Part shown: positions 1 through 64,000 of the stretch, one piece after another
How positions within the stretch are numbered: position 1 is the stretch's first letter
How the letters are laid out: every line of letters starts with the position of its first letter
Source of the DNA: Neisseria animaloris
GTDB lineage: Bacteria > Pseudomonadota > Gammaproteobacteria > Burkholderiales > Neisseriaceae
Length of the DNA stretch: 64,000 bases
Assembly (NCBI RefSeq): GCF_900637855.1
Contig: NZ_LR134440.1
Span: 248,001 to 312,000 of the forward strand
Direction: 5' to 3'
The notes under the pieces: model-generated
The model's input: the letters and a program-made list of their open reading frames with translations, nothing else
Databases searched by the model: none
Told to the model about the DNA's origin: nothing
Made by a program: the position numbers and the translations under genes

Positions 1-1
1 A

Positions 2-127
2 TTTGAAATAGAGGCCCTTGAGCCTGAAAACCTGCAAATTGCCTATGATGATAGCGGCGAAAAAGTAACCGCCTATTATCAACAAGGTTGGCGTTTGGTT
101 TGTTTTGAATCGGTTGAGGCCGTCTGA
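2..127 (+). CDS. C-terminal end of an unidentified prophage protein (partial)
   Basis: The first bases of the window are the 3' end of a reading frame entering from the left. It encodes about 41 residues, acidic and ending in ...CFESVEAV. The last codons, GCC GTC TGA, are supplied by a DNA uptake sequence, so the C-terminal Ala-Val-stop comes from the repeat. By position, directly before a tail tube gene, it would be a head-tail completion or minor tail protein of the U/Z class, but no motif is visible. This is inference from gene order only. Confidence 0.55.
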   Translation, partial: FEIEALEPENLQIAYDDSGEKVTAYYQQGWRLVCFESVEAV

Positions 128-152
128 ATTTTCAGACGGCCTTTTGTTTTTT
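117..152 (+). terminator. Uptake-sequence inverted pair, terminator
   Basis: AGGCCGTCTGAA at 117-128 and its reverse complement at 131-142 form a 12-bp stem with a 2-nt loop. It is followed by T-rich sequence to 152. The left arm overlaps the stop of the preceding gene. Confidence 0.8.
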
Positions 153-154
153 CC

Positions 155-178
155 GCCCGCCTTTGTGCGGGCTTTTTT
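155..178 (+). terminator. Second hairpin terminator in tandem
   Basis: GCCCGC (155-160) pairs with GCGGGC (167-172), followed by six T residues. It lies just upstream of the ribosome binding site of the tail tube gene and directly after the uptake-sequence terminator, making a tandem arrangement. Confidence 0.65.
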
Positions 179-192
179 ATTGGAGTTTACCT

Positions 193-840
193 ATGGCTTT
201 GACCTTACCGAACGGCGCGACCGTTCACATTGGCGAGCTGGATGCCGAGAAAAAGGTAACAGTTGCCACAAATGCGGCAGAAGCGGTGCTCACTGCTAAT
301 GCCCACGGTTTGCAGAACGGCGACTTTGTGGTGTTGACCAGCGGGTGGGGCGAATTGAGCGGGCGTGTGTTTAAAGTGGGCAGTATTACTACCAACACTT
401 TTAACCTCGTCGGCATTAATACGACCGATGTTAACAAATTCCCTGCCGGTGGCGGTTTAGGTTCGTTTCGTAAAGTTAAGAAGTGGACGCAGCTTACTCA
501 AGTGATGGAGTTTACCACTTCCGGCGGCGACCAACAGCATTACGACCACGGATTCCTTGAGGAGGATTTTGACCGTCAGATTCCTACCACGAAATCGCCG
601 ATGTCGATCCAGATTGCGGTGGGTGATGATGCCAAGCTGCCCGGTTATCAGGCGGCGGTGGCGGCCAGCAATTCGGCCGCGGAAACGCCGATGATGGTGC
701 GGCTGAAAACAGGCGATCAGCTTGCCTATATCGGTTATTTGTCGGTTAACGAAACGCCGACGATGGTCCGTAACGAAGGCATGAAAATCAATATGGCGTA
801 TTCGCTGACGGGCAAGTTAAACCGTTACGCGGCCTCTTAA
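193..840 (+). CDS. Phage major tail tube protein (lambda V-like)
   Basis: A 215-residue protein whose length, position and composition fit the tube subunit of a siphovirus tail, the polymer that surrounds the tape measure. The start ATG at 193 is chosen because TTGGAG lies 7-12 bases upstream; the frame is open further upstream but without a better site. It is followed by the chaperone pair and tape measure in the standard V-G-GT-H order of lambda-type tails. The N-terminal 70 residues contain a VLTANAHGLQNGD stretch that resembles a small beta-rich element found in phage structural proteins. Assignment rests on size and synteny more than on a unique motif. Confidence 0.8.
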   Translation: MALTLPNGATVHIGELDAEKKVTVATNAAEAVLTANAHGLQNGDFVVLTSGWGELSGRVFKVGSITTNTFNLVGINTTDVNKFPAGGGLGSFRKVKKWTQLTQVMEFTTSGGDQQHYDHGFLEEDFDRQIPTTKSPMSIQIAVGDDAKLPGYQAAVAASNSAAETPMMVRLKTGDQLAYIGYLSVNETPTMVRNEGMKINMAYSLTGKLNRYAAS

Positions 841-878
841 ACACAGGGCGGATTCCCGCCCTTTTGTTGGAAACAAAC

Positions 879-1193
879 ATGAATAAATTGAAATTGAAAC
901 CGGATGCCACATTCAAGCATACCGTGATGATTCCCGTTGCCGGTTCGCAAGAAGGTGCGGCAGTGGAATTTGATTTTAAGCACCGCGGCGCACAAGAAAT
1001 GAAAGCCTTTTGGGAAGGTTTGGGCGACAGGCAGAATATCGACGTGGTGATGGATATTGCGTCGGGCTGGGATTTGCAGGAGCCGTTTAACCGCGAAAAC
1101 GTGTCGATGATGTTGGATAACTATCCGATGTCGGGTGCCGTAGTGATTACCGCCTATCAAGACGAAATCTTTAAAGCCCGCGTGGGAAACTGA
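879..1193 (+). CDS. Phage tail assembly chaperone (lambda G-like)
   Basis: A 104-residue protein in the G position between tail tube and tape measure. Tail assembly chaperones coat the tape measure protein and recruit tube subunits, and are not part of the virion. ATG 879 is preceded by TTGGAAAC; a TTG start at 864 is possible but lacks a good ribosome site. The gene ends ...GTG GGA AAC TGA, and the last codons form the slippery heptamer GGGAAAC at 1184-1190. A fraction of ribosomes should shift -1 here and continue into the downstream reading frame, giving a longer GT form. The assignment is by position and the frameshift signal. Confidence 0.8.
   Translation: MNKLKLKPDATFKHTVMIPVAGSQEGAAVEFDFKHRGAQEMKAFWEGLGDRQNIDVVMDIASGWDLQEPFNRENVSMMLDNYPMSGAVVITAYQDEIFKARVGN
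1184..1190 (+). promoter_or_regulatory. Programmed -1 ribosomal frameshift site GGGAAAC
   Basis: The heptamer is in the X_XXY_YYZ register of the G-like gene (gtG GGA AAC TGA). A -1 slip re-pairs on GGG AAA and continues CTG ACC GCC into the frame of the downstream DUF1799-type gene with no stop in between. Lambda uses GGGAAAG at the same junction. Confidence 0.85.
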
Positions 1194-1210
1194 CCGCCGC
1201 CGCGCGTGCC

Positions 1211-1513
1211 ATGTATTCGGAAACCGCGTCTAAAGCCGAAATGGACGCTTTCGGTTTCGGCGAAGACGACTACGGAGAAGAAGACGCAGTAGGCGTGTGG
1301 CCGTGCAACTGGCAGGCGGTGCAGCTTTTCGGTGCGGTATCGACGCAATGGCGTGTCGGTTTCGGCGGTGCATACGGTTTGGATTATCAGGCGTTGGCGG
1401 CGGTGATGGATATGCGGGGCATAAAACGCAAACGCCGTGCCGCATTGTTTGATGATATTCAGATTATGGAAGCCGAAGTTTTGGCGATGTGGCGGGAAAA
1501 AGAAAATGGCTGA
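1211..1513 (+). CDS. DUF1799-type tail protein, T part of the GT frameshift product
   Basis: A 100-residue frame if read from ATG 1211, with a conserved-looking core QWRVGFGGAYGLDYQALAAV followed by MDMRGI, a pattern I recognise from the DUF1799 family found beside tail chaperones. The frame is continuously open upstream to the GGGAAAC site, in the -1 register relative to the G-like gene. It is therefore most likely made as a G-T fusion of about 211 residues (104 from the G frame plus 107 beyond the slip site). No ribosome binding site is evident before ATG 1211. Its 3' end overlaps the tape measure start by eight bases (ATGGCTGA). Confidence 0.75.
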   Translation: MYSETASKAEMDAFGFGEDDYGEEDAVGVWPCNWQAVQLFGAVSTQWRVGFGGAYGLDYQALAAVMDMRGIKRKRRAALFDDIQIMEAEVLAMWREKENG

Positions 1514-4500
1514 TTCAAAAATTGTTATATCCGCCGATGTTTCCGGTGTGGAACGCGGTGTAGATAAAGCGAAGAAATCACTGCATGCCTTGGGTGATGC
1601 GGGGCAGAAAGCTGGCGCGCAGGCGGCGGCAGGAATCGACAAAGTCGGTGCGGGTGCGGATGGCGCGGCGAAAGCGGCAGAATCGGCGGCCAAGCGCGTA
1701 GAGCGCAGCAGCCGCGCGCTGGAAAACAGCATCAAGCGCGATATTGCCCTGCTGACTGCCGGAGGAAAAGCCAGCCGCGAGTATTACGAAGCGTTGGCGA
1801 ACCAGCGCGGCGTGGATAAATCCCGCCTTGACCCGCTGTTGAAACAGCTTGATGCGTTGAATGCCAAAACCAAGCGTAACACCATTTCTCAAGGCCAGTA
1901 CAACAATGCCTTGCGGCAGGTTCCTGCGCAGTTTACAGACGTGGTAACGCAGCTTGCGGGCGGTCAAAATCCCTTGCTGATTGCCTTGCAGCAAGGCGGG
2001 CAGTTGCGCGATTCCTTCGGCGGTTTCGGTAGTTTATTCAAGGGTTTGTCATCATTCATTACGCCCGCGCGGTTTGCCATCGCGGGGGTGGCCGGTAGTG
2101 TCTCGGCGTTGGCGTATGCCATGTACAAAGGCGGCGAAGAATCGCGCGCCTACCAAAAAGCCTTGATTTTAGCCGGAGAGAGCGCGGGTATTTCGGCAGG
2201 CCGTCTGCAAGATGCTGCCGAAGCGGCTGGCAAAAGCACCGGCAGTTACGCCGAAGCGCGCGAAGCGGTTTTGGCATTTGTGAAAAGCGGTTCCGTCGGC
2301 GCGGAAAACTACCGCCAGTTTGCCGAAGCGGTAACGCTGCAATCGCAGGCTACGGGCGAAAGCATAGACGATTTGGTTAAGAAATACACCGAAATCGCCA
2401 ATGACCCGCTGAAAGCCGTGGTTGCTTTGTCGCGTACCTACCAAAGCATGACTGCGGACGTGTACGCCCAAGTGAAAGCCTTGCAGGAACAAGGCCGCGA
2501 ACAAGAGGCGGTGGCGTTGGTGCAGAAAAAATACGCCGACGAATCGGCCGCAATGTCGCGGCGGGTGTTGGAAAATCTCGGTCTTGTCGAGCAAGGTTGG
2601 CTGAATGTCAAAAACGCGGCGGCAGGTGCGTGGGAGGCTATGAAAAGCATCGGCCGCAAACAAACCTTGCAACAACAGCTTGCCGATGTGGAAAAACGGC
2701 TTTCAGCGGGTGGGGCCGCGTTGGGCGGCAGCGGGCTTTACGGTGGTCTGTATCAAACCTATTCGCCAGCCGAGAAAAAACGCTTGGAGGCGGAACGCGA
2801 ACGAATCAAGCGTCAAATCGAAATTGAAGATGCGGCGGCGTGGGGCGAAAAGTATTTGTCCGACGCGGGACGAAAGGGTGTAGAAGCGCAGGATTATTTT
2901 ACGCGCTTGGCCACGCAGAATTTAAGCAAAGAACAGCGACGTGTTGAAGAGTTGACCGAAGCGCGGAAGCGTCTCAATGATTTGCGCAACTCCGGAGCTA
3001 GCCGTGAATCAGTGGTGGCGGCTGAAAAAGAAATCAAGCTGTTGGAAAAACGCCATGATGCGGCAAGGTTGGCCGAATCCAAGCGGGGCGGCGGCAAAGG
3101 CAGCAGCTTGAGCCAAAACCAGCAGAAATTGGCCGCGCTTGCGAAAAAATACGGCGAAGACCCTGCAAAATGGCTGGCGTTGTATCAAATCGAGAGTGCG
3201 AGCGGTAAAGACCTGTTGAATGAGAAATCGGGTGCGTTGGGGCATTTTCAAGTAATGCCCCAATATCTGCGCGATTACGGCTTAACTAAAGCCGGTGCAT
3301 ACGATTTGGAAAAATCGTTTTTAGCGGTACGCAAGCACCATGCGGCACAGAGTGCCAAGCTGCGCCGTCGGCTCGGGCGCGATTTGACGGCGGGCGAATA
3401 CTATTTAGGCCATCAACAGGGTTGGGGCGGTGCGGCGGCTTTGTTGTCCAATCCGGATAAAAACGTGATTGATGCGCTGGCTACCATCATGAGCCGCGGC
3501 AGGGCGCAGGCGGCAGTATCGCAAAACGGCGGCAACCGCCACATGACGGCGCGGCAGTTTGCCGATTTGTGGATTAAAAAGGCCAACGATTTGCAGCGGC
3601 GGTTCGCCGAAAAAGGGCATGGTAGTTTGGATTCGTCCAGTGCGGGCGGTTTCGGTGCGTTTGAGCCGTCGGCATTTGACAAATGGGCGGAAAATCTCAA
3701 CCAGCGAATCGAAAAAGCCAAAATCCAAGCAAAATTGCAGATGGAAAACTTCGGTAAAACCATTACCGAGCAAGTAAATCTGTTGTCTTTGCCTGAATTT
3801 AAAACATGGGATGAAGCGCGGCAGAAAGAAGCGTTGGAAGCGGCCAAAGCGGCCGATGCGCAAACCGATTTGAATAAGTCGGTGGCTAAGTATCTTGAAT
3901 TGGTGTCGCAGTTTGCCAAGCCTTCGGGCGTGGTGGATTTTGCGGCGGATTTGGAGTTGGCTAACCGTGCCTTGTCTGAAGGGCTGATTGATTTGGAACA
4001 ATACGCGCACTGGTTGGAGCGTATTAAGGGGCAGAAATCTATCGACCCTGAAATCATGAAAATGCCGGAGGAAACGCCGTTTCAAAAATGGGTAAACGAT
4101 GCCCAAAACAGCGGCGAAAAAATGCGCGGGGTATGGGTTGATGCCTTGGACGGCATGACGGACAAAATGACGGAATTTTTTACTACCGGCCGTGCCGACT
4201 GGCGCGGGTTTATGGTGGATATTCTGAAAATGATTGTCCGCATTCAGATTGCCAAGTTTGCGGCGGGGTTGTTGTCGTCTGCCACGGCCACGAAAGTTCC
4301 TGCGGGCTGGGGAACCAATGCCGATATAACCAATAATTTGCTTTACGAAGGCGGATATACCGGACACGGCGGTAAATACGAGCCTGCGGGCATCGTGCAT
4401 AAAGGCGAAGTGGTATTCAGCCAGCGCGATGTGGCGCGGCACGGCGGCGTGTCGGCGGTGGAGCGTCTGCGGCTGAAAGGTTATGCCGAAGGCGGGGCGG

Positions 4501-4709
4501 TGGGTTTTCCGGCGTTCCGGCCGCCCGTTGCTGCGGCAGTGGGTGGAATGCAGGTTAATATCACCATCAACCAAGGCGGGGGAGTGGAAGCAGATACCGC
4601 AGGCGATACCGAGATGGCGCGGCGTTTGGCGGCGGCTTTGCCCGCGATGGTGGAGAATTGGTATGTGAAAAACGTTGCCCGCCCCGGTGGTACATATCAT
4701 AAAGGCTGA
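1506..4709 (+). CDS. Tail length tape measure protein with lytic transglycosylase domain (lambda H-like)
   Basis: About 1067 residues from ATG 1506, which overlaps the previous stop; a longer frame from 1437 would run through the upstream gene and is rejected. The N-terminal half is Ala/Lys/Gln-rich and coiled-coil-like, and residues about 140-330 resemble the tail tape measure domain. Residues about 540-690 form a lysozyme-like lytic transglycosylase module with the catalytic Glu in YQIES (Glu563) followed by GALGHFQVMP. The C-terminal region carries GGYTGHGGKYEPAGIVHKGE, typical of lambda-family tape measures. The protein sets tail length and is ejected on infection; the transglycosylase should open peptidoglycan locally for DNA entry. 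A 26-base uptake-sequence palindrome follows the stop. Confidence 0.93.
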   Translation: MADSKIVISADVSGVERGVDKAKKSLHALGDAGQKAGAQAAAGIDKVGAGADGAAKAAESAAKRVERSSRALENSIKRDIALLTAGGKASREYYEALANQRGVDKSRLDPLLKQLDALNAKTKRNTISQGQYNNALRQVPAQFTDVVTQLAGGQNPLLIALQQGGQLRDSFGGFGSLFKGLSSFITPARFAIAGVAGSVSALAYAMYKGGEESRAYQKALILAGESAGISAGRLQDAAEAAGKSTGSYAEAREAVLAFVKSGSVGAENYRQFAEAVTLQSQATGESIDDLVKKYTEIANDPLKAVVALSRTYQSMTADVYAQVKALQEQGREQEAVALVQKKYADESAAMSRRVLENLGLVEQGWLNVKNAAAGAWEAMKSIGRKQTLQQQLADVEKRLSAGGAALGGSGLYGGLYQTYSPAEKKRLEAERERIKRQIEIEDAAAWGEKYLSDAGRKGVEAQDYFTRLATQNLSKEQRRVEELTEARKRLNDLRNSGASRESVVAAEKEIKLLEKRHDAARLAESKRGGGKGSSLSQNQQKLAALAKKYGEDPAKWLALYQIESASGKDLLNEKSGALGHFQVMPQYLRDYGLTKAGAYDLEKSFLAVRKHHAAQSAKLRRRLGRDLTAGEYYLGHQQGWGGAAALLSNPDKNVIDALATIMSRGRAQAAVSQNGGNRHMTARQFADLWIKKANDLQRRFAEKGHGSLDSSSAGGFGAFEPSAFDKWAENLNQRIEKAKIQAKLQMENFGKTITEQVNLLSLPEFKTWDEARQKEALEAAKAADAQTDLNKSVAKYLELVSQFAKPSGVVDFAADLELANRALSEGLIDLEQYAHWLERIKGQKSIDPEIMKMPEETPFQKWVNDAQNSGEKMRGVWVDALDGMTDKMTEFFTTGRADWRGFMVDILKMIVRIQIAKFAAGLLSSATATKVPAGWGTNADITNNLLYEGGYTGHGGKYEPAGIVHKGEVVFSQRDVARHGGVSAVERLRLKGYAEGGAVGFPAFRPPVAAAVGGMQVNITINQGGGVEADTAGDTEMARRLAAALPAMVENWYVKNVARPGGTYHKG

Positions 4710-4712
4710 AAC

Positions 4713-4741
4713 AGGCCGTCTGAAATTTCAGACGGCCTTTT
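4713..4741 (+). terminator. Uptake-sequence palindrome after the tape measure gene
   Basis: AGGCCGTCTGAAA (4713-4725) directly abuts its reverse complement (4726-4738), a perfect 26-base palindrome with no spacer, followed by TTTT. In RNA the loop must take some of the stem bases. It sits inside the tail operon, so some readthrough must occur. Confidence 0.65.
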
Positions 4742-4755
4742 GATTGGGTGTGAAT

Positions 4756-5094
4756 ATGTCAAAACAAACATTCCGCTGGCGGGTTGATTCCGCCGCGTCG
4801 GTAACGCACAAGTTTGCGGTGCGCACGGTTAAATTCGGCGACGGATACGAGCAGCGACAGGCAACCTGCCTGCGCCCGAAAATGCAGATGTGGGACGTGC
4901 AGTTGTCCGGCAAAAAGCCATTGATTGAAGAAATCAAGGCGTTTTTGGATGCGCGGCGCGGTGTGGAATCGTTTTACTGGCAGCCGCCCGGCAGACCGAG
5001 GATGTTAGTCAAAACCGCCGATGAATACCGCGAAACGCACAAAGGCGGTAAGGTTTATCAGCTTGCCGTGAAATTTGAAGAGGTATTGGCATGA
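4756..5094 (+). CDS. Phage minor tail protein (lambda M-like)
   Basis: A 112-residue protein from ATG 4756. The sequence RTVKFGDGYEQR is the typical opening of phage M-type minor tail proteins, which join the tape measure complex to the tail tip. The C-terminal LAVKFEEVLA also fits. It overlaps the next gene by four bases (ATGA), indicating translational coupling through the M-L-K-I block. The upstream frame extends to 4744 (GTG), which would add four residues and cannot be excluded. Confidence 0.88.
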   Translation: MSKQTFRWRVDSAASVTHKFAVRTVKFGDGYEQRQATCLRPKMQMWDVQLSGKKPLIEEIKAFLDARRGVESFYWQPPGRPRMLVKTADEYRETHKGGKVYQLAVKFEEVLA

Positions 5095-5810
5095 ATGCGC
5101 GTATCAATCAGTTATCCGGTGTGATGCTGAAAGCATTAACCGCTGCCGAACAAGATGTGTTGGTGGATTTGTGGGATGTGGATTTCCGCGCTTTGGGCGG
5201 GCAGGTTCACTATTTCTGCAATCAGGTAAACGAGAAATCGCAAGCCGTTGTATGGAAAGGGCAGGCTTACGAGCCTTACCCGATTCAGGCCGACGGGTTC
5301 GAGTTGACGGCGCAGGGTGCGGGCAACCGTCCGCGCCTCACGGTTTCAAATATTATGGGCTTTGTAACCGGTGCTGCGGAACAGTTCAACCATTTTGCGG
5401 GCGTGGCGGTAACGCGCCGCCAAACGTATGCCAAGTTTTTGGATGCAGTCAATTTTACGGCGGGCAACCCGCAGGCCGACCCCGTGCAGGAAATTGTATC
5501 GAAATACCTTGTCGAGCGATTGGTCTCGATGACGGCGGAATCGGCGGTGTTTGAGTTGGCGGCCCCTTCTGAATCAGACGGGGCATTGATACCTGCCCGC
5601 GTGATGCTGGCGGGGGTGTGTTGCTGGCAATACCGCGGCGAGGGATGCGGCTATACCGGGCGGGCGGTTGCAGACCGTTTCGATATCCCGACGGACGACC
5701 CCAAAAAAGACGAATGCAGCCGCGGATTGCTGGGCTGCCGTGCCCGTTTTGGTGATGGTGCGGTGTTACCGTTTGGCGGCTTTCCCAGTGCCGACAAGGT
5801 AGTGTCATGA
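5091..5810 (+). CDS. Phage minor tail protein (lambda L-like)
   Basis: A 239-residue protein in the L position of the tail-tip operon. It carries a C-terminal cluster of cysteines (Cys177, Cys178, Cys186, Cys209, Cys216), with the WQYRGEGCGYTG segment characteristic of the family. In lambda, gpL binds an iron-sulfur cluster through C-terminal cysteines and forms part of the tail-tip hub, so the visible cysteines are probable ligands here. The start overlaps the M-like gene by four bases and the end overlaps the K-like gene by four bases. Confidence 0.9.
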   Translation: MNARINQLSGVMLKALTAAEQDVLVDLWDVDFRALGGQVHYFCNQVNEKSQAVVWKGQAYEPYPIQADGFELTAQGAGNRPRLTVSNIMGFVTGAAEQFNHFAGVAVTRRQTYAKFLDAVNFTAGNPQADPVQEIVSKYLVERLVSMTAESAVFELAAPSESDGALIPARVMLAGVCCWQYRGEGCGYTGRAVADRFDIPTDDPKKDECSRGLLGCRARFGDGAVLPFGGFPSADKVVS

Positions 5811-6556
5811 TGAATATTTGTTTTGATGTGGCACGGCAGATTGAGCGGTATGCGCGGGCCAACGAGCGGCGGGAAGTGTGCGGGTTTGTGTTGGAAAGCA
5901 GTGGCGCGCAATGGTTTTATCTTTGTGCCAACACGGCGGCGGATCCTGAAGCGTATTTTTCGGTGAGTGCAGATGATTGGCTGCGGGCTGAAAACCACGG
6001 CGATATTGCGGCGGTGGTGCATTCGCATCCTGAAAATGAGCCGTTTTTATCGCCTGCCGACCGTTCCAGCCAAGTGCATACCGGTTTGCCGTGGATTCTG
6101 TACACGGGAGGCCGTCTGAAAACATTCCGCTGCTGCCCGCCGTTGCGCGGGCGTGTGTTTGAGTATGGGGAATATGATTGCGGTGCGTTGGTACGTGATG
6201 CGTACATGTTGGCGGGGATTGATTTGCCTGATCATGTGCGCACGGATTTGGACGGCGATGCCGAAAACCAGCAACTGATTAAACACATTGAGGCTTGCGG
6301 GTTTGTGCGGGTTTCAGACGGCAGTTTGCAGGCGGGCGATGTGTTTTTAACCTGCACGGGAGGCCGCCCCGACCATGCCGCGCTGTATTTGGGCAACGGC
6401 GAAATGCTGCATCATGCCTACAACCAATTGAGCCGCCGTGAACCGTATAATGCTTTTTGGCGCGATTTTACGCATTCGGTGTGGCGGCATCCGCAATGGG
6501 AGCCTGAAATGATACAGGCAATCGAAAACGATTTGGTGTATTCGGCGGGATTATGA
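5807..6556 (+). CDS. Tail-tip protein with JAMM and NlpC/P60 peptidase domains (lambda K-like)
   Basis: A 249-residue two-domain protein. Residues 1-100 form a JAMM/MPN-type metallopeptidase with Glu23 and the motif HSHPENEPFLSPAD (His72, His74, Ser82, Asp85), all metal-ligand positions intact. Residues 115-235 form an NlpC/P60 cysteine peptidase with DCGAL (Cys125) and His190 in GRPDHAALYLG. In lambda-like phages this protein acts in tail-tip assembly and probably in peptidoglycan cleavage at entry. An uptake sequence lies within the coding region near 6112, encoding part of the linker between the domains. Confidence 0.93.
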   Translation: MMNICFDVARQIERYARANERREVCGFVLESSGAQWFYLCANTAADPEAYFSVSADDWLRAENHGDIAAVVHSHPENEPFLSPADRSSQVHTGLPWILYTGGRLKTFRCCPPLRGRVFEYGEYDCGALVRDAYMLAGIDLPDHVRTDLDGDAENQQLIKHIEACGFVRVSDGSLQAGDVFLTCTGGRPDHAALYLGNGEMLHHAYNQLSRREPYNAFWRDFTHSVWRHPQWEPEMIQAIENDLVYSAGL

Positions 6557-7293
6557 TTACAGTTTGTTTATACGGCGGCCTACGCAAATACGGCCGCCGT
6601 TTTGATTTGCACGCGGAAACGCCTGCCGAAGCCCTGCACGCGCTGTTTGTGCAGATTCAGGGCTTGCGGCAGGCGGTACGCGACGGTTTGTTTCAGGTAC
6701 GCTTCAAAGGGCAAGACCAAACCGAAGAGAATATCGAAAGCAATTTCAGACGGCCTGACAGTGGTATCCTGCATATCGTCCCGCGGGTGGCTGGGGCTGG
6801 GCGTGCCGGCCAGTTGATAGGCGGCGTAGTGTTGGTGGTGGTGGGTGCGGTGTTGACTTATACCGGTATCGGCGGCCCCATTGGTGGTTACTTGATTAAT
6901 GCCGGTGTGGGGTTGTTGATAGGCGGCGTGGCGCAGATGCTGACCAAGCAGCCGAAATTAGATACCGAGCGGCACGGCGTGCAGCAAAGCCGAAATACGT
7001 CGTTTTCCAATTTGGATAATACGGCGGCGCAAGGCCAGCCGGTGCCGTTGGCCTACGGTTTGATTTATGCGGGTAGCCGTGTGGTTTCGCAAGGTGTGGA
7101 ATCGCGGCGTTTGGAAACGTCGGGCGATGCGGTGTTGACCGACCCAACGGCCAGAGATGTAACGCTGGATATTGAAAAGAAATTTGTTACCGGCAAGGCT
7201 GCCACCGCGCCCAACGGGCAGCGCTACAACACTGATTTTGAGAATGATTCGGTGCGTTCTCGCAACTATATATCTGTTTTAAAAAAGGTTTAG
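6553..7293 (+). CDS. Phage tail assembly protein (lambda I-like)
   Basis: A 246-residue protein in the I position between K and J. It begins with a ubiquitin-like beta-grasp segment (residues 1-85). A Gly/Val-rich hydrophobic stretch (residues about 90-135, including QLIGGVVLVVVGAVLTYTG) follows, and then the QGQPVPLAYG motif common to I-type tail assembly proteins. In lambda gpI is required for tail-tip formation but is not found in the finished tail. The start overlaps K by four bases. An uptake sequence is embedded near 6748 and is translated as FRRPD. Confidence 0.88.
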   Translation: MITVCLYGGLRKYGRRFDLHAETPAEALHALFVQIQGLRQAVRDGLFQVRFKGQDQTEENIESNFRRPDSGILHIVPRVAGAGRAGQLIGGVVLVVVGAVLTYTGIGGPIGGYLINAGVGLLIGGVAQMLTKQPKLDTERHGVQQSRNTSFSNLDNTAAQGQPVPLAYGLIYAGSRVVSQGVESRRLETSGDAVLTDPTARDVTLDIEKKFVTGKAATAPNGQRYNTDFENDSVRSRNYISVLKKV

Positions 7294-7296
7294 GAA

Positions 7297-10200
7297 ATGG
7301 GCGGTAAATCAGGCGGCGGCGCGCGCACCCCTTACGAAGCACCGAATACGCTAAGCTCAGCGCAAACCCTGCGCATTATCGATGCAGTCTGCGAGGGTGT
7401 CGTATACGGTTTTGCCAACGGCAATGATGCGCCGCTCAAAAGCGTGTTTTTCAACGATACGCCTGTGCAGAATGCCGACGGCAGCTACAATTTCCACGGT
7501 GTAACGGCGTATTTCCTGCGCGGCGAGCAGGATCAGGCGTATGTGCCGGGATTTGACGGAAGTGAACGTACGGTGGCGGTATCTTCGCCTGTTAAAAAAG
7601 ATACTCCGGTTGTGCGCGGCGTTTCAGACGGCCTTGTAACCCGCATCCGTGTAACGGTTGGCGTGGAGCGTAACGTATCCGTGCAGGATAACGGCGATAC
7701 CTTGCCCGCATCTACCCGATTGACTGTGGAATTGGTTGGTAACGGCGGTAAAAAAGAACAGCGCACGATTGAGTTTACCGAAAAAAGCAGCGGCGCGTAT
7801 TATCACGATGTGGTGTTCGATACCCTGCCGCCCGTGCCGTTTAACATCCGCGTCAGCCGCGTTACGCCTGACAGCAACAGCGACAAACTGGCCAACAAAA
7901 CGTTTTTTGCGTCGTATGTGGAAATTGTCGATGCCAAGCTGTGTTACCCGCATACCGCCGTCGCCGCGCTGAAAATCGATTCCGACCAATTCGGCAACCA
8001 AGTGCCGCGCCGCAATTACCTGCTCAAAGGCAAAATGGTCAAAGTGCCGGCAAACTACAACCCCGAAACCCGACAATACAGCGGTCAAACGTGGGACGGC
8101 AGTTTTAAAACGGCGTGGACGAACAACCCTGCATGGGTTTTTTACGATTTGCTCACGCAGCCGCGTTACAGCACGCTGGCGCGCCGTCTGAAAGTATCCG
8201 ATATCGACAAATGGAGCCTGTATCAGGTTGCCCGCTATTGCGATCAGATGGTGCCGGATGGTTTTGGCGGTCAAGAGCCGCGCTTTGTGTGCAATGCGTA
8301 CGTAACCAATGCCCGCCAAGCCGGAGAGTTGTTAACCGACTTGGCCAGCGTGTTTATGGGATTGCCGGTTTGGAACGGCAATCAGGTGTCTGTGGTGTTG
8401 GACAGCAACAGCGACCCCGTGGCGCAATACTCCAATAGCAATGTGGTAGACGGCCTGTTTTCATATAGCGGGGCCGGTCTGAAATCGGTACATACCGCCG
8501 TGCATGTGCAGTATCTCGATAAGTACGACGGCTACCGCGCCAAAACAGAATACATTGCCGACGACGAAGCCATCAAACGTTACGGCCTCAATATCAAGCA
8601 GGTAACGGCGTTCGGCTGCGATTCGCGCGGGCAGGCGGCGCGCTACGGGGCGTGGACGCTGCAAACCGAATTGCGCCAACAAAACACGGTCAGCTTTACG
8701 GTTGGCCGCGAGGGATTGCGCCATCTGCCCTACGATATTATCCAAGTGATGGATAACGATTATGCGGGCGCGGAATTGAGCGGGCGCGTGTCGGCGGTGG
8801 CGGGCAATACGGTAACGCTCGATCGCGAAGTGCAGGCAACGGCAGGGATGACGTTGTATATCGCGTCTGAAAACGGTGTGGTATCGGCAAAAGTGGCGGC
8901 GGCTCCTGCTAAAAACCAAGTTCGGCTGGATAAACCTTTGGCGGCGGATGCGGGTGTGGTATGGGTTTTGTCCGGCAAAGTAAAGCCGCGGCTTTATCGT
9001 GCTATCGGCATCAAAGAAAACACCGACGACGGCACTTATACCATTACCGCATTGCTGCACGACCCGCAAAAATACGGTGTGGTGGACGGTTGGGCAAATT
9101 TCGACCGGCAGCGCCACACCCTGCACAATGTGCAGCCCGAGTTAATCAACCCGAACCTGCAAACCGAAAACGGTGCGGTGGTGATTACTTGGGACAACCT
9201 TACTGCCGACGGCACGGTATTAACCTACGATATCAAGCTGTACAAAGACGGTAAAATCTACCGTCATATTCCCGATGCGGCAACGCCTGAAATCAAGCTG
9301 GAAGGCTTGCCCAACGGCGATTACCGCGCTGAAATCCGCGGCAGGAATGCCCGCGGCGTGTTATCGCAGCCGTTGACCAAAGCATGGAGTCTGAATTACG
9401 CCATTACCGGTCTGAAAACCACGCCGAAAATGATGGCGGTGCAAATAGACTGGACGCTGCCGCAAACGGTGGTAAACGATGTTGTTACCGAATTGTGGTA
9501 CGGTACCAGCAATAACCGCAATCAGGCTAAAAAGCTGGTATCGCTGCCGTATCCGCAAAACAGCTATACCGTACAAGGTGTGGCCGTATCCGACCGCTTG
9601 TGGTTTTGGGCGCGGATTGTGGATAAGGCGGGTGTGAGCGGTGAGTTTGCCGCGCCGGTATTGGGTCGCAGCGACCCAAACCCCGATCCGATTGTGAAAC
9701 AAATTGCAGGCAGCATCACCGAAAGCACGTTAAGCCGCGATTTGATTGCTTCGTGGGAGGGTAAAACGGATGCGGCGCGTAAGTTGGCTGAAGCAAACGC
9801 CGTTGCGGATGCTGCGCGGCGTGTTGCTGCTGAAGCGGCGGAGCGGTCAAGAGAAATCAGCAGAGCTTCTCAAGCGGCCGCGCAGCAGTTGACGGCAAAA
9901 GCCGCAGAAATCGGCACGCGGATCGGTGCAGTGGAAAATGTTAATTCTACTCAAGCGCAGCAGATCAGCACTGTTACTGCGGCGCACGGTCAAACCGCGG
10001 CGGGTCTTGAAGCGGAAAGACGCGCGCGCGCCGACGGAGACAGGGCGGAAGCTGCTGCTCGGAATGCGCTTGCGGCTCGGGTTGGGAATGCAGAAAGTGG
10101 TATCACGCGCCTGCAACAAACGGTTGCTGAGAAAGACCGTGGTACGGCCACGCAGCTTAACTCGATCACGGCAAGTCTGAATAATTTGGGTGGTGTGAAT

Positions 10201-11298
10201 CTGTTGGTAGATAGCGAGTACACTAAGATGGGTGCATGGAACTCGTCCAGTCAGCTATCTTCGTCGGTCTTTCGTGGTCGACGGCTTATCCGTTTATCCC
10301 CTAAATCAGATGGAGTAGCACAGATTGGTGTTGTGCAATTGGCTGAAAAAGGTCTGTCTAGGCTGGTTGCTGGAGTTCGGTACACGTTATCTTTTAACGT
10401 CCAAGGTACAGCAGGATTTTCTAGTACAGGCTTGAACTATGTGTACTTAATGCGAGAAAAAAGCGAAGGAGGTAACTACCGGCTAGAAACGATACCTATA
10501 ACGGCATCTTTATCAAATCGTGTAAAAGTAACCTTTACCGCACCATGGTCAAGTAACACCGTGCGCCTGTTGATCGGAGCCTATGGTACGTTTGCCGCCA
10601 ACGACTGGTTCGCATTTCATTCGGTCAAGTTGGAGCGCGGGTCGGTTGCTACGGACTGGTCAGCCACGCCTGATGACTTGGATGTGGCGGTGTTGGCTGT
10701 TGATGCGGCATTAAGCAATTATAAAACTGCCCAAGCTAAGAAAGAAATAGCGTGGGCGCAGGAAATTAATACGGCCAAAGCACAGATCGGAAAGGCAGCA
10801 GCAGAGGTAACTCAAATGCGGGAAACCGTAGCCACGTTAGACGGAAAAGTGCGGGCGACTTATGCGCTCAAGGTCGAAACCATTGCAGGTGGTCGTAAAG
10901 TTGCCGCGGGTTTGCAAATCGGTGTGGACGGCCAAACGGCAGACAGCCAAGTGTTGTTTTATGCCGATAAATTCGGCTTGGTTGACCCGCGCAGCAAGCA
11001 GTTGAAAACGCCGTTTGTGGTAGTGAACGACGGTGGGCGCGCCAAGGTTGCGCTCGACGGCGATATGATTGCCACCGGTATGATTCAGGGCAAGCATATT
11101 GCTGCGGGTCTGACCCTGCAATCACCGATTATCCGTGCCGGCCGGTTGGAAATGGGTACGTTTAACATGGCTGCCGATGGGTCGTTTACTTCGGCTCCCA
11201 AAGGCAATGCCGGTTTGACCATGACTAACAAACACATTTTTTTCAAAGACAGCAAGGGCCGTGTGGTAGTGGTTTTAGGTGATGTTAGAGGTACATAA
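7297..11298 (+). CDS. Host specificity / tail-tip protein J
   Basis: A 1333-residue protein starting MGGKSGGGARTPYEAPNTL, the standard N-terminus of lambda gpJ relatives. J forms the central tail tip and contacts the host receptor. Visible layout: residues 1-600 conserved hub region; about 605-800 fibronectin type III-like repeats; about 820-960 Ala-rich coiled coil; about 960-1130 a beta-sandwich-like module beginning GGVNLLVDSEYTKMG; and 1160-1333 a DUF1983-like trimerising end. The 960-1130 module is visibly more A/T-rich with different codon choice, suggesting a swapped receptor- or carbohydrate-binding domain. The receptor is unknown. Two uptake sequences lie within the gene (near 7624 and 8164). 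Confidence 0.95.
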   Translation: MGGKSGGGARTPYEAPNTLSSAQTLRIIDAVCEGVVYGFANGNDAPLKSVFFNDTPVQNADGSYNFHGVTAYFLRGEQDQAYVPGFDGSERTVAVSSPVKKDTPVVRGVSDGLVTRIRVTVGVERNVSVQDNGDTLPASTRLTVELVGNGGKKEQRTIEFTEKSSGAYYHDVVFDTLPPVPFNIRVSRVTPDSNSDKLANKTFFASYVEIVDAKLCYPHTAVAALKIDSDQFGNQVPRRNYLLKGKMVKVPANYNPETRQYSGQTWDGSFKTAWTNNPAWVFYDLLTQPRYSTLARRLKVSDIDKWSLYQVARYCDQMVPDGFGGQEPRFVCNAYVTNARQAGELLTDLASVFMGLPVWNGNQVSVVLDSNSDPVAQYSNSNVVDGLFSYSGAGLKSVHTAVHVQYLDKYDGYRAKTEYIADDEAIKRYGLNIKQVTAFGCDSRGQAARYGAWTLQTELRQQNTVSFTVGREGLRHLPYDIIQVMDNDYAGAELSGRVSAVAGNTVTLDREVQATAGMTLYIASENGVVSAKVAAAPAKNQVRLDKPLAADAGVVWVLSGKVKPRLYRAIGIKENTDDGTYTITALLHDPQKYGVVDGWANFDRQRHTLHNVQPELINPNLQTENGAVVITWDNLTADGTVLTYDIKLYKDGKIYRHIPDAATPEIKLEGLPNGDYRAEIRGRNARGVLSQPLTKAWSLNYAITGLKTTPKMMAVQIDWTLPQTVVNDVVTELWYGTSNNRNQAKKLVSLPYPQNSYTVQGVAVSDRLWFWARIVDKAGVSGEFAAPVLGRSDPNPDPIVKQIAGSITESTLSRDLIASWEGKTDAARKLAEANAVADAARRVAAEAAERSREISRASQAAAQQLTAKAAEIGTRIGAVENVNSTQAQQISTVTAAHGQTAAGLEAERRARADGDRAEAAARNALAARVGNAESGITRLQQTVAEKDRGTATQLNSITASLNNLGGVNLLVDSEYTKMGAWNSSSQLSSSVFRGRRLIRLSPKSDGVAQIGVVQLAEKGLSRLVAGVRYTLSFNVQGTAGFSSTGLNYVYLMREKSEGGNYRLETIPITASLSNRVKVTFTAPWSSNTVRLLIGAYGTFAANDWFAFHSVKLERGSVATDWSATPDDLDVAVLAVDAALSNYKTAQAKKEIAWAQEINTAKAQIGKAAAEVTQMRETVATLDGKVRATYALKVETIAGGRKVAAGLQIGVDGQTADSQVLFYADKFGLVDPRSKQLKTPFVVVNDGGRAKVALDGDMIATGMIQGKHIAAGLTLQSPIIRAGRLEMGTFNMAADGSFTSAPKGNAGLTMTNKHIFFKDSKGRVVVVLGDVRGT

Positions 11299-11648
11299 TG
11301 GATAACCAACAATATGGCCTTGTTTGTTTCGATAGCGACGGCAATATTACTGATTTTAATCTTCACTCGGTGTTGGTTGTCGAGGGTGTGTTTACTCTTG
11401 GCAACCAGCGTGCGGGTTGGGTGCCGGTGGATCAGTTATTCCCGCTGCGCACGCAGTTTCGCGGCGTGTTTATGATGCCGATTGTGCATAGTTTCAGCGG
11501 CGCGGCACCGTGGGAGTATGTAGGGGCGGTATATTGGGATAAAGGGCGGCTGTGTTGGGATATTACGAGCAACAGCCAGTTGTCTGATATACCGTGGGCG
11601 GGTGGGGCGTTTGCAGGCAGGCAGTTTTTATATGGATATTTCAACTGA
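11298..11648 (+). CDS. Uncharacterised prophage protein downstream of J
   Basis: A 116-residue protein whose ATG overlaps the J stop codon by one base (TAATG), so it is probably co-translated with J. It is rich in aromatic residues (Trp, Phe, Tyr) and has a W-x3-G-x-YWDKGRLCWDI segment. No signal peptide or membrane segment is visible and I do not recognise a family. Its position suggests a small tail-tip accessory or fibre-associated protein. The following gene starts within its last 17 bases in another frame. Confidence 0.7.
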   Translation: MDNQQYGLVCFDSDGNITDFNLHSVLVVEGVFTLGNQRAGWVPVDQLFPLRTQFRGVFMMPIVHSFSGAAPWEYVGAVYWDKGRLCWDITSNSQLSDIPWAGGAFAGRQFLYGYFN

Positions 11649-13521
11649 CGAATACGGCTTGGCGATTTACGGTGAAACCGGCCTTAATGTGCTGGGCGCA
11701 AATTTGTTGTCGCCTAAATTGGTAGGCCGTCTGAAATTACGACAAAAGCAGTTGGGGCAATTGTTTGTGGTGACTGCCGACGGTAAAGAATTGCCGTCTA
11801 ATGATAGCAGTCGCAATTTATCGCTTGATGATTTGCGCGGCGCGGGAATGGAAAATGCCTACAACACCCGGCAAAGTACCAAACCCAGAGATGTCGAAGA
11901 AATTGCCGAAGTGCGGACGGAGGCTACCCACCGTTATCAGTTTTCGTTGTACGGATGCAGCGTATCTGGCGCGCCGTTGTTGCCTGCCGTCATTCACGGT
12001 TGGGGTGGCGGATTCGACCGCAAAAAACTTGAAATGGCCGAATTATTGGTTAAATCCGTAGTTTCAGGTGTGGACTTGCAGATGGCGCGGGCATTAAAAG
12101 CGGGGCAGGAACATTGGCGGAAAAACGGTTACAACGGTATGGGCGATGCCTTGTCTATGTCGGCCGCTTTGGATATGCAGACAGGTTTGCCGGTAACGGT
12201 AACGTTTCGCAGTACCGCTACCGCGGCGGGCGACCGGCACGGGTTCGGCGGGGTATCGGTTGTCGGAGGGTTGTTGTATGTCGAAATGACACCGTTTACC
12301 GAGATGGATATTTGCTTTTACGAAACGGTGGGTATTCCGTGGGAATACTTTGAAAAGTGTTCCACTCTGAATCATGCCCCGCGTTTCGGTATTGCGTGCT
12401 ATACGTTTGACCCGCCTACGATGAAATACGCCCAACCTGCCACCGATCCGGCAGAATTGTTTGGTAAAGCGCAAAAATTTACCGGTTTGAATATGGGTAG
12501 TATCGTTCGCGGTGAATATTTTTTCGCGCCTAATCTTAATAACACACTGGTTGGTTTGCAGGCGGGATTGGATGCGCAGGATTCTTCGGCGCGCCGCAAA
12601 CTGGCTTTGTTTTTAGAGGGTGATGCGGTGGCGGAACTCAAATACGAAAAATACAGCAATGCCGGCTTGAGGCTCCGGTTGATCACTAACTTGGATGCCA
12701 CCAAAAAAGGCCAGCAGGTATCCAGCCGTGCATCTGGGTTTCCAAACGGGATTGTTTACACTATTCGCGCTGGGCATGATTACGCCAAAGTCCACAGCAT
12801 GTTGCAACACGGCTGCTTGACGGCGGGGTTAAGCGGCGGCGGAGTATTAAATGCTTTGGGCAATGTCGGTGCATATAGTGCGTTCGAGCGGTCGTTTGCC
12901 AATCGCCCGCGGAATGTGCGCCCGCCGAGTATCCCCGATGATTACAACGGCGCGCCGTGGAATCCCGGTTACACGCTGCGTCGTTCGGGATTGGATCATC
13001 TGCCCGGTATGGATTACTACACGCCGATACTCAAGCAGTCGCCGCAAGCGGCGTTGGGGAATCCGACGCTGTTGGATGAAATCAACAAGTTTATTTACAA
13101 CAAGACTTGGAAAATCCAACGTTGGTTTAGCATTATCTTTAAGATGGACGATGTGGTTGGCACGCTGCCCAACGCGAACTATTCTCCTGAAGAAGCCAAA
13201 CGGCGGCAGGAAGCATTGCAGGAATACCGGCAGGAATTGGATACGGCTGAGGCGTTGGCCGAGTTGAACGGCACGGCTGCGGAGGCGGAATACAAACGTA
13301 TCCAAAACGAATTATCGCAGCGTTTGGGGTTGTTGGAATTAATCGACAACGTACTGGATGATACCGAGCGGCGTATTGCCGATTTGTTGCCGTTTTGGGG
13401 CGGTATGGGCCACCGCCACAGTAACGACAAGTTGGAACTTTTTAACCGGCAATTGGGTGCGCCGACCGGCACCCCTGAATATTTGCCTGAAAACTGGCTG
13501 ATGTGTCGCAGCCCCGATTAA
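11632..13521 (+). CDS. Large uncharacterised tail-associated protein
   Basis: A 629-residue protein from ATG 11632 (a GTG at 11602 is in frame but lies deep in the preceding gene). I do not recognise a family. The N-terminal part opens MDISTDEYGLAIYGETGLNV, with repeated beta-type patterns to about residue 330. A Gly-rich turn region follows (LSGGGVLNALGNVGAYSAF, about residue 400), and residues about 500-590 are predicted coiled coil (EAKRRQEALQEYRQELD). The C-terminus contains FWGGMGHRHSNDKLELFNRQ. Its place after J and before lysis genes is where siphoviruses keep side fibres or adhesion accessories. An uptake sequence occurs at about 11728 and a hairpin terminator follows the stop. Confidence 0.75.
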   Translation: MDISTDEYGLAIYGETGLNVLGANLLSPKLVGRLKLRQKQLGQLFVVTADGKELPSNDSSRNLSLDDLRGAGMENAYNTRQSTKPRDVEEIAEVRTEATHRYQFSLYGCSVSGAPLLPAVIHGWGGGFDRKKLEMAELLVKSVVSGVDLQMARALKAGQEHWRKNGYNGMGDALSMSAALDMQTGLPVTVTFRSTATAAGDRHGFGGVSVVGGLLYVEMTPFTEMDICFYETVGIPWEYFEKCSTLNHAPRFGIACYTFDPPTMKYAQPATDPAELFGKAQKFTGLNMGSIVRGEYFFAPNLNNTLVGLQAGLDAQDSSARRKLALFLEGDAVAELKYEKYSNAGLRLRLITNLDATKKGQQVSSRASGFPNGIVYTIRAGHDYAKVHSMLQHGCLTAGLSGGGVLNALGNVGAYSAFERSFANRPRNVRPPSIPDDYNGAPWNPGYTLRRSGLDHLPGMDYYTPILKQSPQAALGNPTLLDEINKFIYNKTWKIQRWFSIIFKMDDVVGTLPNANYSPEEAKRRQEALQEYRQELDTAEALAELNGTAAEAEYKRIQNELSQRLGLLELIDNVLDDTERRIADLLPFWGGMGHRHSNDKLELFNRQLGAPTGTPEYLPENWLMCRSPD

Positions 13522-13522
13522 C

Positions 13523-13553
13523 CGCCGTCTTTTCAGACGGCCTTTCTTTTTTT
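13523..13553 (+). terminator. Terminator after the tail-accessory gene
   Basis: GCCGTCT (13524-13530) pairs with AGACGGC (13535-13541) around TTTC, followed by an 11-base pyrimidine run of almost all T. Only the right arm belongs to a full uptake sequence. Confidence 0.7.
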
Positions 13554-13564
13554 AGGAAAAAAAC

Positions 13565-13927
13565 ATGTCTAAGCAAAATCAAATTGCAGTAGGTATCAAA
13601 CACCATATTATCGACCAAGATACCGGCGTACCAACACAATTTCACACAGTCAGTATGCTGGCGGTCGACTTCGATAACGGCGTGCACAGCGTTACCGTCA
13701 ACCATTATTTTTCACAGGATTTGTTTGATCTAGGCAAGAAACCGTTCCGCGCTTCCCGCTATGAGCTTTACGGCACGCCGCCGCGAGGCGGGGATATTGT
13801 AGATTGGGCATTGAAAAGTATTGTTGCGCCGATTTCAGACGGGGCGGTTGATGTGTACGGCCAGCCGTTGCAGGCCAACGACTTCACGGGCGCGGAATTG
13901 GTCTACCGTGATTTTCCGGAGCAGTAA
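13565..13927 (+). CDS. Uncharacterised prophage protein between tail and lysis genes
   Basis: A 120-residue soluble protein with a good ribosome site (TAGGAAAAAAAC before ATG 13565). It opens MSKQNQIAVGIKHHIIDQDTG and contains no Cys or membrane segment. No family is recognised. It is bracketed by two terminators (13523-13553 and 13970-13996), so it may form its own transcription unit. By position it could be a tail-fibre assembly factor or a morphogenesis accessory, but nothing in the sequence proves that. Confidence 0.65.
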   Translation: MSKQNQIAVGIKHHIIDQDTGVPTQFHTVSMLAVDFDNGVHSVTVNHYFSQDLFDLGKKPFRASRYELYGTPPRGGDIVDWALKSIVAPISDGAVDVYGQPLQANDFTGAELVYRDFPEQ

Positions 13928-13969
13928 TAATATTTGAATATGCCGCAGAATTTCAAAAGACGGTTTGTT

Positions 13970-13996
13970 CCCCGTGTCCATGCGGGGATTTTTTTT
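13970..13996 (+). terminator. Terminator upstream of the lysis cassette
   Basis: CCCCG (13970-13974) pairs with CGGGG (13983-13987), followed by an eight-T run (13989-13996). It ends the preceding 120-residue gene and lies just before the holin ribosome site. Confidence 0.65.
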
Positions 13997-14009
13997 GTGG
14001 AGTGAAAAC

Positions 14010-14291
14010 GTGATTAAGCAAGTAGCAGGCCACACAGTAAGCGGTCAAACAGGGAGTGGCATCAGCGTTACCGGTGCCGCCACAACGGTAGCTGGATTTT
14101 TAGCAGATATACCGTGGGTAACGGTAGTCGGCATGATGGTGGCGGTGTTCGGATTTTTAATAAATGCATATTTTGGCTGGCGTAAAGATCAGCGTGAGGC
14201 GCGGGAGTTTGTTTTGAAGGAGCAGGTCTATAAAAGCCAGATTAGGCATTGCGAGTGCAAAGACGGGGGAAAAGATGCAGAACAAAACTAA
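14010..14291 (+). CDS. Putative phage holin
   Basis: A 93-residue protein from GTG 14010, chosen because GTGGAGTG lies 6-13 bases upstream; the frame extends to 13965 but would start inside the terminator hairpin. Residues about 20-55 form one long or two short membrane segments (TTVAGFLADIPWVTVVGMMV and following), ending at the WRKDQRE charge boundary. The C-terminal tail is highly charged. This topology and the position directly before the endolysin, with a 17-base overlap, fit a small holin. The family cannot be set by eye. Confidence 0.75.
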   Translation: MIKQVAGHTVSGQTGSGISVTGAATTVAGFLADIPWVTVVGMMVAVFGFLINAYFGWRKDQREAREFVLKEQVYKSQIRHCECKDGGKDAEQN

Positions 14292-14784
14292 AATCTGGGT
14301 TGGAGGGATGGCTGCTTCGGCGGCCTTTTTTGCCGCCTTGATACAGCATGAGGGGTTCCGTAGCAAGCCTTATCTTGATTCCGTGGGCGTGCCGACGATT
14401 GGTATCGGCAGCACCGTTTATCCTGATGGCCGAAAAGTAAAACTCACTGACCCTGCCATCACTAAGAAACAGGCAATTGCGTATGCCAAACATCATTCCG
14501 GCAAAGATGAAAATAAATTCCGTGCGTTGCTTGCCGGTGTCAAATTGAGCCAAGCTGAATATGATGTTTATTTGGATTTCGCATACAACTTTGGCATACA
14601 CACTTTTGCGAAATCTTCGATGCTCCGCAATCTGAAGTACGGTGATTATAAGGCCGCCTGCCGGTCGTTATTAAAGTACAAGTTCGCCGGTGGTCGTGAT
14701 TGCAGTGTACGTAAAAACAACTGTATCGGCGTGTGGAATCGCCAGCTTGACCGGTACAACAAGTGCATGGCGGCCAACCAATGA
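14275..14784 (+). CDS. Phage endolysin, T4-type lysozyme (GH24), probable SAR endolysin
   Basis: A 169-residue muralytic enzyme. The catalytic triad spacing Glu26-x8-Asp35-x5-Thr41 (HEGFRSKPYLDSVGVPTIG) matches the T4/P21 lysozyme family that cleaves the MurNAc-GlcNAc bond. An N-terminal hydrophobic segment at residues 8-23 rich in Ala/Gly/Phe, without a cleavage site, indicates a signal-arrest-release (SAR) endolysin held in the membrane until depolarisation. The holin would then be a pinholin-type partner, which is an inference. ATG 14275 follows GGGGGAAAAG. The stop overlaps the next start as ATGA. Confidence 0.92.
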   Translation: MQNKTKIWVGGMAASAAFFAALIQHEGFRSKPYLDSVGVPTIGIGSTVYPDGRKVKLTDPAITKKQAIAYAKHHSGKDENKFRALLAGVKLSQAEYDVYLDFAYNFGIHTFAKSSMLRNLKYGDYKAACRSLLKYKFAGGRDCSVRKNNCIGVWNRQLDRYNKCMAANQ

Positions 14785-14933
14785 CGCATGAACAGCAGTT
14801 TTATTATGAGAAATTGCAAGAGGCAATCAAGCGGCGGGAAGAAGCAAGGGAAGCGGGCGATTACAAAGCCTTTTCCCTTGCGGAAACCGATGTATCGAAT
14901 TATCAAACAATGTTGGAAAGGGCGAAAGCATGA
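14781..14933 (+). CDS. Small 50-residue lysis-cassette ORF
   Basis: An ATGA overlap with the endolysin stop at 14781-14784 and another ATGA overlap with the Rz start at 14930-14933 tie this short frame tightly into the operon. The 50-residue product (MTHEQQFYYEKLQEAIKRRE...) is highly charged and helical, with heptad-like spacing, and has no signal or membrane segment. I do not recognise a family. Coding is supported by the two exact overlaps rather than by similarity. Confidence 0.65.
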   Translation: MTHEQQFYYEKLQEAIKRREEAREAGDYKAFSLAETDVSNYQTMLERAKA

Positions 14934-15325
14934 CCTTTTTTGCAGGAGTGTGGGCATGGCTGATCGGCGCATTGCCTACGATAAAAAAATACTGGCAGAC
15001 AATTGCCGTTTTGATTGTGGTGGCGTTGTTGGCTTGGTTTTGGTTTGATGGCAATCAAGCGGCATATCAAAAGGGCTATAACGATGCCACGGCCAAAATC
15101 AGCCTTGAAATCGCCGAAAGCGTGAAGAAAAACGCTGAAAAAGCGCATGAATCCAGCGCGGAGTATCAAGACACCCGCGCCGAACAAGTGGAAAAAGAAA
15201 GGGTACGATATGTCAAAGTCAAACAAATTATCAAACAGCCTGTGTATGTTAACCGCTGTTTTGATGATGTCGGCATGCAAGTCGTCAACGATTCCGCCGA
15301 TGAATACCAACCCGCCGCCCGCTGA
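14930..15325 (+). CDS. Inner-membrane spanin (Rz-like)
   Basis: A 131-residue protein with one N-terminal membrane segment (about residues 22-42, TIAVLIVVALLAWFWF) followed by a periplasmic Lys/Glu/Ala-rich helical region. This is the type II membrane topology of Rz i-spanins. Spanins join inner and outer membranes and disrupt the outer membrane at the end of lysis. The partner o-spanin is encoded within and beyond its 3' end in another frame, the classic nested Rz/Rz1 layout. Confidence 0.85.
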   Translation: MTFFAGVWAWLIGALPTIKKYWQTIAVLIVVALLAWFWFDGNQAAYQKGYNDATAKISLEIAESVKKNAEKAHESSAEYQDTRAEQVEKERVRYVKVKQIIKQPVYVNRCFDDVGMQVVNDSADEYQPAAR

Positions 15326-15467
15326 TATAGCGCAGCCTTGCCCGAAAATCCCGCACCTTTCAGGCGACACAGGCGAGGATATTTTGCCGTATATTTTGCA
15401 ATTGCACAGCCAATACAAGGACTGCGCTGCGCGGCACAAGGCATTGGTCAAAGCGTGGCCGAAATGA
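15210..15467 (+). CDS. Outer-membrane spanin lipoprotein (Rz1-like), nested in Rz
   Basis: An 85-residue frame from ATG 15210, in the +1 register relative to Rz, overlapping its last 116 bases and extending past its stop. It has a lipoprotein signal with lipobox LMMSAC (acylated Cys23), then a Pro-rich stretch (STIPPMNTNPPPADIAQPCP), the hallmark of Rz1-type o-spanins. A longer start at 15147 would lack a signal peptide and is rejected. It ends shortly before a hairpin that separates it from the convergent integrase. Confidence 0.85.
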   Translation: MSKSNKLSNSLCMLTAVLMMSACKSSTIPPMNTNPPPADIAQPCPKIPHLSGDTGEDILPYILQLHSQYKDCAARHKALVKAWPK

Positions 15468-15473
15468 TGAAAA

Positions 15474-15520
15474 GTCGTCTGAAACCATCTTAACCTAATG
15501 GTTAAAATGGTTCAGACGGC
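15474..15520. terminator. Bidirectional hairpin between lysis genes and integrase
   Basis: An outer stem joins GTCGTCTGAAACCAT (15474-15488) to ATGGTTCAGACGGC (15507-15520) with one bulge and one G-T pair. An inner TTAACC/GGTTAA stem closes a TAAT loop. The left arm is a variant uptake sequence (GTCGTCTGAA); the right arm is canonical and encodes the last codons of the integrase on the minus strand. Confidence 0.7.
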
Positions 15521-16663
15521 CTGTTGCGCCTGTTGCATTGCTTCCTTAAAATCAAGTCGCCGCGGTCGTGGGCGCAAATTGGTATAAATCCGCATGCTTT
15601 CCCAGTCTCCGTGTAGTGTAACCTGTTGCATTTGCGGGATAGTTAGGCCGTTTTCTGCTAAACGCGTCGCGCCTTCGTGCCGCAAATCATGGAACCGCAA
15701 GTCGTCAATGAATAAAGCCTTGCATGCCTTTGTAAACAGCGTGCTGATGGTTTTCGATTGGTATCCGCCTAAAAGCAGATTGGGATTTCCTCTCATTTGT
15801 TTTTGTACTTGATCATCTTTAATCGCCTCGATAACCGGCAATAGTTCGTCGCGTATTTCAAACCTTTTGTGATTCCCCTTGCTGCCCCGCGGGTGTTTTA
15901 CGTCTTTTACCAGCCATTGCCGCGTCTCCATATTCAAATCCGCCCATTCCAGCCGGCCTATTTCCGATTGTCGGCGGCATGAATAAATCGCAAACCAGAT
16001 AATCAGATGCATGGGTACGCGCATATCGTTGGTTGACCGTCGGCACCAAGAAAAGTAAAAATAATCGGTCAATTTCTGCAATTCTTCCGCTGTTGGCAGT
16101 CGTTCCCGCTGGTCGGCCTTGCCGATTACCCGTGCCCTTCGTAATCCCTCGATAGCAATGTCTATTTCAGACCATGTAACAGGCAATCCCCAGACAAAAT
16201 GGGCGTGTTTGATAACCGAGCGTAAATATTGCAGATCGCTGTTGATGGTGGCTGGTTTTACCGGTTGTAGCCCTAATTGCGGTTGCCCGCGTTGACGTTT
16301 AAAGGCGTAAGACGTGAAATCTTCCCGCCGCAATCTATCGATGCGTTTGTCTGCAATTTCAAAATTCATCACAAAATTCAGCGTTCGGAATTTTGATTCG
16401 CTGTATTCGGTTGCTACTTCTTCCGCGTACCGCTTGGCAGCTTCCCGAAGCGTCGGGCATAATGTTTTTTTGGTCTCCTGAAACAAAAGCTCGGGATGTA
16501 GTTCTAGTTCGGCTTCGCGCCGTTTCAGCCATTCGACGGCCATAGCCTTTTTGGAAAATGTACGGCTTTCGGAAAAATCGGGATATCCTGTTTTCTTTAT
16601 GCGTATTTGCGCCCGATACACCACGTTGCCCGAAGGGTTGGTACGTTTGGTAATAGTGCCCAT
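15512..16663 (-). CDS. int: Prophage tyrosine integrase
   Basis: A 383-residue phage integrase from ATG 16663. The frame opens 24 codons earlier, but those codons cover the upstream inverted repeat. Catalytic residues of the tyrosine recombinase family are in place: Arg231 (RRQSE), His325-x2-Arg328 (RFHDLRHEGATRL), His351 (LHGDW) and Tyr360 (RIYTNLRP). The N-terminal 60 residues form an arm-binding-like domain. It catalyses integration and, with an accessory factor not seen here, excision. It runs convergent to the lysis genes and divergent from dusC, 139 bases away. The last codons GCC GTC TGA are an uptake sequence. Confidence 0.95.
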   Translation of the reverse strand: MGTITKRTNPSGNVVYRAQIRIKKTGYPDFSESRTFSKKAMAVEWLKRREAELELHPELLFQETKKTLCPTLREAAKRYAEEVATEYSESKFRTLNFVMNFEIADKRIDRLRREDFTSYAFKRQRGQPQLGLQPVKPATINSDLQYLRSVIKHAHFVWGLPVTWSEIDIAIEGLRRARVIGKADQRERLPTAEELQKLTDYFYFSWCRRSTNDMRVPMHLIIWFAIYSCRRQSEIGRLEWADLNMETRQWLVKDVKHPRGSKGNHKRFEIRDELLPVIEAIKDDQVQKQMRGNPNLLLGGYQSKTISTLFTKACKALFIDDLRFHDLRHEGATRLAENGLTIPQMQQVTLHGDWESMRIYTNLRPRPRRLDFKEAMQQAQQAV

Positions 16664-16850
16664 GCAATTTACACCATATGATAAATAATTAAAAATGGTG
16701 TAAATATGGTACATCAAATAACGCGAAATGTGCATAAATATGCGGAAATAATCCAGAATAAACCCATTTTAAAATTTAATAAAATCCAATTGAAACAAAT
16801 AAATGACTGAATTAAAAGAAAAATGCAGATTAATTCTTGCACCCATGCAG
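16664..16850. other. Probable prophage attachment region at the dusC 5' end
   Basis: The phage integrase lies head-to-head with dusC with only A/T-rich sequence between. Integration at the 5' end of dihydrouridine synthase genes is established for many proteobacterial prophages. The core probably lies in the first codons of dusC, near the conserved segment encoding LAPMQG (about 16836-16853). The partner site is off the left edge, so the core cannot be defined here. Confidence 0.5.
16667..16705. promoter_or_regulatory. Inverted repeat over the integrase translation start region
   Basis: ATTTACACCAT (16667-16677) and ATGGTGTAAAT (16695-16705) are perfect 11-base inverted arms with a 17-base A/T-rich spacer. 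The proximal arm begins three bases from the integrase ATG and covers its ribosome binding region. It could be a repressor or excisionase site, an integrase arm site, or an RNA hairpin. Confidence 0.6.
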
Positions 16851-17795
16851 GGGCTGGTGGACGATGTGATGCGCGACCTGCTGACCCGTATCGGCGGGTT
16901 CGACGAATGCGTGAGCGAATTTGTGCGCATTACCCATACCGTGCACTCGCGTCAAACTTGGCTGAAACATGTGCCGGAAATCGCCGGCAACAACCGAACG
17001 CCCGCCGGTGTGCCGTGCACCGTACAGCTTTTGGGCAGCGATGCGGAAAACATGGCGGTGAACGCGCTCGAAGCCGTGCGTTTCGGGGCGGATAAAATCG
17101 ATCTTAATTTCGGCTGCCCCGCGCCCACCGTCAACAAACACAAAGGCGGGGCGGTGCTGTTGAAAGAGCCGGAGCTGATTCACCATATCGTCCGCACTTT
17201 GCGCCGAAGCCTGCCCGACCATATTCCGCTTACCGGCAAAATGCGTTTGGGCTTTGAAGACAAAACGCTCGCGCTCGAATGCGCCTCCGCCATTGCAGAA
17301 GGCGGTGCCTGCGGCCTGACCGTGCATGCGCGCACCAAAGTGGAAGGCTACGAACCGCCCGCGCATTGGGAATGGGTGTGTAAAATCCGCGAATCGGTGC
17401 ACATTCCCGTTACCGCCAACGGCGACGTGTTTACTTTGCAGGATTATCTCGACATCAAAGAAGTAAGCGGCTGCAACAGCGTGATGCTCGGGCGCGGAGC
17501 GGTGATGCGGCCGGATTTGGCACGGCAGATTAAACAGTTTGAACGCGGCGAAAGCATTACCGAAGCGGATTTCGGCGAAATATCGGGGTGGATAAACCTG
17601 TTTTTTGACCTGTGTCTCGCCAAAGAAGCCAACAACAAATACCCCGTTGCCCGCCTAAAACAATGGCTGGGTATGATGAAAAAAGTATATCCGCAGGCCC
17701 AGGAATTGTTTGAACGCATCCGCACGCTAAAGGAAGCGCACGAGGTGAAACAGGTGTTGCTTGAGTTTGAACGAATGCAACGGGCAAAAAGATAA
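16803..17795 (+). CDS. dusC: tRNA-dihydrouridine(16) synthase
   Basis: A 330-residue FMN enzyme that reduces uridine to dihydrouridine in the tRNA D-loop, position 16 for the DusC class. Family marks are LAPMQGLVDD near the N-terminus (FMN binding), DLNFGCPAPTVNKHKGGAVLL with the catalytic Cys, TGKMRLGF, HARTK and ANGDV. The C-terminal VARLKQWLGMMKKVYPQAQE segment points to DusC rather than DusA. The ATG at 16803 is the only reasonable start. The upstream sequence probably derives from the integrated prophage, so the present promoter may be phage-derived. An uptake-sequence terminator follows. Confidence 0.93.
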   Translation: MTELKEKCRLILAPMQGLVDDVMRDLLTRIGGFDECVSEFVRITHTVHSRQTWLKHVPEIAGNNRTPAGVPCTVQLLGSDAENMAVNALEAVRFGADKIDLNFGCPAPTVNKHKGGAVLLKEPELIHHIVRTLRRSLPDHIPLTGKMRLGFEDKTLALECASAIAEGGACGLTVHARTKVEGYEPPAHWEWVCKIRESVHIPVTANGDVFTLQDYLDIKEVSGCNSVMLGRGAVMRPDLARQIKQFERGESITEADFGEISGWINLFFDLCLAKEANNKYPVARLKQWLGMMKKVYPQAQELFERIRTLKEAHEVKQVLLEFERMQRAKR

Positions 17796-17808
17796 TCAAA
17801 CTGCTATT

Positions 17809-17845
17809 AAGAGGCCGTCTGAAAAAAGTTTTCAGACGGCCTCTT
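17809..17845. terminator. Bidirectional uptake-sequence terminator
   Basis: AAGAGGCCGTCTGAAAA pairs with TTTTCAGACGGCCTCTT over 17 bp with a 3-nt loop. It serves dusC on the plus strand and overlaps the region just beyond the EamA stop on the minus strand. Confidence 0.85.
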
Positions 17846-17846
17846 A

Positions 17847-18806
17847 TCATTTGCTGTTTACCAGCAGCACACCGGCTACGGATATCGCTCCGCCCAGCAG
17901 CATCGACATTAAAATCGGTTCGCCCAGCAGCAGTGCCGAAAGCAACACACCGAACACGGGTACCAAGTTGTTGAATATGATGGTGCGGGAAGGGCCCACC
18001 GCACGTATACCCTGATAATACCAAACGAATGCGGCAACCGTGCCGAATGCGCCCAGATAGAAAATGGAAACCCAAACCTGCCAGGTAAACGATGCCGCAT
18101 CAAGCGAATCAAGCTGGCCGATTGCCCCGATGCCCAGAAAGAGCGTGCCCCAAAGGGTGGAATAGGTTGTGGCGGCAATGGGGCTGAGTGAGGTCAATAC
18201 CTTGCGGGAAATCAGGGTGTAAACCGTCCATGCGATTACAGCGCATGTCATTAAGATCTCGCCTAAGCCTACCGATTGGCCGATATCGTGCACGGTGCCG
18301 GCCAAATCGCCACGGGTAATCACGATGGCGGCACCGAAGAGAGCGGTTACGATACCTATCCAGCGTTTCGTTCCGAGCCGTTCGCCCATGAACAATGCTG
18401 CCGCCAGAGCAGTAGTTATGGGGCTGAGGCTCACGAATAAAGCCGTGCGGCCTGCGGGTATGTGGGAAAGTGCACCGAAGAAAAAGATATTGTAGAGAAA
18501 AATACCGGTAAGCCCCAGCAGCGCAGTACCGAGCATTTGCTGCCGGTTGAGGCGGGGTAGCCCTCGTTCGATTTTGTATGAAATCCAAACCAGCAACGCC
18601 GAGGCAATAAGAAAACGCCCGAAAGCAGCGGTCATCAGCGGTATGGATTGTGCCAACACTTTGCCGGCAATGAACGTGCCGCCCCAGAATAAAGCGGCCA
18701 ATACCAGTTTCAGAGCAAGCAGCGGGGGAATAGGAAGTTGGGTGTTAGCTGCAGGCGGAGGGGGCGGAGCTTGAGAAGTGTCGGCATGTGTTAGCGGAGT
18801 TTCCAT
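17847..18806 (-). CDS. EamA/DMT family transporter
   Basis: A 319-residue membrane protein from ATG 18806, with ten hydrophobic segments in two five-helix EamA halves. Characteristic pieces are LKLVLAALFWGGTFIAGKVL at the start of the first repeat and SPIAATTYSTLWGTLFLGIG in the second. Members export metabolites such as amino acids or nucleotide derivatives; the substrate cannot be read from sequence. The N-terminus before the first helix is Pro/Ala-rich. A start 25 codons upstream is possible but its extra residues look non-coding. It is a single-gene unit. Confidence 0.88.
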   Translation of the reverse strand: METPLTHADTSQAPPPPPAANTQLPIPPLLALKLVLAALFWGGTFIAGKVLAQSIPLMTAAFGRFLIASALLVWISYKIERGLPRLNRQQMLGTALLGLTGIFLYNIFFFGALSHIPAGRTALFVSLSPITTALAAALFMGERLGTKRWIGIVTALFGAAIVITRGDLAGTVHDIGQSVGLGEILMTCAVIAWTVYTLISRKVLTSLSPIAATTYSTLWGTLFLGIGAIGQLDSLDAASFTWQVWVSIFYLGAFGTVAAFVWYYQGIRAVGPSRTIIFNNLVPVFGVLLSALLLGEPILMSMLLGGAISVAGVLLVNSK

Positions 18807-19041
18807 TTTTAAATGCCTTAAACGGGCGGAGTACGTTGTTTCCCCCGTATTCACGGGAAAAATAAAAAATTCACTGTTCAATGCAGATTTGTAAGTGATG
18901 CAGTGGTTGTTTGCGCCGTTTGAGGCCGTCTGAAAAAAACAGCGCAGTTTCTGTGAAAACCGGGCGTTTTTCAGACGGCATCGTTTATACGGTCGGAGTG
19001 GTTTGAAGAACGCCGCAACCGACCGGCTTTTTTATGTTCAT
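18807..19041. other. Intergenic region with two facing uptake sequences
   Basis: Canonical uptake sequences at about 18922-18933 (plus orientation) and 18967-18978 (minus) lie 33 bases apart and could form a long-looped hairpin downstream of the carboxypeptidase gene. No gene is seen. Confidence 0.5.
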
Positions 19042-20172
19042 TCAGCGCAAATCCGGCAACACATTTAAGACAGCCGACAAAACCGCTTCGCCCAAACGCA
19101 GCGAGCGTTGGCCGTTCCAGCCGAAATCGTCGTCGGGCAGGTTGTCGTTGTCTTTAAACGGCATCTCCAGCGTATAGGCCAAGCAGCGGAAGTTTTCGCC
19201 CACCCATGCGGTGGCCATGCTCAAGTTGGCTTGGCCGGGCGCGTCTTTGTCGTAACCGTGTTCGTCTTGGAAGTCGGGACTGGCGGAGGCAAAGGCTTTT
19301 TTGAACTGCGTTTCCAGCGAGGCAATACGCTCGTCATAAGAAGGCACGCCTTCGGTGCCGGCTACAAACACAAACGGAATGGCTTCGTCGCCGTGAATGT
19401 CTAAAAACAAGTCCACGCCGGTTTCTCGCATTTTTTCGCGCACATAATACACTTCGGGGCTGCGTTCCACAGTCGGCTCCAGCCATTCGCGGTTGAGGTT
19501 GGCTCCGGCGGCGTTGGTACGCAGGTTGCCCAACACCGAGCCGTCGGGGTTCATATTGGGCACGATATAAAAGGTTGCACGGTCGAGTAAAGCGCGTGCG
19601 GTAGGGTCTTGCGGATCAAGCAGGCGGCCGAGCAAGCCTTCGATAAACCATTCGGCCATAGTTTCGCCGGGGTGCTGGCGGGCGATGATCCATACTTTCA
19701 GGTCGCTGGCCACTTGGTTGCCGATGGTAAGCAGATTGATGTCGCGCCCTTGTACGGTGCTGCCCAAGTCGTCGATCTGGCACAGGCCGCTGCCTTGTGC
19801 GTCGCCGAGCAGATTCAGATGCTGCTCGTGCGAATACGGCTCGAAATAGGCGTAGTAAACGCTGTTGGCCAACGGCGTGTGTTCGATGGTAAATACGCCG
19901 TTTTCATAGCGGGAAGGTACACGGAACCAGTTGCTGCGGTCGTAAGAAGCCACAGCCTGATAATCCTGCCAGCCGTCGGGGTAAGCAGACGATGCGGCGT
20001 TTTCAAAGTGCATCACGCAATTTTGATAGGCCGCGCCCTGCAAACGGAAATAAAACCATTGGGCAAAATCGGATGCGTTGTCGGGGCGTAGATTGAGACG
20101 GATATTGGAAGGGTCGCTCAGGTCGGTTACGGTTACGGAACCGGCATCAAACTGGGTGCTGATTTTAATCAT
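19042..20172 (-). CDS. M14 family zinc carboxypeptidase, cytosolic carboxypeptidase-like
   Basis: A 376-residue protein. The zinc ligands of the M14 family are visible in RQHPGETMAEW (His and Glu near residues 166-169) and DIHGDE (His near 256), with the catalytic Glu in YTLEMPFKD (near 335). An N-terminal beta-sandwich domain (about residues 1-125) precedes the peptidase, an arrangement seen in the Nna1/CCP-like bacterial group. There is no signal peptide, so it acts in the cytoplasm. The natural substrate in bacteria is not established. It has its own promoter region facing the glutaredoxin-like gene. Confidence 0.88.
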   Translation of the reverse strand: MIKISTQFDAGSVTVTDLSDPSNIRLNLRPDNASDFAQWFYFRLQGAAYQNCVMHFENAASSAYPDGWQDYQAVASYDRSNWFRVPSRYENGVFTIEHTPLANSVYYAYFEPYSHEQHLNLLGDAQGSGLCQIDDLGSTVQGRDINLLTIGNQVASDLKVWIIARQHPGETMAEWFIEGLLGRLLDPQDPTARALLDRATFYIVPNMNPDGSVLGNLRTNAAGANLNREWLEPTVERSPEVYYVREKMRETGVDLFLDIHGDEAIPFVFVAGTEGVPSYDERIASLETQFKKAFASASPDFQDEHGYDKDAPGQANLSMATAWVGENFRCLAYTLEMPFKDNDNLPDDDFGWNGQRSLRLGEAVLSAVLNVLPDLR

Positions 20173-20309
20173 GTGTTGTCCTGTCGATGTTAAACCGCCG
20201 GAAGTGGGTTTGCGACGGCGGCCGAGTAATTAATATTGTAATACTTTTCAGAAAAGGCTGTAACGGGGCAAGTTATAATGGAATCGTTTTAGATAATCGG
20301 ACTGATAAC

Positions 20310-20555
20310 ATGAAGCTCACTTTGATGTTTCGCGAATATTGCAGCCTTTGCCACAAAATGCGCGATGCTTTACAGCCGTATCGGGAAATCTACGGATTTG
20401 ATTTGGAAATATTCGATGTGGACGATGACCCGCTGTTGGAAGAGAAATACAATGAGTTGGTGCCGGTGTTGCTGCACGGCGAAACGGAAATCTGCTATTG
20501 GTTTTTGGATGCGGAAAAACTGGAAGCCTGTTTGAAAGAGCAGGCCGGCAAATAA
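20310..20555 (+). CDS. Glutaredoxin-family protein
   Basis: An 81-residue thioredoxin-fold protein starting MKLTLMFREYCSLCHKMRDAL, with the redox motif Cys-Ser-Leu-Cys and a cis-Pro region at ELVPVLL. It belongs to the small glutaredoxin-like (DUF836) group with thiol-disulfide exchange function; the partner is unknown. ATG 20310 is chosen because the fold begins there; the frame is open 41 codons further upstream but without similarity. A hairpin terminator shared with the opposing small gene follows. Confidence 0.85.
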   Translation: MKLTLMFREYCSLCHKMRDALQPYREIYGFDLEIFDVDDDPLLEEKYNELVPVLLHGETEICYWFLDAEKLEACLKEQAGK

Positions 20556-20581
20556 TTTCCGGTGCTTTCATGCTTGCATGT

Positions 20582-20617
20582 AAAAAGCCGCCTGATGAAC
20601 TCGGGCGGCGTTTTTTT
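20582..20617. terminator. Bidirectional terminator between glutaredoxin-like gene and small ORF
   Basis: GCCGCCTGA (20587-20595) pairs with TCGGGCGGC (20601-20609) with one G-T pair. T-runs flank it on the plus strand (20611-20617) and, as AAAAA at 20582-20586, on the minus strand. Confidence 0.8.
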
Positions 20618-20640
20618 AGGCACGCAATAAAATATTGATA

Positions 20641-20745
20641 TCAGCGCGACGAGCTGATGCGTGCGGCGTGGCCGTTTACAGGTTTGCGTGCGTTGAATGC
20701 ACGCTTGGCAGCCTGAAAAATGGCCTGACGTCTGCGGTGTTGCAT
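20641..20745 (-). CDS. 34-residue highly basic small protein
   Basis: ATG at 20745 is preceded by AAAGGAGACGCTT, a near-perfect ribosome binding site. The frame reads MQHRRRQAIFQAAKRAFNAR followed by KPVNGHAARISSSR and stops at 20641. It carries eight Arg and two Lys and only one acidic-free helix-like stretch, so its pI must be very high. A promoter (TTGTAA, 17 bases, TATATT) lies upstream and a strong hairpin terminator downstream, giving a complete short transcription unit. I do not recognise a family. A nucleic-acid-binding or ribosome-associated role is a guess from charge only. Confidence 0.65.
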   Translation of the reverse strand: MQHRRRQAIFQAAKRAFNARKPVNGHAARISSSR

Positions 20746-20790
20746 AAGCGTCTCCTTTCTTTGTTGTTGTCATTTGTGAGAGTGATACGC

Positions 20791-20819
20791 AATATAATGC
20801 CGATTGGTGTTTATTACAA
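20791..20819 (-). promoter_or_regulatory. Promoter of the 34-residue protein gene
   Basis: On the minus strand, -35 TTGTAA (20819-20814) and -10 TATATT (20796-20791) are separated by exactly 17 bases, giving a start about 40 bases before the ATG. Confidence 0.6.
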
Positions 20820-20829
20820 GATTAAATTT

Positions 20830-20846
20830 GATAAAGATTGTTTATC
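20830..20846. promoter_or_regulatory. Palindrome upstream of the small-gene promoter
   Basis: GATAAA-GATTG-TTTATC is a perfect 6-5-6 inverted repeat centred about 54 bases upstream of the predicted start. The GATAA/TTATC arms resemble half sites of a Fur-type box, but the match is partial. Confidence 0.4.
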
Positions 20847-20926
20847 TTAGTAAGCAATCGGGATAAATGGTACAAAAAAGGGTTTGAGTGGGTTTTTATC
20901 GGCTTGGTTGTATTTTGGCATTTGAT

Positions 20927-23900
20927 TTATAACCATTCCGCCAGATCCGAGCTGTCTAAATTCCATGCCCAGATGCCGTTGCCGCTGCCGTCCAAGCCGC
21001 GCAGGAACAGGTAACGCACGGCGATTTGGGGCTGCGGAAGGCCGCGTATCTTGAAATAGCGGGCGACGGCGACGGCGTAAATCAGGGCTTGCAGGTAGTA
21101 GTGGTGTTCGGCCATTGCTTCGTTCATGGCCGTTTGGGTGTAGTCGGTGGCGGTATCGCCCAAGCGGTTGGATTTATAGTCGATAACGCAAACGAGGCCG
21201 TCCGAATCCTGATATACCATGTCGATAAAGCCGTTGAGAAAACCTTTCACAGCGGCAAAGTCGAGTTGTTGCGCGGCGGCAACGCATTCGGATGGCAAGT
21301 TGAGATGCGGGCGGGCAAACCATTCGCGCAGGCGGTTCAGGTTGAAATCATGCATGTAGAGCGTGAAAGCCATTTCGGGCAGGCAGCGGTCGGCGGCAAT
21401 ATCGGCAAGGGCGTATTTGCCGGTAAGCGGGGTTTGGCGGACATGCTCGAGCATGGCGTTGACGACAGGCAGCCAAGTATCGTCGAAGCCGTAACGGGCA
21501 AGGGCGGCGGATACGGCTTTGGTTTGGGCGGTTGCGGAGGCGGCGAAGTCGAAATGTTCGAGTATTTCATGCAGGCACACACCGGCATTGGTGCCGCGCG
21601 GAAAGGCGTGGATGCCGTCTGTTTGGCTGTTTTCAGACGGCATCTTTTCAGACGGCCTGACTATGCTGCTTTCGGCGGGATCGATGGCGGGTTGTAGCTC
21701 GTCGCGTTCGGAATCGCGGCTGCGGGTGTGGCGGCTCAAGCCGGTAAAGCTGGTATGGCGTATCAGCTCGAAAGCTCTTTCGGGAATGCTTGCCGCTTGG
21801 TAGAGGCCGTCTGAAAACTGCATGCTGTGATATATGGTTTGGGGAGGAGCATCCTCCGTGAAAACAAATTCGGTATTTTCAGAGACATCGTCAATAAAAC
21901 GCCGCCAGTTGGCTTTCAGCATCGCCATGCCTTCTTCGTTTTTGGCTGCTTTGTATACCACTTTGTTTTCGGCACGGGTGGCCTTTTGGCCGCCCTCCAA
22001 TAAATAAGCGAAGGTATTGTCGGCGGTGTCGTTGCAGTAGGCGGCGTAGATATTGAGCTGCTCTTCGGCGCGGGTAAGGGCGACATAGAGCAGGCGCAGG
22101 CGTTCGGCAAGTTCTTCGTCGGCCAGTAACTCAGTATCGGTGTTGTCGAGCTGGTGTTTGGCAAGCAATATCGCCTGCCGGTTTTGATGAAGGATCTGCC
22201 ATTCGGCGGGTTTGTTGTCGGCGGCATCCCACACGAACGGGCAATACACCAGCGGATACTGCAAACCTTTGGCGGCGTGCATGGTAACGATTTTGACCAA
22301 AGCATCATCGCTTTCCAACCGCAAGATGTTGTTTTCGCTGCCGCCGCTTTCTTGTGCGGCCTGAATCTGTTCCAACAGCCACTGGTGCAGCGACGAAGGT
22401 GTATGGCTTTGTTCGTCTTCTTCGGCCAGGTGTTCGAGAATCTGGTGGTAATTGGTTAGGCTGCGTTCGTTGCCTGATTTAAGCAATCGTGTTTCTATAC
22501 CGTGCCGTGCGGCAAACTGCTGCATGGCGGCGTAAATGCCGTGTTGCCGCCATGTGGCTGCGGCGGTTTCGGCGGATGCAATCCATGCTAGCAAGGCGTT
22601 TTCGTCGTTATTGAGGGTGTAGAGTTCCGCCGCGGTTTGTTGAAACAAAATACTGCCGAGCACGAAACGCAACGATTCGGTTTGCTGCGGTTGCAGCCAG
22701 AAACCGAGCAAGGCGGCTACGGCTTCGGCTTCCGGGGTGGTGAATACCGATTCGCGGCTGCGGATAACGCTTTGCACGTTACGTTTTTTCAATTCTTGAG
22801 AAATCAGCAGCCCTTCGTTATGGGTGCGTACCAGTACGGCGATCTGCCCCGATTGCAACGGGCGTGCCTCGGAATCGGCGTTTTTCTGATAATTCAGACG
22901 GCCTGCCGCCGCTTCGTTGAGGGCTTGGGCGATTTCGTCGGCACAATATTCGGCAGCACGGCGGCGCAGCTTTTCTTTGGCAGTGGAATCGTCGTCGTTA
23001 CGGTTAAGCCAGCGCACCTGTATCGCGGGGCGGGCGGGTTTCAGACGGCCTGCTTTGCGCGAGGCGGCGACATCGGTGTAATTGATGTGTTCCAGCACGA
23101 AGGGGCGGTTTTTTTGTTTGAACAATGCACCGATGCCATTAATCAGCTTGGCATGGCTGCGGTAGTTGGTGGCAAGCGTGTAGTGGTGTTCGGCATCTTC
23201 GGCGGCTTGGAGATAGGCGTAAATGTCGGCACCGCGAAAGCTGTAAATCGCCTGTTTGGGGTCGCCCACCAGAAACAGCGGGTTGCCTTGCCGGATAAAC
23301 AGGCGGCTGAAAATTTCGTATTGCAGCGGGTCGGTGTCTTGGAATTCATCTATCAGCGCCACTTTCCAGTTGTCCGCCACGGTTTCGGCCAAAGTGCGGC
23401 GGTGCGGGCTTTGCGTGAGCGCGTGGTGAACATCCAGCAGCAAGTCGTCGAAGCTGCGTTCGTGGCGGGATTTTTTTTGTTCGGCCAAGGCGTTGTTGAT
23501 ATGTTCGAGCAAATCGAGCTGTAAGGTGGTAAGGGCGTTTTGTTCTTCTTCCCCGACGGCGGCAAGATCGCGGCCCAGATTGGCGAGCATTTGCAGGTCG
23601 GCATAGGCGGCAAGGTCGGGTGCGGCGTGTTTTTTGGTTTTGCTTTCCAACACGTCGGCGGCAAACATCGCCAATTTTTCGTTAAATGCAGGCAAAAGAT
23701 CGTATTCGGCAGCGTGCCGCAGCTCGGCAAACAGGTTTTCAAAAGAGGTTTTGCGGTAGCTGTTGCCGTTCAGGTTGGGATGTACCCGCCAAAATGTTTC
23801 GGTGAGTGCGGTTAGGTTTTCACGCACTTTTTGCCATGTTTGCTGCAAAGTTGCCGTTGCACCGGCCAAATCGGCTTGAGGCCGTCTGAAAACCAAATAC

Positions 23901-24544
23901 GGACGGCTGATGAATTTTTTTATCTTTGCCAACACGGTTTGCGGGGTTTGTTTGTATTTGAATACCAACCGCGCCAACAGGGGATTGTCGGACACGTTTG
24001 CGCGCCAGAAGTCTTCGGCGGGCACAAGCAGGCGTTCGCGGTTGTCTTCAGCGAGTTCGACATCAAACGGCACTTGGCAGAGAAAGGCGTAATCGCGTAA
24101 CAGCCGTTGGCAGAAGCCGTGGATGGTGTAAATCGCGGCATTGTCGAATTGGCCGATGGCGGCTTTCAAGCGCACAATCAGCCGTGCTTGCGGTTCTTGA
24201 CTTAAGGCTTGGGTAAGCAGCGGCAGGATAAAGCCGTCATCTTTATGCTCGCGTTCGCAATAGGTTTGCAGGCCGTCTGAATCGTGTGCGGCATTCGGAT
24301 TTTCTTCCAATGCCCGCAGAACGTCGTCCAAACGTGCGCGCAAACGGGTTTTCAATTCGGCGGTGGCGGCTTTGGTAAACGTAACTACTAATATGCTTTC
24401 GACCGGCATTTTTTCGAGCACCACCAGCCGCGTGAACAGCGCGGCAATACCGTAGGTTTTACCCGTGCCGGCGGAGGCTTCGATCAGATTGGTACCTTGT
24501 ATGGGAATGGTGAGCGGGTTGAAGGGTTGGTGGCGAGTTGGCAT
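20927..24544 (-). CDS. recB: Exodeoxyribonuclease V (RecBCD) beta subunit
   Basis: A 1205-residue helicase-nuclease of normal RecB length. The Walker A motif is EASAGTGKT (residues 22-30). A UvrD-type motif II appears as DEFQDTDPLQ, motif VI-type residues in LLYVALTRAEEQ, and the C-terminal nuclease motif VIDYKSNRLG. RecB unwinds and degrades double-strand ends and, with RecC and RecD, loads RecA at Chi-type sites. recC and recD are not beside it. Several uptake sequences are embedded in the coding sequence, for example near 21640, 22906, 23040 and 23880. A cluster of hairpins lies upstream. Confidence 0.96.
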   Translation of the reverse strand: MPTRHQPFNPLTIPIQGTNLIEASAGTGKTYGIAALFTRLVVLEKMPVESILVVTFTKAATAELKTRLRARLDDVLRALEENPNAAHDSDGLQTYCEREHKDDGFILPLLTQALSQEPQARLIVRLKAAIGQFDNAAIYTIHGFCQRLLRDYAFLCQVPFDVELAEDNRERLLVPAEDFWRANVSDNPLLARLVFKYKQTPQTVLAKIKKFISRPYLVFRRPQADLAGATATLQQTWQKVRENLTALTETFWRVHPNLNGNSYRKTSFENLFAELRHAAEYDLLPAFNEKLAMFAADVLESKTKKHAAPDLAAYADLQMLANLGRDLAAVGEEEQNALTTLQLDLLEHINNALAEQKKSRHERSFDDLLLDVHHALTQSPHRRTLAETVADNWKVALIDEFQDTDPLQYEIFSRLFIRQGNPLFLVGDPKQAIYSFRGADIYAYLQAAEDAEHHYTLATNYRSHAKLINGIGALFKQKNRPFVLEHINYTDVAASRKAGRLKPARPAIQVRWLNRNDDDSTAKEKLRRRAAEYCADEIAQALNEAAAGRLNYQKNADSEARPLQSGQIAVLVRTHNEGLLISQELKKRNVQSVIRSRESVFTTPEAEAVAALLGFWLQPQQTESLRFVLGSILFQQTAAELYTLNNDENALLAWIASAETAAATWRQHGIYAAMQQFAARHGIETRLLKSGNERSLTNYHQILEHLAEEDEQSHTPSSLHQWLLEQIQAAQESGGSENNILRLESDDALVKIVTMHAAKGLQYPLVYCPFVWDAADNKPAEWQILHQNRQAILLAKHQLDNTDTELLADEELAERLRLLYVALTRAEEQLNIYAAYCNDTADNTFAYLLEGGQKATRAENKVVYKAAKNEEGMAMLKANWRRFIDDVSENTEFVFTEDAPPQTIYHSMQFSDGLYQAASIPERAFELIRHTSFTGLSRHTRSRDSERDELQPAIDPAESSIVRPSEKMPSENSQTDGIHAFPRGTNAGVCLHEILEHFDFAASATAQTKAVSAALARYGFDDTWLPVVNAMLEHVRQTPLTGKYALADIAADRCLPEMAFTLYMHDFNLNRLREWFARPHLNLPSECVAAAQQLDFAAVKGFLNGFIDMVYQDSDGLVCVIDYKSNRLGDTATDYTQTAMNEAMAEHHYYLQALIYAVAVARYFKIRGLPQPQIAVRYLFLRGLDGSGNGIWAWNLDSSDLAEWL

Positions 24545-24604
24545 GGCGGTGGGAGCGTTAATAGGTTGGCGGCATCATAGCATTTCTTTGAAGGATAAGG
24601 GGAA

Positions 24605-24676
24605 TACGAAAGGCCGCCTGAAATGAGGTTTTCAGACGGCCTAATCAGGCGGCTTTTTCTAAAGAGGCCGCCTGAA
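24605..24676. terminator. Cluster of canonical and variant uptake-sequence hairpins
   Basis: AGGCCGCCTGAA (24611-24622, one base off consensus) faces canonical TTCAGACGGCCT (24631-24642). Directly after, TCAGGCGGC (about 24646-24654) pairs with GCCGCCTGA (24667-24675). The cluster separates the Dyp peroxidase gene from recB. Confidence 0.7.
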
Positions 24677-24679
24677 AAA

Positions 24680-25579
24680 TTATAAATCCTGCAACCGCTC
24701 TAGCGACGGTGCGTAGTAATAGGCACCGGTTACGGCAGTGGTAACGTGTTTGAGCAGCAAGTCGGTTTTGCCGTCGGTATGGCCGAACATACTCAGCAAT
24801 TGTGCCTCGATGTTGTGCAATGTGCCGCAGTAAGCGATAAATACCAAGCCGTGTTCGCCCGATGCGGTGCCGTAAGGCAGGCTGCGGCGGACGATTTCGA
24901 GGCCGACTCCGTTTTCTTTGATGTTGACGCGGCCTAAATGGGAATCGGGCAGGCGCACGTCTTTGCTGAATTCTTCGTTGGTTTCTTTGGTGCGGCCGAT
25001 GGCGGCTTCTTGGTCGGCCAGCGGCACTTTGTTCCATTTTTTGAGGTCGTGGCGGTATTTTTGCAGCAACACATAGCTGCCGCCTGCATCGGGCTTGCCT
25101 TCGGGCACGGTGCCGACGGTGCGGATGTTGTCTCCGGCGGGGTTTTCGGTGCCGTCTACAAAACCGTCCAACCCGCGCTCTTCGATCCAGCGAAAGCCGT
25201 GGGTTTCGTCTTTTACGTCGATGCTGTCGCCGAATGCTTCCAATACGCCCATAGCCAACGAAAAGTTAACATCGGGGCGCAGTGATTGGATGTGGAACAT
25301 GATGTCGTGTTGCGTGGCGGGAGCCAAGCCGTTGCCGAGCGGGGTAAACGGTTTGATTTCGCTGCCTTCGCCGTTGTGGTTCAGGCTTTGCCAGAATACG
25401 CTACCGAAGGCGATGGTTAGACCAAGCAGTGCGTCGGGAAATTTTTGTTGCAATTTATCGAGTGCTTCAAGGCTTTGGCGGGCGGCAAGCTGAATCTGTT
25501 CGCGGCTGCCTGTGATGTCGGCTTCGATAAAAACGGCGGCTTTACTGCCTGCGGGAATAATGGCGGTTTGCGGGTTCAT
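24680..25579 (-). CDS. Dyp-type heme peroxidase
   Basis: A 299-residue dye-decolourising peroxidase. The family GxxDG motif is GFVDGTENP (Asp near residue 141), the proximal heme His is probably in LPDSHLGRVN (near 213), and the Arg region is EIVRRSLPYG. The length and lack of a signal peptide match the YfeX-like cytoplasmic B class that oxidises porphyrin precursors or dyes with H2O2. ATG 25579 follows AAAGGAAAAAT. It is transcribed divergently from the metallophosphoesterase gene. The physiological substrate is not evident. Confidence 0.93.
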   Translation of the reverse strand: MNPQTAIIPAGSKAAVFIEADITGSREQIQLAARQSLEALDKLQQKFPDALLGLTIAFGSVFWQSLNHNGEGSEIKPFTPLGNGLAPATQHDIMFHIQSLRPDVNFSLAMGVLEAFGDSIDVKDETHGFRWIEERGLDGFVDGTENPAGDNIRTVGTVPEGKPDAGGSYVLLQKYRHDLKKWNKVPLADQEAAIGRTKETNEEFSKDVRLPDSHLGRVNIKENGVGLEIVRRSLPYGTASGEHGLVFIAYCGTLHNIEAQLLSMFGHTDGKTDLLLKHVTTAVTGAYYYAPSLERLQDL

Positions 25580-25790
25580 ATTTTTCCTTTGGGTGATGCG
25601 GATGGATTCGTGTTTGCAGGAGTTTGATTATAGCCCATGCCGGGCAGTATTTTAAGGCCGTCTGAAAAGAATCGGCGGGATGACGTTCAAACGAACTGCA
25701 CTGCTGCTTTGCCATACCTGCGAAACATACGGGCATGGGCAGGCAAACGCGCTGTGGTAGAATTTGTGCCTGTTTTTTATGGGAAGCATT

Positions 25791-26879
25791 ATGCGTATTA
25801 TTTTGTTTATATTGGTACTGTTGCTGCTGCAAGTGTTTACCTTCGGCTTGGGCCGGTCGCTGCAATGGCTGTTCGCCCCCTATATTGCCGCACGGGGCAG
25901 ACGTTGGTTGATGGGCATTGCTTTTTTGATTACCAATGCGCTGATTGCGGGTTTGCTGTTGCAGCTGGGGCATGCGGTGTTTCGCTGGATGGCATTTTGG
26001 ATGGTGTTGCTGCTGTTTGTGATGTATGCGGCCTTGGCGACGTTTGTGCTCTATCTGCTGCTGTGCCGGTTTATGGAACAAAAACCCATGTCGCGCAGCC
26101 TGCGGCTGTTTGCTCCGCTGTTTGTGGCGGGGTTGCTGGGGCTGGCGGTTTATAACGCTTACACACCCGTAGTACATCATGCCGAAATCAACATTGAAAA
26201 ACCGCTCGATAAACCGTTGCGCATCGGCATGGCCAGCGATACCCATTTGGGCGTGCTGTTCGGCGCGCGCCAACTGGATAAACTCGCCGACATCATGAGC
26301 CGCGAAAAAGTCGATATTATCCTGCTGCCCGGCGATTTGATGGACGACAACGTAAACGCCTACCGCGCCGAAAACATGCAGCCGCATCTGGAAAAACTGC
26401 GGGCGCCGCTGGGTGTGTATGCCACTTTGGGCAATCATGATTTGTTCGGTCACGAGCGCGAAATCTACGAAGAACTCACTAAAGCGGGCATTAAAGTGCT
26501 TGCCAATGAAAGTACGGTGGTGGACGGCCGTTTGCTGGTAGTGGGCCGCAACGATGATTTGGACAGAAGCCGCCCCGCTACGGAAACCTTACTGCGCGGC
26601 CAAAACACCGCTTTACCCGTGCTGTTGATGGACCACCGTCCTACCGATATCGAAGCTCACAGCAAACTGCCGATAGACGTTCAGGTGTCCGGCCATGTGC
26701 ACAACGGCCAAGTGGCGCCGGCCAATTTAATCGTCCGCTTTCTCAACCGTCTGCACTACGGCTACGAGCAAATCGGCAACGGCCACTTTTTCGTTACTTC
26801 GGGTTACGGCTTTTGGGGCGTGCCGCTGCGTTTGGGTTCGCAATCGGAAGTGTGGATTATTGATGTGAAAGGCAAATAG
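25791..26879 (+). CDS. Membrane-anchored calcineurin-like metallophosphoesterase
   Basis: A 362-residue protein. About four hydrophobic segments occupy residues 1-125 and precede a cytoplasmic phosphoesterase domain. Metal-binding motifs are complete: ASDTHLG, LPGDLMDD, LGNHD, LLMDHRP and SGHVHNGQ. Similar proteins (YkuE/YaeI group) hydrolyse phospholipid or UDP-sugar headgroups, but the substrate is unknown here. The start MRIILFILVLLLLQ at 25791 is chosen; an ATG at 25779 would add four residues. It is followed by two terminators. Confidence 0.9.
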   Translation: MRIILFILVLLLLQVFTFGLGRSLQWLFAPYIAARGRRWLMGIAFLITNALIAGLLLQLGHAVFRWMAFWMVLLLFVMYAALATFVLYLLLCRFMEQKPMSRSLRLFAPLFVAGLLGLAVYNAYTPVVHHAEINIEKPLDKPLRIGMASDTHLGVLFGARQLDKLADIMSREKVDIILLPGDLMDDNVNAYRAENMQPHLEKLRAPLGVYATLGNHDLFGHEREIYEELTKAGIKVLANESTVVDGRLLVVGRNDDLDRSRPATETLLRGQNTALPVLLMDHRPTDIEAHSKLPIDVQVSGHVHNGQVAPANLIVRFLNRLHYGYEQIGNGHFFVTSGYGFWGVPLRLGSQSEVWIIDVKGK

Positions 26880-26891
26880 CTGAAAAATGGC

Positions 26892-26926
26892 TTGAGGCCG
26901 TCTGAAAACATTTCAGACGGCCTCAA
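26892..26926. terminator. Uptake-sequence terminator
   Basis: TTGAGGCCGTCTGAAA pairs with TTTCAGACGGCCTCAA over 16 bp around ACA, downstream of the phosphoesterase and convergent with pyrG. Confidence 0.85.
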
Positions 26927-26927
26927 A

Positions 26928-26961
26928 CAAAAAGCTCCTCAATCGGGAGCTTTTTGTTTTT
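26928..26961. terminator. Second, non-uptake-sequence terminator
   Basis: AAAAAGCTCC (26929-26938) pairs with GGGAGCTTTTT (26945-26955) and T-rich sequence follows. It is symmetric, so it can act for both convergent genes. Confidence 0.8.
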
Positions 26962-26979
26962 ATCAACAGAGCAGGCGAA

Positions 26980-28728
<1,749 letters not shown>

Positions 28729-30399
28729 TTAAGATTTTTGGGCTTCTTCGCGCAGTTCGCGGCGGAGGATTTTGCCGACGTTCGATTTAGGCAATTCGTC
28801 GCGGAATTCGATGTCTTTCGGCACTTTATAGGCGGTCAGCTCGGTGCGGCAAAAGGCGATAAGCTCTTCTTTTGTAAGCGAAGGGTCTTTTTTCACAACG
28901 AAAAGTTTGAGGGCTTCGCCGGTTTTTTCGCTGGCTACGCCGATACAGGCCACTTCGAGCACTTTGTCGTGGTGGGCGACCACTTCTTCGATTTCGTTGG
29001 GATAAACGTTGAAGCCGGAAACGACAATCAGGTCTTTTTTGCGGTCAACCAGTTTGAACCAGCCTTTTTCGTCGACAACGGCAATGTCGCCGGTTTCGAG
29101 AAAGCCGCGGCTGTCGATGGTTTTCGCGGTTTCTTCGGGGCGGTTCCAATAGCCTTTCATCACTTGCGGGCCGCGCACCCACATTTCGCCGGGTTGTCCT
29201 ATCGGCACTTCTTTGCCGTCGGCATCACGCAGCTCGATTTCGGTGGAAGGCACGGGCAGGCCGATGCTGCCGGTGTAAGAAGGAATGCTGAGCGGGTTGC
29301 AGCATACGCCGGGGCTGGCTTCGGTGAGACCGTAGGCTTCGACAATCGGCGTGCCGGTGATGTTTTTCCATTTTTCGGCCACGGGTTTTTGGGTGGCCAT
29401 GCCGCCGGCGAGAGTGAGTTTGAGGGCGGAAAAGTCGATTTCGGCCAGTTCGGGGCGGTTGACCATGGCGTTAAACAAGGTGTTTACGCCGATGAATACG
29501 CTGATTTTTTCTTTTTTCAATTCGCCCATAAAGCCTTTCATGTCGCGCGGATTGGTAATCAGCAGGATTTTGGCACCGGCTTGGGTGAAAATCATCAGGT
29601 TGATGGTTAAAGCCAAGATGTGATACAGCGGCAGCGCGGCAATTACGATTTCTTTGCCGGGCTCCAACAGGTTTTTAATCCATTCGGCGGCCTGCTGCAT
29701 ATTGGCGCAGATGTTGCCGTGGGTAAGGATGGCACCTTTGGCCACGCCGGTGGTGCCGCCGGTGTATTGCAGAAAGGCGGTGTCGTCGCGGGTAAGTGCT
29801 ACGGGGGTAAACGGATGCGCCGCACCTTGTTTTAAGGCCGTCTGAAAAGGAATGATGTTGGCGATGCGGTATTCGGGCACCATTTTTTTGACTTTGCGTA
29901 CCACAAAGTTCATCAATTTGCCTTTCAGCCCGAACATGTCGCCGACGGTGGCGACGATCACGTTTTTCACTTTGGTGCGCGGCAAAACCAGTTCCAGCGT
30001 GTTGGCGAAGTTTTCCAGCACCACGATGGTGGTCGCGCCGCTGTCGTTGAGCTGGTGTTCAAGCTCGCGCGGGGTGTAAAGAGGATTGGTGTTGACCACG
30101 ATCATGCCTGCTTTCAATGCGCCGAAAAGGGCGATGGGGTATTGCAGCAGGTTGGGCATCATGATGGCGACGCGCTCGCCACGCGGCAGTTTGAGGGTGT
30201 TTTGCAGAAACGAAGCAAAATCGGTAATCAGCTTGGACGTTTCGGCGTAAGTGAGGGTTTTGCCCATGTTTTGAAAAGCGGGCAGATGGCTGTGTTTACC
30301 GGCGCTTTCTTGGAACACTTCGATAATCGAGTTGTAGCGTTCGGCGTCGATTTCGGCATTGATGCCTTGCTCGTAGCTTTGGAGCCAGATTTTTTCCAT
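28729..30399 (-). CDS. fadD: Long-chain fatty acid-CoA ligase
   Basis: A 556-residue adenylate-forming enzyme that activates fatty acids to acyl-CoA for beta-oxidation or lipid synthesis. Signature pieces are the AMP-binding loop YTGGTTGVAKGAI, the FACS-type core ETGDIAVVDEKGWFKLVDRK and VSGFNVYPNEIEEVV, and the catalytic Lys in SNVGKILRREL. The N-terminus MEKIWLQSYEQG matches FadD proteins, so ATG 30399 is the start. It lies directly downstream of mnmA but is separated by an uptake-sequence hairpin, suggesting independent transcription. Confidence 0.95.
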   Translation of the reverse strand: MEKIWLQSYEQGINAEIDAERYNSIIEVFQESAGKHSHLPAFQNMGKTLTYAETSKLITDFASFLQNTLKLPRGERVAIMMPNLLQYPIALFGALKAGMIVVNTNPLYTPRELEHQLNDSGATTIVVLENFANTLELVLPRTKVKNVIVATVGDMFGLKGKLMNFVVRKVKKMVPEYRIANIIPFQTALKQGAAHPFTPVALTRDDTAFLQYTGGTTGVAKGAILTHGNICANMQQAAEWIKNLLEPGKEIVIAALPLYHILALTINLMIFTQAGAKILLITNPRDMKGFMGELKKEKISVFIGVNTLFNAMVNRPELAEIDFSALKLTLAGGMATQKPVAEKWKNITGTPIVEAYGLTEASPGVCCNPLSIPSYTGSIGLPVPSTEIELRDADGKEVPIGQPGEMWVRGPQVMKGYWNRPEETAKTIDSRGFLETGDIAVVDEKGWFKLVDRKKDLIVVSGFNVYPNEIEEVVAHHDKVLEVACIGVASEKTGEALKLFVVKKDPSLTKEELIAFCRTELTAYKVPKDIEFRDELPKSNVGKILRRELREEAQKS

Positions 30400-30420
30400 A
30401 AAGTGAGTTTCCTTGTTGTG

Positions 30421-30458
30421 AGGCCGTCTGAAAATCAGGTTGGCTTTTCAGACGGCCT
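30421..30458. terminator. Uptake-sequence terminator between mnmA and fadD
   Basis: AGGCCGTCTGAAAA (30421-30434) and TTTTCAGACGGCCT (30445-30458) form a 14-bp stem with a 10-base loop, immediately after the mnmA stop. Confidence 0.85.
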
Positions 30459-30464
30459 GACTTG

Positions 30465-31565
30465 TTATTTTGTAATGATAACCGGTTTGTCGGTAGCCGT
30501 AATGATGCCGCCGCCCAAGCATACGTCGCCGTCGTAGAGTACGGCGGATTGGCCGGGGGTAACGGCCCATTGCGGTTCGTCGAACAGCAGCTCGGCGGTT
30601 TCGTCGTCGATGTAGCGCAGTTTGCACGGCGCATCGGCCATGCGGTAGCGGGTTTTGCAGGTATAGCGGCCTTCGGCGGGGCGTTCGGGCAGTGTCCAGC
30701 TTAAATCGTTCATGGTCAGGCTCTTGGTGTAGAGCAGCGGGTGGTCGTGGCCTTGTACGACGGTTAATCGGTTGCGGGTCAGATCTTTGCCGGCTACAAA
30801 CCACGGTTCGCCCGCGCCGCCGATGCCCAAACCTTTGCGCTGGCCGATGGTGTAGAACATCAGGCCGACGTGTTCGCCTACTTTTTTGCCTTCGGGCGTA
30901 ACCATGTCGCCGTTGTCGGTGGGCAGGTATTGTTGCAGGAACTCGCGGAACGGGCGTTCGCCGATAAAGCAGATGCCGGTGCTGTCTTTTTTGGCGGCGG
31001 TCGGCAACTCGGCCTCGGCGGCAAGACGGCGCACTTCGGGTTTTTCCAAGTCGCCGAGCGGGAAAATGGCGCGTTCGAGCTGGTGCGGTTTGAGACGGTA
31101 TAAAAAGTAGCTTTGGTCTTTGTTGTTGTCGAGACCTTTGAGCAGGTAGTGCACGCCGTCGCGCACTTCTTTGCGGGCGTAGTGGCCGGTGGCAATCACG
31201 TCTGCGCCTTGTTCGACGGCGTAGTCGAGAAAGCATTTGAATTTGATTTCGGCGTTGCACAATACGTCGGGATTGGGCGTGCGGCCTGCCGAATATTCTG
31301 TGAGAAAATAAGCGAATACGTTGTCTTTGTATTGGGAGGCGAAGTTGACGATATCGATGTCGATGCCGATGATGTCGGCCACGGCGATGGCATCAAACGA
31401 GTCTTGTTTGATGCTGCAATATTCGTCGTTGTCGTCGTCTTCCCAGTTTTGCATGAAAACGCCGCGCACTTGATGGCCTTGCTGTTTGAGCAGATACGCG
31501 GTTACGGATGAATCAACGCCGCCGGATAGGCCGACGATGATGTTTTGCGGAGTGGATGTGTGCAT
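30465..31565 (-). CDS. mnmA: tRNA 2-thiouridine(34) synthase
   Basis: A 366-residue enzyme that thiolates U34 of Glu, Gln and Lys tRNAs using ATP and persulfide from the IscS/Tus relay. The PP-loop is GLSGGVDSS (residues 12-20). The two catalytic cysteines of the family are present, Cys103 ([12 protein letters not shown]) and Cys199 ([12 protein letters not shown]). The length is typical. The gene ends just before a hairpin that parts it from fadD. No other tRNA modification gene is adjacent. Confidence 0.97.
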
Positions 31566-31687
31566 GATGCAGATGCAGGAAATAGAAGGGGAATTTAAGA
31601 AGGTAAGATTTTAACACAGGTTGGGTTGATGTTATGAAGAGGCCGTTTGGGAAGAGTTGGCGGAGATGTTTTCAGACGGCCTGTTTG

Positions 31688-32134
31688 CTAACGGGTAAAG
31701 CGCATATCTATATGGGGAATTCCGTCTTCCGAATATTCTTCCGACACGGTTTCGTAACCGAAGCACCGATAAAACGGCAGCAGATAGGTTTGTGCTTGCA
31801 AGTAGATAGTGCGGTACTGCCAAACGGTTTGGATATAGTTCATGCCGCGTTGCAAGGTTTCGGCAGCAAGACCTTGCCTGCGGTATTCGGCGGCAACGGC
31901 CAATCGGCCTATGGCTGCAGGGGCGATGGGATGATCGGGCGTTTTAAGAATGCGGGCGTAAGCGGCAACGGTATTTTCGTTGCCGTAGTAAATGTGCACG
32001 GCTTCGAGGTCGAGGCCGTCTGAATCTAAAAATGCACAGTTTTGTTCGACCACGAAAATGCGGCTGCGTAATTGCAGGATGCGGTAAAGCTCAAGGTTGG
32101 TAAGTTGGGGAAAGGTTTTACTGTGCCATTGCAT
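31688..32134 (-). CDS. elaA: ElaA-like GNAT acetyltransferase
   Basis: A 148-residue protein from ATG 32134; 39 in-frame upstream codons run through an uptake-sequence hairpin and are rejected. It matches ElaA in RILQLRSRIFVVEQNCAFLD near the N-terminus and in the GNAT acetyl-CoA loop region IGRLAVAAEYRRQGLAAETL. The C-terminal FYRCFGYETVSEEYSEDGIP followed by HIDM completes the family pattern. ElaA substrates are unknown. A degenerate and a canonical uptake sequence flank its 3' end (31670-31681 canonical). Confidence 0.9.
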   Translation of the reverse strand: MQWHSKTFPQLTNLELYRILQLRSRIFVVEQNCAFLDSDGLDLEAVHIYYGNENTVAAYARILKTPDHPIAPAAIGRLAVAAEYRRQGLAAETLQRGMNYIQTVWQYRTIYLQAQTYLLPFYRCFGYETVSEEYSEDGIPHIDMRFTR

Positions 32135-32170
32135 ATTGATGCTCCGGTAAACAATGGGTGGATAAATATC

Positions 32171-32206
32171 AAAGGCCGTCTGAATGTTTATTTTCAGACG
32201 GCCTTT
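32171..32206. terminator. Uptake-sequence terminator
   Basis: AAAGGCCGTCTGAA (32171-32184) pairs with TTCAGACGGCCTTT (32193-32206), just after the DUF945 stop and before elaA on the minus strand. Confidence 0.85.
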
Positions 32207-32210
32207 CGGA

Positions 32211-33806
32211 TTAAGATGTTGTTTCCTCTTCTTCAAAGGCGGAATCGGCATTTTCCGGCAGCAAATCGTTTTCGTTGAAGTCCGGTTCCGGTTCGCTCTC
32301 GAATACTTTACCGTTCAATTTCAGACGGCCTTTGTTTAATTCTATCAGCGTGCGGATATTGCCGTCGTTTAATGTCAAATATTGCTCGCGCGCCATTGAG
32401 TTTACGGTGCTGTCTACCATCAGACGCAGGGTTTCGTTGATGTCCTCGATGCTGGCACGGCCTTCCGCGGCATCTTCGGGGTTGACGCTGAAGATGCTAC
32501 CGGCTTGGTTAATGGCCAATTCTTCAAGCAGTTTTTGCGGCACGCGCATGTCGAGTTTGGCTTCGGTTTTTTTCACCATGGCACCGAAGTCGTTCATATC
32601 GGCTCGGGTAAGGCCGTTGAAACGCATTTCGCCTTTCACGTCGACCATGCCTTGCGGCATGGTGAAGTTGAAGGCTTTTACTTTGAGTACGGGGTTTTGG
32701 GTAAACAGCCCTGCGGCCTCGGTTTTGGCGGTTTTCAACAGTTCGTTTTGAATTTGCTCTTCGGTCATTTCGGTCGAAGCGAGTTCAGCCATCTTGTTTT
32801 TGATGGCAAGCAGGCCTTTAGCATCGAGATGTTCGGCTGCGATGTCGATATCCAACGGGCCGTAACGGTCGTTGCCGTAGGTTAGGGTTTGGAAGCGGAA
32901 ACGCCCTTTGCTGTCTATCCAGCCGCCGTTTTCATGGGTTTCGGTATCAAAGCGGAGTTTTTCAAGCAAGATTTTAGAAGGTGCCACCGTGCCGGTGGGG
33001 TTAATGAAAGCGCCGATCTGCAAATCGGTAACCAGATTGACCAGTTCGTTTAATTTGACATTATAATCAATGCCTTCTTTCCATTGCAGCGAGAGTTTGT
33101 CTAAGGAAAATTCGCTGCGGCCCAACGCCAAGCGGTTGCTGCCGTCGATGGTTTGGGTGCGGAGGCGCAGGTTTTCCATGCCGACGTCGCCTTTGTCGGC
33201 CAGTTTGATTTGCAGAGCAGGCGCTGAGTAATCATGGGTGTAGTTTTGGAAGTCGGCTTGGTATGATGTAGCACCTTCCAGCCCTTTCCAGTTGAGTTTG
33301 ATACCGGAAAGTTCTTCGTAATCGAAAGAAGGCACATTGAGTGTGATTTTTCCGTTTCCGTTTAAATAAACGGTGTTGGTCATGCTCACCGGAGTTTGCC
33401 CGCCGAAAAAGCGTGCCAGCACTTTGGCTGTTTCAGGGTGATACTTGAATTCGGTTTCCACATGGGCGCGAACGGGTGTCAATCCGCCCGCAAACGGGCC
33501 GTGTTTGATGTGGTTGACGACGGTAATCGGCTCTTTTAATAAGGTTTTGAGATTATCGGGCAGGTATTTTTGAGTGTTGTGAAGCAGGGTGGGTTTCAGG
33601 CGGATTACGGTGGTTTCGGTGGCACCAAACCAGCCCCGTTCGTATTGGTGTGATTCGACCGTTAAAAAGCTGGACTGTGCGAGCAGTGTTTGCTGTGCGT
33701 TCAGGCTTTCTTCGGTTTTGGTACCGAGATAGTAGGGCAAGCCGATAAAAATAGCGGCCAACGCAAAAACTGCGGCCAATGATACGGAAATCAGGAGCTT
33801 TTTCAT
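32211..33806 (-). CDS. DUF945 (YdgA-like) family protein
   Basis: A 531-residue protein with a single N-terminal signal anchor (MKKLLISVSLAAVFALAAIF, then GLPYYLG). A long beta-rich periplasmic region follows, of the YdgA/DUF945 type, with the family feature ERGWFGATETTVIRLKP near residue 58 and repeated amphipathic strands. The C-terminus is very acidic (last 30 residues). Function is not established in this family; an envelope role is inferred. It stands alone with a 233-base upstream region shared with the divergent DUF4149 gene. Confidence 0.88.
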   Translation of the reverse strand: MKKLLISVSLAAVFALAAIFIGLPYYLGTKTEESLNAQQTLLAQSSFLTVESHQYERGWFGATETTVIRLKPTLLHNTQKYLPDNLKTLLKEPITVVNHIKHGPFAGGLTPVRAHVETEFKYHPETAKVLARFFGGQTPVSMTNTVYLNGNGKITLNVPSFDYEELSGIKLNWKGLEGATSYQADFQNYTHDYSAPALQIKLADKGDVGMENLRLRTQTIDGSNRLALGRSEFSLDKLSLQWKEGIDYNVKLNELVNLVTDLQIGAFINPTGTVAPSKILLEKLRFDTETHENGGWIDSKGRFRFQTLTYGNDRYGPLDIDIAAEHLDAKGLLAIKNKMAELASTEMTEEQIQNELLKTAKTEAAGLFTQNPVLKVKAFNFTMPQGMVDVKGEMRFNGLTRADMNDFGAMVKKTEAKLDMRVPQKLLEELAINQAGSIFSVNPEDAAEGRASIEDINETLRLMVDSTVNSMAREQYLTLNDGNIRTLIELNKGRLKLNGKVFESEPEPDFNENDLLPENADSAFEEEETTS

Positions 33807-33915
33807 TGCTTCAAATAGATAAAACGGAAAGTTTGAAGAATAGCATCATTTATAGGATTTGTCTTTGCAGTGGCTTTCAGACGGCCTGATGTCATAATTG
33901 TTGGCAATATTGATT

Positions 33916-33945
33916 AAATAATATTTTACTGGGAAAATATTATTT
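33916..33945. promoter_or_regulatory. A/T palindrome upstream of the DUF4149 gene
   Basis: AAATAATATTTT (33916-33927) and AAAATATTATTT (33934-33945) are perfect 12-base inverted arms around ACTGGG. It lies in the 233-base region between two divergent genes and has no T-run typical of a terminator, so an operator-type site is possible. Confidence 0.4.
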
Positions 33946-34039
33946 TAATTTTTAAGTATTTTCGCCGTCAGATGGTTCGCTTGTACGGATTGTTGTCGAG
34001 CGGCAGGCGGCATTAATGAAAACGAGGGATAGGTAGAAT

Positions 34040-34483
34040 ATGAATAAATTGGCAGCGGTTTTGGTAGGAGTATGGTTGGGTCTGCAATTAGGCGTGGGTT
34101 ATTTGGTTGCGCCGATATTATTCCAAAATATGGGTAGAATGGAAGCTGGGGCTTTGGCCGGTGTGATGTTTAATGTGGTAGCTTATACCGGCATGGCGGT
34201 TTGGCTGCTGGTTTACTTTATCGGCCGCGCCGAATTGAACAGACATGTGATGCGTTCGCATACCAATAAGTTTGTATTGGCGTTGTTATCGTTTTTGGCG
34301 GCCAATCAGTTTTTGGTTACTCCCGTTATCGAAGCGCATAAAGCGGGGACGACAAATTGGCTGTTATCGCTCATCGGCGGCTCATTCGGCCAGTGGCACG
34401 GTATCTCGAGTATTATCTATATGATATGCAGCGTGCTGGCCTTGGGGTTGGTTTTCCGCTTGTTGAAATTGGATTGGTATTAA
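34040..34483 (+). CDS. DUF4149 family membrane protein
   Basis: A 147-residue protein with four hydrophobic segments (about residues 5-25, 40-62, 78-98 and 120-142), matching the small DUF4149 integral membrane family found in beta-proteobacteria. Motif-like residues are GLQLGVGYLVAPILF in the first helix and SSIIYMICSVLALGLV in the last. Function is unknown. ATG 34040 follows GAGGGATAGG. It is monocistronic, ended by a very strong hairpin. Confidence 0.82.
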   Translation: MNKLAAVLVGVWLGLQLGVGYLVAPILFQNMGRMEAGALAGVMFNVVAYTGMAVWLLVYFIGRAELNRHVMRSHTNKFVLALLSFLAANQFLVTPVIEAHKAGTTNWLLSLIGGSFGQWHGISSIIYMICSVLALGLVFRLLKLDWY

Positions 34484-34500
34484 GTATATTGTTTTTTAGA

Positions 34501-34545
34501 AAGAGGCCGTCTGAAACATATCGTTTATGTTTCAGACGGCCTCTT
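34501..34545. terminator. 20-bp uptake-sequence terminator
   Basis: The perfect stem runs from 34501-34520 to 34526-34545 with a five-base loop (TCGTT). Pairing extends eight bases beyond the 12-base uptake sequence, more than most copies in the window. It serves the convergent DUF4149 and uraA genes. Confidence 0.9.
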
Positions 34546-34582
34546 CAGCTAGATTGGATAGTCGGATCATATCCGCGGCCGG

Positions 34583-35818
34583 TCAGATATCTTTGCTGAT
34601 TAGAGTGTTGCTGGATTTTTCGTCGGGCAGCAGCCAGTTGAGCAGAATGGCTAAAATGGCACACAGGCCCACGCCGGCGAAACTCATGCTGCCGAATTTG
34701 ATAACCATGCCGCCCACGCCTGTGGTCAACACCGAGCTGACGATAACCAGATTTTTCGGCTGCATCAGATTTACTTTGGCATCAATCAAGGTTTTTAAAC
34801 CAAGTGATGCGATGGTTCCGAACAGTAAAATCATGATGCCGCCCATTACCGGCAATGGAATCGAAGCCAAAAAAGCATTGAATTTTCCGAAAAACGCCAT
34901 GCTGATGGCAAAAATTGCCGCCCAAGTCATGATTTTTGGATTGCTGTTTTTGGTAATCATCACCGCACCTGTTACTTCACCGTAAGTGGTTACCGGCGGG
35001 CCGCCGATTAACCCGGCTACGCATACGCCCAAGCCGTCGCCTGCTAAAGTTTTATCCAACCCAGGGTCTTTTGCATAATCGTTGCCGGTTACTTTGCCGA
35101 TAGCCATTACCCCACCGATGTGTTCGATGGCGGGTGCAATGGCAACAGGCAGCATAAACAAAGCCGCCTGCCAGTTGATTTGCGGCGTTTCAAAATGGGG
35201 AACGGCAAACCACGGAGCATTCATGATCGGCGCGGTATCCACCAATCCCATCACTAAGGCCAAGGCATAACCGGCGGCAACACCAATTAAAATCGGAACC
35301 AGTTTCATCATTTTGCTACCGAATACGGCAACGATAACGGTAACCGCAAAAGTAAAGCCGGAGAGCAACAGCGATTGCGTATAGTCTATTACTTGTTCAC
35401 CTCCGGCTTGTCCCATTGCCATTTGGCTGGCTACGGCTGCAACCGACAAACCGATAACCATAATCACAGGGCCGATGACAACCGGCGGCAAAAGGCGGTT
35501 TACCGTAGCTAATCCGCGCCATCTGATGAGTCCGGCAAAAATAAAATACATAAAGCCGGCGGCAAACAAGCCGAACATGGTGGAAGGCAATCCCCACTCG
35601 CCGATAGAATAAATAATCGGAGCGATAAAGGCGAAAGAAGAACCTAAAAATATCGGCACTTTGCGTTTGGTAACCAGTTGGAACAACAAAGTGCCGATAC
35701 CCGCGCCCAGTAAGGCGAGAGCAGGATTAAGGCCGGTAAGTAGCGGCACGAGAACCATCGCACCGAAAGCGACAAACAGAATTTGCGCACCGGATATAGC
35801 TAGTTTGAGTTGTTGCAT
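34583..35818 (-). CDS. uraA: Uracil permease (NCS2 family)
   Basis: A 411-residue inner-membrane protein with about 14 hydrophobic segments of the nucleobase-cation symporter 2 family. The N-terminal AISGAQILFVAFGAMVLVPL is typical. Substrate-site segments are GSSFAFIAPI in helix 3, AIAPAIEHIGGV (the Glu contacts the base in UraA) and GLIGGPPVTTYGEVTGAV. The match to UraA favours uracil uptake coupled to protons. A -10 box TATAAT lies at 35861-35856 on the minus strand, about 40 bases before the ATG. It is divergent from cmk. Confidence 0.93.
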   Translation of the reverse strand: MQQLKLAISGAQILFVAFGAMVLVPLLTGLNPALALLGAGIGTLLFQLVTKRKVPIFLGSSFAFIAPIIYSIGEWGLPSTMFGLFAAGFMYFIFAGLIRWRGLATVNRLLPPVVIGPVIMVIGLSVAAVASQMAMGQAGGEQVIDYTQSLLLSGFTFAVTVIVAVFGSKMMKLVPILIGVAAGYALALVMGLVDTAPIMNAPWFAVPHFETPQINWQAALFMLPVAIAPAIEHIGGVMAIGKVTGNDYAKDPGLDKTLAGDGLGVCVAGLIGGPPVTTYGEVTGAVMITKNSNPKIMTWAAIFAISMAFFGKFNAFLASIPLPVMGGIMILLFGTIASLGLKTLIDAKVNLMQPKNLVIVSSVLTTGVGGMVIKFGSMSFAGVGLCAILAILLNWLLPDEKSSNTLISKDI

Positions 35819-35937
35819 GTTAGATTCCGTTATGTTTTTTAAACAAACGGGGCGGATTATAGCCTTGCGCCAATGTTTTGTGTGTAACTGAATGTGCCAG
35901 ATTTAAGATGTTTTAGTCGATAATTTTATGAAAAATA

Positions 35938-35966
35938 ATTACAGAAAATATTTTAAAAGTTATAAT
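35938..35966 (+). promoter_or_regulatory. Predicted cmk promoter
   Basis: ATTACA (35938-35943) and TATAAT (35961-35966) are separated by 17 bases. The transcript would have a leader of about 105 bases containing an imperfect hairpin at about 35991-36022 (TGCCG...CGGCA). Confidence 0.6.
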
Positions 35967-36077
35967 TCCGCCGCTTTACGGGAAAACAAAATGCCGTTCA
36001 TCCGATTGAATCGAATGGCGGCAGAAAACAAATTAATCTAGTCGAATCACAATTAAATTTCTTAGAGATAACAATAA

Positions 36078-36737
36078 ATGGATTTGAACCGAAAAATAAT
36101 TGCTGTTGACGGCCCGAGTGCCTCCGGCAAAGGAACGGTGGCTTCACAAGTGGCTGCCGCATTAGGTTTTGAGTATTTGGATTCGGGTGCGCTATATCGT
36201 TTAACCGCACTCTACGCTCAATTAAATAACATCGAATGGGACGATGAAGAAGGTATTGCAAAGTTGGCACAGCAATTGCCGGCAGTATTTGACGGGCAGA
36301 AAATACTGCTTGACGGTAAAGACGTATCCGAAGCGATCCGCAGCGAAGCTATTGGTATGGGTGCATCTTCCGTTGCCCGCCTACCTAAAGTTAGGGAAGC
36401 GCTTTTGCAACGCCAGCGCGATTTTTTAACCGAAAAAGGCTTGGTTGCAGACGGGCGCGATATGGGATCGGTAGTGTTTCCCGATGCCGTCTTAAAAATA
36501 TTTCTAACCGCATCCGCCGAAATCCGAGCTCAGCGCCGTGCCAAGCAAATCGGCGTACCATGCGAAGGAGTGGAGTTCGAACGGATTTTATCCGATATCG
36601 AAGCACGTGACGAAGCCGACAGCCGCCGTGCTGTTGCACCGCTAAGGCAGTTGCCCGATGCACTATTGTTGGATACTTCGGAAATGAATGTCGAAGAATC
36701 TGTAAAAAAAGTGCTTGATTGGTATGCAAAAATCTAA
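36078..36737 (+). CDS. cmk: Cytidylate kinase
   Basis: A 219-residue kinase that phosphorylates CMP and dCMP. The P-loop is IAVDGPSASGKGTVA (residues 8-22). The NMP-binding region LDSGALYRLTALYA and the conserved LVADGRDMGSVVFPDA follow, then the lid-type RRAKQ segment. It lies directly upstream of rpsA, the same order as in E. coli (cmk-rpsA-ihfB). An uptake-sequence pair and a separate -10 box between the genes suggest rpsA also has its own promoter. Confidence 0.96.
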   Translation: MDLNRKIIAVDGPSASGKGTVASQVAAALGFEYLDSGALYRLTALYAQLNNIEWDDEEGIAKLAQQLPAVFDGQKILLDGKDVSEAIRSEAIGMGASSVARLPKVREALLQRQRDFLTEKGLVADGRDMGSVVFPDAVLKIFLTASAEIRAQRRAKQIGVPCEGVEFERILSDIEARDEADSRRAVAPLRQLPDALLLDTSEMNVEESVKKVLDWYAKI

Positions 36738-36746
36738 ACCTTGCTG

Positions 36747-36752
36747 TATAAT
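36747..36752 (+). promoter_or_regulatory. Predicted -10 box for rpsA
   Basis: TATAAT preceded by TG, ten bases past the cmk stop, with no clear -35 at 16-18 bases. The leader then contains an uptake-sequence pair and a CTTGTTGC/GCAGCAAG hairpin (36812-36835). Confidence 0.45.
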
Positions 36753-36760
36753 CCGCCTAA

Positions 36761-36799
36761 TTTTTTCAGACGGCCCCAAAAACAAGGCCGTCTGAAAAC
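36761..36799. terminator. Inverted uptake-sequence pair in the cmk-rpsA gap
   Basis: TTTTCAGACGGCC (36763-36775) faces GGCCGTCTGAAAA (36786-36798). The arms are in the opposite order from other pairs in the window, so the T-rich flank is on the left. It may be a weaker plus-strand terminator or a leader structure. Confidence 0.6.
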
Positions 36800-36889
36800 C
36801 GTTTGTAGTAAACGCTTGTTGCGCCAGGGGCAGCAAGTTCCCTCCAACCAACCTCACACTCCTTGGCGGTGTACCGAAAAGAGTTATAT

Positions 36890-38575
36890 ATGACTATGGA
36901 AAATTTTGCCCAACTGTTGGAAGAAAGCTTTACCCTTCAAGAGATGAACCCCGGTGAAGTGATTACCGCTGAAGTAGTGGCGATCGACAATAACTTCGTT
37001 ACCGTAAATGCCGGTTTGAAATCAGAGTCTCTGATTGATGTAGCTGAATTCAAAAACGCTCAGGGCGAGATTGAAGTAAAAGTCGGTGACTTCGTTACCG
37101 TAACCATCGAATCTGTTGAAAACGGCTTCGGTGAAACCAAACTGTCACGCGAAAAAGCCAAGCGCGCGGCCGACTGGATCGCTTTGGAAGAAGCCATGGA
37201 AAACGGCGATATTCTGTCCGGTGTAATCAACGGCAAAGTAAAAGGCGGCCTGACTGTAATGATCAACAGCATCCGCGCATTCCTGCCGGGTTCTTTGGTT
37301 GACGTACGTCCCGTAAAAGATACTTCACACTTTGAAGGCAAAGAAATTGAATTCAAAGTAATTAAGCTGGATAAAAAACGCAACAATGTTGTGGTATCAC
37401 GCCGTGCGGTTCTGGAAGTTACTTTGGGCGAAGAGCGCAAAGCGCTGCTGGAAAACCTGCAAGAAGGTTCAGTGGTTAAAGGTATCGTTAAAAACATCAC
37501 CGACTACGGTGCATTCGTTGACTTGGGCGGCATCGACGGTTTGCTGCACATTACCGATTTGGCATGGCGCCGTGTGAAACATCCAAGTGAAGTTTTGGAA
37601 GTAGGCCAAGAGGTTGAAGCTAAAGTATTGAAATTCGACCAAGACAAACAACGTGTATCTCTGGGTATGAAACAACTGGGCGAAGATCCTTGGAGTGGCC
37701 TGACCCGCCGTTATCCGCAAGGCACCCGTTTGTTCGGTAAAGTATCCAACCTGACTGACTACGGTGCATTCGTGGAAATCGAACAAGGCATCGAAGGTTT
37801 GGTACACGTTTCCGAAATGGACTGGACCAATAAAAACGTTCACCCGAGCAAAGTTGTACAGTTGGGTGACGAAGTAGAAGTGATGATTCTGGAAATCGAC
37901 GAAGACCGTCGCCGCATCAGCTTGGGCATGAAACAATGTCAAGCCAATCCGTGGGAAGAGTTTGCCGCCAACCACAACAAAGGCGACAAATTATCCGGTG
38001 CGGTTAAATCGATTACCGATTTCGGCGTATTTGTCGGCTTGCCCGGCGGCATCGACGGTTTGGTTCACCTGTCTGACTTGTCTTGGACTGAAGCGGGCGA
38101 AGAAGCCGTACGCAAATACAAAAAAGGCGAAGAAGTGGAAGCCGTTGTATTGGCGATCGATGTTGAAAAAGAGCGTATCTCTTTGGGCATCAAACAATTG
38201 GAAGGCGATCCCTTCGGTAACTTTATCAGCGTAAACGACAAAGGTTCTTTGGTAAAAGGTACTGCTAAATCAGTAGATGCCAAAGGCGCGGTTATCTCCT
38301 TGTCTGATGATGTTGAAGCATATCTGCCTGCTTCCGAATGGTCTAGCGAGCGCGTGGAAGATCTGCGTAATGTGTTGAAGGAAGGTGAAGAAGTAGAAGC
38401 CGTTATTTCTACCGTAGATCGCAAAAACCGCAGCATCAAATTGTCTGTTAAAGCAAAAGATGCCAAAGAAAACCGTGATGCGTTGAATTCGGTTAATGCT
38501 GCTTCAACTGCAAGTGCCGGTACGACCAGCTTGGGCGATCTGCTGAAAGCCAAATTGTCTGGTGAACAGGAATAA
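36890..38575 (+). CDS. rpsA: 30S ribosomal protein S1
   Basis: A 561-residue protein with six S1 RNA-binding repeats, recognisable at roughly residues 20-90, 105-170, 190-260, 275-350, 365-435 and 450-520 (for example [20 protein letters not shown] in repeat 3). It binds mRNA leaders and aids translation initiation. The start [14 protein letters not shown] at 36890 follows AAAGAG; the in-frame extension to 36863 has no support. S1 genes are often autoregulated through their leader, and the hairpin at 36812-36835 is a candidate element. ihfB follows nine bases after the stop. Confidence 0.97.
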
Positions 38576-38583
38576 GGTGCAGC

Positions 38584-38892
38584 ATGACCAAATCTGAATT
38601 AATGGTTCGCTTGGCAGAGGTATTTGCCGAGAGAAATGGTAGTCAGTTGATTGCCAAAGATGTCGAATACAGTGTAAAAGTTTTGGTAGATACCATGACT
38701 CGTTCACTGGCTAAAGGGCAACGTATTGAAATCCGTGGCTTTGGCAGCTTCGATTTGAACCATCGCCCGGCTCGTGTTGGCCGTAATCCTAAAACCGGTG
38801 AGCGTGTGGAAGTACCTGAAAAATATGTTCCCCACTTTAAACCGGGGAAAGAATTACGCGAACGCGTAGATCAGGCTATATTAAGTGAATAA
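38584..38892 (+). CDS. ihfB: Integration host factor subunit beta
   Basis: A 102-residue DNA-bending protein of the HU/IHF family. It starts [20 protein letters not shown] and carries the family signature [20 protein letters not shown] in the DNA-intercalating arm. It pairs with IhfA (not in the window). The rpsA-ihfB order is conserved in proteobacteria and the genes are probably cotranscribed. AAGGTGC provides the ribosome site. A strong terminator follows. Confidence 0.96.
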
Positions 38893-38907
38893 GTAGCTTT
38901 AGGAGTG

Positions 38908-38940
38908 AAACGCCGCAGAAATGCGGCGTTTTATCGTTTT
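38908..38940 (+). terminator. Terminator after ihfB
   Basis: AAACGCCGCA (38908-38917) pairs with TGCGGCGTTT (38922-38931), then a T-rich tail. It is a classic intrinsic terminator without an uptake sequence. Confidence 0.85.
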
Positions 38941-39006
38941 TTGTATTTGTTCCGTATGATATGGCGGAATAAAAAAATGATTTATATCGTTTTGAGCCTT
39001 AAGTAC

Positions 39007-39034
39007 TTGGAGGCCGTCTGAAATCATTTATAAT
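39007..39034 (+). promoter_or_regulatory. zapE promoter with an uptake sequence as spacer
   Basis: TTGGAG (39007-39012) and TATAAT (39029-39034) are 16 bases apart. AGGCCGTCTGAA (39011-39022) fills most of the spacer. A palindrome, ATGGCAAA/TTTGCCAT (39033-39056), starts in the -10 box and covers the predicted start site. Confidence 0.6.
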
Positions 39035-39063
39035 GGCAAAATTGTTGATTTGCCATATTGGTT

Positions 39064-40233
39064 ATGATGAATAATAACGAAAACCGTTTTATTGCTCCCG
39101 ACTTTGTCAATCATAGTCCGCTCACTTGGTATCAGGCTGCATCGGAACAACCTGCTTTTATCCGTGATGGCGCGCAAGCAAAAGCCATTGAATATCTGGA
39201 TAAACTTTGGACTGAATTGATGATGTTCAAACGTAAACGCAACCGTTTTCTGGGTCGCAGTTTGCGTTCCCCGCAATTGCCGAAAGGGTTGTATTTTTAT
39301 GGTGGAGTAGGTAGGGGAAAAAGTTTTTTAATGGATGTCTTTTATGGTTGCCTGCCATATCGCCGCAAGCGCCGTGTGCATTTCCATGCTTTTATGGCAG
39401 AAGTTCATCAACGGATGAAGGCTTTTAAAAGTGAACCTGACCCGTTAAAAGCGATGGCTGCCGAGATTGCTAAGGAAACTCGAGTTTTGTGTTTTGACGA
39501 ATTTCATGTCTGCGATATTGCTGACGCGATGATACTGGGCAGGTTGTTGGAAAATTTGTTTGAAGGCGGCGTAGTTTTAGTGGCGACATCTAATTATGCA
39601 CCTTCAGAACTTTATCCTCAAGGACAAAACCGTAGCAGTTTTCTGCCGACGATTGCTTTAATTGAAGAAAAACTCACGATTTTAAATGTCGATGGAGGAG
39701 AAGATTACCGTTTACGTGCTTTAAAACCAGCAGAAGTATTTTATGTACCTGACAGCGAAGAGAACGAACGAAAGCTGGCCGAGTTATTTTCGCAAATAAC
39801 CTACGGTAAGGCAAAAAAAACTGAATCTATAATCATACATGGGCGCGAATTGACGTGTAATGCTCATGATAAACGCGCAATTTGGTTTGATTTCCGTGCT
39901 TTATGTTTCGGGCCGCGCTCTCAAGCAGATTACCTATATTTAGCAGAGCATTATGAAATGGTTTTTGTGTCAGGTATTGAAAAACTAAGTGAAGCAGAGC
40001 GGGCAGAGGCTCGTCGCCTTACGTGGCTAATCGATGTTTTTTATGACTTTAAGGTGAAGTTTTGTGCCACAAGCAAAGTGAAAGCGGAAGAAATTTATGT
40101 AGAAGGTGATTTTGCTAATGAATTTGTGCGTACTGTTAGCAGAATGATTGAGATGCAATCAAAAGAGTATCTTACCCAGCCTCATCTTACTTTGGGTAAT
40201 AACAACGAAAAAGAAATCAACTTTCAACCATAA
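39064..40233 (+). CDS. zapE: Cell division AFG1-like ATPase ZapE
   Basis: A 389-residue AAA-type ATPase. The Walker A motif is YFYGGVGRGKSFLMD (near residues 76-90) and the Walker B is RVLCFDEFHVCDIADAMIL. Then come LVATSNYAPSELYPQGQNR (sensor 1 region) and the C-terminal TWLIDVFYDFKVK. ZapE acts at the division ring in E. coli and in related bacteria. ATG 39064 is chosen over ATG 39067. From here to about 47 kb the sequence is visibly more A/T-rich than the neighbouring recB-pyrG region. Confidence 0.93.
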   Translation: MMNNNENRFIAPDFVNHSPLTWYQAASEQPAFIRDGAQAKAIEYLDKLWTELMMFKRKRNRFLGRSLRSPQLPKGLYFYGGVGRGKSFLMDVFYGCLPYRRKRRVHFHAFMAEVHQRMKAFKSEPDPLKAMAAEIAKETRVLCFDEFHVCDIADAMILGRLLENLFEGGVVLVATSNYAPSELYPQGQNRSSFLPTIALIEEKLTILNVDGGEDYRLRALKPAEVFYVPDSEENERKLAELFSQITYGKAKKTESIIIHGRELTCNAHDKRAIWFDFRALCFGPRSQADYLYLAEHYEMVFVSGIEKLSEAERAEARRLTWLIDVFYDFKVKFCATSKVKAEEIYVEGDFANEFVRTVSRMIEMQSKEYLTQPHLTLGNNNEKEINFQP

Positions 40234-40297
40234 AATAAGGAAATTTGATAAAATACCTGCCCAATTTTTATTGAAGTAATCGTTTTAAGGAATATAC

Positions 40298-40723
40298 ATG
40301 GCAATTGAGCGCACCATTTCTATTATTAAGCCGGATGCAGTAGCAAAAGATGTAATCGGTAAAATTTACAGTCGTTTTGAGAGTAACGGATTGCGTATCA
40401 TTGCGGCTAAAATGAAGCATTTAAGCGTCAAAGAAGCACAAGATTTTTATGCTGTACATAGGGAACGTCCTTTTTTTGCGGCATTGGTTGAATTTATGAC
40501 CAGTGGTCCAGTGATGATTCAAGTGCTGGAGGGTGAAAATGCCGTTGCAAAAAACCGAGAATTGATGGGTGCAACTAATCCGAAAGAAGCTGCAGCTGGC
40601 ACTATTCGTGCAGATTTTGCAGCATCTATTGATGCTAATGCCGTACATGGTTCTGATAGTTTGGAAAATGCAGCTATTGAAATTGCTTATTTTTTTAGTC
40701 AAAGTGAAATTTGCTCACACTAA
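40298..40723 (+). CDS. ndk: Nucleoside diphosphate kinase
   Basis: A 141-residue enzyme that equalises NTP pools. It begins [21 protein letters not shown] and carries the phosphate-accepting His in [20 protein letters not shown]. The length is standard. It leads the conserved ndk-rlmN-pilW-rodZ-ispG order, but a hairpin built from a variant uptake sequence lies after it, so it is likely a separate unit. Confidence 0.97.
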
Positions 40724-40741
40724 GTAAAAAGCTTTATTTTT

Positions 40742-40769
40742 AGGCTGTCTGAATATTTTCAGACAGCCT
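40742..40769. terminator. Hairpin built from a variant uptake sequence
   Basis: AGGCTGTCTGAA (40742-40753) pairs perfectly with TTCAGACAGCCT (40758-40769). Both arms carry the same C-to-T change from AGGCCGTCTGAA, so base pairing is kept. Confidence 0.8.
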
Positions 40770-40790
40770 GAGAGCTTTTAATGGAAGTAC

Positions 40791-41888
40791 ATGAAAACCA
40801 ATTTGCTAAATTTTGATTTAAACAATTTGACACAATATTTTTCTGAAATAGGAGAAAAACCATTTCGTGCCAAACAAGTAATGCGTTGGATGCATCAATC
40901 GGGCGTGGCAGATTTTGATGAAATGACCGACTTGGCTAAGTCGTTACGAAGCAAACTGAATGAAAATGCATGTGTTACTGTGCCTGAATTGATAACTTCT
41001 CAACAATCTTCAGACGGCACAAGGAAGTGGCTGTTGGATGTCGGTACCGGTAACGGTGTAGAAACCGTATTTATTCCGGAGGCGGAACGTGGTACTTTAT
41101 GTATTTCTTCGCAAGTAGGCTGTGCACTTGAATGTACATTTTGTTCAACCGGTAGGCAGGGCTTCAATCGCAATTTGACTGCTGCTGAAATTATCGGGCA
41201 ATTGTGGTGGGCGAATAAAGCTATGGGTGTTACTCCCAAAAATGAACGTGTTATTTCCAATGTGGTTATGATGGGGATGGGAGAGCCTTTGGCTAATTTT
41301 GATAATGTCGTCACTGCGTTGAATATGATGTTGGACGATCATGGTTATGGCTTGTCACGGCGCAGGGTAACAGTCTCTACTTCGGGTATGGTGCCGCAAA
41401 TGGATCGTTTAAAAGAGGTAATGCCGGTTGCTTTGGCTGTATCTCTACATGCATCTAATGATATGATTCGAAATGAAATTGTACCATTGAATAAAAAATA
41501 TCCATTAAAAGAATTAATGGCGGCATGTCGTAGGTATCTGGAAAAAGCTCCTCGTGATTTTGTGACTTTTGAATATGTTATGCTTGACGGCATTAATGAT
41601 AAAGCACAACATGCGCACCAGTTGATCGAACTTGTGCGTGATGTACCATGTAAATTCAATTTGATTCCATTTAATCCTTTTACTAATTCAGGATACAATC
41701 GGTCAACAAACGAAAGTATACGTATATTCCGAGATATTCTTCAGCAAGCCGGTTTTGTTGTTACTGTTCGAAAAACCCGTGGTGATGATATTGATGCAGC
41801 CTGTGGTCAGTTAGCAGGACAGGTTAAGGATAAAACGCATCGACAGCAGAAGTGGCAGCAGATTGTGGCAGCAGAGAGGAGAAGTTAA
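40791..41888 (+). CDS. rlmN: 23S rRNA (A2503-C2) / tRNA methyltransferase
   Basis: A 365-residue radical SAM enzyme. The [4Fe-4S] motif is Cys111-x3-Cys115-x2-Cys118 ([16 protein letters not shown]). [12 protein letters not shown] follows and the C-terminal catalytic Cys lies in [10 protein letters not shown]. It methylates A2503 of 23S rRNA and A37 of some tRNAs. ATG 40791 is used; an ATG ten bases upstream is out of frame. It begins the tight run rlmN-pilW-rodZ-ispG with gaps of five bases or less. Confidence 0.97.
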
Positions 41889-41892
41889 AGTA

Positions 41893-42660
41893 ATGAAAAT
41901 GAAATTATGGCCATCTTTATTATTGATTGCTTTGTTGAGTGCATGTGCCGGTAGTGGTGCTCCTAAGAAGCCGAGTGCACGTGAGCGCTCCGTACAAGTC
42001 TCCAATATTAAAACTCAATTGGCTGTTGAGTATATGCGTGGGCAAGATTATCGTCAGGCAGTTAGCAGTATTGAAGAAGCTTTGGAAAGTAATAACAAAA
42101 ATGAGATTGCTTGGTTGATACGTGCCCAGATTTATCAGTATTTGAAAGTTTCTGATAAAGCTCAGGAAAGTTTTCAAAAAGCACTTGCTTTAAATCCGAA
42201 TAGTGCAGAGATTAATAATAATTACGGTTGGTTTATATGTAGCCAATTAAACCACCCTAATGAAGCTATTCCTTATTTTGATAAAGCTTTAGCCGATCCT
42301 ACTTATCCAAATCCTCAAGTTGCACATCTTAATAAAGGCATTTGCAGCGCTAAGATGGGGCAATATTCTTTATCAGAAGCCTATTTAGAGCGGTCATTAG
42401 CAGCTGACCCGCAATTTATCTTGGTATTTAAAGAACTGGCACGTACCAAAATGCTTGCGGGCAATTTAAGCGATGCGGATTATTATTTCCGCCAATATCA
42501 AAGTAAGGTCGATGTTTTGACTGCTGATGATTTATTATTAGGCTGGCGTTTATATAATGCTTTGGGTGATACACAGGCAGCTTACGAATATGAAGCTCAA
42601 TTGCGGACCAATTATCCCTATTCCGAAGAATTGCAGACAATTACAACAGGGCGTTTGTAA
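41893..42660 (+). CDS. pilW: Type IV pilus assembly lipoprotein PilW/PilF
   Basis: A 255-residue lipoprotein. The signal peptide has lipobox LLSAC (acylated Cys18). Four to six TPR units follow, for example AVEYMRGQDYRQAVSSIEEA and INNNYGWFICSQLNHPNEAI. PilF/PilW supports secretin multimer formation and pilus stability, and so natural transformation, which relies on the uptake sequences in this genome. ATG 41893 is the start giving a proper signal peptide. It overlaps the rodZ start by one base (TAATG). Confidence 0.92.
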   Translation: MKMKLWPSLLLIALLSACAGSGAPKKPSARERSVQVSNIKTQLAVEYMRGQDYRQAVSSIEEALESNNKNEIAWLIRAQIYQYLKVSDKAQESFQKALALNPNSAEINNNYGWFICSQLNHPNEAIPYFDKALADPTYPNPQVAHLNKGICSAKMGQYSLSEAYLERSLAADPQFILVFKELARTKMLAGNLSDADYYFRQYQSKVDVLTADDLLLGWRLYNALGDTQAAYEYEAQLRTNYPYSEELQTITTGRL

Positions 42661-43607
42661 TGAACGATAATCAAAATACCGAGCAGCAATATGCTAATAA
42701 TGCCGCCGTTGAAATGGGGGCTAAGTTGCGTTATGCGCGAGAGCGAAAAGGGTTTTCTATCGGTGAAGTGGCTGAACGTTTAAAATTGCCAGCACGTCAA
42801 ATTGAAGGTTTGGAAAGCGGGAATTACGAAGGAATGCCTGAACCGATCTTTATACGGGGATTCCTGCGCACCTATGGGCGCTTTTTGGGATTGGATGAGA
42901 GTGAAGTGGCATCTTATCTTGACCATATTTTGCCGCAAAATCGCAGTAATCTTTACGCTATTGAGCGTAACAACCAGTCATTAAATTATCAACAAACTGA
43001 AATTAAAAAATCCTTTCCTAAATGGGTAGCAGGTTTATTAGTGCTGACATTGGTTGGAGCAGGCGTATATGTTTGGCAAAACAAGTCAAATCTAGAATAT
43101 GCAAAACAAACCGATAGTAATATTCAACCTGAATTAAGTAATGCTTCTGCCCCTAATTTGCAAGCAAGTAATATTTCCGTAGTTGCAATGGGGAGTGAAG
43201 TAGAATCAGCCATTGTACCTGCTTCTCAAGAGTTGGTTTCAGGAGGCCAAGCTGTTGCAACATCTGCGATTGTCAATAGCAAACAGCAAGCCTCTGACTC
43301 TGAGTTGGCGCAAGCTTCGGCTCCTACATTAACCGTAGCGGCTTCAGATATAGCACTTATTGCTGCTGATGAGTTGGTGGTTAAAGTGCGTTATCGTTCG
43401 AATTTAGTCATCAAAGACAAAGATGGTCAATTTGTTATCAATAAAATTGTACCGGCAGGAAGCGAACATCGTTTTAGAGGCGGGGCACCATACAATGTAT
43501 GGATCGGTTATGCGTCAGGTGCAACCGCAAATTATGGTGGCCAGGATATTTCCATATCGAAACATATGGTCGGTAAGAAAACATCAGCGTTTATTGCAGG
43601 CCAGTAA
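42660..43607 (+). CDS. rodZ: Cytoskeletal / helix-turn-helix membrane protein RodZ
   Basis: A 315-residue protein with an N-terminal Cro-type helix-turn-helix (residues about 15-80, [20 protein letters not shown]). One membrane segment follows at about 120-138 ([18 protein letters not shown]), then a Ser/Ala-rich periplasmic linker and a C-terminal DUF4115 beta domain. RodZ links MreB to the membrane in rods; in cocci its homologue has been proposed to act in pilus or envelope functions. It is translationally coupled to pilW and ispG by one-base overlaps. Confidence 0.9.
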
Positions 43608-44878
43608 TGAGCACTTCTTTATTAAAACGCCGTAACACACATCAAGTAGAGATTGACCATATAACCGTTGGTTCAGATGCACCAGTAGTGGTGCAGTCAA
43701 TGACCAACACCGATACAGCGGATGCTGAAGGAACTGCAAAACAAGTTAAAGAGTTGAGCGATGCCGGTTCGGAAATGGTGAGGATTACGGTTAACAGTCC
43801 GGAAGCCGCATCGAAAGTGGCTGAAATTCGCCAGCGCTTGGATGATATGGGTTGTAATACCCCGTTAATCGGTGATTTTCATTTTAACGGTGAGCGGTTA
43901 CTTCAGGAATTTCCCGAGTGCGCAAAGGCTTTATCTAAATACCGGATTAATCCGGGGAATGTAGGCAAAGGTGTGAAAGGCGATGAAAAGTTTGCTTATA
44001 TGATTCGTACTGCGGCTGAATATAATAAGGCGGTGCGCATCGGCGTGAATTGGGGATCGCTTGACCAAAGTATCGCCAAACGGATGATGGATGCTAATCT
44101 GGCTTCTGCTTCTCCTAAATCTCCTGAAGAGGTAATGAAAGAAGCATTGATTGTATCGGCTTTAGAGTCTGCACAAAAAGCGGTTGATCTAGGTCTGCCA
44201 AAAAACAAAATTATTCTGTCTTGTAAGGTCAGTGCCGTACAGGATTTGATTCAAGTATATAGAGAGCTTGGTGCGCGCTGTAATTACCCACTACATTTGG
44301 GCTTAACCGAAGCCGGGATGGGCAGTAAAGGGATTGTTGCGTCAACAGCGGCCCTGTCAGTACTGCTGCAAGAAGGGATAGGTGATACCATCCGCATCTC
44401 CCTTACTCCCGAGCCGGGAAGCCCGCGGACACAAGAAGTTGTCGTTGGACAAGAAATTCTGCAAACCATGGGATTGCGTTCATTTACACCTATGGTTACC
44501 GCTTGTCCCGGTTGTGGGCGTACCACCAGCACAGTGTTTCAAGAATTGGCACGTGATATCCAGCAATATTTACGAGAACGGATGACCGAATGGCGTGTTC
44601 AATATCCCGGAGTGGAGTCTTTGAATGTTGCCGTAATGGGGTGTGTGGTTAATGGTCCGGGTGAAAGTAAATTGGCTGACATCGGTATCAGCCTTCCGGG
44701 GACAGGAGAAACACCCATTGCTCCCGTGTATGTAGATGGGGAACGGAAAGTTACGCTTAAGGGCAATAACATGGCTGCTGAGTTTCTAGCTATCGTTCAG
44801 GAATATGTAGAAACCAATTATGGTGCTGGTGGTAAAAAGCGTAAAGATAGTAGAATTATTCCCATCCGTTCTATTTAA
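43607..44878 (+). CDS. ispG: 4-hydroxy-3-methylbut-2-enyl diphosphate synthase
   Basis: A 423-residue [4Fe-4S] enzyme of the MEP isoprenoid pathway that converts MEcPP to HMBPP. It carries the N-terminal TIM-barrel pattern [15 protein letters not shown] and the cluster cysteines in [10 protein letters not shown] and [12 protein letters not shown]. Length and start match gamma/beta-proteobacterial GcpE. It overlaps rodZ by one base. After it the cluster departs from the usual order because a small unknown gene precedes hisS. Confidence 0.97.
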
Positions 44879-44962
44879 AAACACCTAATTGGATTATTAC
44901 GGTTTATTTCAGACGGCCTAAGGTTATTTATCTGCCTTGAAAAGTACATATGAGGAGTAACT

Positions 44963-45355
44963 ATGGAGCAAGATTTACGCGAATTACTCTTACAACTTTA
45001 TTTAATCAATAATCCTAAAGCCGAACACAAAGTTTTTATTTACACTTATCAAGGTGTAAGTGATATGGCGGTTAACCCCTTTCAATATGCTGAAGCGGAT
45101 TTAATTGAAAATGTGAAGAAAAGTGTAATTTTACAGAACCTTCCATCAGGAGAGATGGTACAAGCTTTTGTCGTGCCGTCGCATACTTCTCATAAGAAGC
45201 AAATTTGGGAGATTGAAAATATTATGCTTTATGGCAATAAGAGCGGTGTTCTTGTGCCGATCGAATTGGATAAAGAAAATATCGGGCAATCTGATAAGTA
45301 TAGACAATTTGTCAATTTAACCGATAGCATGCTGCGCCAATTTATTCAAGAGTAG
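44963..45355 (+). CDS. Conserved-looking 130-residue protein of unknown function
   Basis: A 130-residue soluble protein with an ATG at 44963 preceded by GAGGAG. It is acidic, without membrane segments or cysteines, and has an alternating helix-strand pattern (MEQDLRELLLQLYLINNPKA at the N-terminus). I do not recognise a family. It sits between ispG and hisS, where E. coli and Pseudomonas have nothing. An uptake sequence precedes it (about 44910) and another follows (45360-45371). Its regular codon use argues for a real gene. Confidence 0.75.
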   Translation: MEQDLRELLLQLYLINNPKAEHKVFIYTYQGVSDMAVNPFQYAEADLIENVKKSVILQNLPSGEMVQAFVVPSHTSHKKQIWEIENIMLYGNKSGVLVPIELDKENIGQSDKYRQFVNLTDSMLRQFIQE

Positions 45356-45396
45356 CTTTAGGCCGTCTGAAATCAATTTGATATAAAAATATAATT

Positions 45397-46692
45397 ATGG
45401 GACAAAAAATCCAAGCCGTTAAAGGCATGAATGATTTATTGCCTGTCGTACAGAAAGACTTCAAACTTACCGCATCTTTCTGGCAGGCATTCGAAGATAT
45501 TGTCGTACGTTGGACTCGCCGTTTCGGTTATCAACAGATCCGCACGCCGATTGTGGAGCAAACCGGTTTGTTTGTCCGTTCTATCGGAGAAGAAACCGAT
45601 GTGGTTGGTAAAGAAATGTACACTTTTTCAGATTCCAACGATTCATTGAGCTTAACTCTTCGTCCTGAAGGCACGGCATCTTGTCTGCGTGCAGTTGTGG
45701 AACATAATTTACTGTATAACGGCCCTCAGAAATTGTGGTATATGGGTCCGATGTTTCGTCGGGAGCGCCCGCAAAAAGGACGTTACCGTCAATTCCACCA
45801 AGTAGGCATTGAAGCATTGGGTTTTGAAGGGCCGGATGTTGATGCGGAAATTGTGGCAATGTCGGCGGAATTGTGGAACGAACTGGGCATTCGTGATTAT
45901 CTGACTTTGGAAATCAATAGTTTAGGTAGCCGAGAAGAACGGGCGGCACATCGTGCCGCATTGGTAGAGTATCTCAGCTGCTATGAAGAAAAGTTGGATG
46001 AAGACAGTAAACGCCGCTTGCACACCAATCCGCTGCGCGTGTTGGACAGTAAAAACCCTGATTTGCAAGAGATTTGTAATGCCGCTCCCCGACTGATTGA
46101 TTATCTGGGTGAAACATCTTTGGCACATTATGCTCAGTTCAAAACCATGTTGGATGGTTTGGGTATTGCTTATATTGAGAATCCCCGTTTGGTACGCGGT
46201 TTGGATTATTACAACCAGACGGTTTTTGAATGGACAACCGATAAGCTCGGAGCGCAAGCTACGGTATGCGGCGGCGGCCGTTACGACGGATTGATTGAAG
46301 AGTTGGGTGGCAAACCTGCGCCATCCATCGGCTTTGCCATGGGGGTGGAGCGGTTGCTGCTGCTGGTCAGTGAATATGGTGCTCTTGAGGTAAATTCTGC
46401 ACCTGATATATATGCCATGCATCAAGGTGAAGGAGCGGCTTTACAGGTATTGAAATATACACAGATGTTGCGCCGAATCGGCTTCAATATATTGCAACAT
46501 TCGGGTTATCAAAGCCTGAAGGCGCAAATGAAAAAGGCCGATGCCAGCGGTGCACGTTTTGCATTGATTGTCGCACAGGATGAATTGTTGAACGGCACGG
46601 TAACATTAAAAGATATGCAGGGACAGCTCGGCCAAATGACTGTGGCGGCGGCTGATTTGGTTAACACTTTACAACAATGGAAGAATACATAG
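45397..46692 (+). CDS. hisS: Histidyl-tRNA synthetase
   Basis: A 431-residue class II synthetase. Motif 2 is [17 protein letters not shown] and the histidine-A loop is [15 protein letters not shown]. Motif 3 is [16 protein letters not shown], and a C-terminal anticodon-binding domain spans residues about 335-431. It charges tRNA-His with histidine. The next gene starts at the base after its stop, so hisS and yfgM are cotranscribed. Confidence 0.97.
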
Positions 46693-47322
46693 ATGGCAGC
46701 ACATATTCAGGAACAGGAAGAACTGGAGAATTTTAAATATTTCTGGAAAAGCTGGGGACGTTGGCTGTTTGCCGTATTGGTTCTTGCCGCATTGGTTTAC
46801 CTCGGTTACATCTTGTATCAAAACCATGTGTTAAAAAAAGATCAGGAAGCTGCTGCGGTATTAGTGCAGATGGTTGAAAAAGCGCAAAGTAAAGCTGATG
46901 CTAAAGCCATTAATGCCGATTTGCAGAATTTACAGCAAAATTATTCGAGCAGTATTGCTGCTTCCCAAGCAACTATGATGGTGGCGGCTACAGAGTTTGA
47001 TAAAGGCAAATACGATATTGCTGCAGGTCATCTGAATTGGGTGTTGAAAAATCAGAAAAATCCGCTGGTACAAACGTTGGCTTCGAAACGGTTGGCGGTA
47101 GTTTATTTGCAGCAAAAGAAATACGATGAAGCATTGGCAGTATTGGATAGAAAAGTAGAAGCAAGTTTTGAACCGTTATTGCAGGAAGCCAGAGGCGATG
47201 TATATCTTGCCCAAGGTAAAAATAAAGAAGCTTTGCAGGCATATGAGCAAGCATTGTCAAAACTGCCTAAAGATGCGGTCGATCAAGAGTTGTTGTTGCT
47301 TAAGGCGGAAGAGTTGAAATAA
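46693..47322 (+). CDS. yfgM: YfgM-like tetratricopeptide membrane protein
   Basis: A 209-residue protein with one membrane segment at residues about 26-45 (WLFAVLVLAALVYLGYILYQ) and a periplasmic TPR domain. YfgM in E. coli associates with the SecYEG translocon and PpiD and helps periplasmic chaperone networks. It begins one base after hisS. In many proteobacteria bamB follows; here there is a 325-base non-coding gap and then der. Confidence 0.92.
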   Translation: MAAHIQEQEELENFKYFWKSWGRWLFAVLVLAALVYLGYILYQNHVLKKDQEAAAVLVQMVEKAQSKADAKAINADLQNLQQNYSSSIAASQATMMVAATEFDKGKYDIAAGHLNWVLKNQKNPLVQTLASKRLAVVYLQQKKYDEALAVLDRKVEASFEPLLQEARGDVYLAQGKNKEALQAYEQALSKLPKDAVDQELLLLKAEELK

Positions 47323-47647
47323 GGCCGTCTGAAAAAATAGATAAACTGATTCTAGGGGCTACTAATAAAATCCGCCTTCAGTGGATTTTATTAGTAGCCT
47401 TGGGTTTGTTCAGATTAAAATTTTTTAAAAGCAAGTGGTTAAATTGTTTTGGGTAAGAAAAACAGTTAAAGATAAAATATCGATAATTTTATAGTTCTGT
47501 GTCAGTCATAGTATTTTATATTGTTGATATTCCAAATAGAACGATATTGTTTGGTCGTCTGAAAACGGCCTGCATATCGGTAACATGAGAAGCGCTTATT
47601 CTTTTGTCGTTTATAGGTGCGCATAGTTTAAGAAACAGAGATATATA
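47323..47647. other. Non-coding gap where bamB would be expected
   Basis: No reading frame resembling a beta-propeller protein is present. The gap holds one uptake sequence overlapping the yfgM stop (47322-47333), a 17-bp perfect palindrome (47357-47399), an A/T-rich stretch, and a variant uptake sequence GGTCGTCTGAA near 47554. A der promoter should lie here but is not obvious. Confidence 0.7.
47357..47399. repeat. 17-bp perfect inverted repeat
   Basis: GGCTACTAATAAAATCC (47357-47373) and GGATTTTATTAGTAGCC (47383-47399) flank a 9-base loop. It has no uptake sequence and no T-run after the right arm, so it differs from the standard terminators here. Confidence 0.75.
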
Positions 47648-49105
47648 ATGAAACCCACCATTGCCCTTGTCGGCCGCCCGAATGTCGGCAAGTCGACGTT
47701 ATTCAATCGCCTGACACGCACGAAAGATGCATTAGTGGCCGATTTGCCGGGGCTGACGCGTGACCGCCATTACGGACAGGGACGCGTCGGCAGTAAACCT
47801 TATTTGGTTATTGACACCGGAGGTTTTGAGCCGGTTGTCGATAGCGGTATTTTGCACGAGATGGCAAAACACACATTGCAGGCGGTTGATGAGGCCGATG
47901 CGGTTGTGTTTCTTGTAGACGGGCGTACCGGCTTGACTCCGCAAGATAAAATCATTGCCGACCGTTTGCGCCAAAGCCCGCGTCCCGTGTATTTGGCTGT
48001 AAACAAAGGTGAAGGAGGCAACCATGCAGTGTTGGCATCAGAGTTTTATGAATTGGCTTTGGGTGAACCTCATGTGATTTCGGGAGCGCACGGGGATGGT
48101 GTGTATTATCTGATTGAAGAAATTTTAGCCAATTTCCCCGAAGCAGAAGAAGAGCCTGAGCAGCCCAAACATCCGGTATTTGCCGTGATAGGCCGCCCGA
48201 ATGTCGGTAAGTCTACGTTGGTTAATGCCATTCTCGGAGAAGAGCGTGTTATCGCTTTCGATATGGCAGGGACGACACGCGACAGTATCCATATCGACTT
48301 CGAGCGTGATAGCAAGCCGTTTACTATAATTGATACGGCAGGTGTCCGCCGCCGTGGGAAAGTAGAAGAGGCGGTAGAGAAATTCTCGGTAATTAAGGCA
48401 ATGCAGGCAATTGAGGCTGCGAACGTGGCTGTATTGGTTTTAGATGCCCAGCAGGATATTGCCGACCAGGATGCTACGATTGCCGGTTTTGCTTTGGAAG
48501 CAGGACGTGCGTTGGTTGTTGCCGTTAACAAATGGGACGGAATCACCGGAGAGCGTCGCGAACAGGTGAAGCGTGATATTGCACGCAAGCTGTATTTTTT
48601 GGATTTTGCCAAATTTCATTATATCTCCGCATTGAAAGAACGCGGCATCGACGGATTGTTTGACAGCATCCAAGCCGCTTATGATGCCGCAATGATCAAA
48701 ATGCCCACGCCCAAGATTACCCGTGTGTTGCAAAGCGCTATTGAGCGGCAACAACCCCCGCGTGCAGGTTTGGTAAGACCCAAAATGCGTTACGCCCACC
48801 AAGGCGGTATGAACCCACCCGTTATCGTGGTGCACGGTAATTCGCTGCATGCCATTTCCGATAGTTATACCCGCTATTTGACGCAAACTTTCCGCAAAGC
48901 CTTCAATTTGCAGGGAACGCCTTTGCGTATTCAATACAATGTTTCGGAAAATCCGTATGAGCAGGCTGATGACAAACCGAAAAAAAAGCCGTTACGTCGT
49001 GTAGCGTTGAGCAACCGCATTGAGAAGCGGGAAGGGCGTAAGGAAGAAAAAAAACGCCTTAAAAAGAAAATAAAAGTCAGTGTGAAGAAATTGCAGAGTA
49101 AATAA
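47648..49105 (+). CDS. der: Ribosome assembly GTPase Der (EngA)
   Basis: A 485-residue protein with two tandem GTPase domains. The P-loops are [14 protein letters not shown] (residues about 8-21) and [14 protein letters not shown] (about 182-195), and the NKWD-type specificity motifs are in VNKGEG (altered) and VNKWDG. A KH-like C-terminal domain follows, with a Lys/Arg-rich tail ([19 protein letters not shown]). It acts in 50S subunit maturation. It is followed by an uptake-sequence terminator. Confidence 0.97.
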
Positions 49106-49115
49106 TTAAAGTGAA

Positions 49116-49153
49116 AAGAGGCCGTCTGAAAAACAGTTTTCAGACGGCCTCTT
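49116..49153. terminator. Uptake-sequence terminator after der
   Basis: AAGAGGCCGTCTGAAAA and TTTTCAGACGGCCTCTT form a 17-bp stem with a short loop. Confidence 0.88.
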
Positions 49154-49285
49154 CTTTGAATGCAGTTCAAGATGTGCCGGTAGAGCAAACGCAAATTTAG
49201 CATCTGTAAAATTTAAGCGCACGATCAGCAGGTAATTTTGGAATGCATCTCAAGCCGATAATCGATAAAAGTTTTTTAAATAAGA

Positions 49286-49774
49286 TCACTCGGCATCAGA
49301 GAGCTTCATTGCCAGAACGGTTGCCTCCTGTTTGCTGCGGAAATCTGCTAATTTTTGTGCGAGCAAACCGTCTTCATTGGCTAACATAGATACTGCAAAC
49401 AAAGCGGCATTGGCTGCTCCGGCCTCACCGATGGCGAAGGTGGCGACGGGCACGCCTTTAGGCATTTGTACGATTGAGAGCAGAGAATCTTCGCCGCGAA
49501 GGTATTTGCTTGGGACGGGCACGCCCAGAACGGGAATGGTTGTTTTGGCGGCTACCATTCCGGGTAAGTGCGCAGCCCCGCCTGCGCCCGCGATAATGGC
49601 TTTGATGCCGCGTTTGCGGGCGGTTTCGGCATATTCGAACATTAAATCGGGTGTGCGGTGGGCGGAAACGACAAGTGCTTCGTGTTCTACGCCGAATTCT
49701 TTTAGAAACTCCGCGGCATGCTGCATAACAGGCCAATCGCTGTTACTGCCCATGATGATACCGACTTGAATCAT
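49286..49774 (-). CDS. purE: N5-carboxyaminoimidazole ribonucleotide mutase
   Basis: A 162-residue enzyme of purine synthesis, class I PurE. The N-terminus is [20 protein letters not shown], the catalytic His lies in [13 protein letters not shown], and [16 protein letters not shown] is the substrate loop. It is convergent with der. purK is not adjacent, unlike in E. coli. Confidence 0.97.
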
Positions 49775-49843
49775 TTGATTTTCCTTGTGGGGATGGTTGT
49801 GAGATAGAAAGAAAAAAATATTTTTTCAGACGGCCTCTGACGT

Positions 49844-50497
49844 TTAGCGTTTTTTCAATTTTGTTGCAGCGCGTTTGGCAGCGGCGCTGTCGGGATAAAT
49901 CTGAATTAATTTGCGCCATGTGTCGCGCGCAATATCCTGCTGCTGCATACGGTATTGGCAGTTTGCTACATCAAACAAGGCATCGGGGGCTTGCGGGCTG
50001 TTGCGGAAGCGGTTGACATAACGGTTGCCTATGTGGATTACCGACTCACAATTGCCCAGGCGCAAATGGCTTTGTTGGAGCAGATACATACTTTGACGAG
50101 CGGTATCATCACCGTTGCCGCCACCTTCTGCATTTTTCAGTAAAGGAAGAACGGCACTGTAGTTACCGTTTTGATAATGTTTTTGTGCTTGCGTGTAAGC
50201 GGCAATTGCTGTGTGAGAGCCGGAATAAGTCTGAGGGGGTGTTTCGGCAGATGTTTGGGATTGGGATAAACGGGGAGTCTGCTTCGGTGTGCGCCGTTCA
50301 AGCTGGCGGATACGGGTTTGCAAACCGGATATCTGTTCTTCAAGACGGGTAATCTGCATGCCGAGCGTGTTGATTTGCGCCCGCATATCCGGTTCGGGGT
50401 AAGGAATGCCTGAAGGTTTGTCGGATTGTTTCGGCATTCCGGCACAGGCACTCAATAGTAAGGTGGAAAATAACAGGGCGGAGAATTTTATTTTCAT
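49844..50497 (-). CDS. Lipoprotein with coiled coil and TPR-like repeats (YbgF/CpoB-like)
   Basis: A 217-residue lipoprotein with lipobox LLLSAC (Cys18). A short coiled coil follows at about residues 38-72 (INTLGMQITRLEEQISGLQT), then a Ser/Thr/Pro-rich linker and a C-terminal TPR array with the pattern PDALFDVANCQYRMQQQDIA. The layout of signal, coiled coil and TPR resembles CpoB (YbgF), which couples Tol-Pal to peptidoglycan synthesis. tol-pal genes are not adjacent, so the name is not assigned. An uptake sequence (49825-49836) follows the stop. Confidence 0.75.
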   Translation of the reverse strand: MKIKFSALLFSTLLLSACAGMPKQSDKPSGIPYPEPDMRAQINTLGMQITRLEEQISGLQTRIRQLERRTPKQTPRLSQSQTSAETPPQTYSGSHTAIAAYTQAQKHYQNGNYSAVLPLLKNAEGGGNGDDTARQSMYLLQQSHLRLGNCESVIHIGNRYVNRFRNSPQAPDALFDVANCQYRMQQQDIARDTWRKLIQIYPDSAAAKRAATKLKKR

Positions 50498-50510
50498 GAT
50501 GTTTGCTCGG

Positions 50511-51179
50511 TTATTTTTTCAAAAGCAGGGTCAAGCCGTCGCCTACGGGCAGAGTGATGGGAACGATGCGGTGATCATGCGGCAGATTTTGATTGAATTC
50601 CCGTAAAACCGTATGGGCGGGTGGGCTGTGTTCTCCGGCGGGTTCGAGTACGCGCCCGCCGAGCAATACGTTGTCTATGGCGATAATGCCGCCGCTGCGT
50701 ACCAATTGCAGGCAGCGTTCGTAATATTGCGGGGTGGGCGGTTTGTCGGCATCTATAAGCGCCATATCGTAGCTGCCACTTTCTCCCACGGCAATCAGGT
50801 CGTCAAGCGTAAGCAAAGCAGGTTGCAGGTGCAGAGTGATTTTGTCGGCAATGCCTGCTTCCTGCCAAGTTTCTCGGGCGATATCCGTGAAGGTAACATT
50901 GATATCGCATGCGGTGATTTTTCCGTGTTCCGGCAGGGTAAGTGCCATTGCCGTGCTGCTATAACCGGTAAATACGCCCACTTCGAGATAGCGTTCAGCT
51001 CTGATCAGCTTGGCTAGCCAAGTGAGCAATGCCGCTTGTTCCGATGCAATCGCCATTTTACCTAAACGATGTGTGGCGGTACGTCCGCGCAATCGGGTTA
51101 AAACCGGATGTTCGGGTTCGCCGATGCCGTTCAAATAAGCAAGCAGTTGCTGGTCGATGTTGTGTATGTGCGTTGCCAT
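50511..51179 (-). CDS. Class I SAM-dependent O-methyltransferase
   Basis: A 222-residue enzyme of the caffeoyl-CoA O-methyltransferase-like family. The SAM loop is YLEVGVFTGYSSTAMALTLP, and metal and substrate positions lie in MALIDADKPPTPQYY and IIAIDNVLLGGRV. Such bacterial enzymes methylate catechol-type small molecules; the substrate is unknown. It is downstream of the small DUF3460 gene, from which an uptake sequence separates it. Confidence 0.9.
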   Translation of the reverse strand: MATHIHNIDQQLLAYLNGIGEPEHPVLTRLRGRTATHRLGKMAIASEQAALLTWLAKLIRAERYLEVGVFTGYSSTAMALTLPEHGKITACDINVTFTDIARETWQEAGIADKITLHLQPALLTLDDLIAVGESGSYDMALIDADKPPTPQYYERCLQLVRSGGIIAIDNVLLGGRVLEPAGEHSPPAHTVLREFNQNLPHDHRIVPITLPVGDGLTLLLKK

Positions 51180-51200
51180 ACCGGTTAGGCCGTCTGAAAA

Positions 51201-51386
51201 TCAGTCGGGCTGGTAAGCATACGGTTTTTTAGGCAGTTTGGCCGCTTCGAAACCGGCTTGCTCCTCGGAGTTGAGCTCGACATCCCAAAGCAGACCGCGG
51301 TTTTTCAGGCGCTGCTCGGCTTCTTGAGGGTTTTTCTCCAGAAATTCGTCAATGAATCGGGTAGCATCAGATTTGTAATGATACAT
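51201..51386 (-). CDS. DUF3460 family small protein
   Basis: A 61-residue protein starting MYHYKSDATRFIDEFLEKNP and ending in LPKKPYAYQPD, the pattern of the DUF3460 family found in beta-proteobacteria. It has no signal peptide, no cysteine, and a helical, charged core. ATG 51386 follows AGGAGAACACC. Function is unknown. It is divergent from pcnB. Confidence 0.85.
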   Translation of the reverse strand: MYHYKSDATRFIDEFLEKNPQEAEQRLKNRGLLWDVELNSEEQAGFEAAKLPKKPYAYQPD

Positions 51387-51481
51387 GGTGTTCTCCTGTA
51401 AATTAGGGCGTATTATAGCCGAAAAAATTTTTTACAAACATCTTGATAGGGTATAATACACGGTTTCTTTTTGATATTTTA

Positions 51482-51570
51482 AGGCCGTCTGAAACCTTTG
51501 CAGATAGGCTTGCGTACCGCAGGTTTATCCGCAAAGGTTTCAAACACGAAACGCCATGTTTCAGACGGCC
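51482..51570 (+). repeat. Nested inverted repeats in the pcnB leader
   Basis: An outer uptake-sequence pair (GGCCGTCTGAAAC, 51483-51495, and GTTTCAGACGGCC, 51558-51570) encloses a second pair, GAAACCTTTGC (51491-51501) and GCAAAGGTTTC (51531-51541). The left arms overlap, so the two stems are mutually exclusive in part. A terminator or leader role is possible. Confidence 0.55.
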
Positions 51571-51598
51571 TGTTTTGAGATTGATTGCGAAAAATAAT

Positions 51599-52963
51599 AT
51601 GTTGAAAAAATGGCTGCATAAGGTTTTGCCCGGAAAGTCAGGCAAAGGCAAGCCGCGTGCCCGCAAAGAAATAATCCCATTCAGTGAGCACAAAATCAGT
51701 GCCGATCAGCTTAGTTTTGCCGCCGAAAAAGTTATCCGCCGTTTGCACAATGAAGGCTATGAGGCCTATGTGGTCGGCGGTGCCGTGAGGGACTTGCTGC
51801 TCGGCATCGAACCGAAAGATTTTGATGTAGCCACCAACGCTACGCCCGAACAAGTGCGCAAAGTATTCCGCCGCAGCCGCATTATCGGCCGCCGTTTCCA
51901 AATCGTACACGTGATGATCGGCCCGGAAACCATCGAAGTAACCACTTTCCGCGGCGGCGGTAAGGTTCAGCAAAACGAACATGGCCGTATCATGAAAGAC
52001 AATACCTACGGCTCGATAGAAGAAGACGCGATGCGCCGCGATTTTACCTGCAATGCCCTGTATTACGACCCGATACGCCAGCAGATTATCGACTTCCATC
52101 ATGGCGTTTCCGATGTCCGTGCACGCAAATTGGTGATGATAGGCAACCCTGCCGAGCGTTATCAGGAAGACCCTGTGAGGGTACTCCGTGCTGTGCGCCT
52201 GTCGGGCAAGCTAGGGTTTGAAGTCGAACGAAACACCGCGGAGTCTATTTCCGCTTTTGCTGGCCGTCTGAAACAAGAGCCGGTGGCACGGCTGTTTGAC
52301 GAAATCATGAAGCTGTTGTTTTCAGGCCATGCCGGACAGTGTTTGCAGCAAATGAATACGCTCGGAATTTCGGGCAAAATCCATCCGCTGCTTAATGCTT
52401 TGCAACACACTGAAAACGGCGGGCAAAATATTGTTTCACTGGCCTTACATAATACCGACGAACGTCTGCGGGCGGATAAATCGGTGTCGGTAGGTTTTGT
52501 GCTGGCCGCCGTATTGTGGCCGCAACTGAATACTTATTGGCAACGTAATATGAGCCAAGGCCAGAAGCCGGTGTTGGCATTGAATAACGCCATCGGCGAT
52601 TTGCGCGATGATGTGGAAAAAGGCTGGGGCGTGCCGCAACGTTTTGCCGCCACCATGCGTGAAATATGGCAGTTGCAACCGCAATTTGACAACCGCAAGG
52701 GAGCACGCCCACACCGTCTGCTCGCACAACAGCGTTTCAGGGCCGCTTACGATTTCCTGCTGTTGCGTGGTGAAGCGGGAGAAGTGGATGGCGAATTGGT
52801 GCAGTGGTGGACAAAATTTCAGCACGCCGACGACGAAACCCGTATGCAGATGACTGCAGTACAGCAAAAGCGCGGCGGCGAAACGTCCGGCGACAAGACT
52901 AAGCGCAAGCGCCGCCGTAAACCGAAGCCAAAAGTTGAAAACAGCGGTGGTCATGCCGGATAA
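51599..52963 (+). CDS. pcnB: Poly(A) polymerase I
   Basis: A 454-residue nucleotidyltransferase. Catalytic residues are in VVGGAVRDLLLGIEPKDFDV (the GG-x-DxD pattern). The family features GRRFQIVHVMIG, the head/neck region MRRDFTCNALYYDP and YQEDPVRVLRAVRLSGKLGF follow. A basic C-terminus (TKRKRRRKPKPK) fits RNA binding. It adds 3' poly(A) tails that promote RNA decay. The start MLKKWLHKVLPG at 51599 is chosen; the frame is open far upstream through the nested hairpin. lolC follows on the same strand after an uptake-sequence terminator. Confidence 0.95.
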   Translation: MLKKWLHKVLPGKSGKGKPRARKEIIPFSEHKISADQLSFAAEKVIRRLHNEGYEAYVVGGAVRDLLLGIEPKDFDVATNATPEQVRKVFRRSRIIGRRFQIVHVMIGPETIEVTTFRGGGKVQQNEHGRIMKDNTYGSIEEDAMRRDFTCNALYYDPIRQQIIDFHHGVSDVRARKLVMIGNPAERYQEDPVRVLRAVRLSGKLGFEVERNTAESISAFAGRLKQEPVARLFDEIMKLLFSGHAGQCLQQMNTLGISGKIHPLLNALQHTENGGQNIVSLALHNTDERLRADKSVSVGFVLAAVLWPQLNTYWQRNMSQGQKPVLALNNAIGDLRDDVEKGWGVPQRFAATMREIWQLQPQFDNRKGARPHRLLAQQRFRAAYDFLLLRGEAGEVDGELVQWWTKFQHADDETRMQMTAVQQKRGGETSGDKTKRKRRRKPKPKVENSGGHAG

Positions 52964-52991
52964 TACCACTGTATGTTGCTGCATATAGCCG

Positions 52992-53023
52992 AGGCCGTCT
53001 GAATGTTTTTCAGACGGCCTTTT
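52992..53023 (+). terminator. Uptake-sequence terminator after pcnB
   Basis: AGGCCGTCTGAA (52992-53003) and TTCAGACGGCCT (53009-53020) enclose TGTTT and are followed by TTT. Confidence 0.82.
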
Positions 53024-53126
53024 GCCATATTAAGACAACAAAACAGCGACCGCAGTTAAACCGATTTAACCTGTTTTACGGTACAATACACGTTTATCTT
53101 TACTGAATAAAAGGCGGCCTGAACAA

Positions 53127-54377
53127 ATGGCATCTTTAGAAACTTGGATCGGCCTGCGGTATTTGCGGGCGAAAAAACGCAATGGATTCATGTCGTTTAT
53201 TACTATGATTTCAATTGCCGGTATTGCATTGGGTGTTACGGCATTGATTGTGGTGCTGTCGGTAATGAACGGCTTCCAAAAAGAAATCCGCGGTCAGCTT
53301 CTGAATGTAGCCCCACATGCCGAAATCGGTTATTACGAAGCAAGCAACGGTGAAACATGGGTTGACCTACGTGATTTTGTGAAAGGACGCAAAGAAGTTC
53401 TGGCCAGTGCGCCTTATGTGGCGGATCAGGCCTTGCTTGCCAATGCGGGGGAAGTTCGCGGCGTACAGATTCGCGGGGTGTTGCCGGAAGAGGAAAAGAA
53501 CGTAGTCGATTACGGCAAAGAAATGCCGATCGGCAGTTTTGAAGACTTGAAACCGGGTGAGTTCGATATTATTCTCGGAGAAGGATTAGCTGAAGCCCTC
53601 GGCGCAGAGAAGGGTGGTAAAGTAACCGTGATTACTCCCGAGGGTAATGTTACCCCTGCCGGTGTCGTGCCGCGTCTGAAGCAGTTTAATGTGGTAGGTA
53701 TTGTGAGAACCGGGGTGTATGAGGTAGATAACTCACTAGCCATGACCCATCTTAAAGATGCCCAAGTGCTTTATCGTTTGACTGACGGCATGACGGGTTT
53801 GCGCCTGAAGCTGGCCGATCCGCAAAATGCACCTGATTTTATACGAGACCTCGTGCCCGTTGCCCAGCGCGACAAAGTGTGGGTGCGCGATTGGACGTTT
53901 GCAAACCGCAGTTATTTCGAAGCGGTGGAATTAGAAAAACGGATGATGTTTATTATTTTGACATTGATTATTGCTGTGGCTGCATTTAATCTGGTGTCTT
54001 CATTGGTAATGGCGGTTACCGAGAAACAGGCCGATATTGCTATTTTGCGCACATTGGGCTTGCCGCCTGCAGGGGTGATGAAAATCTTTATGGTGCAGGG
54101 GGCGTTTGCAGGTTTCTTCGGCACGCTTATCGGTGTGATTTGCGGTGTGCTGTTAGGCTGGAATGTCGGTAAAATTGTGGCATTTTTCGAGAACCTTTTT
54201 GGTGTGCATTTGATTAATTCGCAAATTTATTTCATTGATTATCTGCCGAGTGATGTCAACATGAGTGATGTGGCCGTGATTGCCTCGATTTCTTTGGTAC
54301 TGGCCTTTATCGCCACGCTGTATCCGAGCTGGCGTGCGGCGAAAACCCAACCGGCGGAGGCATTGCGTTATGAATAA
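53127..54377 (+). CDS. lolC: Lipoprotein-releasing ABC transporter permease (LolC/LolF type)
   Basis: A 416-residue inner-membrane permease with four transmembrane segments (near residues 25-45, 273-295, 320-345 and 380-402) and a large periplasmic domain between the first two. The N-terminus [20 protein letters not shown] and the C-terminal [18 protein letters not shown] are LolC/E family features. It extracts mature lipoproteins for transfer to LolA. It overlaps lolD by eight bases and no second permease (LolE) is next to it, so it probably works as a LolF-type homodimer. A variant uptake sequence (AGGCGGCCTGAA) precedes the ATG. Confidence 0.93.
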
Positions 54378-55050
54378 TATTGTATTGAACTGTGATAACG
54401 TCTGTAAAAGTTACAATGACGGTGCATTGAACGTTCAAGTACTTAACGGTTTGAGTTTTCAGATGTCAGAAGGGCAAAGCGTTAGCATTATCGGTGCGTC
54501 GGGTAGCGGCAAATCGACTTTGCTGCATATTCTCGGCGGTTTGGATATGCCGACTTCGGGCAGCGTCAACTTGATGGGGCATGATTTGGGCAAGATGAAC
54601 CAAAAGCAGCTCGGTGATTTGCGTAATCAGTATCTGGGTTTCGTTTATCAATTTCATCACCTGCTACCCGAATTTTCAGCATTGGAAAACGTGATGATGC
54701 CGTTGTTGATCGGCAAGAAGCCGAAACCGGAAGCCGAAGCGCAGGCGGCGGCGATGTTGGAAAAAGTGGGTTTGAAACAGCGTATGCTGCACCGCCCGAG
54801 CGAACTTTCCGGCGGTGAGCGCCAACGGGCGGCGATTGCCCGTGCGTTGGTAACTCACCCGAAATGTCTGCTGGCCGACGAACCGACGGGTAACCTCGAC
54901 CGTAAAAACGCTCAAAATGTGCTCGACATGATGTTGGATTTGAAAAACGAGTTGGGCACGAGTTTGATTGTGGTAACGCATGACGACGAGCTGGCCGCCC
55001 GCTTCGACCGCGTGATGACCATGACCGACGGTCGTTTGAACGATAAATAG
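54370..55050 (+). CDS. lolD: Lipoprotein-releasing ABC transporter ATP-binding protein
   Basis: A 226-residue ATPase. Walker A is [16 protein letters not shown], the signature is [15 protein letters not shown], Walker B is [12 protein letters not shown] and the switch His is in VVTHDDELA. It powers lipoprotein release with the permease encoded just upstream, whose stop it overlaps. ATG 54370 is used rather than the longer frame inside lolC. A 22-bp uptake-sequence hairpin follows. Confidence 0.96.
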
Positions 55051-55061
55051 CCATCGGTTTG

Positions 55062-55107
55062 AAAACACAGACCGTCTGAAAACCTGTTTTCAGACGGCCT
55101 GTGTTTT
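55062..55107. terminator. Extended uptake-sequence terminator after lolD
   Basis: The stem runs AAAACACAG-A-CCGTCTGAAAAC against GTTTTCAGACGG-C-CTGTGTTTT, 21 pairs with a single A-C mismatch and a two-base loop. The mismatch falls in the left uptake sequence (AGACCGTCTGAA). Confidence 0.85.
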
Positions 55108-55113
55108 CATCAT

Positions 55114-55320
55114 TCAGGTTTGCTCGATGATCGTTTCTTGAACCTGTGGTTGCATAACGCCGATTAGCCTTACCATGTTGTCTTGTATGGTATTCAAACT
55201 CTGTTGGCGGTTGTTTATTATCAGGTTTGCAGTTATCTTTACCGTATTGGTTTTTACTTGGATTAGCTATAGAATACGTTTCGGCTTTTTGATAGTGGCA
55301 TCACATATATAACCAGCCAT
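55114..55320 (-). pseudogene. Small relic reading frame with an in-frame stop
   Basis: On the minus strand a frame from ATG 55320 (MAGYICDATIKKPKRIL) meets TAG at 55269-55267. It then stays open for 50 more codons (LIQVKTNTVKITANLIINNR...VQETIIEQT) to TGA at 55114. The amino acid pattern after the stop looks coding, with amphipathic helix spacing. I do not recognise the family. It may be a decayed gene fragment or chance. The rest of this 366-base gap holds a 13-base direct repeat (about 55319-55347) and an uptake-sequence pair. Confidence 0.35.
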
Positions 55321-55351
55321 CCGACTTAATTTATCCGACTTAATTTGATGA

Positions 55352-55388
55352 AGGCCGTCTGAAAACATATTTCGTGTTTCAGACGGCC
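55352..55388. terminator. Uptake-sequence pair upstream of ilvD
   Basis: AGGCCGTCTGAAAACA and TGTTTCAGACGGCCT face each other 29 bases before the ilvD start. By position it would end minus-strand transcription or form a leader hairpin for ilvD. Confidence 0.6.
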
Positions 55389-55416
55389 TGATTGAATCTA
55401 TACAAAGGAACACACC

Positions 55417-57279
55417 ATGCCAGCTTACCGCTCCAAAACCTCCACCCACGGCCGCAATATGGCAGGCGCACGCGCTTTATGGCGTGCCACCGGCGTGGCC
55501 GACGAAGATTTCGGCAAACCGATTATCGCCATCGCCAACTCGTTCACCCAATTCGTGCCCGGCCATGTGCATCTGCACAATATGGGTCAGCTCGTGGCGC
55601 GCGAAATCGAAAAAGCGGGCGGTTTGGCCAAAGAATTCAACACCATCGCGGTGGACGACGGCATTGCCATGGGCCACAGCGGTATGCTCTACAGCCTGCC
55701 CAGCCGCGATTTGATTGCCGATTCGGTGGAATACATGGTGAACGCGCATTGCGCCGATGCGCTGGTGTGCATTTCCAACTGCGACAAAATCACCCCCGGC
55801 ATGCTGATGGCCGCCATGCGCCTGAACATTCCCACCGTGTTTGTTTCAGGCGGCCCGATGGAAGCGGGCAAGGTCATCGGCGTGGCCAACATTACCGACA
55901 CCCGCAAGCTGGACTTGGTGGACGCGATGGTCGATGCCGCCAACGATGAAGTGTCTGATGCAGAAGTGGCGGCGGTAGAACGCTCCGCCTGCCCGACCTG
56001 CGGCTCCTGCTCCGGCATGTTTACCGCCAACTCGATGAACTGCCTCACCGAAGCCTTGGGCTTGTCGCTGCCGGGCAACGGCTCGCTGCTGGCCACCCAT
56101 GCAGGCCGTAAAGAACTGTTTTTGGAAGCAGGCCGTCTGATTGTGGAAATTACCAAACGCTATTATGAACAAGACGATGAGAGCGTATTGCCGCGCAGCA
56201 TCGCCACCAAAGCCGCGTTTGAAAACGCCATGAGTTTGGACGTGGCGATGGGCGGTTCCACCAACACCGTGCTGCATCTGTTGGCCGCCGCCGGCGAAGC
56301 GCAAGTGGATTTCAAAATGGCCGACATCGACCGCATCAGCCGCCAAGTGCCGTGTTTGTGCAAAGTTGCCCCAGCCACGCAGAAATACCACATGGAAGAC
56401 GTACACCGTGCCGGCGGCGTGATGGGCATTTTGGCCGAACTCGACCGTGCCGGCTGCCTGGAAACCGACGTTTCCACCGTTCACGAAAAAACCTTGAAAG
56501 ACGCGCTGGCGAAATGGGACATCACCAACCCCGCCAACGAAGCCGCGCATGAACGCTACAAAGCCGCACCCGGCGGCGTGCGTACCACCGAAGCCTTTTC
56601 GCAAAACCGACAATGGCCGTCGCTCGACCTCGACCGCGAAAACGGCTGTATCCGCAGTAAAGCACACGCTTATTCGCAAGACGGCGGCTTGGCGGTGCTG
56701 TTCGGCAACATCGCCGAGCGCGGTTGCGTGGTAAAAACCGCCGGTGTGGACGACAGCATTCTCAAATTCACCGGCCGCGCGCGCGTGTTTGAAAGCCAAG
56801 ATTCCGCGGTGGCGGGCATTTTGGATAACCAAATCGTTGCCGGCGATATTGTGATTATCCGCTACGAAGGCCCGAAAGGCGGCCCGGGCATGCAGGAAAT
56901 GCTGTATCCCACCAGCTACCTGAAATCCAAAGGCTTGGGCAAAGCCTGCGCCTTGCTCACCGACGGCCGTTTTTCAGGCGGCACTTCCGGCTTGAGCATC
57001 GGCCACGTTTCGCCCGAAGCGGCGGAAGGCGGTGCCATCGGTTTGGTGAAAGAAGGCGACACCATCGAAATCGACATCCCCAACCGCAGCATCCGTTTGG
57101 CCGTTTCCGATGAAGAATTGGCAAACCGCCGCGAAGAGATGGAAAGCCGCGGTGCTAAGGCCTGGAAACCCGAAAACCGCGACCGCCACGTTTCCGCCGC
57201 TTTGCGTGCCTACGCCGCCATGACCACTTCTGCCGACACCGGCGCGGTGCGCGACGTTTCACAGGTAGAACGCAAGTAA
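55417..57279 (+). CDS. ilvD: Dihydroxy-acid dehydratase
   Basis: A 620-residue iron-sulfur enzyme of valine, leucine and isoleucine synthesis. It starts [20 protein letters not shown]. Cluster residues lie in [12 protein letters not shown] and [20 protein letters not shown], and the C-terminal motifs [20 protein letters not shown] close the family pattern. Three close cysteines plus Cys in SNCDK suggest the usual Fe-S set. The coding sequence is clearly G/C-rich with codon use typical of a highly expressed host gene. The other ilv genes are not adjacent. Confidence 0.97.
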
Positions 57280-57349
57280 GCGCACAACGGGTTTACCGAT
57301 AAGCAAAGGCCGTCTGAAGATTGAACTGAATACCGCAAGTTGTACGGCT

Positions 57350-57765
57350 TAATTAAATTGCTTCTCAAGGTCTGAATTCTGTATTGCACAGAATTTGGGC
57401 CTTTTAATTTAGGCTTGATTTTAACAGCAGCTTTTAACATCTAGTCGATCAAATAGAAAGTCGGTCTGCGCAACCGATGATTCCGGGGTTGAATAAATCC
57501 ATAATCGGTGAAAGATATGGTTTATCCCCGCTTACATTGAATCCGGCGATGTCCGCTACCCATTTCTCGTTCGTCTTTTATGTTTTAAAACACCGGTTGC
57601 CTCATTGCTTTTAGCTCCATGGAACGCATTAAGCGGCAGACTTTTTCAGGGTTGGCTACACCTTTTTCCATCGAGGATAGCAGCCGTTATTTTGCAGTAG
57701 CCGTATCGTTCTTTGAGTGTCGGGCGGTAATGTATAAATTGACTGCAAATCACTAAATTTTCAGA
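57350..57765 (-). pseudogene. Decayed IS3-family transposase (OrfB)
   Basis: Three fragments on the minus strand read as one IS3-type DDE transposase in order. The first is QFIHYRPTLKERYGYCKITA (about 57750-57690), followed after a one-base shift by VANPEKVCRLMRSMELKAMR. The second is KWVADIAGFNVSGDKPYLSP followed by IMDLFNPGIIG (about 57565-57465), containing the first catalytic Asp. The third is KPKLKGPNSVQYRIQTLRSN (about 57425-57360), the usual C-terminus. Stop codons and frameshifts separate them, and the section with the second Asp and Glu is deleted. No terminal repeats were found. It is inactive. Confidence 0.75.
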
Positions 57766-57811
57766 ATTTTCTTGGGCATTTATCTTTTTCTGTCGGCTAA
57801 AAAAACCATGT

Positions 57812-58687
57812 TTATTTATGGCCGAATTTTTCCAGCAGAAAATCCACCATGCTGCGGATGGTCGGTATCGAGCCGCGGTTTTTGTAATACACGAGGTAAA
57901 GCGGCATTTTTTCTACTTCCCACTCGGGCAGCAGGCGGATCCAGTCTTGCCGCAGCATGTTGTCGAAACAGGGCAGTAGCGCGATGCCTGCGCCTTCGGA
58001 AACCATTTGGCCCAGCAGGTTAGCATCGTTGCTGCTCAGTTTATTGTTGCTTTGTATGTTGACGCTGTGTTGTTTGGAGTAAAACCGCCATTCGGGGCCG
58101 TCGTATTTGTTCAGCAGCGCATGGCCGTGCAATTCGTGCGGGCTTTGGGGGCGGCCGGCGCGTTGGAGATAGCTTTCTGCGGCAAACAGCCCCAACTCGA
58201 TATCGGTGAGTTTGCGGGCGACGATATTGTCGCCTTCAGGCAGGCCGAGCCGGAAAGCGATGTCGAAGCCGTCTTGAATCATATTGATTTTCTTATTATT
58301 GATTTCCACTTCCAGCATCACGTCGGGATAGCGGCGCATGTATTCGGCCAGATGCAGCATCAGAAAACCGCGTCCGATTTCGGTGGAAACCGACATCCGC
58401 AGCAGCCCGCCGGGAACATCGAGTTTGCCTTGCACGCTGTTTACGGCGGTTTGGGCGGCCTGCATCATTTCTTGTGCGCGCAGATAAAACTGTTCGCCCA
58501 CTTCATTAAGCAACACGCCGCGCTTGCTTCTGTCCATCAAAGCGGTGCCCAAATCTGCCTCCAAGCGGCTGAGGCGGCGGCTCAGTCGTGATTTGGGGGT
58601 GTTGAGCAGTTCTGCCGCTTTGCTGAAGCTGCCTGCCTGTACAACTGCTACAAACAGGCGGATGTCATTTAAATCTACATTACCCAT
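57812..58687 (-). CDS. LysR-family transcriptional regulator
   Basis: A 291-residue regulator from ATG 58687. The N-terminal winged helix-turn-helix covers residues 1-60 (LFVAVVQAGSFSKAAELLNT, SRLSRRLSRLEADLG). The C-terminal co-inducer domain covers residues about 90-290. A start 33 codons further upstream would cross the operator and promoter region and is rejected. It is transcribed divergently from a YcaC-like hydrolase gene across a 120-base gap with a clear inverted repeat, the usual arrangement for LysR control of the neighbour. The inducer is unknown. Confidence 0.92.
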   Translation of the reverse strand: MGNVDLNDIRLFVAVVQAGSFSKAAELLNTPKSRLSRRLSRLEADLGTALMDRSKRGVLLNEVGEQFYLRAQEMMQAAQTAVNSVQGKLDVPGGLLRMSVSTEIGRGFLMLHLAEYMRRYPDVMLEVEINNKKINMIQDGFDIAFRLGLPEGDNIVARKLTDIELGLFAAESYLQRAGRPQSPHELHGHALLNKYDGPEWRFYSKQHSVNIQSNNKLSSNDANLLGQMVSEGAGIALLPCFDNMLRQDWIRLLPEWEVEKMPLYLVYYKNRGSIPTIRSMVDFLLEKFGHK

Positions 58688-58695
58688 CGTTCTAT

Positions 58696-58736
58696 TTTTG
58701 CAACTTAAAGTTTTAATTCTGTATCTTGTTGCAAAA
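58696..58736. promoter_or_regulatory. Probable LysR-type operator
   Basis: TTTTGCAAC (58696-58704) and GTTGCAAAA (58728-58736) are perfect 9-base inverted arms, 32 bases centre to centre. The right arm overlaps the -35 region of the hydrolase promoter and the left arm lies just before the regulator ATG. Confidence 0.6.
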
Positions 58737-58753
58737 TTATGTCTATCTATAAT
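58726..58753 (+). promoter_or_regulatory. Predicted promoter of the YcaC-like hydrolase
   Basis: TTGTTG (58726-58731), 16-base spacer, TATAAT (58748-58753). The -35 overlaps the operator arm, which fits regulated expression. Confidence 0.5.
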
Positions 58754-58807
58754 GGCAGCTGTCAACAAGACATTTTCGATAACCATTTAAGAAAAGGAAG
58801 AAAGAAA

Positions 58808-59488
58808 ATGAGCCAACCAGCGAATTTCAACGGGGCAACCCCGAAAATCGACCCGGCTAATGCCGCCATGTTGTTAATAGACCACCAAAGCGGTTTGTTC
58901 AATACCGTGCGTGATTTGAACGTTCGCGAATTGCGCGCCAATGCGGTTACTTTAGCAAAAGTGGCTGCGCTGGCCGATATGCCGGTTATTACTACCGCTT
59001 CCGTACCTCAAGGCCCCAACGGCCCCTTAATTCCCGAAATCCACGAGGCCGCGCCCCATGCCCAATATGTTGCCCGAAAAGGCCAAATCAATTCTTGGGA
59101 TAACCCCGATTTTGTGGCTGCTGTGAAAGCAACGGGTAAAAAACAATTGATTATCGCCGGAACCATTACCAGCGTGTGTATGGCCTTTCCGGCCATTGAT
59201 GCCGTTGCCGAAGGTTATCAAGTGTTTTGCGTGGTAGATGCTTCCGGTACATACAGCAAAATGGCTCAGGAAATCACTCTGGCGCGTGTTGTTCAGGCCG
59301 GAGCGGTGCCGATGGATACTGCCGCAGTATGTTCGGAAATCCAACGTACTTGGAACCGTTCCGATGCTGCCGAATGGGCAAAAGCCTACGAAGCAATCTT
59401 CCCGGAATACGCTTTATTGATTGAGAGCTACGAGAAAGCACGCGAAGTAGAAGCCAATCACGAGCAATTGGATTCCGAGCGTATCTAA
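58808..59488 (+). CDS. YcaC-like isochorismatase-family hydrolase
   Basis: A 226-residue alpha/beta hydrolase of the cysteine hydrolase superfamily. The catalytic Asp is in LLIDHQSGLF and the Cys in IAGTITSVCMAFPAIDA, with the conserved SWDNPDFVAAVKATGKKQLI supplying the Lys region. The alignment to E. coli YcaC is good throughout. YcaC's substrate is not known. ATG 58808 follows AAGGAAGAAAG. The divergent LysR gene and the operator suggest induction by a specific compound. Confidence 0.88.
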   Translation: MSQPANFNGATPKIDPANAAMLLIDHQSGLFNTVRDLNVRELRANAVTLAKVAALADMPVITTASVPQGPNGPLIPEIHEAAPHAQYVARKGQINSWDNPDFVAAVKATGKKQLIIAGTITSVCMAFPAIDAVAEGYQVFCVVDASGTYSKMAQEITLARVVQAGAVPMDTAAVCSEIQRTWNRSDAAEWAKAYEAIFPEYALLIESYEKAREVEANHEQLDSERI

Positions 59489-59588
59489 AATTGCATATGT
59501 GTCGGATCAACGGTTAAACCACCGGCAATACAGTGATGCTGTTGGCCGTTATGAAACAAACGGCTGGGTAATGGGTGCTATAACCGAT

Positions 59589-59620
59589 AGGCCGTCTGAA
59601 AAATCAATTTCAGACGGCCT
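59589..59620. terminator. Uptake-sequence terminator after the hydrolase gene
   Basis: AGGCCGTCTGAAA (59589-59601) pairs with TTTCAGACGGCCT (59608-59620) around ATCAA-type loop sequence. Confidence 0.82.
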
Positions 59621-59755
59621 CGCTTTTGATTTCAATAACATTGCTCCCAAAATGAGAAATTGTATTAATACCGTAGTAAAAATCGGGTTCATTTGCTATA
59701 TAATTCCGTATCCCGCCCGCTTGCGGGCATATTCCGACCAAGAAAGGATAAATTT

Positions 59756-60370
59756 ATGAAACTCTATTATGCTCCCGGCACTTGTGCTTTGGCCTGTTGG
59801 ATTGCCCTCGAATGGGCAGGTGCCGATTATGAGCCCGTCCGCGCCGATTATGCTTCCGAAGAATATAAGCGCATTAACCCTTTGGGTGCGGTGCCTGCTC
59901 TCGATATCGGCGGTAAACGTGCCTTGACCCAAGCTCCGGCTATTTTGAAATACATTGTCGGCCTGCATCCGGAAGCCGGTATCGGCGCCAACGAAGGTCT
60001 GGTCAACGAATTTGAGATGAACGAAACCCTTTCGTTTTTGGCCAGCGACCTGCATCCTTCTTTCTGGCCGCTGTTCTTCCCGCAACGCTACATCACGGAT
60101 GAAAGCGAAGAAGCTCTTGAAAAAGTGAAAGAAGCGGCTTTTGTCCGTATCGACCGTGCCATGCAGCATTTGGACAAACTGATTGCCGCAGGCAACGGCC
60201 ATGTTTACCAAGGCAAACGCAGCGTTGCCGATGCTTACGCTTTCGTTATGTCGCGCTGGACGGAATACACGCCTAAGTCGTGGAAGGAATATCCGAATGT
60301 AGCCGCGTTGATGGCGCGTATGGAGCAAGATCCTGCCGTGCAGAAAGTGATGGCGGAGCAAGGCGCTTAA
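59756..60370 (+). CDS. Glutathione S-transferase (beta-like class)
   Basis: A 204-residue protein with the thioredoxin-like N-terminal domain MKLYYAPGTCALACWIALEW. Cys10 matches the conserved Cys of bacterial beta-class transferases. The GSH site includes NPLGAVPALDIGG and the C-terminal helical domain covers residues about 88-204. It conjugates or reduces electrophiles with glutathione. AGAAAGGA provides the ribosome site for ATG 59756; the frame upstream is rejected. A -10 box TATAAT lies at 59699-59704. Confidence 0.92.
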   Translation: MKLYYAPGTCALACWIALEWAGADYEPVRADYASEEYKRINPLGAVPALDIGGKRALTQAPAILKYIVGLHPEAGIGANEGLVNEFEMNETLSFLASDLHPSFWPLFFPQRYITDESEEALEKVKEAAFVRIDRAMQHLDKLIAAGNGHVYQGKRSVADAYAFVMSRWTEYTPKSWKEYPNVAALMARMEQDPAVQKVMAEQGA

Positions 60371-60392
60371 GCCGGCTTGGCTCGAATACACA

Positions 60393-60425
60393 GAGGCCGT
60401 CTGAAATATTTTTTCAGACGGCCTC
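60393..60425. terminator. Convergent uptake-sequence terminator
   Basis: GAGGCCGTCTGAAA pairs with TTTCAGACGGCCTC between the convergent transferase and hemerythrin genes. Confidence 0.85.
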
Positions 60426-60430
60426 TTGGT

Positions 60431-60901
60431 TTATGCCAGCACGCGCGGGAAGAGGATTTCGTTTTCCAAAACGATATGGTCGTTTAAATCGTCTACCAAT
60501 TCCCGTATCAGCGCATACAGCCGCTGCCAGCTTCTACAAGCATCTTCGGGGGCTTGCAGGTTGCCGGTCAGTTCGAGCAGGCGGGAAATGGCGGCTTCGT
60601 GTTGGTCGTGTTCGTGCATCATCATGCGGATGGGCATGGCTGTACCGCGTCCGGCACCTTGGTTGATCATCGGAAACAGCACTTGCTCTTCTTTCATCAT
60701 ATGGCTGAACAGCTCCGCCTGCATGTGTTGCAGCAGCGGCAGCACTTCGGCGGGAAACGTGCCTTCATGCACGGTAGCAACTTTTTCCGCCAGCGGAATC
60801 AGCTCGGCAAACTGGCGGCGGTGGGTATCGTGGTAGCGGCTCAAAATATGGCCGGTAACGGCATCGAACGGTGCTTGCTGCCAAAGGGTAAAATCGGTCA
60901 T
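60431..60901 (-). CDS. Hemerythrin-domain protein (RIC/YtfE/DnrN-like, domain only)
   Basis: A 156-residue helical protein with the di-iron ligand pattern of hemerythrins: HILSRYHDTHRRQFAELIPL, HMMKEEQVLFP, HEHDQHEAA and LNDHIVLENEILFP. The sequence is closest to the C-terminal domain of YtfE/DnrN, the nitric-oxide-induced iron-sulfur repair proteins. The usual N-terminal ScdA-like domain of about 60 residues is missing. It starts at MTDFTLWQQAPFDAVTGHIL with a good ribosome site (AAGGAG region), so the short form appears intentional. It is divergent from the MOSC gene. Confidence 0.85.
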   Translation of the reverse strand: MTDFTLWQQAPFDAVTGHILSRYHDTHRRQFAELIPLAEKVATVHEGTFPAEVLPLLQHMQAELFSHMMKEEQVLFPMINQGAGRGTAMPIRMMMHEHDQHEAAISRLLELTGNLQAPEDACRSWQRLYALIRELVDDLNDHIVLENEILFPRVLA

Positions 60902-60977
60902 GGTTGCGGCTCCTTAAGAAATAGGCGTTTGAATTCTGCTATGATTGGGTTGTTTTTAATTGTCGAGGCCGTCTGAA

Positions 60978-61754
60978 ATGAAACTTACCGCCATTACCCG
61001 CTATCCCGTTAAATCTATGGGCGGCAATCCGCTTGCCGAAGCTACCGTTTTTGCTGCGGGGCTGCCGCATGACCGAGAATGGCTGGTGGCGACACTGCAG
61101 GGCAGGTTTTTTACGGCGCGTAATTTTCCGCAGATGCTGTTGTGGCGAACCGAAGCCTCGCCGGAACAACTCGTGCTTACCGCGCCCGACGGCAGCCGCA
61201 GAACGGTGGGCGTTGACGAGATGGCCGACACCGCCGACGTAACGGTTTGGAAAGACAACTTTCCCGCTTGCTGCGGCAGCGCCGAAACCGATGCGTGGTT
61301 GTCTGAAAAGCTCGGCATCGAAGCCCGCCTTTTCTGGTTGGGCAATCCCGGCCGGCGCATACTGGCTTATTCGCAAACGCCGCTTTCTTTTGCCGACGGT
61401 GCGCCGTTTCTGCTTACCAACACCGCCTCGCTCGACGATTTGAATCGGATGCTCGACACGCCAGTGGAAATGGAGCGTTTCCGTGCCAATTTTGTCGTAG
61501 CAGGTACGGAAGCCTATGCAGAGGAAAAATGGCACCGCATCCGCATCGGCGAAGTGGAGTTTGAAAACTTCAAACCCTGTACGCGCTGTGTCATGACGAC
61601 GGTTGATCTTCAAACGGCCAGAAAAGACCCGTTCCAAGAACCGCTCAGCACGCTTGCCGTTGCCCGTAATGCCGTATTCGGCGTGAATCTGGTGGCACTT
61701 AACGAAGGCACGGTAAGGTTGGGCGACGAGATCGAAGTGCTGTCGTATAAATAG
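60978..61754 (+). CDS. MOSC domain protein, YcbX-like
   Basis: A 258-residue molybdenum-cofactor-sulfurase C-terminal-like protein. The N-terminal beta-barrel starts MKLTAITRYPVKSMGGNPLA, and the MOSC core has FKPCTRCVMTTVDL with the cofactor Cys and NLVALNEGTVRLGDEIEVL. E. coli YcbX, which reduces N-hydroxylated base analogues, has an added ferredoxin domain at its C-terminus; here it is absent. The ATG at 60978 directly follows an uptake sequence whose leading GAGG can act as the ribosome site. Confidence 0.9.
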   Translation: MKLTAITRYPVKSMGGNPLAEATVFAAGLPHDREWLVATLQGRFFTARNFPQMLLWRTEASPEQLVLTAPDGSRRTVGVDEMADTADVTVWKDNFPACCGSAETDAWLSEKLGIEARLFWLGNPGRRILAYSQTPLSFADGAPFLLTNTASLDDLNRMLDTPVEMERFRANFVVAGTEAYAEEKWHRIRIGEVEFENFKPCTRCVMTTVDLQTARKDPFQEPLSTLAVARNAVFGVNLVALNEGTVRLGDEIEVLSYK

Positions 61755-61952
61755 CATTTGCCGCAAAGTTTTTCAGACGGCCTCTTTTATGTTTCATATT
61801 TTATGAATGATTGAAGACGGCGTATATACGCCGGTGGAAGTAGGGTGTGAATGTTGGCGGATGCGGGTCGGGCATTCCTGCCCGTTGTTTTATATCGGAA
61901 ATCAAGGCGGGCGGAAATGCCCGCCTGATTATTTGAACAGGCTGCCGGAAAC
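61755..61952. other. Gap between the convergent MOSC and bioC genes
   Basis: The gap holds one uptake sequence (about 61771-61782) and two small hairpins: CGGGCA/TGCCCG (61869-61884) followed by TTGTTTT, and AGGCGGGC/GCCCGCCT (61905-61926). These can end transcription from either side. No gene is seen. Confidence 0.6.
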
Positions 61953-62732
61953 TTACCAAGCCACAATATAAGTGATGCGGTAATTCAGCGGCAACATACC
62001 GTTTGGCGCGCGCATGTTTTCATAGGCCGTCTGAAAACGCTGCCAGCGGTTTTTACCGGTTAAGCCTTTGTTTTCGCGCTGTATCACATGGTTGGCACCG
62101 ATGTTTTTCAGGCTGTGCAGCAGGGCTTTGAGGGTGGGGAAATATTGGGTGTAGCTTTCGGTGTGTATGCGAATGTTTTGAAAACGGCAAAAGGCCGTCT
62201 GAATGTCGCTTTCGGTGAGAAAGCGGTTGACGTGCGCGCTTTCGTCGGCGGCCTGCCATGCCTGTTCGAGCTGTTGCAGGCTGCCTGCGCTAACGGTAGC
62301 CACGGCCGCATAACCGCCGATACGGATCACGCGCCGCATTTCGGCGGCGGCGCGTTCGAGGTTGCACCATTGCAGGGCGAGGCTGCTGAAACAGGCATCC
62401 ATGCTGCCGCCCGCCAACGGCAGCGATTCGGCATCGGCGAGCAGGCAGCAGTCGGCGCGGCGGTGGCGGGTGATGTGGCGCAACATGCCTTCGGCCAAAT
62501 CGAGGGCAAGCACGTTTGCACCGCGACTGCGTATTTGTTCGCTGACCCAGCCGCTGCCCGCGCCGATGTCGGCAACGGTTTTGCGGTTGAGGCCGTCTGA
62601 AAAACGGCTTTCCAGAAGTTGCAGCAAACGCAGCCCGGCCTGTTGCTGGATGGCTGCCGATGCGTCGTAGCTTTCGGCCGCTTGGCTGAAGGCGCGGGCA
62701 ATGTGGTGTTTGGACGGGTTTTCAGACGGCAT
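61953..62732 (-). CDS. bioC: Malonyl-[ACP] O-methyltransferase
   Basis: A 259-residue SAM-dependent methyltransferase that starts pimeloyl synthesis for biotin. The SAM loop is VADIGAGSGWVSEQIRSRGA, and DACFSSLALQWCNLERAAAE is the family core. ATG 62732 and the first residues MPSEN are encoded by an uptake sequence (ATG CCG TCT GAA AAC) that also supplies the bioF stop. It overlaps bioF by 11 bases and is translationally coupled. bioG or bioH is not adjacent. Confidence 0.92.
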   Translation of the reverse strand: MPSENPSKHHIARAFSQAAESYDASAAIQQQAGLRLLQLLESRFSDGLNRKTVADIGAGSGWVSEQIRSRGANVLALDLAEGMLRHITRHRRADCCLLADAESLPLAGGSMDACFSSLALQWCNLERAAAEMRRVIRIGGYAAVATVSAGSLQQLEQAWQAADESAHVNRFLTESDIQTAFCRFQNIRIHTESYTQYFPTLKALLHSLKNIGANHVIQRENKGLTGKNRWQRFQTAYENMRAPNGMLPLNYRITYIVAW

Positions 62733-63882
62733 CTTGCAAGCCTTTGATTAATGTTTCGATATGCGTTGCGTCGTGGGCGGCGGTGAGGGTAATCCGCAGC
62801 CGTGCCTGCCCGACGGGTACGGTGGGCGGGCGGATGGCGGGCACATACAGGCCGTGCCTGCGCAGGGTAGTAGATGCGGATAAGGCCGCTTCGTTGCTGC
62901 CGCATAAAAAGGGCTGGATGGCGGTTTCAGACGGCATCAGGCGTTCCCGCAATCCGCATTCGGATAAGGCCGTCTGAAACAGGCGGATATTGCCGCACAG
63001 TTTTTCGCGCAAACCGTCGGCGGCACGAACGCGCTCCAAAGCAACAGACAGCGCGGCGGCTTGGGCGGGCGGAAAGGCGGTGCTGTAAATAAGGTGGCGG
63101 GCGAATTGGGTGAGGTATTCGGCTACGGTGCGGCTGCACAATACCGCCGCGCCCATCAGCCCGACCGCTTTGCCGAAGGTAACGATAAGTATGTTTGGCT
63201 GCACGCCTGCGACTGCCGCACTGCCGCGCCCTTCGCCGCCCAGCACGCCGATACCGTGCGCGTCGTCGAGCAGCAGCCATGCGCCGTATCGTCCGCACAG
63301 GCTTTTCAGACGGCCTAAGTCGGCGGTGTCGCCGTCCATGCTGAACACGCCTTCGCTGGCCACCAAGATTCTTTTGCCTGCATGTTCAATCAATTGCTTT
63401 TCCAAAACGTCGTATTGCCGATGGGCGAACCGCTTAAACTGCGCGGGGCCGAGAGCGGCGGCTTCCTGCATGGAAGCGTGGCAGAGTTTGTCGGCCAGCA
63501 GCACGTCGTCTTTGCCCAATAAACCGAGCAACACGGCTTGGTTGGCGGCGTAACCGCTGGGGAACAGGATGGCGCGTTCGTAGCCGAGCCAATCGGCCAA
63601 ACGGTTTTCCAACGTTTCGTGCGCATCGGTGTGGCCGCTAACCAAAGGCGAGCCGCCGCTGCCGGTGCCGTATTGCGCCAAAGCCTGCTGCCAGGCGGCG
63701 ATAACGGCAGGGTCGCGGCTCAAACCGAGATAATCGTTGCCGGCAAAGTTTAAATAGCGTTTGCCGCCGCTTTCGAGATACGGCGGTGCGGTATCGGCAC
63801 GGCGGGCGGTGCGGCGGCGGTAGGCTTGTTTGGCCGTTTGGCGGTCGAGCGCGGCTTGCAGGTGGTCGTTCCAGTTCATCAT
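62722..63882 (-). CDS. bioF: 8-amino-7-oxononanoate synthase
   Basis: A PLP enzyme of about 386 residues (from the MMNWNDHLQA start at 63882; 63879 is equally possible, and 63900 adds six residues). It joins pimeloyl-ACP or -CoA with alanine in biotin synthesis. Motifs are YLNFAGNDYLGLS, GSGGSPLVSGHTDAHETLEN, LLLDDAHGIGVLG and the Lys-bearing ILIVTFGKAVGLMGA. Several uptake sequences are in the coding region. The last codons GAT GCC GTC TGA lie in the uptake sequence shared with bioC. Confidence 0.95.
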   Translation of the reverse strand: MMNWNDHLQAALDRQTAKQAYRRRTARRADTAPPYLESGGKRYLNFAGNDYLGLSRDPAVIAAWQQALAQYGTGSGGSPLVSGHTDAHETLENRLADWLGYERAILFPSGYAANQAVLLGLLGKDDVLLADKLCHASMQEAAALGPAQFKRFAHRQYDVLEKQLIEHAGKRILVASEGVFSMDGDTADLGRLKSLCGRYGAWLLLDDAHGIGVLGGEGRGSAAVAGVQPNILIVTFGKAVGLMGAAVLCSRTVAEYLTQFARHLIYSTAFPPAQAAALSVALERVRAADGLREKLCGNIRLFQTALSECGLRERLMPSETAIQPFLCGSNEAALSASTTLRRHGLYVPAIRPPTVPVGQARLRITLTAAHDATHIETLIKGLQDAV

Positions 63883-64000
63883 GGCTGCGGCGGGTTGCAA
63901 AGCGGCAGAGTGTGTATGGTTTCAGACGGCCTGTCAAATCGGCCGGCAGCTGCCCGCCTGTCTGAGCCGGCGGTTTTTTGGTACAATATCCGCCGTTTTG

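Follow-up and report, generated by a model that had tools for sequence, protein, structure and literature searches.

Can a single repeat serve at once as an uptake signal, as the end of one gene and as the beginning of the next, and if so, what holds its letters in place? The question is raised by the junction between bioF and bioC in the window (the whole 64-kb stretch of DNA that was analysed), where one DNA uptake sequence (DUS) lies across the stop codon of the first gene and the start codon of the second.

Anatomy of the bioF-bioC junction

The upstream gene, bioF (62722..63882, minus strand), encodes an 8-amino-7-oxononanoate synthase of 386 aa, and the downstream gene, bioC (61953..62732, minus strand), a malonyl-ACP O-methyltransferase of 259 aa. 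Both assignments are based on open reading frames and on profile scores that passed the curated cut-offs: 436.6 bits for BioF against TIGR00858 (cut-off 426.45), with a further match to PF00155, and 209.6 bits for BioC against TIGR02072 (cut-off 184.95). The minus-strand sequence across the junction reads ...CTTGCAAGATGCCGTCTGAAAACCC..., in which bioF ends with GAT GCC GTC TGA (TGA at 62724-62722) and bioC begins with ATG CCG TCT GAA AAC (MPSEN; ATG at 62732-62730). The bioC ATG sits inside bioF in another frame, which makes this a stop-start overlap, and the two genes share 11 nt (62722..62732, minus strand). These 11 nt plus one base make up the AT-spelled DUS ATGCCGTCTGAA (62721..62732, minus strand), whose core, GCCGTCTGAA, is exact at 62721-62730. 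Both coding roles fit the same bases because the AT-DUS holds an ATG and, 8 bases on and in the other frame, a TGA (ATGnnnnnTGA). The original prediction had read the junction in the same way, as one repeat carrying the bioF stop and the bioC start in an 11-base overlap, and the minus-strand sequence, the open reading frames and the profile scores bear it out; its position needs correcting, since 62722-62733 spells GATGCCGTCTGA and the true 12-mer lies at 62721-62732.

A possible weak Shine-Dalgarno sequence, AAAGG (62741..62745, minus strand), is located inside bioF, 8 bases 5' of the bioC ATG. A second AT-spelled DUS (62926..62937, minus strand) lies in frame within bioF, where it codes for MPSE. 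Between 61953 and 63882 on the minus strand there are four uptake cores in bioC, counting the junction copy, and three more in bioF; with four cores in 780 nt, bioC ranks with the densest genes in a set of 404 called, the average being 0.47 per kb of coding DNA.

Spelling of the uptake sequence in the host genome

The window holds 73 copies of the core, where shuffled sequences give 0.10. In the host genome as a whole, 2631 copies carry the AG prefix and 144 the AT prefix, so that an AG or AT copy is met roughly every 0.84 kb; in the window, AT-prefixed copies are 4 of the 73 cores. Dialects named in the passages of Frye 2013 (PMC3630211) considered here are the AT-, AG-, AG-muc- and TG-wad-DUS and the simDUS. 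The junction copy is not in the host's own AG dialect but in the minor AT spelling. As the AG consensus AGGCCGTCTGAA cannot be a start codon, the coding role picks the AT spelling at the junction.

The original prediction also assigned the repeat three roles. Both coding roles are read directly in the sequence, whereas the uptake role of this copy is one that we infer from the dialect of the genome and from a published transformation of N. elongata. In Table 1 of that study (PMC3630211), N. elongata, an AG-dialect species, was transformed with AT-DUS DNA, at an AG:AT frequency ratio of 1.39 with large standard deviations; by analogy with this tabulated result, the AT copy at the junction likely still works. 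With its uptake role taken in this sense, the bioF-bioC junction is a genuine three-role junction, whose parts are ordinary and whose combination is rare.

The bioF-bioC junction in relatives

We searched 83 genomes of the family, 16 of which have this bioF adjoining bioC: 12 genus members, including the host genome, and 4 genomes outside the genus. Exact ATGCCGTCTGAA together with the 11-nt overlap is found in 8 of the 12 genus members (G000, G053, G035, G019, G052, G018, G042 and G010). In G046, which holds 3215 AG copies, the junction differs by one base (ATGCCATCTGAA), and the 11-nt overlap is present in 9 of the 12. The other genus members overlap without a DUS, by 14 nt in G041 and G038, which have ATGCC at the same place, and by 29 nt in G049; G041 and G049 are nevertheless DUS-rich, with 1942 and 2549 AG copies. 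Outside the genus, the simDUS genome G054 has a 2-nt gap between the genes and no DUS, and G005, G006 and G008, with neither AG nor AT copies, overlap by 17, 17 and 23 nt without a DUS. A further 14 BioF-like loci (at most 41% identity; G055 and G056 were left out) were read and showed no stop-start DUS. The original prediction held that finding the same junction in relatives without AGGCCGTCTGAA would count against it; at bioF-bioC no such relative was seen, the four genomes outside the genus being without the junction.

Where the 11-nt overlap is present (nine genomes), parsimony places a single change in the 12 DUS columns; the 60 columns upstream hold 76 and the 24 downstream hold 48 (gap-free columns only). 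BioC residues past MPSE are variable. In G010, an alternative in-frame ATG lies 42 nt upstream of the bioC start.

According to the original prediction, the uptake sequence came first and was then recruited to make the coding junction. Part of that proposal stands: ATG and TGA both lie within the repeat, the spelling is exact in eight genus members and, as described below, a second junction follows the dialect of its genome. G010, which branches deepest within the genus in the BioF+BioC tree (weak support, 69/73), also carries the junction. The order of events is a different matter. The same gene pair overlaps by 14-29 nt without a DUS, ATGCC stands at the same place without a DUS in G041 and G038, and overlaps without any DUS occur in 6 of the 16 genomes (G041, G038, G049, G005, G006 and G008). 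Moreover, the tree does not separate gain from loss, the genus backbone being weak (69/73 at the deepest fork). Together with the start-codon counts given below, this leaves recruitment of a pre-existing repeat very unlikely. The relation is better put in direction-free wording, namely that the coding overlap and the DUS hold the bases together.

At E <= 1e-40 this bioF is missing from all four mucDUS genomes, and the simDUS genome G054 has the 2-nt gap, so that no dialect switch is visible at bioF-bioC among the genomes read. At the same threshold, 23 of 46 genus genomes are without a bioF match. In the wadDUS genomes G048 and G013 (L133, L134), a BioF-like gene ends within TGCCTGTCTGAA, where the DUS of that dialect gives a stop codon only. 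In the AT-dialect genomes G027 and G022 (L137, L138), a distantly related bioF is followed, without a DUS at the junction, by a short gene that is presumably of the BioG/BioH kind.

A second junction at a FecCD permease pair

A second DUS that is both stop and start was found in the sample of G027, between two FecCD permease genes (PF01032, 213 and 165 bits) preceded by a periplasmic binding protein gene and followed by an ABC ATPase gene; this locus is probably the fet siderophore operon. The downstream permease was matched in 59 genomes and 50 junctions were read, the other 9 being distant (at most 39% identity). An in-frame ATG at -11 is present in 27 of 33 genus members, each of which has a DUS at that position, spelled ATGCCGTCTGAA in 23 and ATGTCGTCTGAA in 4. 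The genomes with ATGCCGTCTGAA comprise 6 of the AT dialect and 15 of the AG dialect, that is, 21 of 21 canonical-dialect genomes with the 11-nt overlap, plus G009 and G036. The genomes with ATGTCGTCTGAA (G014, G026, G031 and G034) are exactly the four mucDUS genomes, which hold 2487, 2854, 2995 and 2833 copies of AGGTCGTCTGAA, against at most 334 in each of the other 79 of the 83 genomes. Since these four form a single clade (100/100) nested among ATGCCGTCTGAA genomes, the C to T change goes with the change of dialect. The switch is one event on one branch that makes up 3.4% of the ingroup tree length, and it alters both proteins, A to V upstream (HAV to HVV) and P to S downstream (MPSE to MSSE).

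Conservation of the peptide MPSE, needed by BioC and by the permease, with the DNA merely following, would account for its presence, among genus members with the 11-nt overlap, in all 9 BioC proteins and in 23 of the 27 permeases. The permeases of the mucDUS genomes, however, have MSSE and that of G081 has MLPE, each following its dialect; BioC and the permease belong to unrelated families, and MPSE is absent from the BioC of G041, G038 and G054. We therefore regard a conserved peptide as extremely improbable.

Outside the genus, G081, where the simDUS AGGCTGCCTGAA occurs 1018 times and its core 1707 times, has ATGCTGCCTGAA at the permease junction, with another in-frame ATG 9 nt upstream. G076, a member of genus g10 with 696 simDUS copies, has ATGCTGCCTGAC, one base off, and its upstream frame covers only 202 codons in the stretch. 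No permease overlap was found outside the genus in G065, G066 and G082. Six genus members are also without the overlap: G020, G039 and G037, and G023, G050 and G051, in which a different gene lies nearest upstream of the permease. G020 has lost the start ATG and kept core and stop (ACGCCGTCTGAA).

Two genomes carry an off-dialect permease junction: G009, with 1164 copies of AGGCCGTCTGCA, and G036, a wadDUS genome with 1920 copies. At this locus G036 and G018 are 95% identical over about 3 kb, and G036 may, to judge from this identity, have acquired it from near G018. The circumstance that the original prediction set against itself thus has two sides here: in the six AT-dialect genomes ATGCCGTCTGAA is the uptake sequence itself, but in G009 and G036 the same spelling stands in an off-dialect genome.

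Dialects that can spell a stop-start junction

The pattern ATGnnnnnTGA fits the canonical, muc and sim cores and, from their known spellings, the king and eik cores. In the wadDUS, an inserted T puts TGA in frame with ATG, which leaves no stop-start, and TGA is absent from the G009 spelling, GCCGTCTGCA. Where the dialect permits the overlap, the permease junction agrees with it in 26 of 27 genomes (21 canonical, 4 muc and G081), the miss being G076 by one base, and where it forbids the overlap agreement is 0 of 2 (G009 and G036); the 26 of 27 is scored per genome, and the independent events are few, with one muc switch and one sim lineage. A dialect-matched junction was the outcome that the original prediction looked for, and within these few events the permease pair speaks in its favour. 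We consider this dialect agreement the strongest new point of the analysis.

G009 (loci L335-L338) has 428 AG and 172 AT copies beside its 1164 of AGGCCGTCTGCA, a spelling that none of the other 45 genus genomes holds more than 99 times; G009 apparently has another uptake dialect, without TGA, that is not named in the passages of PMC3630211 considered here. An 11-nt overlap of another spelling, GTGCAGCCTGA followed by A, was seen in the AT-dialect genome G027 (L258, minus strand). Its core is identical to the kingDUS 10-mer.

A control genus and the permease start codon

The permease pair is found, with an ATG in the equivalent position, in 13 genomes of genus g10, whose junctions are spelled by 10 different 12-mers. 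Change in the 12 columns keeps pace there with the flanks, at 19 changes against 86 in 60 flanking coding columns. The 27 DUS genomes, whose selection by an ATG at -11 fixes columns 1-3, show 1 change in the 12 columns against 125 in the flanks (Fisher p = 1.4e-6 for the comparison with g10, descriptive only, as changes are non-independent). When G020, G039 and G037 (aligned stop, no ATG at -11) are added, the counts become 12 against 173 upstream (p = 0.003, to be read in the same descriptive way).

These counts bear on the possibility that the dual use is a coincidence of DUS density, a few copies having landed on stop-start overlaps and been frozen there by double coding alone. An AG or AT copy about every 0.84 kb offers many opportunities, AT copies stand at starts as often as ordinary ATGs or less (see below), and one stop-and-start copy was called in each of two sampled genomes and none in a third. 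Double coding alone, however, leaves the g10 permease overlap unfrozen, and the sole change in the 27 DUS genomes falls on the mucDUS branch and concerns the dialect letter. Coincidence followed by coding constraint is, in our judgement, unlikely.

The control has its own features. In the 12 g10 genomes other than G076, the five spellings counted (AG, AT, muc, wad and sim) do not rise above background, and in G072 (100 kb) and G067 (80 kb), the two g10 genomes scanned, no DUS-like 10-mer was top-ranked. Because g10 junctions include near-simDUS spellings, the probability of a chance match in G081 is not negligible, and g10 may represent decayed DUS instead of a genus that never had them. A second in-frame ATG lies 7 nt past the stop in 8 of the 13 g10 genomes, which makes the -11 start uncertain there.

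In none of the 27 DUS genomes was an upstream alternative permease start found; downstream, a further possible start codon lies within 75 nt in 25 of them. An arginine codon of the rare AGG type (2.6-5.9% of arginine codons in three genomes) forms a Shine-Dalgarno-like AGGA 9 nt before the ATG and is kept in 26 of the 27 (all but G024). The missing upstream alternative and the conserved AGG support, at the level of sequence, the DUS ATG as the predicted permease start in the genus.

Uptake sequences at start codons in general

Start codons were counted on gene calls from a simple hexamer model without curated annotation, so that the counts are approximate and may miss cases. In a 464-kb sample of the host genome (the window plus 20 stretches of 20 kb), 372 of 14,364 ATG triplets are called starts (2.6%). 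Among the 23 AT copies in this sample, one is a start and one, at bioF-bioC, is both stop and start, against 0.6 expected (p = 0.12), and the 547 AG copies include 6 stops and no starts. Among 96 of the genome's 144 AT copies there are 2 starts, 1 stop and start (bioF-bioC) and 2 stops, with about 2.5 starts expected. The 400-kb sample of the AT-dialect genome G027 contains 283 AT copies; 4 were called as starts, where 8.0 would be expected, and one of the 4 is also a stop. The hexamer finder called no DUS start or stop and start in a 400-kb sample of a mucDUS genome, a sample that includes the permease junction (L329), where the start was called 51 nt further on and the DUS counted at best as a stop.

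Uptake sequences are therefore not generally enriched at start codons (3 of 96 in the host genome and 4 of 283 against 8 in G027), and these counts do not support a general recruitment of DUS as starts. Among 29 called tandem overlaps in the host sample, 25 measure 1, 4 or 8 nt and 2 measure 11 nt.

Two more genes of the host genome were called with an AT-DUS start, at L175 position 1501 and on the minus strand of L156; one begins MPSEKKFPQ... (383 aa) and the other MPSEHHPDT... (296 aa).

A probable joint hold on the junction

Considering both loci, maintenance by the uptake system and double coding probably act jointly to hold the junction bases. The ribosome would end bioF at the TGA and start, or re-start, bioC at the overlapping ATG, a predicted translational coupling. 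The same bases, as double-stranded DNA, would be read by the competence receptor ComP, as the literature on uptake suggests. The start codon would force the minor AT prefix in an AG-dialect genome, and the uptake system, through selection for uptake or through biased conversion after uptake, would keep the core in the dialect of the lineage, even where both proteins change as a result.

The different junction spellings of different dialects at the permease pair suggest that the uptake system can shape overlapping genes. We advance more tentatively, at somewhat less than an even chance, that a change of dialect carries its new letter into both overlapping genes at once, as in the A to V and P to S changes of the mucDUS genomes, that the uptake system thereby edits proteins, and that only dialects with ATG and TGA in different frames are tolerated at such junctions, so that stop-start junctions and dialects constrain each other.

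A doubly coding junction offers a compact setting for reading directly how uptake specificity pulls on coding DNA: most substitutions there affect a protein, orthologous genes are being compared and the dialect of each genome can be counted. Counted by events, the dialect agreements are few and make a lead for a genome-wide test instead of a proof.

Comparison with known systems

The ingredients of the bioF-bioC junction are known; the combination is new, and the independent events behind it are few. A literature search on DUS together with overlapping genes or translational coupling returned no paper on stop-start use, which tests absence from print weakly. Stop-start overlapping gene pairs, in which the downstream ATG precedes the upstream stop, occur in operons with translational coupling. 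The bioF-bioC overlap differs from these in being spelled by a genome-wide repeat and in its length of 11 nt, a length shared by 2 of 29 overlaps in the host sample. Inverted DUS pairs act as transcription terminators and are alike in giving the DUS a second, expression-related role; there, the role is played by an RNA hairpin formed from two intergenic, non-coding copies.

In N. meningitidis MC58, 30 genes start with the ATG of an uptake sequence (van Passel 2008, PMC2346458), as bioC does here. In the passages of that paper considered here, such starts are treated as possible misannotation, and stop-start double use and a comparison of dialects do not appear. Frye 2013 (PMC3630211), in the corresponding passages, notes that every DUS dialect except king3DUS has UGA in one frame. 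The same TGA ends bioF here; in those passages it is described as a limit on where a DUS can be placed, whereas at the bioF-bioC junction it forms half of a gene junction.
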